Shown: one piece after another, positions 1 through 38,324 of the stretch | Layout: every line of letters begins with the position of its first letter | How positions within the stretch are numbered: position 1 is the first letter of the stretch | Assembly: GCA_026785945.1 (NCBI GenBank) | Contig: JAJAZD010000261.1 | Location: 1 to 38,324 of the forward strand | Length of the DNA: 38,324 nucleotides | Direction of reading: 5' to 3' | From: Pseudonocardia sp. | Lineage (GTDB): Bacteria; Actinomycetota; Actinomycetes; Mycobacteriales; Pseudonocardiaceae | Notes under the pieces: generated by a model | What the model was told of the DNA's origin: nothing | The model's input: only the letters and a program-made list of their open reading frames with translations | The model's database searches: none | Position numbers and translations under genes: made by a program

Positions 1-1808
<1,808 letters not shown>

Positions 1809-1812
<4 letters not shown>

Positions 1813-2447
1813 CCGCGCCGGGCCCGCACGCGCGCCGCGACCCATTCGGTGATCCCCGCGGCGTCGGGCTGCTCACGCAGCGAGACGAACAGGGTCGGGC
1901 GGCCGTCGCGAACGCCCTCCGCGTCGGCCGCCATGACCTGGAGATCGGCTCCGACCAGCGGCGCGAGGTCAGTCTTGTTGATCACGAGCAGGTCCGACCG
2001 GGTGACGCCGGGGCCCCCCTTGCGGGGCACCTTGTCCCCGCCGGCGACGTCGAGCACGAAGATCTGCGCATGGACGAGCCCATAGCTGAACGTGGCGGTG
2101 AGGTTGTCACCACCGCTCTCCACGAGCACGAGGTCGGGATCGTGGCGCGCGACGAGATCCTCGACGGCGTCGAGGTTGGCGGTGATGTCGTCGCGGATCG
2201 CGGTGTGCGGGCAGCAACCGGTGCGGACCGCGCGGATCCGCTCCTCGGGCAGGACACCGTGGCGGCGCAGGAACTCGGCGTCCTCCTCGGTGTAGATGTC
2301 GTTGGTGACGACGACGAGGGAGAGCTCGTCGCGGAGGGCCCGGCACAGCGCTGCCACCAGAGCGGTCTTGCCGCTCCCCACCGGGCCGCCGATCCCGACA
2401 CGCAGCGGACCCGCCGGACCGGCGGCGAGTGGGGGGTGGGCGGTCAT
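1809..2447 (-). CDS. ureG: Urease accessory GTPase UreG
   Basis: SIMIBI-class GTPase (212 aa) that carries nickel and powers its insertion into urease. The P-loop [14 protein letters not shown] lies near residue 20. [15 protein letters not shown] follows, then the metal-binding Cys-Pro-His motif in [13 protein letters not shown], the Walker B region [14 protein letters not shown], and the guanine-recognition motif INKTDLAP. All canonical elements are present and the length is normal. The ATG at 2447 lies 7 bases after the ureF stop; the stop overlaps the ureD GTG. No His-rich metal-store tail precedes the P-loop, and there is no ureE in the window, so nickel delivery would depend on UreG or on a gene elsewhere. 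Confidence 0.96.
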
Positions 2448-2454
2448 CAGGTCG

Positions 2455-3180
2455 TCACGATGCAAAGAGAGTCGCCTCCGAGGTGTGGTGCAGCTGGGCC
2501 AGTACGTCGAACAGGGGGCTTCCGTCGGCGGGGAGCCCGGCCGGATCGTCGGCGATGACGGCGAGCATCGCGATCCGGGTGGCCTCGACCGCGACCGGCT
2601 CGGCCAGCCGGCCCGCCGCGGCCGCCAGCGCGGCGACCGCGATCGGGTCGAGCCCGAGCAGGCGCACCGCCGCCGTGCACGCCCCGCCGACCAGGTGGTG
2701 CAACGCGAGGGCGGCGGCCTGCAGCGGGGTTCCCCCGGCCGCGGCCGCCGCGGCGCCGAGCACGAGCGGATGGTGCACCCGCGGCAGGGCACGGAGCGCG
2801 TCGACGGCCGGGGTGGGCCACGTCCGGCCGACCGTCCGGAGCAGCGCGCTGCCCTGCGCCCGCGACGCGGCCCGTGCCGCGGCGGAAGGCAGGCGCGCGG
2901 AGACCGCGGCGTCCCACCGACCCCAGTCCGGTCCAGGAGAGCCACCCCCCGCGCCGGCCCGGACGTGGCTCTCCTGAACCCCGGCGCGGGCACACGCCGC
3001 GGCGGAGGCCGCGGCGGGCACCCGGCCCCCGGTCCGGACCCGACCGTCCAGGAACAGGGCCAGATCGCCCTCGGTCCGCAGCAGCCCGCGATCGACCAGC
3101 GCCTCCACCCCGCCGGAGTGGCCGTGGCCCCCGGACGGCAGCCGGGAGTCGGCGAGCAGCAGCAGCCCCGAGAGTGTCAC
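2455..3180 (-). CDS. ureF: Urease accessory protein UreF
   Basis: Helical protein (241 aa) that bridges UreD and UreG in the urease activation complex. The opening [22 protein letters not shown] is the family's signature, and [22 protein letters not shown] is the conserved helix near the end. I placed the start at GTG 3180 because GGAGG sits 9 bases upstream; the nearby GTG at 3186 has that site only 3 bases away. Residues about 69-82 ([20 protein letters not shown] region) look like an insert relative to the family and coincide with a 12-bp perfect inverted repeat, so a palindromic element seems to have landed in frame. The gene is separated from ureC by the AMIN-like gene. Confidence 0.9.
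2934..2976. repeat. Palindromic element inside ureF
   Basis: Perfect 12-bp inverted repeat CAGGAGAGCCAC (2934-2945) and GTGGCTCTCCTG (2965-2976) around a 19-base loop. It lies wholly within ureF coding sequence and keeps the frame. The arms have a much less G/C-restricted third-position pattern than the surrounding gene. It could be a dispersed REP-like element or a chance hairpin; no second copy of the arms was seen in this window. Confidence 0.75.
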
Positions 3181-3273
3181 CGGCACCCGCCTCCGTTCCT
3201 TGACCCGCCGCACCGTCCTATGCGCCGGATGTTCCCGACACGTGGCGGTGGTGTCACCCCGGTGTGAACGCAC

Positions 3274-3945
3274 TTACCAGCGGTGCGCCACGTCGAGGAC
3301 GATCCGCGTGTCCCCACCCGGGCCGGCCAGCGCGAACACACGGAACGGCAGCCGCGCCCGCGTGCCGACGCCGAGGGTGGTGTAGCCCTCGAAGGACCCG
3401 GCAGCGACCACCGAGCGCAGCGTCCGGTACCCCGCCACGTCGGCGACGCGCCGCCCGACCCCGACTCCGAACGTCGGCACACCCTCCTCGTCGTAGGACG
3501 GGTGGTGCAGAACGACCTGCAGCCGCGCCCCTCCGGGCACTCCCACGACCTCGCCGGACCCATCGGCGCGGACCGCGTCGACGTAGCTCACATCCCACCC
3601 GGCGCCGGTGGAACCGGCGATCTGGAACACCACCCGGTCGTAGCACGTGTGGCGTCCGGTCCGGACGAGGAACAGCGGCGAGGGGTTCATCGCCGCCGCG
3701 GACTCCGGCGTGGACCCCCACCCCGTCGCGCAGGCCGCCACGCGTGCGGCGGCGGGTGCAGTGGCCGCGGCGGGTGCAGTGGCCACTGCGGGTGCAGGGG
3801 CCGCGGCGGCCGGACCGGTGAGTGCGGCGCCGGCGAGCAGGGCCGCGCTGAGCAGTGCGGAACCGAACAGGGCGGGGCGGCGCAGGGTCGGGCGTCGCCG
3901 GGCCGGGTCGGGACCGGGGGCGATGGGTGTGCGGAACCGGGTCAT
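3274..3945 (-). CDS. Secreted AMIN-like domain protein
   Basis: Exported protein of 223 aa. It has a basic start (MTRFRTPIAP...), a hydrophobic core (LFGSALLSAALLAGAALTG), an AAAA-type signal peptidase I site, and a low-complexity Ala/Pro/Thr linker. After that comes one folded domain of about 150 aa with RTGRHTCYDRVVFQIAG, GWDVSYVDAVRADGSG, GGARLQVVLHHPSYD and the end VFALAGPGGDTRIVLDVAHRW, the pattern of actinobacterial AMIN-like proteins. AMIN-type domains target proteins to the cell envelope; the biochemical role of this subgroup is unknown to me. It sits between ureC and ureF in the same direction, which is unusual for a urease cluster. No lipobox cysteine is present. Confidence 0.8.
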   Translation of the reverse strand: MTRFRTPIAPGPDPARRRPTLRRPALFGSALLSAALLAGAALTGPAAAAPAPAVATAPAAATAPAAARVAACATGWGSTPESAAAMNPSPLFLVRTGRHTCYDRVVFQIAGSTGAGWDVSYVDAVRADGSGEVVGVPGGARLQVVLHHPSYDEEGVPTFGVGVGRRVADVAGYRTLRSVVAAGSFEGYTTLGVGTRARLPFRVFALAGPGGDTRIVLDVAHRW

Positions 3946-3973
3946 GGCGGCCTCCTCGGGCCGAAAGAATGGG

Positions 3974-4009
3974 ACAACCTGAGAGACGTCTCACCGGCTC
4001 TCAGGTTGT
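3974..4009. terminator. Nested inverted repeat after ureC
   Basis: Perfect 12-bp inverted repeat ACAACCTGAGAG (3974-3985) and CTCTCAGGTTGT (3998-4009) with a 12-base loop, 9 bases beyond the ureC stop on the minus strand. A second palindrome, GAGACGTCTC (3983-3992), overlaps the first arm and the loop, so two alternative hairpins are possible. There is no U-run. It may attenuate transcription between ureABC and the AMIN-ureFGD genes, or be a regulator site. Confidence 0.6.
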
Positions 4010-4017
4010 GTCACCGC

Positions 4018-5753
<1,736 letters not shown>

Positions 5754-5757
<4 letters not shown>

Positions 5758-6035
5758 AGGCGCAGACCCGGCACGGTGGCCGTGCCACCCAACGCCACCA
5801 GCCACACCGTCACGTCGAGACCGGGTTCGAACCGCACGGCCGTGCCGGCGGGCACCGCGAGCCGCTTGCCCGCGGCCAGGGACCGGTCGAACAGCAGCGC
5901 CGGGTTCGCGGCGGCGAAGTGGTAGTGCGACCCGACCTGGATCGGCCGGTCGCCGGAGTTGACGACCTCGAGCGTGGTGCGTGCCCGGTCCACGGGGACC
6001 GGGCCCTCCCCCAGTAGGTACTCGCCCGGGATCAC
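5754..6035 (-). CDS. ureB: Urease beta subunit
   Basis: Small structural subunit of urease (93 aa), assembling with UreA and UreC into the trimer of heterotrimers. The opening [12 protein letters not shown] and the region [19 protein letters not shown] are the family signature. The GTG at 6035 overlaps the ureA TGA, and the stop overlaps the ureC start, giving strict translational coupling through three subunits. The length is slightly short of the usual ~100-105 aa because the carboxy terminus ends at [10 protein letters not shown]. Confidence 0.95.
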
Positions 6036-6334
6036 TGCACCGGCCGGTGCACGGTGACGAGCTTGGTGCCGTCCGGGAAGGTGGCCTCCACCTGCACGGA
6101 GGTGACCATCTCGGCGATCCCGTCCATCACGTCGTCGCGGGTGAGCACGTGCTGGCCGCCCGTCATGAGCTCGGCGACGCTGCGGCCGTCGCGCGCCCCT
6201 TCCAGGACCCACGCGCTGACCGTCGCGACGGTCTCCGGATAGTTCAGCTTGAGCCCGCGGTCGCGGCGCTGCCGCGCCAGTCCGGCGGCGACGTGCAGCA
6301 GCAGCCGCTCCTGCTCGTGGGGGGACAGCAGCAT
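6032..6334 (-). CDS. ureA: Urease gamma subunit
   Basis: Structural urease subunit of 100 aa, the usual length. [19 protein letters not shown] at the start, [11 protein letters not shown] in the middle and [21 protein letters not shown] at the end are conserved throughout UreA. The ATG at 6334 has GGAGG 7 bases upstream, the clearest ribosome site of the cluster, marking it as the first gene of the operon. The 98 bases to the divergent gene at 6433 must hold both promoters. No nickel or ammonium operator is evident there. Confidence 0.97.
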
Positions 6335-6432
6335 CTGCGGACCTCCAGCGGTCGGTCGCCTACTCGGGTCGGGTCGCCCCAACCTAGTGCCGGGCGATGT
6401 CGCCGCGGTTACGCCGGGCAGGATGGGACCCC

Positions 6433-7296
6433 GTGTCCCGGGGAGATCGTCACGCACGTGCCGTCGTCCGCGCCGAGGTCGACCACGGCCACGCCGAGCT
6501 CGTCGGCGACCCGGACCGGCCCCAGGGCTGGACGCTGCTGGTGGACGGCACCGCGCAGTCCCACCTCGACCTCGACGACCCGACCCACCTCGAGTTCGAG
6601 TACATCCGGCGGCTCGGGCACGTGGTCGACCTGATCGCCCCGGCCGCGGCGCCGTTGCGGGTGCTGCACCTGGGCGGTGGGGCGTGGACGCTGGCTCGCT
6701 ACGTCGCGGCGACCCGTCCGGGCTCCGCGCAGACCGTCGTCGAGATCGACGGCGGGCTGGCCGACCTCGTCGCCTCCCGGCTCCCGGCCGACGGCATGGA
6801 CATCGAGGTCGTCGTCGCCGACGCCCGCGCCGCGCTCGCCGCCGTACCGCCCGGCTCGGTCGACCTGCTGGTGCTCGACGTGTTCGCCGGCGCCCGCACC
6901 CCGTCGCACCTGACGTCGGCGGAGTTCGTGTCCGCCGCGGCGCTCGCCCTCGCACCCGACGGCGTCTACGCCGCCAACGTCGCGGACGGCGGACCACTCG
7001 CGTTCGGCCGCACTCAGGTGGCGGCCGCCGCCGCGGAGTTCACCGGGATCGCGCTGGTCGCGGCGCCGGAGATCCTGCACGGGCGCCGCTTCGGCAACCT
7101 GGTGCTCGTCGGGTCCGGGCGCGCGCTGCCGGTGGCGGCGCTGACCCGGCGCGCCGCCGGGGACCCGTTCCCGGCCCGCGTCCTGGACGACCCCGACGCC
7201 CGCCGCTTCGCCGGAGCCGCGACGGCGCCGGCCGACAGGGCCGCGACCCCATCACCCGAGCCGCCTCCCGGCTTCTTCGGCAGGCCACCCGAGTGA
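6433..7296 (+). CDS. Spermidine synthase-like methyltransferase-fold protein
   Basis: Cytoplasmic protein of about 287 aa with a Rossmann methyltransferase fold of the spermidine/spermine synthase family. Visible elements are the strand-loop [22 protein letters not shown] (motif I), [12 protein letters not shown] with the acidic ligand residue, [13 protein letters not shown], and [23 protein letters not shown]. Real aminopropyltransferases have a GGGxG loop and a DxxxD pocket; here the loop is GGGAWT, so the substrate is uncertain, and actinobacterial relatives are often annotated only as fused or orphan spermidine synthases. I chose the GTG at 6433 because AGGA lies 9 bases upstream; 6397 is an alternative start. 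No decarboxylase or other polyamine gene is nearby. It is divergent from ureA. Confidence 0.7.
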
Positions 7297-7408
7297 AGCG
7301 AGCGGGAGTCCGATGACCAGCTCCGCCCGAGGGCGATCTCCTACGACCGGTTGGCCAACTGCGAGTTGAGTAGTGCGTCGCCGACACTATCCGCGACAAG
7401 CCTCGCGA

Positions 7409-7879
7409 TCACGACGTGGTCGGAGGAAAGTGCAAGAGCGGAACATTGTAGAGATCGGGGTTCCGAACGCGGTGCATATGCGGGCTACGGACCTCGATGA
7501 CAAGCATTTCGGTGAGGAACTGGACCTCCGTGCCGAGGAGATGGCTTGTGTACGCGGTGGCGCTGTCCGCCTTGACCCCGACACTCACATGGATGTGCGG
7601 GGCCACTTGCTCAGCGGCCGGATCCTAGGCGAGGGTGCCGCCGCCGAACGCCTCGACACCCGCAAGATGAACCGCATCCCAGACCGGGGCGTCAGGGTCA
7701 TCGATCGTGTTGCAGGTGCCGACGATCTGAACCCTCCGGAACCCGGCGATGAAGCCCGGTATGTACCCCTGCCGCACGTTGTGTTTCTCGCAGAAGTCGG
7801 CCAGCGCGGGAAAGAAGTCATCGCCGTGGTCGACGGTGACCGCAAAGCTGCGGCCCAGGGTGAGTTCGTGACTACGCAC
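7409..7879 (-). pseudogene. PPC/DUF296 domain protein broken by an amber codon
   Basis: Single-domain protein of the PPC (plants and prokaryotes conserved, DUF296) family, whole length about 156 codons. The first half reads SFAVTVDHGDDFFPALADFCEKHNVRQGYIPGFIAGF and ends GGGTLA. A TAG at 7625-7627 follows, then the same frame continues DPAAEQVAPHIHVSVGVKA to a normal end PLYNVPLLHF-like. The stop stands where relatives usually have an aromatic residue, so one base change (for example TGG to TAG) explains it. The GTG start overlaps the end of the asparaginase remnant. Base composition is less GC-rich than the flanks. The gene is either inactive or, less likely, read through. Confidence 0.8.
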
Positions 7880-8681
7880 GGGCCGTTACCAGATCGTTCC
7901 GGTCCGTGGCTCGGTCCGACAGCGGGTACCCGCCAGGTTCGGCGAAGGTCTGGCGGGTGGCGACGCGGTCGCGTCCGGTTGCCAGCAGATGGTGAAGCAG
8001 GACGCGTGCCTTGAGCGGGTGCAGCATGCCCGCGGATATGAGGCCCCGCCCGAGTAGGTCGCTCTCGGAGCCCGGAAAGGCGTAGGTAGCGGCGAGGACG
8101 GAGCCGGCGCCGGTTCGCGAGGCAAGGACGACCGGGATCCTCGATGCCGCGTTCGAGAGCGCCTCGACGACCGCAGCCGGGACGTGCCCTGCTCCGAAGG
8201 CGGCGACCACGAGCCCATCACTGTGCTCGGCAGCAGCCTGCGCGAGTACTCCGCTGTCACCCAGCACGATCGTGACCAACTCGACGGTGACGACGCGCGA
8301 TGGTTCCTTGGCCGGACGCGTGACGCGGCGCGTCGGCCGGTTCAGGATCGTCGGGAGACCTTCCACTACGTAGCCGAGCGGGCCGCCATTCGGGGATGCG
8401 AAGGTGTGCCCGCTGGTGGCGTGGGCCTTGCAGACCCGCGCGGCTGCATGGATTTCGTCGGCGAACAGCACAAGGACGCCGAGGTCACGGCCATGGCCCA
8501 CGGCCACCTCGACCCGGCCCGAACCCGGCACACCAGCATCGCGGACTGACTGAACTGGAGCCGGCAAGACGCCGTCGTCGGTGGCCGCGATAGTGGCTGT
8601 GATGACAGAAGGGTGGGTGGGCCGCGGTCCGAACTCGCAGTTGTCGACCTCGCCAAGAACCGGCCACCACGCCTGGACCAC
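7872..8681 (-). pseudogene. Asparaginase lacking its catalytic half
   Basis: The frame is open, but only its last ~200 codons (7872 to about 8510) resemble L-asparaginase. LVLFADEIHAAARVCKAHATSGHTFASPNGGPLG is the end of the amino-terminal domain. GDSGVLAQAAAEHSDGLVVAAFGAGHVPA and RTGAGSVL follow, with the carboxy-terminal end TFAEPGGYP. The amino-terminal region that carries both catalytic threonines (TGGTI and GTDT motifs) is missing; residues 1-60 of the open frame match nothing I know. It should therefore not hydrolyse asparagine. It overlaps the broken PPC gene by 8 bases, suggesting the two were once an operon that has decayed together. Confidence 0.75.
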
Positions 8682-9014
8682 TGACCTGTTCGAGTGAACG
8701 ACCGGTCCGGGCGAGCACCGGTGTCCGGACCGGTAGCGGTGTTCAGCACCACCTGGCCCGGAACGGGCGCTTCGTCGACCACCCGTAACCGCCGGCGCGG
8801 GACCGGCCGTAATGCGCCGTCATCGTGCTGCAACGGTCTGCGTGCCTGCGAAGCGCGCTGGCGCCAGGAGCGCGAGCGGCGTGCACGTGACCGCTGCTCA
8901 TCGGTTCCACCAGCCACCGGCCCGCAGCGTCGGCCGCGGTCAGTTCGGCAACCAGCTCCGGCAGGCTCCCGGCGACATCGGCCAGATCGCTCACCAGCGC
9001 CGGCCGGGACCGGG
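8682..9014. other. Region without a recognisable gene
   Basis: 333 bases between the asparaginase remnant and the mltG stop. A minus-strand frame gives a plausible but unrecognised peptide (SDLADVAGSLPELVAELTAA and on to GGYGWSTKRPF) without a good start. This is where aroE would be expected by comparison with the mycobacterial order, and no AroE motif is seen in any frame. Confidence 0.5.
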
Positions 9015-10256
9015 TCAGAAGGCGCCGTTGTCGCGCGCTTTCTGGACGTTGGCCCCGTGCTCGGCGAAGGTCTCCGCGAAGCAGGACGTGCCGTCGGTCT
9101 CGCAACGGACGAAGTAGAGCCATGGTCCGGCCTCGGGCTCGAGGGCCGCGGTGATGGCCTCGTTGCCCGGTGCGGCGATCGGGGTGGGCGGCAGTCCGAC
9201 GTTGAGGTAGCTGTTGTAGGGCCCGGCGCGCCGCCGGTCGTCGTCGGTGGTGGCCAGGGCCTGCAGGTCGAGGGGGTAGTTGACGGTGGAGTCCAGCTCC
9301 AGGCGCCGACCGAGGCCGAGGCGGTTGTAGATCGCGCGCGACACCTTCGGCATGTCCTTCGTGATCCCCTCCTTCTCCACGAGCGAGGAGATCACCAGCA
9401 CCTCGTAGGGCGAGCTGCCCAGGCTCTCCGCGCCGGACACCAGCCCGGTCGCCTCCAGCCGGACCGACGATGTGGTCAGCAACCCGCCGAGCACCTCGAC
9501 GGCGGACTCCCCCGGCGGGACGTCGTAGCGGCCGGGGGCGAGCAGTCCCTCCAGGCGCCGGATCGGATCGGCGTTCGCGACGCCCTCGAGCGCCCACCCC
9601 GGGACGCCGAGCTCGGCCGGGTCGGTGTCGACCATCGCGGCGCGCAACTGCTCGACCGACAGGCACTGCTCGGCGCCGTCGATCACCGCGCAGGTGGCCT
9701 GCGAAATCTGGGTGAGCACGCCGGGCGCGACGGCACCACCGGGCCCGGCTGTGTCGTCGAGCTGCACGCCACCGCGGATCTCCAGCTGGCCCAGCCGCGA
9801 CGCCGGTTCCAGCAACAGCTCCACGGCGGCCTCGGCGGACATCTGCTGCCGGAGCCGGTAGAAGCCCGGCTGGACCGAACGGATTCGTTCCTCCGCGTCG
9901 GCCGCGTCGATGAAGGCCTTCACACTGGCGACGACGCCCTTGTCCGCCAGCTCCCGGCCGATCAGCGCGCCGGTCGCACCCTGGGCGACCTGCACGACGA
10001 CGTCGCCGGAACCGGGCCCGTCGTAGTCGGGCGTGGCCACCCTCGTCGTGTATAGGTAGAACCCGCCGGCGCCGACGGCACCGAGCAGGAGCACGATCGC
10101 GGTGACCAGTACACCCAGCCGTCTGCGGCGTCGCCGGACCCGTTCCCGCTTCACAGTGCGCTGTTCGCGACGGGTGGTGGCGGCGGCGGACGCGACGGAG
10201 GCGGCGGAGGGCGCGGGGCGCACGATGGTGACGGGCGCGGTCTCGTCGTCGATCAT
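9015..10256 (-). CDS. mltG: Endolytic transglycosylase MltG
   Basis: Inner-membrane lytic transglycosylase (413 aa) that cuts nascent peptidoglycan and limits glycan length. A basic cytoplasmic stretch (RVRRRRRR) precedes one membrane span at residues ~47-70. A LysM-like/YceG region follows, then the catalytic part with ISSLVEKEG at 290-297 holding the active Glu, and DSTVNYPL and the GPYNSYLNVGLPPTPIAAPG signature. The length is typical for actinobacteria. It follows ruvX after a 127-base gap, in the order alaS-ruvX-mltG that is conserved in this phylum. Confidence 0.96.
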   Translation of the reverse strand: MIDDETAPVTIVRPAPSAASVASAAATTRREQRTVKRERVRRRRRRLGVLVTAIVLLLGAVGAGGFYLYTTRVATPDYDGPGSGDVVVQVAQGATGALIGRELADKGVVASVKAFIDAADAEERIRSVQPGFYRLRQQMSAEAAVELLLEPASRLGQLEIRGGVQLDDTAGPGGAVAPGVLTQISQATCAVIDGAEQCLSVEQLRAAMVDTDPAELGVPGWALEGVANADPIRRLEGLLAPGRYDVPPGESAVEVLGGLLTTSSVRLEATGLVSGAESLGSSPYEVLVISSLVEKEGITKDMPKVSRAIYNRLGLGRRLELDSTVNYPLDLQALATTDDDRRRAGPYNSYLNVGLPPTPIAAPGNEAITAALEPEAGPWLYFVRCETDGTSCFAETFAEHGANVQKARDNGAF

Positions 10257-10383
10257 CGCCGCGAGGGGTTCCCGTCCGTCGGAGCATCGTCCGGCATGTC
10301 ACGATCGGTCAGGTCCACAGTGCCGCAGAGTAGGCGAGCGCACCCGGACGGGTCGGGCGGGGGGCCGCTGGGTAACCCGGTGT

Positions 10384-10830
10384 TCATCGGGGCGAGTCGA
10401 GCCATCCCTGGAGAATGGTCACCGCTGCGGCCTGGTCCACGACGGCCCGCTGCCGGCGCCCCTTCACGCCGCGCTCGCGCAGCGCCCGGGTGGCGACGAC
10501 GGTCGTGAGGCGCTCGTCGGTGAACACGACCGGCACGTCCAGGGAGTTCGCCAGCGCGCCGGCGAACTCCCGGGCCGCCTCCGCGGCCAGGCCTTCGCGC
10601 CCGGCCAGCGTGCGGGGCAGCCCGACGACGACCTGCACGACCTCGTGCTCGGCCACCAACGCGGCGACGGCCCGCAGATCGCCGCCGGCGGTGTCACGTC
10701 GGACCGTCACCAGAGGGGTGGCGAGCAGCCCGTCCGGATCGGAGAGGGCGACCCCGACCCGGACGGAGCCGACGTCGATGCCGAGCCGCCGACCCCGCTC
10801 GGGAGCGGCGGGGACGGCCGGGTCGTTCAT
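10384..10830 (-). CDS. ruvX: RuvX/YqgF Holliday-junction resolvase-like nuclease
   Basis: RNase H-fold protein (148 aa) linked to pre-16S rRNA processing and Holliday junction cleavage. [20 protein letters not shown] carries the first catalytic Asp, [14 protein letters not shown] is the second conserved strand, [12 protein letters not shown] holds the Glu, and the third acidic residue lies in [14 protein letters not shown]. The ATG at 10830 overlaps the alaS stop as ATGA, so translation is coupled to alaS. Confidence 0.96.
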
Positions 10831-13487
10831 CGGAGTGCGGCGCGCAGCGCGTCGATCGCGGCAGGGACGCCGGAGGGATCCGTGCCCCCGCCCTGCGCGA
10901 GGTCGGGCTTGCCTCCCCCGCGCCCGCCGACGGCCGCGGCGAACGCGGGCACGCGCTTCCCGGCGGCGATGCCGCGGTCGCGCGCCGACGACGTCGTGGC
11001 GACGACGAACGCGAGCTTGCCCGCGCCCTCGGCGGAGAACAGTGCCACCACTCCCGGCCGCGACCCGAGCCGCGCGCGCACGTCGGAGGCCAGCGCGCGC
11101 AGGTCGTTGCCGCTCACCCCGTCCGGCGCGGCCACGGCGACCAGCGCGACACCGTTCACGTCCTGCGCGCCGGCGGCCAGCGTCCCGGCCGAGGACAGCA
11201 CCGAGTCGGCGCGCACCTTCTCCAGGTCGCGCTCCGCGGTGCGCAGCCGCTCGACGAGCGAGTTGATCCGTTCCGGCAGGTCCTCGGGGCGGGCCTTGAG
11301 CTGCTCGGCGATCGAGGACACCAGGACGTGCTCGCGGGAGAGGAAGCGGAAGGCATCCAGGCCGACCAGCGCCTCCACCCGACGCACCCCGGAGCCGACC
11401 GATCCCTCGGAGAGCACCTTGACCATGCCGATCTCGCCGGTGCGCCCGACGTGGGTGCCCCCGCACAGCTCGCGGGAGTAGTCGCCCATGTCGACCACCC
11501 GGACCTGGTCGCCGTACTTCTCACCGAACAGCATCATTGCGCCGAGCCGGCGAGCCTCGTCCATCGACATCACCGACGTCTCGACGACGCGGTCCTCCTG
11601 GAGCACCGAGTTGACCTCGTCCTCGATCTCGGTGAGCGCGCCACGCGACACGGCCCCGGTCGGGGACGTGAAGTCGAACCGCATCCGGCCCGGGGCGTTG
11701 AGCGAGCCGGCCTGTGCCGCGGACGGCCCGAGCGCTCCTCGCACTCCGGCGTGCACGAGGTGGGTGGCGGTGTGGGCCCGTGAGATCGACGCCCGGCGGT
11801 CCCGGTCGACCTCGGCGACGACGGCGGCGTCGAGAGCCACCTCGCCCGCGACGACGGTGCCGCGGTGCACCCGCAGCCCGGCGAGCGGGGTCTGGACGTC
11901 GTCGATGCGGACGGTGAACGAGGCGCCGCGCAGCTCACCGGTGTCGGCCTGCTGGCCACCGGCCTCGGCGTAGAACGGGGTGCGGTCGAGCACGATCTCG
12001 ACCTCGTCGCCGTGGCCCGCCGCCGGCACCGGGGCCCCGCCGGCGAGCAGCCCGACGACCGTGGCGTCGGCGGTGAGCGCGTTGTAACCGAGGAACTCAC
12101 CACGACCGTGGGCGTCGAGAACGGTGCGATAGATCGTGCCGTCGCCGTGGCTCACCTTGTGCTTGGCGGAGTCGGCCTTCGCGCGGGTCCGCTGCTCGTC
12201 CATCAGGGCGGCGAACCGGTCCCGGTCGACCTCCAAGCCGGCCTCGGCGGCCATCTCGAGGGTGAGGTCGATCGGGAAACCGAACGTGTCGTGCAGCTGG
12301 AACGCACGGTCACCGGGCAGCACGGAGTGCCCGGCCTGCTTCGTCTGCGCCACGGCGGTGTCGAAGATGCGCGAACCCGCCGTGAGCGTCTGGAGGAACG
12401 CCTCCTCCTCCGCGCGCACCACGGCGGAGATGCGCTCGAAACCTGCGGCGAGGTCGGGGTAGGACGGCGCCATGACGTCGCGGACGACCTCGGCGAACGA
12501 CTCCAGCACGGGCTCCTGCACCCCCAGTAGCCGCGACGACCGGACGATGCGGCGGAGCAGGCGGCGCAGGACGTAACCCCGCCCCTCGTTCGAGGGTGTG
12601 ACCCCGTCCCCGATGATCATGACGCTGGAGCGGGCGTGGTCCGCGATGACCCGGAAGCGGACGTCGTCCTCGGTGGACGCCCCGTAGCGCCGCCCGGAGA
12701 ACTCCTCTGCACGCGCGATCACCGGACGCACGAGGTCGGTCTCGTACACGTTCTCCACGCCCTGGAGCACCGCGGCGACCCGCTCGACGCCCATGCCCGT
12801 GTCGATGTTCTTCTGCGGCAGCACCCCGACCGGCGGGTGGCCCAGCTTCGGGCTCAGCTCACCGCGCACGTCCTGCATGAAGACCAGGTTCCAGATCTCC
12901 ACGTAGCGGTCCTCGTCAACGACGGGGCCACCGTCCCTGCCGTGCTCGGGCCCGCGGTCGTAGAAGATCTCCGAGGACGGCCCGCTCGGACCGGGCACGC
13001 CCATGTCCCAGTAGTTGTCCTTGCCGTCGCGGCGCTGGATCCGCTCGGCGGGCAGATCGGCGACCGTGCGCCACAGGTCGACGGCCTCGTCGTCGTCCTG
13101 GTAGACGGTGACCCAGATGCGGTCGGGGTCCAGGCCGTAGCCGCCGGCGTCCTGGCTGCCGGCGACCAGGTCCCAGGCGTGGGAGATCGCGCCGGCCTTG
13201 TAGTAGTCCCCGAAGGAGAAGTTGCCTGCCATCTGGAAGAACGTGTTGTGCCGCGTGGTGCGCCCGACCTCGTCGATGTCGCCGGTGCGCACACACTTCT
13301 GGATGGAGGTGGCGCGAGCGTAGGGTGTGGGCACCTCGCCGAGGAAGTACGGCTTGAACTGCACCATGCCGGCGTTGACGAACAACAGGTTCGGGTCGTC
13401 GAGGATCAGCGACGCGCTGGGCACCGCGGTGTGCCCGGTGCCGGTGAAGTGGTCGGTGAAACGGCGGACTATCTCGCGGGTCTGCAC
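10827..13487 (-). CDS. alaS: Alanyl-tRNA synthetase
   Basis: Class II synthetase of 886 aa that charges tRNA-Ala and clears mischarged Ser/Gly. The catalytic domain starts [24 protein letters not shown], with [18 protein letters not shown] (motif 2 region) and [15 protein letters not shown] (motif 3). The editing domain has the zinc ligands HTATHLVH and [13 protein letters not shown]. The carboxy-terminal C-Ala domain ends [15 protein letters not shown]. The length and all motifs are normal, and ATG at 13487 matches the family start. No T-box or other leader is visible in the 59 bases to the upstream DUF6167 gene, so it is probably co-transcribed from there. Confidence 0.98.
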
Positions 13488-13546
13488 GGGGACGGCCTTC
13501 GGATTCGCGAGCGGGGATGAGACGCGGGAACGGCAGGGGCGAGCGG

Positions 13547-13855
13547 TCAGGCCCCTGCCCGGCGCGCTCGCGCGCGGGGACCCGACACCGGCCCGTCGGT
13601 CAGCGCGTCGCGGTAGGTGGGCAGGGCCGCACCGGTGCGGAGCTCGACGAGGTCGGTGAGCTCCCGCTCCCGCGCGCTCATCCCGGCGCGCACCTCGGCA
13701 CCGAACGCGCCGAGCCCGGCCCCGAGCTCACGCAGGCCGTCGGCGATGTTCTCGCCGACACCGGCCGGGGTGAGGCGATGGGCGGCGTCGGAGGCGCGCC
13801 GCGTGGCGTACACCCCGGCCGCGACGCCCATCCCGAGCCAGAACAGGCGCTTCAT
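13547..13855 (-). CDS. DUF6167 family protein
   Basis: Small protein (102 aa) with a short hydrophobic amino end, MKRLFWLGMGVAAGVYATR, which looks like a membrane anchor, followed by a helical amphipathic segment and a basic tail. It is one of the actinobacterial proteins always found just upstream of alaS; the function is unknown. The ATG overlaps the stop of the DUF948 gene as ATGA. Confidence 0.8.
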   Translation of the reverse strand: MKRLFWLGMGVAAGVYATRRASDAAHRLTPAGVGENIADGLRELGAGLGAFGAEVRAGMSARERELTDLVELRTGAALPTYRDALTDGPVSGPRARARRAGA

Positions 13856-14268
13856 GACCGGCCCCTTCGCCTGCCGCGGCCGGGACGGGTGCGCAGCGAG
13901 TGCTGGCCGGCGTCCTTCCCGGCCCTGCGGGCCCTGACCGCACGATTGAGCCCGTAGGAGAAGGCGGCTGCGCGCACCAGGGGGCCGCCGAGGGTGGCGG
14001 TGAACAGCGACGTGAGCACCGAGATGTTGCTGCTGACCGTGCGCGCGCTCGACGTGATGCCGTCGACCCGCTCCAGCTGCGTGTTGACCTGGTGCAGTGT
14101 CGTCTGTGCGTTGTCCAGCAGTGGCGCACTGCCCTCGTGGGCCTTGCGGATCGCGACGGTGGCCTCGTCGAGCGTCCGGCCGAGCTTGAGCAGGGGCACG
14201 GCCAGCAGTCCCACGAGGACCACGAACGCCCCCGCGGCGATCAGCGCAGCGATCTGACCAGCCGACAC
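13852..14268 (-). CDS. DUF948 domain membrane protein
   Basis: 138-aa protein with a single amino-terminal membrane span (IAALIAAGAFVVLVGLLAVPLLKLG), then a coiled-coil-like stretch LDEATVAIRKAHEGSAPLLDNAQTTL typical of DUF948, and a basic carboxy end with RAGKDAGQHS and an Arg/Gly-rich tail. It is the first gene of the DUF948-DUF6167-alaS-ruvX-mltG unit. The cellular role is not established; the topology suggests an envelope protein. Confidence 0.85.
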   Translation of the reverse strand: MSAGQIAALIAAGAFVVLVGLLAVPLLKLGRTLDEATVAIRKAHEGSAPLLDNAQTTLHQVNTQLERVDGITSSARTVSSNISVLTSLFTATLGGPLVRAAAFSYGLNRAVRARRAGKDAGQHSLRTRPGRGRRRGRS

Positions 14269-14349
14269 GTAGCCCTCCTCGGAATCGCCCTGAACGGGGG
14301 ATGATCGCCGATCACGCTACTCCCCGGGGACTTCGACACGCTCCCGGGT

Positions 14350-15117
14350 TCAGGCGATCCCGGCGTACCCGTCCGGCCCGGAGATCGTCACGGTCGACCC
14401 GGTGATCAGGTCGGCGTCGGCGTCGGTGTGGCCGTCGGCGTCGGCGTCGGCGTCGGGGACGATGACGCCGCGCAGCCGGTTGAGCGCGCGGTGCTGGGTG
14501 ACCCGCACCGCGCCCGGGGTCGAGCCGACCACCTGCGCGGTCTCCTCCGCGCTGAGCCCGACGGCGATGCGCAGTACGAGCACCTCCCGCTGGCGGGGGG
14601 TCAAGGTGTGCAGCAGGTGGCCGAGACGTTCGGTGAGCTCCCCGGCGAGCAGGCGTTGCTCGGGCCCGTCGTGCAGGACCGGCGCATCCGGGAGGTCGGC
14701 CATCGGCTCGGAGCGGTTGCGGCCGATCGCCCGGAACGCGTCGGTCACCTTGTGGGCGGCGATCCCGTAGACGAACGCACGGAAGGACAACCCCCTGATC
14801 GTGTAGCCGGGCAGCGCGCTCACGACCGCGAGGCAAACCTCCTGCGCCACGTCGTCGGCCGACCCGATGACCGTCTCCTGACGGCCGAGCCGACCCCGGC
14901 AGTAGCGCAGGACCAGCGGCTGGATCTCGGCGAGCAGGCGGTTCCTCGCGTGGGTGTCACCCTCCACGGCCGCGGCCACGAGACCCTCGAGGACGTGAGG
15001 GGCGGGAATCGGCTGGGCCTCGTCGTCGGGCGGTGCCACCGCATCCGAAGGCGGGTCGGGCGAGACGTTCGACAGGTCCGGAGCCGTGCCGGGCTCGGCC
15101 AGCGCGAGGGCGCTCAT
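14350..15117 (-). CDS. RNA polymerase sigma factor, SigD/ShbA type
   Basis: Sigma-70 family factor of 255 aa resembling M. tuberculosis SigD and Streptomyces ShbA. Region 2 is SADDVAQEVCLAVVSALPGYTIRGLSFRAFVYGIAAHKVTDAFR. Region 4 is LTPRQREVLVLRIAVGLSAEETAQVVGSTPGAVRVTQHRALNRLR, a helix-turn-helix for the -35 element. ShbA drives the principal sigma gene in Streptomyces; that role here is inference. The first ~35 residues are an acidic, Pro-rich unstructured tail. The carboxy end carries an Asp-Ala repeat from a hexanucleotide array (14410-14457), absent from relatives. Start ATG 15117 has no strong ribosome site, so an upstream start in the same frame (15237) cannot be excluded. No anti-sigma gene is adjacent. 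Confidence 0.88.
   Translation of the reverse strand: MSALALAEPGTAPDLSNVSPDPPSDAVAPPDDEAQPIPAPHVLEGLVAAAVEGDTHARNRLLAEIQPLVLRYCRGRLGRQETVIGSADDVAQEVCLAVVSALPGYTIRGLSFRAFVYGIAAHKVTDAFRAIGRNRSEPMADLPDAPVLHDGPEQRLLAGELTERLGHLLHTLTPRQREVLVLRIAVGLSAEETAQVVGSTPGAVRVTQHRALNRLRGVIVPDADADADGHTDADADLITGSTVTISGPDGYAGIA
14410..14457. repeat. Hexanucleotide array in the sigma gene
   Basis: Runs of GTCGGC (three, an imperfect interruption GGTGTGGCC, then four more) encode alternating Asp-Ala residues at the carboxy end of the sigma factor. Such in-frame six-base repeats can gain or lose units by slippage without a frameshift. Confidence 0.85.
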
Positions 15118-15529
15118 CGGATCGTCGCGGCTGTGGTGGCGACCGAGCGGCCGTCGGCGGACATGGGCGTGGACATGGACATGGTCGGGTTCCCCTCCCC
15201 TGCACCGGCAGGTCGCCGGTGTCACGCGTACTCGCATCACCGACTCACGCGCCCCGGCACTGACCGGTGGGGCGTGGCGACGCGTCGTGCTTGTCGTGCT
15301 GTGGAGCGCCCGAGCACCCGTCGGATACCTGCGTCCCCCGACTGCAGGAAGGTTCTCGGCGGTCCAGCTCATCCTCGCCCGATCCCCGCTGTGCCCTACG
15401 GTGATCGAACCGTCGTACTGTTTTTCAGCCGTGCGGTGGTGACAGCTTCTACCTTCAAGTACGCATCCTGGGTGACCCCCCAGTTGGAGTCAAGAGACAG
15501 TTGGCGGACGATTGGTTACTCTCCGCGTA
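15118..15529. other. Divergent intergenic region, sigma gene and TetR gene
   Basis: 412 bases. On the minus strand the sigma frame stays open to 15372 and encodes a His/Val repeat (HVHVHAHV) from GTGGACATG-type repeats near 15169-15185, probably not translated. Nearer the TetR start there are two direct copies of CAGTTGG about 17 bases apart (near 15480-15505) and a GATTGGTTACTCT stretch that may be the TetR promoter. No RNA gene is recognised. Confidence 0.45.
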
Positions 15530-16222
15530 ATGGATTCGCCTGCCAACGGCCGACCGGGTGACGCCAGGGCCCGCGCCGCACAGACCAAACGGGACCGCAC
15601 CCGGCGTGCGCTCCTCGACGCCGCCGGCGCGACCTTCGGATCCCAGGGCTGGGCGCGGTCGCGGATGGAGGACATCGCCGCCACGGCCGGGGTCAGCGCG
15701 GCCACCGCCTACAACCACTTCCCGTCGAGACATGCCCTCATCGGTCATGTCTACGGCCCGCTCGTCGGGCCCCTGATGACGCAGGCGGAACAGGACATCG
15801 CCGCCGACCGGCCGGTGGTGGAGGCCCTGCAGGACCAGGTCAGAACGCTCGCGCGCATCACCTTCCGGCACCAGCGGCTGACCGGGGCGTTCTGGGCCGC
15901 CGTGCAGGAATACACGATCAAGGTGTCGGGGCCCGCGGCTCCCGACGACGACATCGACCCCCGCACACTGGCGCCGATCCCCGAGCCGCTGACGTTGCTC
16001 ATTGCGCACGGGCAGCGACTCGGCGTGCTCCGGACGTTCCCACCGGCCGCGGAGATCAGTTCGATCGTGGTGAACCTGCTGCTGCTGCGCAGCATCAACC
16101 AGCCTCACGAGCCGCCGGAGGACACCGCCGAGCTGTTGCTCACAGTGATGTTCGGCTCACTCCGGCCGCAGCTGCTCAGCGAGGACGCGGGCGGTGGAGC
16201 GCCCTTCCGCGAGGGCCGCTGA
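15530..16222 (+). CDS. TetR family regulator
   Basis: Transcriptional regulator of 230 aa. The helix-turn-helix is RRALLDAAGATFGSQGWARSRMEDIAATAGVSAATAYNHFPSRHALIGHVY at residues ~30-80, the standard TetR_N fold. The ligand domain contains EALQDQVRTLARITFRHQRLTGAFWAAVQEYT and is unlike any regulator whose ligand I know. I chose ATG 15530; the upstream TTG at 15512 is weak. The gene is divergent from the sigma factor and convergent with rocD. Its target is unknown; the divergent region may contain its operator. Confidence 0.88.
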   Translation: MDSPANGRPGDARARAAQTKRDRTRRALLDAAGATFGSQGWARSRMEDIAATAGVSAATAYNHFPSRHALIGHVYGPLVGPLMTQAEQDIAADRPVVEALQDQVRTLARITFRHQRLTGAFWAAVQEYTIKVSGPAAPDDDIDPRTLAPIPEPLTLLIAHGQRLGVLRTFPPAAEISSIVVNLLLLRSINQPHEPPEDTAELLLTVMFGSLRPQLLSEDAGGGAPFREGR

Positions 16223-16246
16223 TCCTCCGGCCGGGGACGGCTCGGG

Positions 16247-16260
16247 CCGGCCCGGGCCGG
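16247..16260. terminator. Palindrome between tetR and rocD
   Basis: Perfect 14-bp palindrome CCGGCCCGGGCCGG between two convergent genes. Without a U-run it would at best be a weak bidirectional terminator. Confidence 0.4.
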
Positions 16261-16267
16261 GGACGCG

Positions 16268-17533
16268 TCAGCCGAGTTCGGTCAGGACCGTCGCCAGGGC
16301 GTCCACAGCGGATCCGAGCTCGTCCTCGGTGATCACCAGCGGCGGGGAGAGCCGGACCGTCGAACCGTGGGTGTCCTTCACGAGCACGCCGCGCCGGGCC
16401 ATCGCCTCGCTCACCACGCGGCCCGTAGCCAGGCGGGGGTCCACATCGACGCCCGCCCACAGTCCGGCACCGCGCACGCCGACGATCCCGTGCCCGACGA
16501 GGGCAGCGAGCCGCCGGTGCAGGACCTCGCCCAGAGTGCGCGCACGGGCGAGCACCCCGTCGGGCCCCTCGTCGCCCAGCAAGCCGATCACCGCACGCCC
16601 GACGGCGCAGGCCAGCGGGTTGCCGCCGAACGTGCTGCCGTGCTGCCCCGGCGCCAGCACGCCGAGGACGTCGGAGTCCGCCACGACCGCGGAGAGCGGC
16701 AGGATTCCACCGCCGAGTGCCTTGCCGAGCAGGTAGACGTCGGCGTCGACGCCCGCAGCACGCGTGGCCAGCAGCTGCCCGGTGCGGCCGAGCCCGGACT
16801 GCACCTCGTCGGCGACGAACAGCACGTTCTCCGAGTCGCAGATCGCCCGGACCGCGCGCAGGTACCCCTCCGGCGGCACGACGACCCCGGCCTCACCCTG
16901 GATCGGTTCGATCAACACGGCGACCGTCTCGGGAGTGATCGCGGTGCGCAGCGCGTCGGCGTCGCCGTAGGGCACCACGTCGAACCCGGGGGTGAACGGG
17001 CCGAAGCCACCGCGGGCATCCGGGTCGGTGGAGAACCCCACGATCGTGGTCGTCCGGCCGTGGAAGCCACCTGCGGCCACGACGATGCGCGCGCTGTCCA
17101 CCGGCACGCCCTTGACGTCGTAGCCCCACTTGCGCGCGACCTTGACCCCGGACTCGACGGCCTCGGCACCGGTGTTCATCGGCAGCACCCACTGCTTGCC
17201 GAGCAGCGCGGAGAGCTCCGCGCAGAACGGGCCGAGCTGGTCGTTGCCGAACGCGCGGCTGGTGAGCGTCACGCGGTCGAGCTGGCCGTGGGCGGCGGCC
17301 AGCAGCGCGGGATGGCCGTGCCCGAAGTTCAGCGCGGAGTAGCCCGCGAGGAAGTCCAGGTAGCGGCGCCCCTCGACGTCGGTGACCCAGGCGCCCGACG
17401 CGTGCGACACCACCACCGGCAGCGGGTGGTAGTTGTGCGCGGAGTGCTCGTGCACCAGTCGCTCGTGGTACGCGGTGGCGGTCTCCGTGGTACCGGGAGT
17501 GGTGACGGGAACGTTGACGGCGGTGGTCGTCAT
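16268..17533 (-). CDS. rocD: Ornithine aminotransferase
   Basis: PLP enzyme (421 aa) converting ornithine and 2-oxoglutarate to glutamate-5-semialdehyde and glutamate, linking arginine to glutamate/proline. YLDFLAGYSALNFGHGHP is the amino signature, MNTGAEAVESGVKVARKWGY the phosphate-binding turn, IEPIQGEAGVVVPPEGYL and LFVADEVQSGLGRTG the cofactor Asp region. Schiff-base Lys271 lies in YLLGKALGGG, and QHGSTFGGNPLA follows. The start ATG overlaps the stop of the DDAH-like gene as ATGA, so the two are co-translated. The length is normal (about 400-420). Confidence 0.95.
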   Translation of the reverse strand: MTTTAVNVPVTTPGTTETATAYHERLVHEHSAHNYHPLPVVVSHASGAWVTDVEGRRYLDFLAGYSALNFGHGHPALLAAAHGQLDRVTLTSRAFGNDQLGPFCAELSALLGKQWVLPMNTGAEAVESGVKVARKWGYDVKGVPVDSARIVVAAGGFHGRTTTIVGFSTDPDARGGFGPFTPGFDVVPYGDADALRTAITPETVAVLIEPIQGEAGVVVPPEGYLRAVRAICDSENVLFVADEVQSGLGRTGQLLATRAAGVDADVYLLGKALGGGILPLSAVVADSDVLGVLAPGQHGSTFGGNPLACAVGRAVIGLLGDEGPDGVLARARTLGEVLHRRLAALVGHGIVGVRGAGLWAGVDVDPRLATGRVVSEAMARRGVLVKDTHGSTVRLSPPLVITEDELGSAVDALATVLTELG

Positions 17534-18384
17534 GCGCGGACCTCCAGGGTGCAGCACTTGGGTCCGCCGCCGCCCTTGAGCAGCTCGGACAGGTCGACGG
17601 GGACAGGTACGAAACCGTGCTCGGCCACCGCGTCGGCGAGGTCACCGGCCTGGATCGGCAGCACGACGTGCCGGCCGTCGCTCACCGCGTTGAGACCGAG
17701 CACCGCGGCATCGGCCGCCGGGACCGTGATCGCGTCGGGGAACAAGTCCCTCAGCACGTCCTGTGACGCCGGGGCGAACGCGGCCGGCAGCCACGCGATC
17801 GTCGTCTCGTCGAGCACGGCGAGCGCGGTGTCGAGGTGGTAGTAGCGCGGGTCGACGAGGTCGAGCGGGACGACCGGACGCCCGAACACCGACGCCGCCT
17901 CGACGTGGGCACGCGGGTCGGTCCGGAAGCCCGTACCCGCGAGGACGATCTGGTCCTCGGGGGGCCCGGCCACGAGCAGGTCGCCCTCGCCCTCGTTGAC
18001 GAACTCCGGCTCGACGACGCGGGTGAACCCGGCGGAGCGGAACCACGCCAGGTGGGCCGCCGCCTCGCCGGCTCTCTCGGCGTACCGGAAGCGGGCGCCG
18101 AGCACGGTTCCGTCGACGACGGTGGCGCCGTTGGCGGCGAAGACCATGTCGGGCAGGTCGGGCAGCGGGTCGAGGACCTCGACACTGTGCCCGAGGCCGA
18201 GGTAGGCGCGACGCAGGGCGTCCCACTGCCGCATCGCGAGGTCCCGGTCCACCGGCACCGAGGGGTCCATCCAGGGGTTGATCGCGTAGCTGACGGTGAA
18301 GTGTTCGGGCGGGCACATCAGATAACGCCGCCGCGTGGCGGTGCGTGCGCGTGGGGCACTCGGGTGGGACAGGACACTCGTCAC
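17530..18384 (-). CDS. DDAH-like arginine hydrolase, possible arginine dihydrolase
   Basis: Guanidine-modifying pentein-fold enzyme (284 aa), usually annotated as dimethylargininase. Catalytic His183 (RYYHLDTA) and a Cys pair at 277-278 (KCCTLEV) are in place. Two asparagines stand out: Asn36 in SYAINPWMD and Asn85 in MVFAANG, where arginine deiminases and true DDAHs have an Asp. From memory, cyanobacterial arginine dihydrolases (ArgZ, AgrE amino half) share these asparagines and turn arginine directly into ornithine, CO2 and two ammonia. That product would feed rocD, whose ATG overlaps this stop. The GTG start at 18384 has GGAG 7 bases before it; longer starts lack a site. The Lrp gene upstream probably controls both. 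Confidence 0.8.
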   Translation of the reverse strand: MTSVLSHPSAPRARTATRRRYLMCPPEHFTVSYAINPWMDPSVPVDRDLAMRQWDALRRAYLGLGHSVEVLDPLPDLPDMVFAANGATVVDGTVLGARFRYAERAGEAAAHLAWFRSAGFTRVVEPEFVNEGEGDLLVAGPPEDQIVLAGTGFRTDPRAHVEAASVFGRPVVPLDLVDPRYYHLDTALAVLDETTIAWLPAAFAPASQDVLRDLFPDAITVPAADAAVLGLNAVSDGRHVVLPIQAGDLADAVAEHGFVPVPVDLSELLKGGGGPKCCTLEVRA

Positions 18385-18573
18385 GGGCTCGCTCCACGGA
18401 TCGGGCAGGTGGCCGCGGCGATGGGGCCGGGACGCCCACCACGGTAGGGACCGACGGTGAGCTCGACAATCGCGAGGTATTGCCGGGATACGTCGATCTG
18501 TTGCGTCATGTGCCGCATCAACGCCCGATCGTTGCACCAGGCTCGCATCCATCCCCCGACTCGCCCGCACGCA

Positions 18574-18593
18574 GACCCCGACTCGCGGGGGTC
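18574..18593. terminator. Hairpin at the lrp stop codon
   Basis: GACCCC (18574-18579) and GGGGTC (18588-18593) form a short stem with an 8-base loop, overlapping the stop of the Lrp gene on the minus strand. It is possibly a weak terminator separating lrp from the arginine hydrolase gene. Confidence 0.4.
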
Positions 18594-19062
18594 AGGGGGG
18601 GCTGGGGTGGGGGGCGGCCGGGCGGCGCAGGAGCGGGCTCAGCACCAGCACCGACTTCGTGCGAGCGACGAAGGGCTGGGCGCCGATCTGTTCGAGGACC
18701 TGCTCGAAATGCCGCATGTCGGCGGCGAGGATCCGCAGCACGGCATCGGCCTCACCGGAGACGGTGCTGGCCTCCACGACCTCGGGAAACCGGTCGACGG
18801 CGGCGCGGATGGTCTCCGGTGCCGTGCTCATCCGGCAGTACAGCTCGACGTAGCCCTCCACGGACCAGCCGAGCGCACCGGGGTCGAGTCGTACGGTGAA
18901 ACCGGTGATGGCGCCGCCGGAACGCAACCGGTCGACCCGCCGCTTCACCGCCGACGCGCTGAGCCCGACCTCCGAACCGAGGTCGGCGTAGCTGCGGCGG
19001 GCGTCGACCACGAGCAGCGCGACGATGTTCTCGTCGAGCCGGTCGAGGTGCACGGTCCACAT
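18592..19062 (-). CDS. Lrp/AsnC family regulator
   Basis: Feast/famine-type regulator (156 aa). The amino-terminal winged helix reads [47 protein letters not shown]. The RAM ligand-sensing domain follows, with [15 protein letters not shown] and [29 protein letters not shown] 19062 is preferred over GTG 19089 because the paired operator-like repeats then lie just upstream. The gene lies between a minus-strand arginine hydrolase/rocD pair and a plus-strand arginine deiminase pair, so it is very likely their regulator, with arginine or a product as effector (inference). From memory, M. tuberculosis has a comparable AsnC-DDAH-rocD neighbourhood (Rv2324-Rv2322c). Confidence 0.9.
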
Positions 19063-19064
19063 CC

Positions 19065-19097
19065 CACCAGAGGTGTCGCGCCGTCCCACCGGAGGTG
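19065..19097. promoter_or_regulatory. Paired operator-like repeats between lrp and arcA
   Basis: Two copies of a 15-bp sequence TCCCACC(a/g)GAGGTGT at 19062-19076 and 19084-19098. Each contains the inverted repeat CACC-N3-GGTG (19065-19075 and 19087-19097). The centres are 22 bp apart, two helical turns, as expected for a dimer-of-dimers Lrp protein on one DNA face. The second copy lies just upstream of a possible arcA -10 (TATGGC, about 19112-19117). Confidence 0.6.
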
Positions 19098-19147
19098 TGG
19101 GGGTGACGGACTATGGCAGGCCGGCGGGTGCCGTGCACGATGAGGTG

Positions 19148-20377
19148 ATGAACCCCTACCGCGTCGACTCCGAGGTCGGCGCACTGCGCCAGGTGATCCT
19201 GCACCGCCCTGGTCTCGAGCTCAAACGCCTGACCCCGGGGAACAAGGACCGCCTGCTGTTCGACGACGTGCTGTGGGTGCACCGCGCGCAGTCCGAGCAC
19301 GACCGCTTCGCTGCCCTGCTGCGGGACCGCGGCGTCACGGTGCACCTGTTCGGCGAGCTGCTGCGCGCGACCGTCGAGATCCCGGAGGCGAAGAAGTACA
19401 TCCTCGACCGGATCTTCGACGAGCGCGTGTACGGCCCGCTCGCGATCGACGCGCTGCGCAACTGCTTCGACGCCATGGACGACGACACCCTCACCGAACA
19501 CCTGATCGGTGGCATCACCCGTCGCGAGGTGCTGATGCGCATCCCCGAGCCCCGCTCCATCGCCTTCCACGTGCTCGACGTCGACGACTTCGTGCTCGAA
19601 CCCCTGCCCAACCACCTGTACACGCGCGACACGTCGGCGTGGATCCACGGCGGGGTGTCGATCAACAGCATGCGCAAGCAGGCCAGGATCCGCGAGACCG
19701 TGCACTACGAGGCCGTGTACCGCTGGCACCCGCTGTTCGCCTCGGCCGACTTCGCGGTGTGGTCGGAGGGCTCGGTCAACGGCACGGCCACCACCGAGGG
19801 CGGTGACATGCTCGTGCTCGGCGGCGGGTCGGTGCTGATCGGGATCAGCGAGCGGACGACGGCGGCGGGCGTCGAGCGGCTGGCCCGGCGGCTGTTCGCG
19901 GGCGGGGAGGTCGACCGCATCGTGGCGTTGCGGCTACCCGAGACCCGCGCGTTGATGCACCTCGACACGGTGATGACGATGGTCGACCCGGTGACGTTCA
20001 CGAAGTACGCCGGGCTCGGGATGCTGCCCGCGTACACGGTGCGGCCCAGTGACGATCCCGAGAAGGAGCTGCACCTCACCGACCACGGCCCCAACGACAT
20101 GCACGCCGCGATCGCCGATGCCCTGGGCCTGCCGGAGATCCGGGTGCTGACCGCCGAGCAGGATGTGCACGCCGCCGAACGCGAGCAGTGGGACGACGGC
20201 TGCAACGTCCTCGCCGTCGCGCCGGCCGTCGTCGTCGCCTACGAGCGCAACGTCACGACCAACACGTTCCTGCGCCGCCACGGCGTCGAGGTGCTGGAGA
20301 TCCCCGGCGGGGAGCTCGGCCGGGGCCGAGGCGGGCCGCGGTGCATGAGCTGCCCGGTCGAACGCGACCCCGCGTGA
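19148..20377 (+). CDS. arcA: Arginine deiminase
   Basis: Hydrolyses arginine to citrulline and ammonia (409 aa). The start [25 protein letters not shown] is the family signature. [13 protein letters not shown] carries the substrate-binding Asp, [11 protein letters not shown] has the catalytic His, and [13 protein letters not shown] places the nucleophile Cys399 ten residues from the end. Length is normal. ATG 19148 matches the family start, though its only ribosome-like site (GAGG) is just 2 bases away. No ornithine carbamoyltransferase or carbamate kinase is in the window, so the rest of the classical ADI route would have to be elsewhere. The stop is shared with the next gene as GTGA. Regulation by the divergent Lrp is likely. 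Confidence 0.96.
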
Positions 20378-21384
20378 CACCGTCCGTCAAGATCCGGGAC
20401 CTGACGGGGCCGGGGCGCACCGACCGGTTCGGGGTCGGTGGCACCGACCTCGGCGCGACGGTCACCGCGCCCGACGGCCGCCTGGTCTCGGTGTTCGGCG
20501 ACACGTTCAGCCGGGCCGGGGTCGGCGGGCGCGGCTGGCGCTCCCCGGTGGTGCTGTTCGCCGACCCGGCTTCCCTGCGCACCGGGCTGGAGTGGACGGG
20601 CTCGGCGGGACGGGGTGAGCGGGCCCGGCAGGTCGTGCGCTACGTCCACCACGGCGTGCGCAGGTGGGGCCGGCGTTGGCGGCGCGTCACCACCGTGCTG
20701 CCCACCGACCTGCTCACGATCGGCGACACGATCTACCTGCACGTCATGGTGTGCCGGGAGCTGGGCAACGTGCGCTGGACGGAGCTGCACCGCTCCACCG
20801 ACAGCGGCGTGACGTGGCGTCCGACGGGCGTGCGGTGGCGCGCGGACCACCACGGCGGGCTGTTCCAGATGCTCACCTGGGAGCTCGGCGACGACGGCTG
20901 GGTGTACGCGCTCACGACGGGCTTCCAGCGGGCCCACGGGCTGCTCCTGCACCGGGTCCGCGCCGACCGGATCACCAAACCGGAGCAGTGGGAGAGCTGG
21001 GGCCTCCGCGACGGCGTCTGGGCGTGGGGCAGCCCCCCGACCGTGGTGCTCGCCGGGGCGTTCGGTGAGCTCAGCCTGCGCCGGGTTCAGGGTCGCTGGC
21101 TGCTCGCCGCGTTCGACCACGGCGCGTACCGCATGGACGTCCATGTGCTGGACTCCCCGACAGCCGACCTGTACCGGGCGCCGAGCGCGACGGTGCTGCG
21201 CGGCTGCGACTGGGAGGACGAGGACCACGCCGTCGGGCGGGTCGCCCAGCTCTACGGCGGGTACATCGTGCCGGGTTCCACCCTCGCCGAGCTGCATCTC
21301 GTGGTGAGCCAGTGGAACACCGCGACGAACTGGCCCTACCGCGCGATGCAGTTCCGCGCAGACGTCTCCGCGCTCGGGACCTGA
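20374..21384 (+). CDS. DUF4185 domain protein
   Basis: 336-aa protein of the DUF4185 family, a likely five-bladed propeller related to glycoside hydrolase folds. Visible elements are [43 protein letters not shown] (an Asp-box-like SxDxGxTW turn), [26 protein letters not shown], and the late [21 protein letters not shown]. The start GTG overlaps the arcA stop. No convincing signal peptide is present, although many relatives are exported. The substrate is unknown; translational coupling to arginine deiminase is unusual and not explained by the fold. Confidence 0.82.
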
Positions 21385-21465
21385 CGACGACTGCGGCGTC
21401 CCCGTCCGCACCGACGTCGGCGAGCCGGAACCGGGACGCAAGCTCTGGACGGATCGGAGATCGCA

Positions 21466-21882
21466 ATGTCGACGGGAACGGCGATCGGCAGGTGCGCGGC
21501 CAGGTGGGCCACCGCGGACGGGCCGCCGGCAGGGCCGTCGACCGGATACCGAGGCGTTCCACTGGAGCACTACGCGGACGAGGCGCGGCGCGCATTCCGC
21601 TGCCTCGACGCACCGGTCGCGTTTCTCGCCGACACGGCCCTCGACGCCGCGCTCGACACGCGGTGGGAACACGATCCGGTCTGGTTCCACGGCGACGTCG
21701 CCCCCGACAACATCCTGGTGCGCGACGGGCGGGCGTGTGCCGCACCGGACTTCGGTTGCGCGGGTGTGGGGGACCCGTCATGCGATCTCGTCATCGCGTT
21801 CACGTGGTTCGATCGTGACAGTCGCGAGGTGTTCCGCCGGGGCGTCGGACTCGACGACGGTGCGTGGCTTCGCGGTCGAGGT
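21466..21882 (+). pseudogene. Aminoglycoside phosphotransferase-like remnant
   Basis: Carboxy-terminal lobe of a phosphotransferase (APH) family protein. Recognisable homology runs from GPPAGPSTGYRGVPLEHY through VWFHGDVAPDNILVRDGR (catalytic HGD loop) and PDFGCAGVGDPSCDLVIAFTWF to SREVFRRGVGLDDGAWLRGRG. The amino-terminal lobe with the ATP-binding lysine is missing, and after about 21882 the frame no longer resembles the family and runs into the 3' end of a gene on the other strand. It follows DUF4185 by 82 bases. Confidence 0.75.
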
Positions 21883-21988
21883 CATTGCCCGGCCATTCAC
21901 GATCCCATGAGCTGCGGCATCGCAGTGACCAGCCGGGACCAGACCTCGCCGGGGGCGGCGAACCGCGGATCACGTCGTTCTGCTCGGA

Positions 21989-22666
21989 TCATGCTTCTGG
22001 TGCAGGACGGGCGATCGCCAGCGCGGCGGCGGACAGTCCGTGAGCGAGGTCGTCGAGGTTGCGGTGATCGTCGCGGAGCCAGTGACGGACCTGTTCGGCG
22101 GCAAGGCCGGCAAGGAGCAGGTCGGCGCGAAGGTCTGGTTCGGGCGCTCCGGTTTCGCTCAGCAGGTAGCGGCAGTGTTGACGCCAGAAGGCATGCGCGC
22201 CGGTGCGGAACCGAGCTCCGACGGTGGCGGTCTGCGACAGCAGCACCAGGTCGAGCTGACGGTCCAGGAACCCCAGGTAGCCGGCGACGAACGTGGCGAG
22301 CCGGTCGGCCGGGTCAGCCCCGGGACCCAGCGGTGGCGGGCCGGTGAGGATCAGCTGTTGAAGCTCCCGCTCCCGCTCATCGAGCAGCGCGATCGCCAGG
22401 CCGCCCTTGTCGGTGAACCGCCGGTAGAGCGTCCCCTTGCCCACTCCGGCCGCGGCCGCGACATCGTCCATGGTGACACCGTCGACTCCTCGCTCGCCGA
22501 ACAGCCGCTCCGCGGCGGCCAGCACCCGCAGCCGGTTGCGGGCGGCGTCTGCGCGCTCTCGTACCACTCCGACATCGACCACAGGCAGCTCGACACGGCA
22601 CAACGGGATCGGGTCGACACCTACCGTTGACGAAACGGACTCAAGTCCGCTAGCGTCCCTCGACAT
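21989..22666 (-). CDS. TetR family regulator of the rhodanese module
   Basis: Regulator of about 225 aa with helix-turn-helix RLRVLAAAERLFGERGVDGVTMDDVAAAAGVGKGTLYRRFTDKGGLAIALL and a ligand domain of the AcrR-like type (FVAGYLGFLDRQLDLVLLSQT, AEQVRHWLRDD). It is divergent from a rhodanese gene, and two GGACT-N2-AGTCC palindromes lie at the boundary, so self- and cross-regulation is likely. ATG 22666 is the first start; the mRNA could begin at or near it. One palindrome would then lie inside the coding region, so one of the GTG codons around 22560-22580 is a real alternative start. The ligand is unknown. Confidence 0.85.
   Translation of the reverse strand: MSRDASGLESVSSTVGVDPIPLCRVELPVVDVGVVRERADAARNRLRVLAAAERLFGERGVDGVTMDDVAAAAGVGKGTLYRRFTDKGGLAIALLDERERELQQLILTGPPPLGPGADPADRLATFVAGYLGFLDRQLDLVLLSQTATVGARFRTGAHAFWRQHCRYLLSETGAPEPDLRADLLLAGLAAEQVRHWLRDDHRNLDDLAHGLSAAALAIARPAPEA
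22627..22656 (+). promoter_or_regulatory. Possible promoter of the rhodanese gene
   Basis: TTGACG (22627-22632) and TAGCGT (22651-22656) spaced 18 bases, with the first palindromic operator filling the spacer. A repressor bound there would block the polymerase directly. Confidence 0.45.
22636..22649. promoter_or_regulatory. TetR operator-like palindrome 1
   Basis: CGGACTCAAGTCCG, a palindrome except for the central two bases, within the putative rhodanese promoter. Confidence 0.65.
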
Positions 22667-22670
22667 GAAG

Positions 22671-22684
22671 CGGACTATAGTCCG
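22671..22684. promoter_or_regulatory. TetR operator-like palindrome 2
   Basis: CGGACTATAGTCCG, a perfect 14-bp palindrome, 35 bp centre-to-centre from the first copy and just upstream of the tetR ATG. Its core contains TATAGT on both strands, so it may double as a -10 element. Confidence 0.7.
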
Positions 22685-22711
22685 TCTACTGGTCGAAGGA
22701 AAGGCACCCCC

Positions 22712-23050
22712 ATGGCCCGGACCATCAGCCGCGACGAGGTCAAGACCGGGCTCGACGCCGGCACCCTCACCCTCGTGGACGCTCTGCCCGAGTCCTACTA
22801 CGACCAGCAGCACCTGCCCGGCGCGATCAACCTCGTCGCCGACGATGTCGACACCCGCGCCGCCCGACTGCTCCCTGACAAGAACGCGCCGATCGTCACC
22901 TACTGCTCCAACCCTTCCTGCGCCAACAGCGGCCTGGTCGCCGCCAAGCTGGAGAACCTCGGCTACACGAACGTACGCAGGTACGGCGACGGCATCCAGG
23001 ACTGGACCGAAGCCGGGCTTTCCACCGAGAGCCTGCCCGCCCGCTGCTGA
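22712..23050 (+). CDS. Single-domain rhodanese-like protein
   Basis: 112-aa cytoplasmic rhodanese. The opening ISRDEVKTGLDAGTLTLVDALPESYYDQQHLPGAINL includes the conserved Asp and the HLPGAINL strand. The active loop is TYCSNPSCANSG, with the nucleophile Cys after TY, and DGIQDWTEAGL is the terminal signature. A persulfide or sulfur-transfer or redox-sensing role is likely, but the acceptor is unknown. The ATG has AAGGAAAGG 8 bases upstream. It is controlled, by inference, by the divergent TetR through two palindromes. The module is intact although both flanks are decayed. Confidence 0.92.
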   Translation: MARTISRDEVKTGLDAGTLTLVDALPESYYDQQHLPGAINLVADDVDTRAARLLPDKNAPIVTYCSNPSCANSGLVAAKLENLGYTNVRRYGDGIQDWTEAGLSTESLPARC

Positions 23051-23200
23051 TCATCGACATCTCGGTGTTCCGGTTCTTGTTGCGCAGCCGGGTCTCCCGC
23101 TCGTCGAGCTGGGCGTCCGGCGCCTGCGCGAGCCTGCGCCCGGTTCGCCAGGCGGACCGCCTCGGGGTCGGCGAGGGTGTAACGACCGTACGGTCGGCAC

Positions 23201-23650
23201 ATGGACGGAGCAGTGCCGCAGGGCCGGTTCGTGCAGGCGGGCGACGTCACCTTCCACGTCCTGGAATCCGGTGACGGACCGGTGACCGTGTTCCTGCACG
23301 GTGGCGGCCCCGGTCTGCAACTCCTGGGGCGGGACCATCGCGCTGGCCACCGCGGCCCGCCACCCCGACCGCGTCGGGCGGCTGGTGGTCACCGGCAGCA
23401 TGCCGGTCTTCCACGGTCCCACCGCGCCGGTGCCCGAAGGTGGGCGGCAACGGCCCGACCCGGGCGAAGATGCGCGAGCTGATGGCCCGGCTGGAGTGGT
23501 ACGACCCGGCCGCGATCCCCGAGGAGTCAGTGGCCCAGGTGGCTGGGCCACTGTGCACCGAGCCGGCGCCCTGCTTCGACCTCACCGGCTGTGGCCCGGA
23601 CCGACCAGCGCACGGTTGTCGCAGTCCGGTGGCACGGCTGCCGCGTTCCT
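23201..23650 (+). pseudogene. Alpha/beta hydrolase remnant (meta-cleavage hydrolase type)
   Basis: Three pieces of one hydrolase in three frames. Frame of 23201: VQAGDVTFHVLESGDGPVTVFLHGGGPG, the oxyanion-hole start. A frame change follows at about 23318, with CNSWGGTIALATAARHPDRVGRLVVTGSMPVFHG, the nucleophile elbow with Ser. A second change near 23430 gives VGGNGPTRAKMRELMARLEWYDPAAIPEESVAQ. About 70-80 residues between the oxyanion loop and the nucleophile are missing, and the carboxy-terminal His part is lost. The pattern resembles HsaD/BphD-like hydrolases of aromatic ring-cleavage routes, which fits the homogentisate genes further on. Confidence 0.75.
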
Positions 23651-23743
23651 GCCGCACGATCCGTCCTCGACGCATGCGGGATGCACTAGCCTGCGGACGT
23701 GCAAGGTGCAGACCGTCCCTGACGCCACCGGGAAGGGGAGCCG

Positions 23744-24360
23744 ATGGCCCGGCCGAGGCGCCAGCTCGCCGCCCGTCGTAAAGCGGCCGGCTTGAGTCAG
23801 GAGAGCTTGGCCTACGCCGTCGGCGTCGACCGCTCGACAGTCGCCCGTTGGGAATCTGGCGAGACGGCCCCGCAGCCAGAGTTGCGGCCCAGGCCGGCGC
23901 GCAGACTCGGTGTCAGCCTGGCCGGACTCGCCGAGCTGCTGAGCGGCGACGTAAGCGAACCGCTTGCGTCGAAGTTGGCGGTCGTCACGATCGGAGTGCC
24001 GAGCGCCGAGGCCAGCCGTCAGGCGCTCCACGAGCTGACAGCACATGGCCCGAGCGCGGCCAGCTTGGACAACTGGGACCAGGCTGTCCTGGCGCTACGG
24101 GCGAGCCGCCAAGGACCGGCCGCCGTCGCTGATGCTGGCCGACCTGGTCGCTGACTTCGATGCCCTCGTGCCCGTCATGACGATCTGCCGCTCATCGGCT
24201 GCTCTGCGACGGCTGACGCGAGTCGCCGCGCAGCTTGCCGGGCTGGTCTGTCTGACACTCATCAAGCTCGACGACCGGACGGCGTTCCGCCGCTGGGCCC
24301 GGACGGCACGCCTGGCGGCGGCCGAGATCGACGATCCTGCGACGCAGGCATGGGTGTCGG
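23744..24360 (+). pseudogene. XRE family regulator, frameshifted and truncated
   Basis: The amino end MARPRRQLAARRKAAGLSQESLAYAVGVDRSTVARWESGETAPQ is a clear XRE helix-turn-helix of the actinomycete tetratricopeptide-type regulators. The frame is intact to about LDNWDQAV (near 24085), then the family resumes one frame over as YGRAAKDRPPSLMLADLVADFDAL and RRLTRVAAQLAGLVCLTLIKLDDR to ATQAWVS near 24360. A single small indel at roughly 24085-24105 broke the gene, and the 3' part is replaced by an unrelated piece (see next feature). Confidence 0.75.
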
Positions 24361-24629
24361 CCGCCGTCACCCGCGCCGTCGCAGCCGCCCGTGGCCCGGT
24401 CCGGGTCCTCGCGCTCGCCGACGCCGACCCCGAGGGCACGCTCGGCGCGGCGCTCGCCGCGGCGCCGAACGAGGTGTGGGTCGTGCGGCCCGACGCCCAC
24501 GTCGCCGCGGTTCTCCACCGGCCGACGGCCGCGGAGACCGTCGCAGCGCTGGACCGTGCCGCAGGGCACTCCGCCACACCGCGCACCCGGAAGGAGAACC
24601 ACGATGGCGCACTACCGGCGCTCCGGTGA
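24361..24629 (+). pseudogene. Carboxy-terminal fragment of an aromatic flavin hydroxylase
   Basis: The frame that ends the XRE remnant continues as RGPVRVLALADADPEGTLGAALAAAPNEVWVVRPDAHVAAVLHRPTAAETVAALDRA. This resembles the thioredoxin-like end of PheA/MhpA-type FAD aromatic hydroxylases (typically WVVRPDxHVAAVL near the end). Only about 75 codons remain, with the FAD domain deleted. The fragment overlaps the start of hmgA by 26 bases, so the original gene was probably the upstream member of the homogentisate operon, for example a hydroxylase making homogentisate. This is inference from sequence pattern and position. Confidence 0.6.
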
Positions 24630-25803
24630 CGTCCCACCCAAGCGGCACACTCAGCACCGCGCCCCCGACGGCGGGCTATACGCCGAGGAACTGATGGGCG
24701 AGGAGGGCTTCTCGGCGGACTCCTCGCTGCTCTACCACCGTGAGATCCCCTCGGCGATCGTCGACGCGACGCCGTGGGAGCTGCCCGACCAGTCCCTCAC
24801 CGAGAACCGGCCGTTGCTGCCGCGCCACCTGAGGCTGCACACGCTGTTCCCGGGCGGGGAGCACGAGTCGGCCGACGTGGTCACGGGCCGCCGGCTGGTG
24901 CTGGGCAACGCCGACGTGCGGATCTCCTACGTCGTCGCGAGCAAGGCCGGCCCGCTCTACCGCAACGCGGTCGGCGACGAGTGCGTCTACGTCGAATCGG
25001 GGACGGCCACGGTCGAGACGGTGTTCGGGGCGCTGGACGTCCGCCCCGGCGACTACGTCGTGCTGCCCCGCTCGACCACGCACCGCTGGCTACCGACCGG
25101 GCCCGGTCCGGTGGCGGCGTACGTCGTCGAGGCGAACTCGCACATCGCGCCACCCCAGCGCTACCTGTCGCGGTTCGGGCAGTTCCTGGAGCACGCACCG
25201 TACTGCGAGCGGGACCTGCACGGGCCGGGCGAGCCGCTGCTCCTCGACGGCAGCGACGTGGAGGTCCTGGTCAAGCACCGGGGCTCGCGCGGCGTCACCG
25301 GCACGCGGTACGTGGTGCCGACGCATCCGTTCGACGTCGTGGGCTGGGACGGCTGCCTCTACCCGTACACGTTCAACGTCGCCGACTTCGAGCCGATCAC
25401 CGGTCGGGTCCACCAGCCGCCACCGGTGCACCAGGTGTTCGAGGGCGGCAACTTCGTGATCTGCAACTTCGTGCCCCGCAAGGTCGACTACCACCCGCTG
25501 TCGGTGCCCGTGCCGTACTACCACTCCAATGTGGACTCCGACGAGGTGATGTTCTACTGCGGCGGGGACTACGAGGCGCGCAGGGGCTCGGGGATCGCGC
25601 TCGGTTCGGTCTCGCTGCATCCGGGCGGGCACAGCCACGGGCCGCAGCCGGGCGCGGTGGAGCGGTCGCTGGGTGCGGAGTCGTTCGACGAGCTGGCGGT
25701 CATGGTCGACACGTTCCGGCCGCTGGAGCTGGGCGAGGGCGGCCGGGCCGCCGAGGACCCGGCGTACGCCTGGACGTGGGCCGGGCGGGGACCGGACCGG
25801 TGA
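24604..25803 (+). CDS. hmgA: Homogentisate 1,2-dioxygenase
   Basis: Non-haem Fe(II) cupin enzyme (399 aa) that opens the homogentisate ring to maleylacetoacetate in tyrosine/phenylalanine breakdown. The amino half has YRNAVGDECVYVESGTATVETVFGALDVRPGDYVVLP, a cupin barrel. The carboxy half holds the iron site, VPVPYYHSNVDSDEVMFYCGG (His and Glu) and LHPGGHSHGPQPGAVERSLG (His). The shorter length relative to proteobacterial enzymes (about 435) is usual in actinobacteria. ATG 24604 follows GGAG (AAGGAGAACCACG) by 7 bases. The stop overlaps the fahA GTG as GTGA. No maleylacetoacetate isomerase is seen here. Confidence 0.95.
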   Translation: MAHYRRSGDVPPKRHTQHRAPDGGLYAEELMGEEGFSADSSLLYHREIPSAIVDATPWELPDQSLTENRPLLPRHLRLHTLFPGGEHESADVVTGRRLVLGNADVRISYVVASKAGPLYRNAVGDECVYVESGTATVETVFGALDVRPGDYVVLPRSTTHRWLPTGPGPVAAYVVEANSHIAPPQRYLSRFGQFLEHAPYCERDLHGPGEPLLLDGSDVEVLVKHRGSRGVTGTRYVVPTHPFDVVGWDGCLYPYTFNVADFEPITGRVHQPPPVHQVFEGGNFVICNFVPRKVDYHPLSVPVPYYHSNVDSDEVMFYCGGDYEARRGSGIALGSVSLHPGGHSHGPQPGAVERSLGAESFDELAVMVDTFRPLELGEGGRAAEDPAYAWTWAGRGPDR

Positions 25804-26978
25804 CCGGCCTCGACGTCGCACCCGGATCGCCCTTCGGGCTCGACAACCTCCCTTTCGGCGTGTTCTCGCCGGCCGGCGGCGCGCCACGCGTCGGGATCCG
25901 GGTGGGCGACCACGTGCTCGACCTCGCCGTGCTCCTCGGCGACCCCACCTTCGCCGCCCCCGCCCTCAACCCGTTCCTGGCCCGAGGCCGGGGCCGCTGG
26001 GTCGAGGTGCGGGAGGAGGTCACGGCCCGCGCCACCGAGGACGTGCCCGACGGGGCGGTCCACGCGGTCGGCGACGTCACCCTGCACCTGCCGTTCGAGG
26101 TGGCGGACTACGTCGACTTCTACGCGTCCGAGCACCACGCCACCAACCTCGGGCGACTGTTCCGCCCCGGCGCGGAACCGCTCATGCCCAACTGGAAGCA
26201 CCTCCCGGTCGGCTATCACGGCCGGGCGGGCACCGTCGTCGTGTCCGGCACCGACGTCGTCCGACCCTGCGGGCAGCGCATGGCCCCGGGGGACGCGGCC
26301 CCGACCTTCGGGCCGAGCGCCCGCCTGGACATCGAGGCCGAACTCGGGTTCGTCGTCGGCACCGGCTCGCCACCCGGCACCCCGATCGCCGTGGAGAAGT
26401 TCGCCGAGCACGTGTTCGGGACCGTCCTGGTCAACGACTGGTCCGCCCGCGACCTGCAGGCATGGGAGTACGTCCCACTCGGCCCGCACCTGGGCAAGAG
26501 CTTCGCCACGTCCGTCTCGCCGTGGGTGGTGCCGCTGCTCGCGCTGGAGGCCGCCCGGGTACCCCTGCCCGGGCAGGAACCACCACCGCTGCCCTACCTG
26601 CACGAGACGCGCTCGTGGGGCCTGGACGTCGAGCTGGTCGTCGAGTGGAACGGCGAGGAGGTCAGCCGCCCGCCCTACCGGGAGATGTACTGGTCGCCGG
26701 CCCAGATGCTGGCGCACCTGACGTCCAACGGCGCCTGCGCCCGGACCGGCGACCTGTTCGCCTCCGGCACCGTCTCCGGCCCCGGCAAGCACCAGCGGGG
26801 CGCGTTCATCGAGCTCACCTGGGGCGGTCGCGAGCCGGTGACGGTCCAGGGCGAGGAGCGCACGTTCCTCCAGGACGGCGACACGGTCGTGATCAGCGGC
26901 AGCGCACCGGGTGCGGCCGGTGGCCGGATCGGCTTCGGACAGGTGGAAGGCTCGATACGCGCCGCCCGACCGCGCTGA
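25800..26978 (+). CDS. fahA: Fumarylacetoacetase
   Basis: Hydrolyses fumarylacetoacetate to fumarate and acetoacetate, the last step of the homogentisate route (392 aa). The metal and active site sequences are present: DYVDFYASEHHATNLG, NWKHLPVGYHGRAGTVVVSG, DIEAELGFVVGTG (metal Glu), NDWSARDLQAWEYVPLGPHLGKSFATSVSPWVV and the end GRIGFGQVEGSI. The GTG start overlaps the hmgA stop. The stop codon lies in one arm of a terminator hairpin shared with rarA. Confidence 0.96.
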   Translation: MTGLDVAPGSPFGLDNLPFGVFSPAGGAPRVGIRVGDHVLDLAVLLGDPTFAAPALNPFLARGRGRWVEVREEVTARATEDVPDGAVHAVGDVTLHLPFEVADYVDFYASEHHATNLGRLFRPGAEPLMPNWKHLPVGYHGRAGTVVVSGTDVVRPCGQRMAPGDAAPTFGPSARLDIEAELGFVVGTGSPPGTPIAVEKFAEHVFGTVLVNDWSARDLQAWEYVPLGPHLGKSFATSVSPWVVPLLALEAARVPLPGQEPPPLPYLHETRSWGLDVELVVEWNGEEVSRPPYREMYWSPAQMLAHLTSNGACARTGDLFASGTVSGPGKHQRGAFIELTWGGREPVTVQGEERTFLQDGDTVVISGSAPGAAGGRIGFGQVEGSIRAARPR

Positions 26979-27007
26979 CCCCCACCCCCACGGGCGGGGC
27001 GGGTCAG
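26975..27007. terminator. Bidirectional terminator containing both stop codons
   Basis: Inverted repeat CTGACCC (26975-26981) and GGGTCAG (27001-27007), strengthened by CACCCC/GGGGCG within. The arms include the TGA of fahA on the plus strand and the TGA of rarA on the minus strand, so one hairpin ends two convergent genes. Confidence 0.75.
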
Positions 27008-28362
27008 GGGTGTTCGCGGACGGCGCGGCGGAGTCGGGCCACGCGGTCGGCGACGGTGCGTTCCGCCCCGTGCGTCGTCGGGCGGTAGTAGTCCTTGCCC
27101 ACCAGCGCGTCCGGGGGGTACTGCTGCGCGAGGACGCCGTCGCGCACGTCGTGGGGGTAGCGGTAGCCGACCGCGTTCCCGAGGGCCGTCGCCCCGGCGT
27201 AGTGGCCGTCGCGCAGGTGCGCGGGTACCGCGCCCACCGCCCCGGCCCGAACGTCGGCCATCGCCTCGTCGATGGCGACGATCACGGCGTTGGACTTGGG
27301 CGCCGTCGCGAGGTGCAGCGTGGCCTGGGCGAGCGCGAGCCGGCACTCCGGCAGGCCGACGAGCGCGACGATCTGCGCCGCCGACGTGGCGGCCTGCAAC
27401 GCGGTCGGGTCGGCGAGCCCGACGTCCTCGCTCGCGTGCACCATCAGCCGGCGCGCGATGAACCGCGGGTCCTCCCCCGCCACGAGCATGCGGGCGAGGT
27501 AGTGCAGCGCCGCGTCGGGATCCGAGCCGCGAATGGACTTGATGAACGCGCTGATCACATCGTAGTGCTGGTCGCCCTGGCGGTCGTAGCGGACGGCCGC
27601 CTCGGTCACCGCACGTTCGACGGCCGGTACGTCGATCACGCCGCAGCCGGTGCCGAGCACCCCGTCTGCCGCGGCCTCGAGGGCGGTCAGCGCCCGGCGT
27701 GCGTCACCTACGGCCAGCCGGACGAGCACGTCCTCGGCGTCCCCGGCGAGCTCCATGGCCCCGGCCAGCCCCCGCTGGTCGGTGACGGCCCGGCGCAGCA
27801 GCGCGCGCACGTCGTCGTCGGTGAGGGCCTGCAACTGCAGCACCAGCGACCGGGACAGCAGCGGCGACACCACCGAGAACGACGGGTTCTCCGTCGTCGC
27901 GGCGACGAGCAGCACGAGCCGGTCCTCGACCGCGCCGAGCAGCGCGTCCTGCTGGGTCTTGGAGAAGCGGTGGACCTCGTCGATGAACAGCACGGTCTGC
28001 TGCTCGGACCGGTCGCGGCGGCGCCGGGCGTCGTCGATCACGGCGCGCAGCTCCTTCACCCCCGACGAGAGCGCCGAGAGCGCCACGAAGTGCCGCTCGC
28101 CGCCGGACCCCGACGCGAGCAGCCGGGCGACCGTGGTCTTCCCCGTCCCCGGCGGCCCGTAGAGCAGCACGGACGCCGCCGCGCCGCCCTCGACCAGCCG
28201 CCGCAGCGGGGCGCCGGGCGCCAGCAGGTGCCCCTGCCCGACCACCTCGTCGAGCGTCCGCGGGCGCATCCGGACCGCCAGCGGGGCCGTCGCACGTGCG
28301 GGCTCGACCACCGTCGGCGGCGGCCCGTCCAGCTCGAACAGTCCGTCCGCCTCGGTGCTCAC
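27004..28362 (-). CDS. rarA: Replication-associated recombination protein RarA (MgsA)
   Basis: AAA+ ATPase (452 aa) acting at stalled replication forks. Walker [17 protein letters not shown], Walker [20 protein letters not shown], sensor 1 [14 protein letters not shown] and [13 protein letters not shown] are all there. The carboxy-terminal oligomerisation part has [44 protein letters not shown] and ends with VGYRYPHD. The start at GTG 28362 gives the usual beginning before DGLFELD, with AGGGTGG about 6 bases upstream. Longer reading would cross a 16-bp tandem array and is unlikely. In actinobacteria this gene lies close to DUF948-alaS; here about 13 kb of other genes separate them. Confidence 0.95.
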
Positions 28363-28380
28363 CGCGTCCACCCTGCCACC

Positions 28381-28444
28381 CGCGTCCCCGTCCCACCGCG
28401 TCCCCGTCCCACCGCGTCCCCGTCCCACCGCGTCCCCGTCCCAC
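28381..28444. repeat. 16-bp tandem repeat, four perfect copies
   Basis: Unit CGCGTCCCCGTCCCAC repeated exactly four times, directly upstream of rarA and downstream of the DUF574 gene, in the intergenic space. Sixteen is not a multiple of three, so it is not coding. The perfect identity suggests recent expansion. Confidence 0.95.
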
Positions 28445-28499
28445 CGCGGCTTGCGGGTCCAGGAGCGGCCCCGACACCGTGACCGGACGCGGACCGGCC

Positions 28500-29354
28500 T
28501 CACCCCTGGCTGGGTACCTCCGACTTGCGGGCGACCCCGGCGAAGGCGTTGACCCACTCAGGGGCCTGGGGCGTCGTGCCTGCGATGCCCAGGACGTGGG
28601 CGGGTCGCCACAGCGGCGCCGAGACGTACCCGGGTTCGACCCATTCCAGGCCGTCGAAGAAGGTGGCGACCTGCTCGGTCGTGCGCGTCACGTAGGGCAT
28701 GGCGCCGGTGTCGGTGTAGTCGTCCTCGGCCCGGGTCCCGGCGTCGCCCTCGGCGCGACCCTCGGCCCCGTCGAAGATCACGAGGTAGCTGCCCGTGGGC
28801 AGGGCGTCGAGCAGGCTCCTGACCAGCGAGTGGGCCTCGTCGTGGTCCGTCACGTGCCCCAGGACCCCCATGAACAACAGCGCCACGGGCCGGGTGAGGT
28901 CGAGGATCTCTGCGGCGCCGGACAGGATCGTGGCCGTGTCCCGCATGTCGGCGTCGATGTAGCGGGTGGCGCCCTGGGGGGTGCTGGTCAGCAGCGCGCG
29001 GGCGTGGGCCAGGACCAACGGGTCGTGGTCGACGTAGACGATGCGGGCGTCCGGCGCGACGCTCTGGGCGACCTCGTGGGTGTTCTCCGCGGTCGGCAGA
29101 CCGGTGCCGACGTCGAGGAACTGGCGGATCCCCGCCTCGGCGGCCAGGTAGGTCACCGCCCGCTTGAGGAACGCCCGCGACGTCTGCGCGATCGTGGTGA
29201 TCTCGGGTTGGACCGCGATCCATGCGTCGCCGGCGGCGCGATCGACGGCATAGTTGTCCTTGCCGCCCAGCCAGTAGTTCCAGATTCGCGCCGAGTGCGG
29301 AATGGTCGTGTCGATCCCCGTCTGGGCGATGGGGTCGCGAGGTTCATCGGTCAC
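28500..29354 (-). CDS. SAM-dependent methyltransferase, DUF574 family
   Basis: 284-aa protein of the Methyltransf_19 (DUF574) family common in actinomycetes. The signature [21 protein letters not shown] near residue 20 is diagnostic. SAM-binding motif I lies in [19 protein letters not shown], followed by [25 protein letters not shown], and [13 protein letters not shown]. Substrates of this family are not well known; many sit near natural-product or regulatory genes. ATG 29354 is in the expected place before [13 protein letters not shown]. It is divergent from the second Lrp gene. Confidence 0.93.
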
Positions 29355-29490
29355 GGAGGCGGCCGCGCTTTCTCAGTCGTGATGGGAAGGTTTCTGCAGC
29401 ACCATCGTTTCGTGGCCCGGCGCCTGAGGCAAACACTCCTGGGAAGGTACCGCGCCGGTGCCCCCGACGCGCCGACGTAGGCTCGGCGAG

Positions 29491-29982
29491 GTGCGCCGGA
29501 TTCTCGAACTGCTGGAGCGAGACGCCCAGCTCCGCCCCGACACGATCGCCACGATGCTCGACCTTCCGGTCACGCAGGTCAGCGAGGCCATCACGGCCTG
29601 GGAGACCTCCGGTGCGATCCGGCGGTACCGCGCGGTGATCGACTGGGACGCCGTCGACGCCGACGTCGCCACGGAGACGGTGACCGCGTTCATCGACGTG
29701 TCGGTGGCGCCCGCGCGCGGCGTCGGCTTCGACGACGTCGCCACCCGCATCGCCCGGTTCGACGAGGTGCGCAGCGTCTACCTGGTGTCGGGCAGCCAGG
29801 ACCTGCGCTGCACGGTCACCGGCACCTCGATCCGCGCGGTCTCGGACTTCATCTCGCAGAAGCTGTCCACGATCGACCGGGTCCGTTCGACCGCCACGCA
29901 CTTCGTGCTCAAGACCTACAAGCGCGACGGTGACGCGTTCAGCTCGCCCGAGCCGGACCACCGGCTCCCGGTGACACCGTGA
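29491..29982 (+). CDS. Lrp/AsnC family regulator paired with an aminotransferase
   Basis: 163-aa protein. The amino part RRILELLERDAQLRPDTIATMLDLPVTQVSEAITAWETSGAIRRYRAVIDW is a winged helix, and RIARFDEVRSVYLVSGSQDLRCTVTGTSIRAVSDFISQKL is the RAM domain. I chose GTG 29491 because the family begins VRRILELLERD; GTG 29458 would add a basic tail. It is immediately upstream of an aminotransferase, separated only by a tandem repeat built of GTGA units, and such regulator-aminotransferase pairs are widespread. The target is likely its own operon. Confidence 0.9.
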   Translation: MRRILELLERDAQLRPDTIATMLDLPVTQVSEAITAWETSGAIRRYRAVIDWDAVDADVATETVTAFIDVSVAPARGVGFDDVATRIARFDEVRSVYLVSGSQDLRCTVTGTSIRAVSDFISQKLSTIDRVRSTATHFVLKTYKRDGDAFSSPEPDHRLPVTP

Positions 29983-30048
29983 GGGCGACACCGTGAGGGC
30001 GACACCGTGAGGGCGACACCGTGAAGGCGGCACCGTGAGGGTGAGCCG
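29979..30048. repeat. 14-bp tandem array of GTGA modules
   Basis: Five units of 14 bp starting at 29979, three perfect GTGAGGGCGACACC copies followed by two decayed ones. The first unit includes the TGA stop of the Lrp gene, and the GTG that starts the aminotransferase follows the last unit in register. Each unit carries a GTG start, an overlapping TGA and a GAGGG that can serve as a ribosome site. Since 14 is not a multiple of three, successive GTGs fall in different frames. Confidence 0.9.
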
Positions 30049-31206
30049 GTGAAGGCCCTGAACAGTGTCATCGCGGCCTGTCCCCCGTCGGGTATCCGGC
30101 GGTTCTTCGACATCGCCGCCGAGATGGACGACGTCATCTCCCTCGGGGTCGGCGAGCCCGACTTCGTGACGCCGTGGCGCATCCGGGAGGCGGGGATCTA
30201 CGCGCTGGAGCACGGCTACACGACCTACACCTCCAACGCCGGACTCCCGCGGCTGCGCGAGCTGATCTGCGCGGACCTGGCCACGCGATACGGCGCGTCC
30301 TACGGCCCCGGCGACGAGTGCCTGATCACGACCGGAGTGTCGGAGGGGCTCGACCTCGCGCTGCGCGTGTTGCTCAACCCCGGTGACGAGGTGATCGTCC
30401 CCGAACCCTGCTACGTCGCGTACGAGCCGTGCGTCGCGTTCGCGGGGGGCACCCCGGTACGGGTCCCGACCCGCTGGGAGGACGGTTTCGCGATCGACGC
30501 CGACGTCGTCGCGGCCGCGATCACGCCGCGCACGAAGGCGATCCTCATCGGTTCGCCGGCCAACCCCACCGGTGCCGTCCAGCCCAGGGCGGCGCTCGAA
30601 GCGCTGGTCCGGCTGGCGCTGGAGCACGACCTGTACCTGATCTCCGACGAGATCTACGACCGGCTCACCTACACCGGCGCGCACACCTGCCTGGGCACCC
30701 TGCCCGGCGCCCGCGAGCGCACGGTCCTGCTGGGCGGGTTCTCCAAGGCGCACGCGATGACGGGATGGCGGGTGGGGTGGATCTGCGCGCCCGCCCCGGT
30801 CGCGGAGCTCTGCGTGCGGGTGCACCAGTACACGATGTTGTGCGCGCCGCACGTCTCGCAGCTCGCCGCCGTCGAGGCGCTGTCGGGACCCGACGCCGAC
30901 GTGGACGCGATGGTGGCCGACTACGACCGGCGACGGCGGGTCTTCGTCAAGGGGCTCCGGGAGATCGGGCTCGACTGCCCGGAGCCCGGCGGGGCGTTCT
31001 ACGCGTTCCCGTCGATCCGGTCGTCCGGTCTGGACTCGGAGACGTTCGCGGACCGGCTGCTGCACGCCGAGCACGTCGCCGTCGTGCCGGGGAGCGTCTT
31101 CGGCCCGTCCGGCGAGGGCCATGTGCGGTGCTCCTACGCCACGGCCCTGCCGCAGCTGGACGAGGCGCTGGTGCGCATCGACCGCTTCCTCCAGGACATC
31201 CGGTAG
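30049..31206 (+). CDS. PLP aminotransferase, class I/II
   Basis: Fold-type I aminotransferase of 385 aa. ISLGVGEPDFVTPWRIREA is the family start, TTYTSNAGLPRLRELI follows, GSPANPTGAV carries the PLP-binding Asn, and LISDEIYDRLTY the Asp/Tyr. The Schiff-base Lys is in LGGFSKAHAMTGWRVGW, and a carboxylate-binding Arg is in HVRCSYATALPQL. The amino acceptor cannot be read; aspartate, aromatic and N-acetyl-LL-DAP subgroups are possible. The GTG start at 30049 is in phase with the 14-bp array, with GAGGG in the preceding unit acting as ribosome site. Confidence 0.95.
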   Translation: MKALNSVIAACPPSGIRRFFDIAAEMDDVISLGVGEPDFVTPWRIREAGIYALEHGYTTYTSNAGLPRLRELICADLATRYGASYGPGDECLITTGVSEGLDLALRVLLNPGDEVIVPEPCYVAYEPCVAFAGGTPVRVPTRWEDGFAIDADVVAAAITPRTKAILIGSPANPTGAVQPRAALEALVRLALEHDLYLISDEIYDRLTYTGAHTCLGTLPGARERTVLLGGFSKAHAMTGWRVGWICAPAPVAELCVRVHQYTMLCAPHVSQLAAVEALSGPDADVDAMVADYDRRRRVFVKGLREIGLDCPEPGGAFYAFPSIRSSGLDSETFADRLLHAEHVAVVPGSVFGPSGEGHVRCSYATALPQLDEALVRIDRFLQDIR

Positions 31207-31301
31207 TCGGACGTCCGCGCAGCGGAAGGTTTGCGGAGTCGCAACACGCGGTCGTCCGCCGTTCACAGTCCGGCAAAGCGGCTCCGCCACCCTCGGTGGG
31301 C

Positions 31302-31529
31302 ATGGAGACACCCGCCTGCCCGCTCTGCGCCCTGTCCCGGACCCCGGTTGCCGTCGCCGGTCTGCAATGGAGCAGCCAGCACGAGTCCGACGGCTCGGTC
31401 ACGTGGATCTGTCCGACCTGCACCCGTGCCCAGCTCTGGCGGATCGAGTCGCTGCTCGCCGTGGCGACCGCGTACGCACCGGCCGCGGCGACCCCCCTGC
31501 GTCCGACCCCCCTGCGTCCGGCCGCCTGA
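31302..31529 (+). CDS. Small protein with two CxxC motifs
   Basis: 75-aa protein beginning METPACPLCALSRTPVAV, with CPLC near residue 6 and WICPTCTRAQLWRIESLLA near 36. The paired CxxC knuckles would bind one zinc ion (zinc ribbon-like). The tail is a Pro/Thr/Arg low-complexity stretch from two direct copies of a CCCCCTGCGTCCG sequence. Function unknown; it follows the aminotransferase by 95 bases and probably has its own promoter. Confidence 0.7.
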   Translation: METPACPLCALSRTPVAVAGLQWSSQHESDGSVTWICPTCTRAQLWRIESLLAVATAYAPAAATPLRPTPLRPAA

Positions 31530-31556
31530 CCCCGGGCTCGGCGGACCCGGTCGCCG

Positions 31557-32384
31557 TCAGCGGGTACGGCCCCACTCCGAGACCATTGCCTGCGCGATCA
31601 CCGGAACGAGGTCCCGGCTGCGGCGCGCGAGCCACGGGACTCCCCTGGCCACGAGCCATGCGGCGCGATGGACGGCGGTGATCTCCCGACCGCCCGCACA
31701 CCGCAGCCCGACCGGCGACGGCACCGCGAAGCCCGCATCGGCCAGCAGCGCCGCCAGACCCGCGGCGAGCATGCGGTGCCCCAGCTCGGACGGGTGCAGG
31801 CGATCGACGGCCCAGGAGGTCCGGTCGTAGCTGCCGGGGAGGGCGTCGACGTCGAGGACACCGATCCCGGCGCGATCGGTGTCCGCGACCGCGTCGGTCA
31901 CCGCGTTGAGCGCGTCGATCCGCTTGAGCAGCGCACGGCGCAGCGGCGCGGGCAACCCGAACACCCGGGTGTGGTCGTGGTAGCGGATCAGCAGCACGTG
32001 CGTCGACACGGCCCGCAGCGCCGACACCATCGCCGCGCAGTCGGCCTGCAGCGCCGCCGGGTCGAAGTCCGATCGCAGGGTGTCGTTCATCCCGACGAAC
32101 AGGATCGCCACGTCCGGCTCCGCGGCGAGCCCGACGGGGAGCTGGCCGGTGCGCACGTCGTTCATGCGTGCACCCGGACGGGACGGGTTGACCAGCTTCG
32201 ATGCGCCTGTGGCGTCACGCAGCAGCACGGGGAACCCGCGCCATCCCCCGCCCCGCGCGGGATCACCGACACCGGCGGGCGTCGAGTCCCCGAGCGTCAC
32301 CAGGGTGCGGACCACACGGGACGGCACCACGCATGGGGTCGCGATATCACGAACCCGGGTGGGTGCGAGGAGCGGCTGGGCCAT
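31557..32384 (-). CDS. SGNH/GDSL family hydrolase
   Basis: 275-aa esterase or lipase of the SGNH fold. Block I is LVTLGDSTPAGVGD with the nucleophile Ser, block II Gly is in GWRGFPVLL, block III IlFVGMNDTLRSD holds the Asn, and block V DRLHPSELGHRML holds the Asp/His pair. No signal peptide is visible, so it is probably cytoplasmic. The GTG at 32387 and ATG at 32384 are adjacent; ATG 32384 is used here. The substrate is unknown. Confidence 0.92.
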   Translation of the reverse strand: MAQPLLAPTRVRDIATPCVVPSRVVRTLVTLGDSTPAGVGDPARGGGWRGFPVLLRDATGASKLVNPSRPGARMNDVRTGQLPVGLAAEPDVAILFVGMNDTLRSDFDPAALQADCAAMVSALRAVSTHVLLIRYHDHTRVFGLPAPLRRALLKRIDALNAVTDAVADTDRAGIGVLDVDALPGSYDRTSWAVDRLHPSELGHRMLAAGLAALLADAGFAVPSPVGLRCAGGREITAVHRAAWLVARGVPWLARRSRDLVPVIAQAMVSEWGRTR

Positions 32385-32588
32385 CACGACGCGACCTCAC
32401 CGGCAGCGGCGGACGGCCGGCCCGACGACGCCGTGCCGGACACTGCCCTCGGGAGCTCGTGCACGCTCCTACGATCACGGACGCGGACTCACCGGGAGTG
32501 TGCGACGGGTGTCGCGTCGAGTACCGGCCGGCGAACGCTCGGTGCGCTGACCTGCGTGGCCGTTCGCGATCGAGCCCGGCCGGGGCGA

Positions 32589-33779
32589 TCACGCAGCGGA
32601 ACGGAACGCCGGGTAGACGGGCAGTTCCCGGGGTGCGTCGGGGAAACGACGGGCCAGGGCGTCGACCACCGCGGCACCGAGCTCGGCCGTCGCCGGCCTC
32701 TCCGCCGCCGCCGTTCCGGCGAGCTGGCGCCAGTAGTGGGCGAGTGCGGTGCTGATCCGGGGCGATCGGGCGGTATCCGCGCCGACGGGCATGTCCCGCT
32801 CCCGGATCCGGGGCAGCAACCACCACGTGCACAGCCACACCCACATCAGCTGGGCGTCGAGCAGCCGGTGCTCGAGCAGGTCGGGTTCGTCGAGGTCGGG
32901 CCAGACGGCGGCGATCTCGTTGCGCCAGGCCTGCAGCATCGTCTCGGGCATGCCCGGCGGCAGGGCGAAGCTGGCGTCACACCCGGGGAACGGCACGCGG
33001 AAGTAGGCGGCATCGAGCGCGACGTCGCGGAAACAGCCCCATTCGAAGTCGACGAACCGCACCCCGCGGCTCGTCACGAGGTTGTTGTCGGGGCAGGTCT
33101 CGGACGGGCTGAACGCCCGGTACCGGGTACCACCGAGCAGCCGCGCCGTCTCGTGGGCCTCCACGGTGGCGGCCGCCGGCACCTGTACCCCGAGCTCACG
33201 GGCGAGCATCCCGGGCAGACCGGCGAAGGCGGCGCGCGCGTCGTCGGCTATCGGGTCGCGCCAGGCCCGCTCCCCCTGGCGGCGCAGCAGGGCTCCGAAG
33301 TCGTTCTCACGGCCGGCGGTCGCTGCCTGCATCCGGCCCAGTGCCCTCGCCCAGCTCAGCAGGCAGCGCCGCGCGGCCGCCGGGTCGGGGCCGAAGAGCT
33401 TGTCGGCCAGCGTGGAGCTGCGACCCAGATCCTCCAGCACGAGCAGGCGGGCCTGCGGGTCGTGTGCGATCAGCACCGGGCTGGGACGCTCCTCCACCGG
33501 GAGCGCGGTGAACAGCTGGCAACTGGCGACCTCGTAGTGGAACCGGTCGGGGTGCCCCAGTTCCGGCGCGGAGAGGTAGTGCTTGACCACGAGCGTGCGC
33601 GGGAGCGAGAACGGGTTGCGTACCACCCGGGCCCTCGCGACGACGGATCGATCACTGCCGCCGAGGTCCTCGGGATCGGCCAACACCACACCGGCGCCCG
33701 CGCGGCGGCTCAGCAACCGCTCGGCCGCAGCCAGCGCCGCGAGCACCGGCCTGGGGAAGCTGTCCAGGTCGTCAACCAT
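32589..33779 (-). CDS. Phosphotransferase-like kinase (APH fold)
   Basis: 396-aa protein with the APH/choline-kinase fold. Putative ATP Lys is in RTLVVKHYL, the helix Glu in RFHYEVASCQLF, the catalytic loop PSETCPDNNLV replaces the usual HGDxxxxN but keeps Asp and Asn, and VRFVDFEWGCFRDVALDAAYF supplies the metal Asp. It therefore looks catalytically competent with an altered first loop position (Cys-Pro before Asp instead of His-Gly). The substrate is unknown. It lies 11 bases after the DUF389 gene in the same direction, so it is probably in the aspS operon. Confidence 0.75.
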   Translation of the reverse strand: MVDDLDSFPRPVLAALAAAERLLSRRAGAGVVLADPEDLGGSDRSVVARARVVRNPFSLPRTLVVKHYLSAPELGHPDRFHYEVASCQLFTALPVEERPSPVLIAHDPQARLLVLEDLGRSSTLADKLFGPDPAAARRCLLSWARALGRMQAATAGRENDFGALLRRQGERAWRDPIADDARAAFAGLPGMLARELGVQVPAAATVEAHETARLLGGTRYRAFSPSETCPDNNLVTSRGVRFVDFEWGCFRDVALDAAYFRVPFPGCDASFALPPGMPETMLQAWRNEIAAVWPDLDEPDLLEHRLLDAQLMWVWLCTWWLLPRIRERDMPVGADTARSPRISTALAHYWRQLAGTAAAERPATAELGAAVVDALARRFPDAPRELPVYPAFRSAA

Positions 33780-33790
33780 CGGTCCCGACC

Positions 33791-34750
33791 TTACCCCGAC
33801 GACAGCCGCCGGCCGCGGTACCGGTGGCCGGGGTCCTGGCGGCCGCGGCGGGTCCGGCGGGAGAGCAGGAGGACCACGGCGGCGGCCGCCACGATGCTGA
33901 CCGCGTTGATCAGCAACTGCAACGCGGACCCGCCCGCCTGTGCGAAGTGCCCCTCGATCAGGGCGACCGAGGCGAACGCGGCGGCCGGCACGGTCGTGAC
34001 CGAGATGAACACCCCGACCAGCGAGGCCGACTTCGACGAGATCAGGGCGACCATCCCGGCAGCGCCCGCGAGCAGCGCGATGATGAACGAGAACGGCCCG
34101 ACCTCGTAGATGAAGTCGACCTGTTCGATGTTGTCGAGCGCCGAGGTGGTCAGCAGCCCGGTCACATCGAACAGCACCGTGGCCACCCCGGTGACGACCA
34201 TGGCGAGCGGGAACCCGACCCCGATCGCGACAGCGCCGCGGCGCACGAGGTCACCGCGCCGCACGATCAGGCCGACCGCCACGGCGGCGAGCGGCCCGAA
34301 CTCCGGACCGAGAACCATAGCACCGACGACCGTGACGGGCGAGTCGGTGATGGCCCCGATCGCCGCGAGCAGGCAGGCGATCGTGAGGAACGCCTGGTAG
34401 CTGATCGACAGGCGGGACTCCTCCCCGGTGCGAGCGATGAGGTCGTCCCAGATCACGGCATCCGTCGGATCGCCCGGGGAGTCCTCCTCGGCCTTGTCGG
34501 CGGAGTCCGAGAGCGCTGTGTCGATCGCCTCCAGCGTGATGCCTCCGTCGTGGTCGATGCCGAGCTCGCACAGTCCGGCGAGCACGGCGTCGGCTGCCTC
34601 GCGCGCGAGGTCGGCCTCCACCACGTCACCGGGCGGCTGCAGGGCGGCTCCCGCCAGCACGACGATGTGCGTGGCGCCCTGCTCCGCGAGCAGCAGCTCC
34701 TGCACCGCCGGCGTGCGGCCGACCGGTGAGATGACCCTCAGGTGCAGCAC
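33791..34750 (-). CDS. DUF389 multi-pass membrane protein
   Basis: 319-aa protein. The amino-terminal cytoplasmic domain (HLRVISPVGRTPAVQELLL onwards) is followed by SYQAFLTIACLLAAIGAITDSPVTVVGAMVLGPEFGPLAAVAVGL, the hallmark DUF389 hairpin. Four or five further membrane spans precede a basic tail. GTG 34750 starts 4 bases after the aspS stop, which places it tightly in the operon; the longer start would overlap aspS. The function of the family is not established. Confidence 0.9.
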   Translation of the reverse strand: MLHLRVISPVGRTPAVQELLLAEQGATHIVVLAGAALQPPGDVVEADLAREAADAVLAGLCELGIDHDGGITLEAIDTALSDSADKAEEDSPGDPTDAVIWDDLIARTGEESRLSISYQAFLTIACLLAAIGAITDSPVTVVGAMVLGPEFGPLAAVAVGLIVRRGDLVRRGAVAIGVGFPLAMVVTGVATVLFDVTGLLTTSALDNIEQVDFIYEVGPFSFIIALLAGAAGMVALISSKSASLVGVFISVTTVPAAAFASVALIEGHFAQAGGSALQLLINAVSIVAAAAVVLLLSRRTRRGRQDPGHRYRGRRLSSG

Positions 34751-34754
34751 GCGC

Positions 34755-36611
34755 TCAGCGAGGTGGGACGACGGGCGGCGCGACGGGCGGCGCGGCGACG
34801 GCCGGTGCACCGCCCGAGGGCACGGGCTCGCTCGCCGACGGGGTGGCCGTCCCGGCCTTCGCCGGGACCGCGTCGACCCCGGCCTCCCTGCGCTGTTCCG
34901 GGCTGATCGGCGCGGGCGCCGCCGTCAACGGGTCGAAGCCGCCACCGGTCTTCGGGAAGGCGATGACCTCGCGCAGCGAGTCGGCGCCGGAGAGCAGCAT
35001 GCAGATGCGGTCCCAGCCGAACGCGATCCCACCGTGGGGCGGGGGGCCGTAGGCGAACGCGTCGAGCAGGAAGCCGAACTTCTCGCGCTGCTCCGCCTCG
35101 CCCATGCCCAGCAGCGCGAACACCCGCTCCTGGACGTCGGAGCGGTGGATCCGGATCGACCCGCCACCGATCTCGTTGCCGTTGCAAACGATGTCGTAGG
35201 CGAAGGCGAGTGCCTGGTCGGGGGCCGACTCGAACCGGTCGGTCCAGTCCCCGTTGGGCGAGGTGAACGGGTGGTGCACCGCGGTCCAGCCCTGTTCGTG
35301 GCCCTTGTCGTCGCGGATGCGCTCGAACATCGGCGCGTCGACGACCCACACGAACGACCAGGCCGACTCGTCGACCAGACCGCAGCGGCGGGCGATCTCG
35401 GCGCGGGCGGCGCCCAGCAGCGCTCGCGCGTCGGACGGGTGCCCGGCAGCGAAGAAGATGCAGTCGCCGGGTTCGGCACCGACCGCCTTGGCCAGCCCCG
35501 CGCGTTCGGCGTCGGAGAGGTTCTTGACGACCGGCCCGCGGTCGCCGACCGTGCCGTCGTCGTCGACGAGCACGTAGGCCAGCCCGCGAGCACCGCGCTG
35601 CTTGGCCCACTCCTGCCAGGCGTCGAGCTGCCGGCGCGGCTGCCCGGCGCCGCCCGGCATGACGACCGCACCGACGTAGGGGTTCTGGAACACGCGGAAC
35701 TTCGTGTCCGCGAAGTAGTCGGTGAGGTCGGTGAGCTCGATCGCGAACCGCAGGTCGGGCTTGTCCGACCCGTACCGTGCCATCGCGTCGGCGTAGGTGA
35801 GCCGCGGGATCGGGCGCGGGATGTCGTAGCCGACGAGCGCGGACCACAGCGCGGCGGTGACCGTCTCACCGATCTCGATCACGTCGGCTTGCTCGACGAA
35901 GCTCATCTCGATGTCGAGCTGCGTGAACTCGGGCTGGCGGTCGGCGCGGAAGTCCTCGTCGCGATAGCAGCGGGCGATCTGGTAGTAGCGCTCGGTACCG
36001 GCGACCATGAGCAGCTGCTTGAACAGCTGGGGACTCTGCGGGAGCGCGTACCAGGAGCCGGGGCGCAGGCGGGCGGGCACGAGGAAGTCGCGGGCGCCCT
36101 CCGGGGTCGACCGCGTGAGGGTGGGGGTCTCGACCTCCACGAACTCCCGGTCGTGCAGCACCGTCCGCGCGATCCGGTTGGCCTCGGACCGCAGACGCAG
36201 CGCCGCGGCCGGGCCACTGCGGCGCAGGTCGAGGTAGCGGTGCTTGAGCCGGATCTCCTCACCGATCTCGCTGTGGTCGTCGAGCGGGAAGGGCAGCGGT
36301 GCGGATTCGGAGAGCACGGTGAGCTCGGTGACCGTCACCTCCACCTGGCCGGTGGCGATGTCGGCGTTCTCGTTGCCGTCGGGGCGACCGACGACCTCGC
36401 CGGTGACCTGCACGCAGAACTCGGCCCGGAGGCGATGGGCCCGCTCGGCCATCTCCCCCTCGCGGAACACGATCTGGGCGATACCGGAGGAGTCCCGGAG
36501 ATCGATGAAGATCACACCACCGTGATCACGGCGGCGAGACACCCACCCGGCAAGGGTCACGGACTGTCCGGTGTGTTCGGCACGCAAGGTGCCGGCGGGG
36601 TGGGTGCGCAT
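34755..36611 (-). CDS. aspS: Aspartyl-tRNA synthetase
   Basis: Class IIb synthetase (618 aa) of the bacterial type with the GAD insertion. OB-fold anticodon domain: [36 protein letters not shown]. Motif 2: [33 protein letters not shown] region in the middle, and motif 3: [16 protein letters not shown]. The order [11 protein letters not shown] and [14 protein letters not shown] is canonical. After the usual end (EAGVDAVP) there is an extra Ala/Pro-rich tail of about 40 aa. The ATG at 36611 is preferred to the adjacent GTG at 36614. A -10-like TAACCT 9 bases upstream suggests a leaderless mRNA. Confidence 0.97.
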
Positions 36612-36620
36612 CACTCAGCG

Positions 36621-36626
36621 AGGTTA
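36621..36626 (-). promoter_or_regulatory. Possible -10 of aspS (leaderless)
   Basis: TAACCT on the minus strand ends 9 bases before the aspS ATG, which would place transcription start at or just before the start codon. No convincing -35 was found and no Shine-Dalgarno sequence is present. Confidence 0.35.
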
Positions 36627-36695
36627 TCCGGCCACCCGTACCGCCCGGCCAGCAGGTTTCCCTCCCTGCACGACCGGCCCGCCTGCACCCGGGGC

Positions 36696-38324
36696 TCACA
36701 GCAGGCTCAGCTGCTCCCCCTCCGGCCGCGAGGGCGGGCTCCCATCCGCGTCCGCGGCCACCGGGCCCACCTGTCCTCGCAGCGTGGTGACGGCGCCGGA
36801 GAGGCCGTGCCGGTGCAGCAGCGGTGCCACCCGGGCGCCGAGCGCCCGCCGGTAGTCGGGGTCCACGTAGGTACTCCGGCGGTAGAGCCGCGAGTAGGGC
36901 TCCAGGAGCCCCGGGTAGTCCCGCGCGAGCCACGCCAGGAACCACTCCCGGGTGCCGGGCCTCAGGTGCAGTGCGAGCACGCTCGCACCCGTGGCGCCGG
37001 CCGCAGCGATCTGCCCCAGGAGCGTGTCGAGGGCGTCGGAGGAGTCGGTCAGCAGCGGCAGCACCGGTGCGAGCATCACGCTGCACGACAGGCCGGCGTC
37101 GGCGATGCGCCGGACCAGGTCGAGCCGCGCCGTCGGTGACGGGGTGCCGGGTTCGAGCCGCGCCTGCAGGCCGCGATCCAGCAGCGCGATCGACACCCCG
37201 AGCCCGACGGGCACGTCGGCCGCCGCCGCGATGATCTCCGGCAGGTCCCTGGCCAGGACCGTGCCCTTGGTCAGCAGTGAGAACGGGGTGCCGGAGCGCG
37301 CAAGCGCGCCGATCACGGCAGGCATCAACCGGTAGCGTCCCTCGGCGCGCTGGTAGGGGTCGGTGTTGGTGCCCATGGCGACCGGTTCCCGGGCCCAGCG
37401 GGCCGACCGCAGCTCGCGTTCGAGGACGCGCGCCACGTTGACCTTCACCACGATCTGGCTGTCGAAGTCCGCCCCCGCGTCGAGGTCGAGATAGGTGTGC
37501 GTGCCCCGGGCGAAGCAGTTGTGGCTGATCACGCCCTCGGCGACGAAGTCCCCCGTACCGGTCGTGATGTCGAACATCGGCAGCTCCACCCCGAGCGGTG
37601 AGACGTCGAGCACACCGAGCCCCGGGCCGCCCTCGACCGGCGCCCCGTCGATACGGCGCAGGCGGGAGACCGCGGGATCGCAGATCTGCAGCAACCGCAG
37701 GACCTCCCCGGCGCCGCCGAGCAACCGGACCGATCGCGCACCGGGACGGCCGGACCCGACCTCGGACCCGATCTCGGACCGGAACCCGAGCCGGCGCAGC
37801 GCACCGGCCGTGCGCCCCACGAGCTCCTCGTCGTCGAGCACCGTCCGCAGCTCCCCGGACTCGCAGACCCCCTGGGCGTCGAGCACCCCGGCGAGGAAGC
37901 CCGCGCACCACTCGTCGCCCGGGTGAGCGGGCCACCGCGCGACATCGGAGACGGGCCCGACTCGCCGCTCGGGCGGGGCGATCCGACCGGGTTCCCACAC
38001 ACCGGCACCCACGGGGACCTGCAGCGTGGGCCGGACCCGGTCGACCTCGGCGAGGAAGTGGTGGGCTCGGCCGAGGGCCTCCAGCTCCAGGCGCTCGGAC
38101 GGGAACGTGGGACCGGCCGCACCGGGACCGCCGCCCTCGCCGCGACCGCCATCGCCGTTGTCACCACCACCGCCGCGGCCGTCGCCGTCGCCGTCGCCGC
38201 GGATCAGCCCACAGAGATAGCCCTGCTGGTAGGCCGGGGTATGACCGTGCCCCGGCCGGCCGAGGCCCACCGGCCGCACGGCGGGCAGCGCGCTCGGCCG
38301 CGGGCCGCCGGGGCCGAGCAGTGA
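36696..38324 (-). CDS. Intein-containing Rv2578c family radical SAM protein (partial)
   Basis: The last 273 codons (36696-37517) are the carboxy part of a radical SAM protein of the Rv2578c type: CFARGTHTYLDLDAGADFDSQIVVKVN, PVAMGTNTDPYQRAEGRYRL, PFSLLTKGTVLARDLPEI and VSIALLDRGLQARLEPGTPSPTARLDLV. The leading Cys should be the third of the CxxxCxxC iron-sulfur motif. Directly before it comes an intein end, GDFVAEGVISHN. The intein frame then continues upstream without a stop to the right edge, so the amino extein and intein start are outside the window. Without splicing the cluster cannot form. The product's substrate is unknown. Gene is minus-strand, 81 bases upstream of aspS. Confidence 0.92.
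   Translation of the reverse strand, partial: SLLGPGGPRPSALPAVRPVGLGRPGHGHTPAYQQGYLCGLIRGDGDGDGRGGGGDNGDGGRGEGGGPGAAGPTFPSERLELEALGRAHHFLAEVDRVRPTLQVPVGAGVWEPGRIAPPERRVGPVSDVARWPAHPGDEWCAGFLAGVLDAQGVCESGELRTVLDDEELVGRTAGALRRLGFRSEIGSEVGSGRPGARSVRLLGGAGEVLRLLQICDPAVSRLRRIDGAPVEGGPGLGVLDVSPLGVELPMFDITTGTGDFVAEGVISHNCFARGTHTYLDLDAGADFDSQIVVKVNVARVLERELRSARWAREPVAMGTNTDPYQRAEGRYRLMPAVIGALARSGTPFSLLTKGTVLARDLPEIIAAAADVPVGLGVSIALLDRGLQARLEPGTPSPTARLDLVRRIADAGLSCSVMLAPVLPLLTDSSDALDTLLGQIAAAGATGASVLALHLRPGTREWFLAWLARDYPGLLEPYSRLYRRSTYVDPDYRRALGARVAPLLHRHGLSGAVTTLRGQVGPVAADADGSPPSRPEGEQLSLL
37518..38324 (-). mobile_element. Intein with LAGLIDADG-type endonuclease domain (partial)
   Basis: At least 269 codons. 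The carboxy splicing block reads MFDITTGTGDFVAEGVISHN (block F then block G), ending in His-Asn immediately before Cys+1 of the extein (Asn at 37518-37520, Cys at 37515-37517). Two LAGLIDADG-like motifs, GYLCGLIRGDG (near 38190-38235) and GFLAGVLDAQG (near 37865-37905), mark a homing endonuclease. A Gly/Asp-rich tract (about 38125-38190) follows the first motif directly, where relatives have ordered sequence, so the endonuclease may be inactive. The amino splicing block with Cys1 is beyond the edge. Confidence 0.88.

Follow-up and report, generated by a model that had tools for sequence, protein, structure and literature searches.

An intein at the cluster-motif codons of an Rv2578c-family radical SAM protein from Pseudonocardia sp. 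and at the homologous site of PA0069-family enzymes

MoaA is a radical SAM enzyme. In the parts consulted of two reviews (PMC10663303, section 3.2; PMC3922620), the intein of P. abyssi MoaA is described as blocked by a disulfide between Cys-3 and Cys1 until conditions become reducing, and its host as an oxygen-labile oxidoreductase. At the Pseudonocardia locus described here, a Cys at -3 and Cys1 likewise flank the splice site (CVY/C1), while the MoaA intein is archaeal and resides in another enzyme family; the likeness is one known from reviews. The original prediction for this DNA had raised a redox- or metal-dependent switch and offered no precedent for it; the redox-trap intein of P. abyssi MoaA is such a reported precedent.

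Other described systems resemble individual parts of the element. The PI-SceI, TliVMA and Mtu RecA inteins have the Hint splicing fold with or without an inserted LAGLIDADG domain and occupy other hosts and sites, PI-SceI being an active nuclease, and I-DmoI is a free-standing enzyme. The intein-containing Rv2578c kind is already known to NCBI, where the family name anticipated by the original prediction proves to be NF038136, 'intein-containing Rv2578c family radical SAM protein'; this model describes the same enzyme and insertion, and its name is silent on the roles of the cysteines, the decay of the nuclease and the relatives in PA0069 proteins. A search that covered part of the literature, judged by titles and abstract openings, brought up no paper about inteins of Rv2578c or PA0069 proteins; nor did the papers listed show the transfer between families, the loss of the nuclease among close relatives or the exchange of Cys1 for Cys+1 set out below. 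Rv2578c-family genes are also targeted by a mobile element of another kind, the Samy phage of Streptomyces, whose serine integrase inserts into them according to the part of PMC12924846 consulted; its attB lies in the same gene family as the intein described here, but at a different position.

The rejoined gene and the insertion site

The window, which is the whole stretch of DNA analysed (38,324 nucleotides), constitutes the entire contig C261 (JAJAZD010000261.1) of a Pseudonocardia sp. genome assembled in 380 contigs. Its last minus-strand ORF (36696-38324) comprises 542 codons and runs off the right contig end within an intein. In an NCBIfam profile search the partial ORF scored 504 bits against NF038136 (E 6.5e-151), hence its assignment is not a matter of chance, and a search of the genome located the remaining part of the family profile (positions 1-177) on contig C359. 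The two contigs share 28 bases at their ends, a 28-mer that in the whole assembly is found at those two contig ends only, and through this overlap the sequence could be extended beyond the contig end, as the original prediction had proposed, into the N-terminal half of the gene. The rejoined precursor is a single frame of 716 codons consisting of an N-extein of 75, an intein of 368 and a C-extein of 273 residues, with the layout NPYRGCSHACVY-[C1LAG…368 aa…SHN]-C+1FARGTHTYL and a spliced product of 348 aa. The corresponding features in the window are the following.

36696..38324, minus strand: intein-containing Rv2578c-family radical SAM protein, partial CDS (C-terminal 542 of 716 codons and stop; remainder on C359)
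36696..37517, minus strand: C-extein (273 codons and stop), radical SAM core past the second cluster cysteine
37515..37517, minus strand: Cys+1 (codon 37517-37515), splicing nucleophile and third CxxxCxxC cysteine of the spliced enzyme; Cys in 120/120 close relatives and 120/120 PA0069-type proteins (each the best 120 of about 8000 scored)
37518..38324, minus strand: intein from residue 100 to its last, 368, with the LAGLIDADG domain and the C-terminal splicing blocks (the first 99 residues are on C359)
37518..37523, minus strand: end of block G, His367-Asn368; both residues in 120/120 close relatives and 120/120 PA0069-type proteins (each the best 120 of about 8000)
37569..37571, minus strand: block F Asp351 (DITTGTGDF); Asp in 119/120 close relatives and 120/120 PA0069-type proteins (each the best 120 of about 8000)
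38297..38324, no strand: contig-end overlap of 28 bases, identical to C359 1-28; the frame continues into the N-terminal half

The rejoined precursor scores 771.6 bits against NF038136, above the cut-off of 700. The spliced 348-aa form matches NF038135 (Rv2578c family) with 503.4 bits (cut-off 430) in a single stretch over residues 1-314. The spliced protein is not a member of the PA0069 family (212.5 bits, cut-off 360), and the Pfam Radical_SAM match of the C-extein (E 1e-4) falls under its cut-off. An alignment to the relative P0004 is colinear across the join of the two contigs save for an expanded linker, the length of which in the rejoined gene depends on the 28-base overlap. Downstream of the radical SAM gene, a gene read by eye as aspartyl-tRNA synthetase-like occupies window positions 34755-36614 on the minus strand, and a similar downstream neighbour is visible in two other loci (L090 and L099).

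The ORF reads ...GVISHN/CFARGTHTYL... at the intein/C-extein junction, and the His-Asn end and the following Cys lie exactly at the nucleotide (37515) from which they had been predicted. The junctions as a whole, NPYRGC-SHA-C-VY / C1LAG ... SHN / C+1FARGTHTYL, place the insertion between Tyr-1 and the codon of the third cysteine (CxxxCx[Y]^C). The two upstream cluster cysteines that had been expected are present on C359 as GCSHACVY (CxxxC), and residue 1 of the intein, anticipated to be Cys or Ser, is Cys. In the spliced sequence the radical SAM motif CxxxCxxC is formed as CSHACVY+C, and the prediction that the +1 nucleophile is itself the third motif cysteine therefore stands. What had escaped notice is that Cys-7, Cys-3 and Cys1 are already spaced as CxxxCxxC in the precursor, and the motif is thus not simply incomplete before splicing. 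In sequence terms, splicing is the exchange of one third cysteine (Cys1) for another (Cys+1), and the interruption of the motif suggests that the host enzyme would need splicing.

Both Cys-3 and Cys1 are Cys in 113/113 close relatives and in 116/116 PA0069-type proteins extending that far, each set being the best 120 of about 8000 scored. Since the chemistry of inteins and the cluster motif fix both residues, their conservation is not in itself evidence for a switch or any other function, and arguing from an invariant Cys1 to a role as ligand was rejected as circular. Residue invariance was read from alignment columns in the 120 + 120 proteins with no motif letters demanded, gaps being read as truncated proteins; parsing of 120 proteins by motif left 11/120 unparsed in one pass and 13/120 in another. 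One locus truncated at a contig end (L071) and four others (L001-L003 and L114) were excluded from the tables, and L118 and L119, which are without a C-extein, stand outside the extein counts.

Splicing blocks and the nuclease domain

The sequence elements of a class 1 intein are found, namely Cys1, the block B His and a C-terminal His-Asn followed by Cys+1, and the element is assigned to the class 1 Cys1/Cys+1 inteins with a LAGLIDADG homing-endonuclease domain. Block B reads SGEH, its His being present in 117/117 close relatives extending that far and in 120/120 PA0069-type proteins (each set the best 120 of about 8000), and blocks F and G in the window read DITTGTGDFVAEGVISHN. The Ser in place of Thr in block B (SxxH) is shared by 156/170 full-length inteins of a wider alignment, which contains 189 distinct inteins, i.e. 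these 170 and 19 mini-inteins of 143-166 aa. When the DNA loci were reread with a looser pattern, Cys1, His-Asn and Cys+1 were found in 94/94 distinct inteins, alongside 20 empty alleles. Splicing presumably proceeds in the normal manner, with an N-S shift at Cys1, transfer to Cys+1 and Asn cyclisation. Block A starts resembling CLAG are common among inteins, and a mimicry of the extein CFAR by the intein CLAG was set aside on this ground.

In profile searches PI-SceI, the Mtu RecA intein, I-DmoI and spore photoproduct lyase gave weak matches, at E values between 6e-5 and 0.01, the best of those to inteins being 6e-5. An AlphaFold model of P0004 has a mean pLDDT of 73 and a pTM of 0.56, with values below 50 around the CxxxC and just past Cys+1. 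The model resembles the TliVMA and PI-SceI inteins as well as spore photoproduct lyase, with TM-scores that are low for the whole model and fair per domain; for the inteins the whole-model score is 0.20, and the agreement is good over the splicing domain only (about 0.6 of small inteins). The LAGLIDADG domain aligns to I-DmoI over both motifs (E 3.4e-7), and in the window its features are as follows.

38190..38222, minus strand: LAGLIDADG motif 1, GYLCGLIRGDG, aligned to the I-DmoI motif; catalytic-position Asp143 kept (38193-38195)
37869..37910, minus strand: LAGLIDADG motif 2, WCAGFLAGVLDAQG; residue 250 (37872-37874), which holds the catalytic position, is Gln, not Asp or Glu
38097..38198, minus strand: Gly/Asp-rich low-complexity expansion (GDGDGDGRGGGG...) right behind motif 1, missing from P0004 in the same alignment

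An active LAGLIDADG nuclease is marked by an acid at the eighth position of both motifs; here Asp143 is kept in the first, but residue 250 in the second is Gln, where I-DmoI has Glu, and this second acid likewise distinguishes the element from PI-SceI. None of the 120 closest relatives (the best of about 8000 scored) has an acid in motif 2, the position being Arg in 65, Cys in 26, Ala in 16 and other residues in 13, and the named organisms in this best-scoring set are Pseudonocardia together with one 'Pseudonocardiales bacterium'. In the PA0069-type proteins the acid is present in 120/120 (Glu in 119 and Asp in one; again the best 120 of about 8000), and 18/170 full-length inteins of the wider alignment retain both members of the Asp plus Asp/Glu pair. 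Judging by the residue in motif 2, cleavage seems to have been lost in Pseudonocardia. One same-genus genome (G169; L157) has a 519-residue intein in which a long low-complexity expansion, rich in Ala, Gly, Ser and Thr, separates the two LAGLIDADG motifs.

Among four Pseudonocardia genes (six pairs), dN/dS rises from 0.19 in the C-extein to 0.28 in the splicing part and 0.53 in the nuclease part, the last of these still being below 1. In Actinokineospora, where the motif pair is intact, the nuclease part has a value of 0.64; relaxed selection on the nuclease is therefore not peculiar to the nuclease-dead lineages, and dN/dS alone cannot tell a dead nuclease from a live one. With the qualification imposed by this control, the values from the four Pseudonocardia suggest that selection maintains splicing and is relaxed on the nuclease. 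The PA0069 values of dN/dS are near saturation.

Distribution within and between two enzyme families

The NF038136 cut-off is exceeded in at least 84/200 genomes of the family and at least 13/396 genomes of the phylum, both counts being lower bounds, as split genes like that of the window score under the cut-off. Among 11 genomes of the same genus, the intein is open in six (that of the window, G122, G139, G155, G169 and G192) and its frame is broken in two, G050 (L122) and G082 (L123), within GC-rich stretches, which may reflect real decay or sequencing error. Of the remaining three, G004 has an empty allele, G181 is without a convincing gene (best E 6.7e-7) and G104 is unassigned. On these data a non-splicing, decaying remnant within a pseudogene appears very improbable for the window. 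The two broken frames and the degenerate nuclease with its low-complexity expansions would fit such a remnant; against it, the window's genome has an uninterrupted frame of 716 codons that retains the splicing residues, and the dN/dS values of the extein (0.19) and of the splicing part (0.28) are low.

An empty allele is also found in the named Pseudonocardia CNS-004 (L068), and P. kunmingensis (L053) has a mini-intein of 149 aa that clusters with an intein from outside Pseudonocardia (support 87), which suggests its independent acquisition. The extein tree, whose 96 rows (57 full, 19 mini and 20 empty) were sampled mainly with an intein-bearing query, requires 12 changes of presence or absence, and the well-supported branches alone force seven for the empty state. 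The scattered empty, mini and broken alleles and these 12 changes indicate that the intein has been repeatedly gained or lost and is dispensable. In 107 close proteins intein and extein distances are correlated (Mantel r 0.42, 0/999 permutations as high), and the moderate size of the correlation implies that descent has not been exclusive and allows for some exchange.

The same intein occurs in a second enzyme family. In seven genomes of the phylum one-piece matches of about 480-500 bits run through the intein, and in an eighth the match is divided between two contigs; in relatives from the same group the matches cover the extein only, at about 200 bits. The exteins of two of these loci, L126 and L129, score 472.4 and 487.3 bits against the PA0069 radical SAM family (cut-off 360) and belong to it, and in the PA0069-type carriers (L126-L132; P0121-P0240) the intein sits at the homologous codon. 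The reuse of the site surmised in the original prediction is thereby borne out and proves extensive, as the inteins read in both Rv2578c-family loci and PA0069-type proteins occupy it. The named PA0069-type carriers among the best 120 of about 8000 belong to Rubrobacter/Rubrobacteraceae, with one 'Actinomycetota bacterium' and one Gemmatimonadota MAG, and the NCBI name found for carriers is 'PA0069 family radical SAM protein', without mention of an intein.

The branches that separate the exteins of the two families are very long (3.18 and 1.92 changes per column), and the inteins are up to 63% identical across families. Intein identity exceeds extein identity in 349/350 PA0069-Rv2578c pairs (median 51% vs 38%), and within the Rv2578c family in only 258/1225 pairs. 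The PA0069 inteins fall into a single clade (99), nested in a supported group (97) that also contains Rv2578c inteins, mostly of other actinobacteria, in trees which are unrooted and made by a quick method and which leave the direction and number of transfers unfixed. Taken together, these numbers argue that the intein has crossed between the PA0069 and Rv2578c enzyme families and are difficult to square with deep vertical descent in both families. Pooling both families puts the insertion site inside each of the three most conserved 14-residue windows (YRGCSHACVYCFAR), with the window centred on it ranking 12/292; in the Rv2578c family alone the site window ranks 19/292 (87 exteins) or 37/292 (18 empty exteins), behind the GTNTDPYQRAEG stretch. 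The junction DNA is a median 69% and up to 88% alike across families, and the flanking coding DNA 55%. Four relatives were found on viral contigs with a PA0069-type query, of which three parsed at the motif are without the intein and the fourth is a C-terminal match only.

Mobile elements of other kinds also enter the Rv2578c-family genes. In Amycolatopsis anabasis (L119/L090) and an Actinophytocola MAG (L118/L099), the intein gene is cut exactly at the intein/C-extein junction, its halves lie on different contigs and a common core, ACAACTG, is present at both ends. On the right side the inserted ends of the two elements agree in 28 of their last 36 bases. The Actinophytocola element contains recombinase pieces in more than one frame, starting about 60 nt inside and located beside the left junction (L124, 2691-4024), with Recombinase and zinc-ribbon domains above and a Resolvase domain below the cut-offs. 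The insertion looks like a serine-integrase element with an attachment site spanning the junction, the recombinase evidence coming from Actinophytocola; the DNA pattern of these junction elements gave no match in the viral contigs searched. The core of the Samy attachment site falls on the codons for TFDTPEF in six genes likely from Streptomyces (L146-L151), with one mismatch and 139 nt upstream of the third-cysteine codon, which places the published target within the gene; a Samy attB at the intein site was rejected on account of this distance. The core was found in one further gene with two mismatches, and among eight other empty genes seven have no match within two mismatches and one has an unrelated match.

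These elements bear on the notion that the intein shields its gene because it interrupts a phage attachment site located in the codons of the cluster motif. Rv2578c-family genes are indeed a known serine-integrase target, as the part of the Samy report consulted states (PMC12924846), and two genomes have the gene interrupted by an element at the intein/C-extein junction, with recombinase domains alongside in one. The Samy core, however, is 139 nt away from the intein site, on its upstream side, in 6/6 likely Streptomyces genes, and the two junction elements use the intein-containing junction itself, hence they are not excluded by the intein; a shielding role is accordingly very improbable.

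Persistence of the intein and its possible consequences

The observations are, with high probability, best accounted for by a once-homing, presumably still splicing parasitic intein that occupies codons conserved across two enzyme families and is nuclease-dead in Pseudonocardia. Homing would have spread the intein into the codons for a motif that both families share, and standard class 1 splicing would excise it and create an ordinary CxxxCxxC enzyme. In the Pseudonocardia lineage the nuclease appears to have decayed and the intein would persist mainly by descent, because its loss needs an exact deletion within the active-site motif. A possible Cys-3/Cys1 redox lock would then be a fortuitous side effect of the site.

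Such a lock might instead be the reason for retaining the intein. A disulfide between Cys-3 and Cys1, or zinc, iron or a nascent cluster bound together with Cys-7, could hold back the first step of splicing as long as the cell is not both reducing and replete with iron. The two cysteines are found in all close and PA0069-type precursors that extend to them (113/113 and 116/116, each from the best 120 of about 8000), and the same disulfide is reported to control the intein of the oxygen-labile P. abyssi MoaA in the parts of the reviews consulted (PMC10663303, PMC3922620). The splicing part is under purifying selection, and a nuclease-dead intein persists among the close relatives (again the best 120 of about 8000). 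Cys1 and Cys-3 are, however, dictated by intein chemistry and the cluster motif, purifying selection on the splicing part is expected regardless, and both empty and broken alleles exist within the genus. A redox or metal switch is thus chemically plausible, but retention of the intein as one is rather unlikely, the odds lying clearly against it. A narrower form, in which the precursor CxxxCxxC (Cys-7, Cys-3 and Cys1) holds a disulfide, zinc or a nascent cluster that gates splicing, and Cys+1 is swapped in once the ligand is free, is a speculative proposal and somewhat less probable still; if true, it would mean that the host enzyme matures only where its own cluster can be built, and this in two enzyme families.

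The locus offers a clean natural test bed for conditional protein splicing: splice site and metal site coincide in the same three cysteines, this holds in two enzyme families, and alleles that have the nuclease motif intact or lost, a mini-intein or no intein at all are available for comparison. It also carries a warning for annotation, as inteins of about 340-350 residues may lie unmentioned in enzymes annotated as 'DNA repair photolyase' or 'PA0069 family'. Finally, the transfer at a homologous codon suggests that a homing intein can widen its range of host genes by way of a common cofactor motif.
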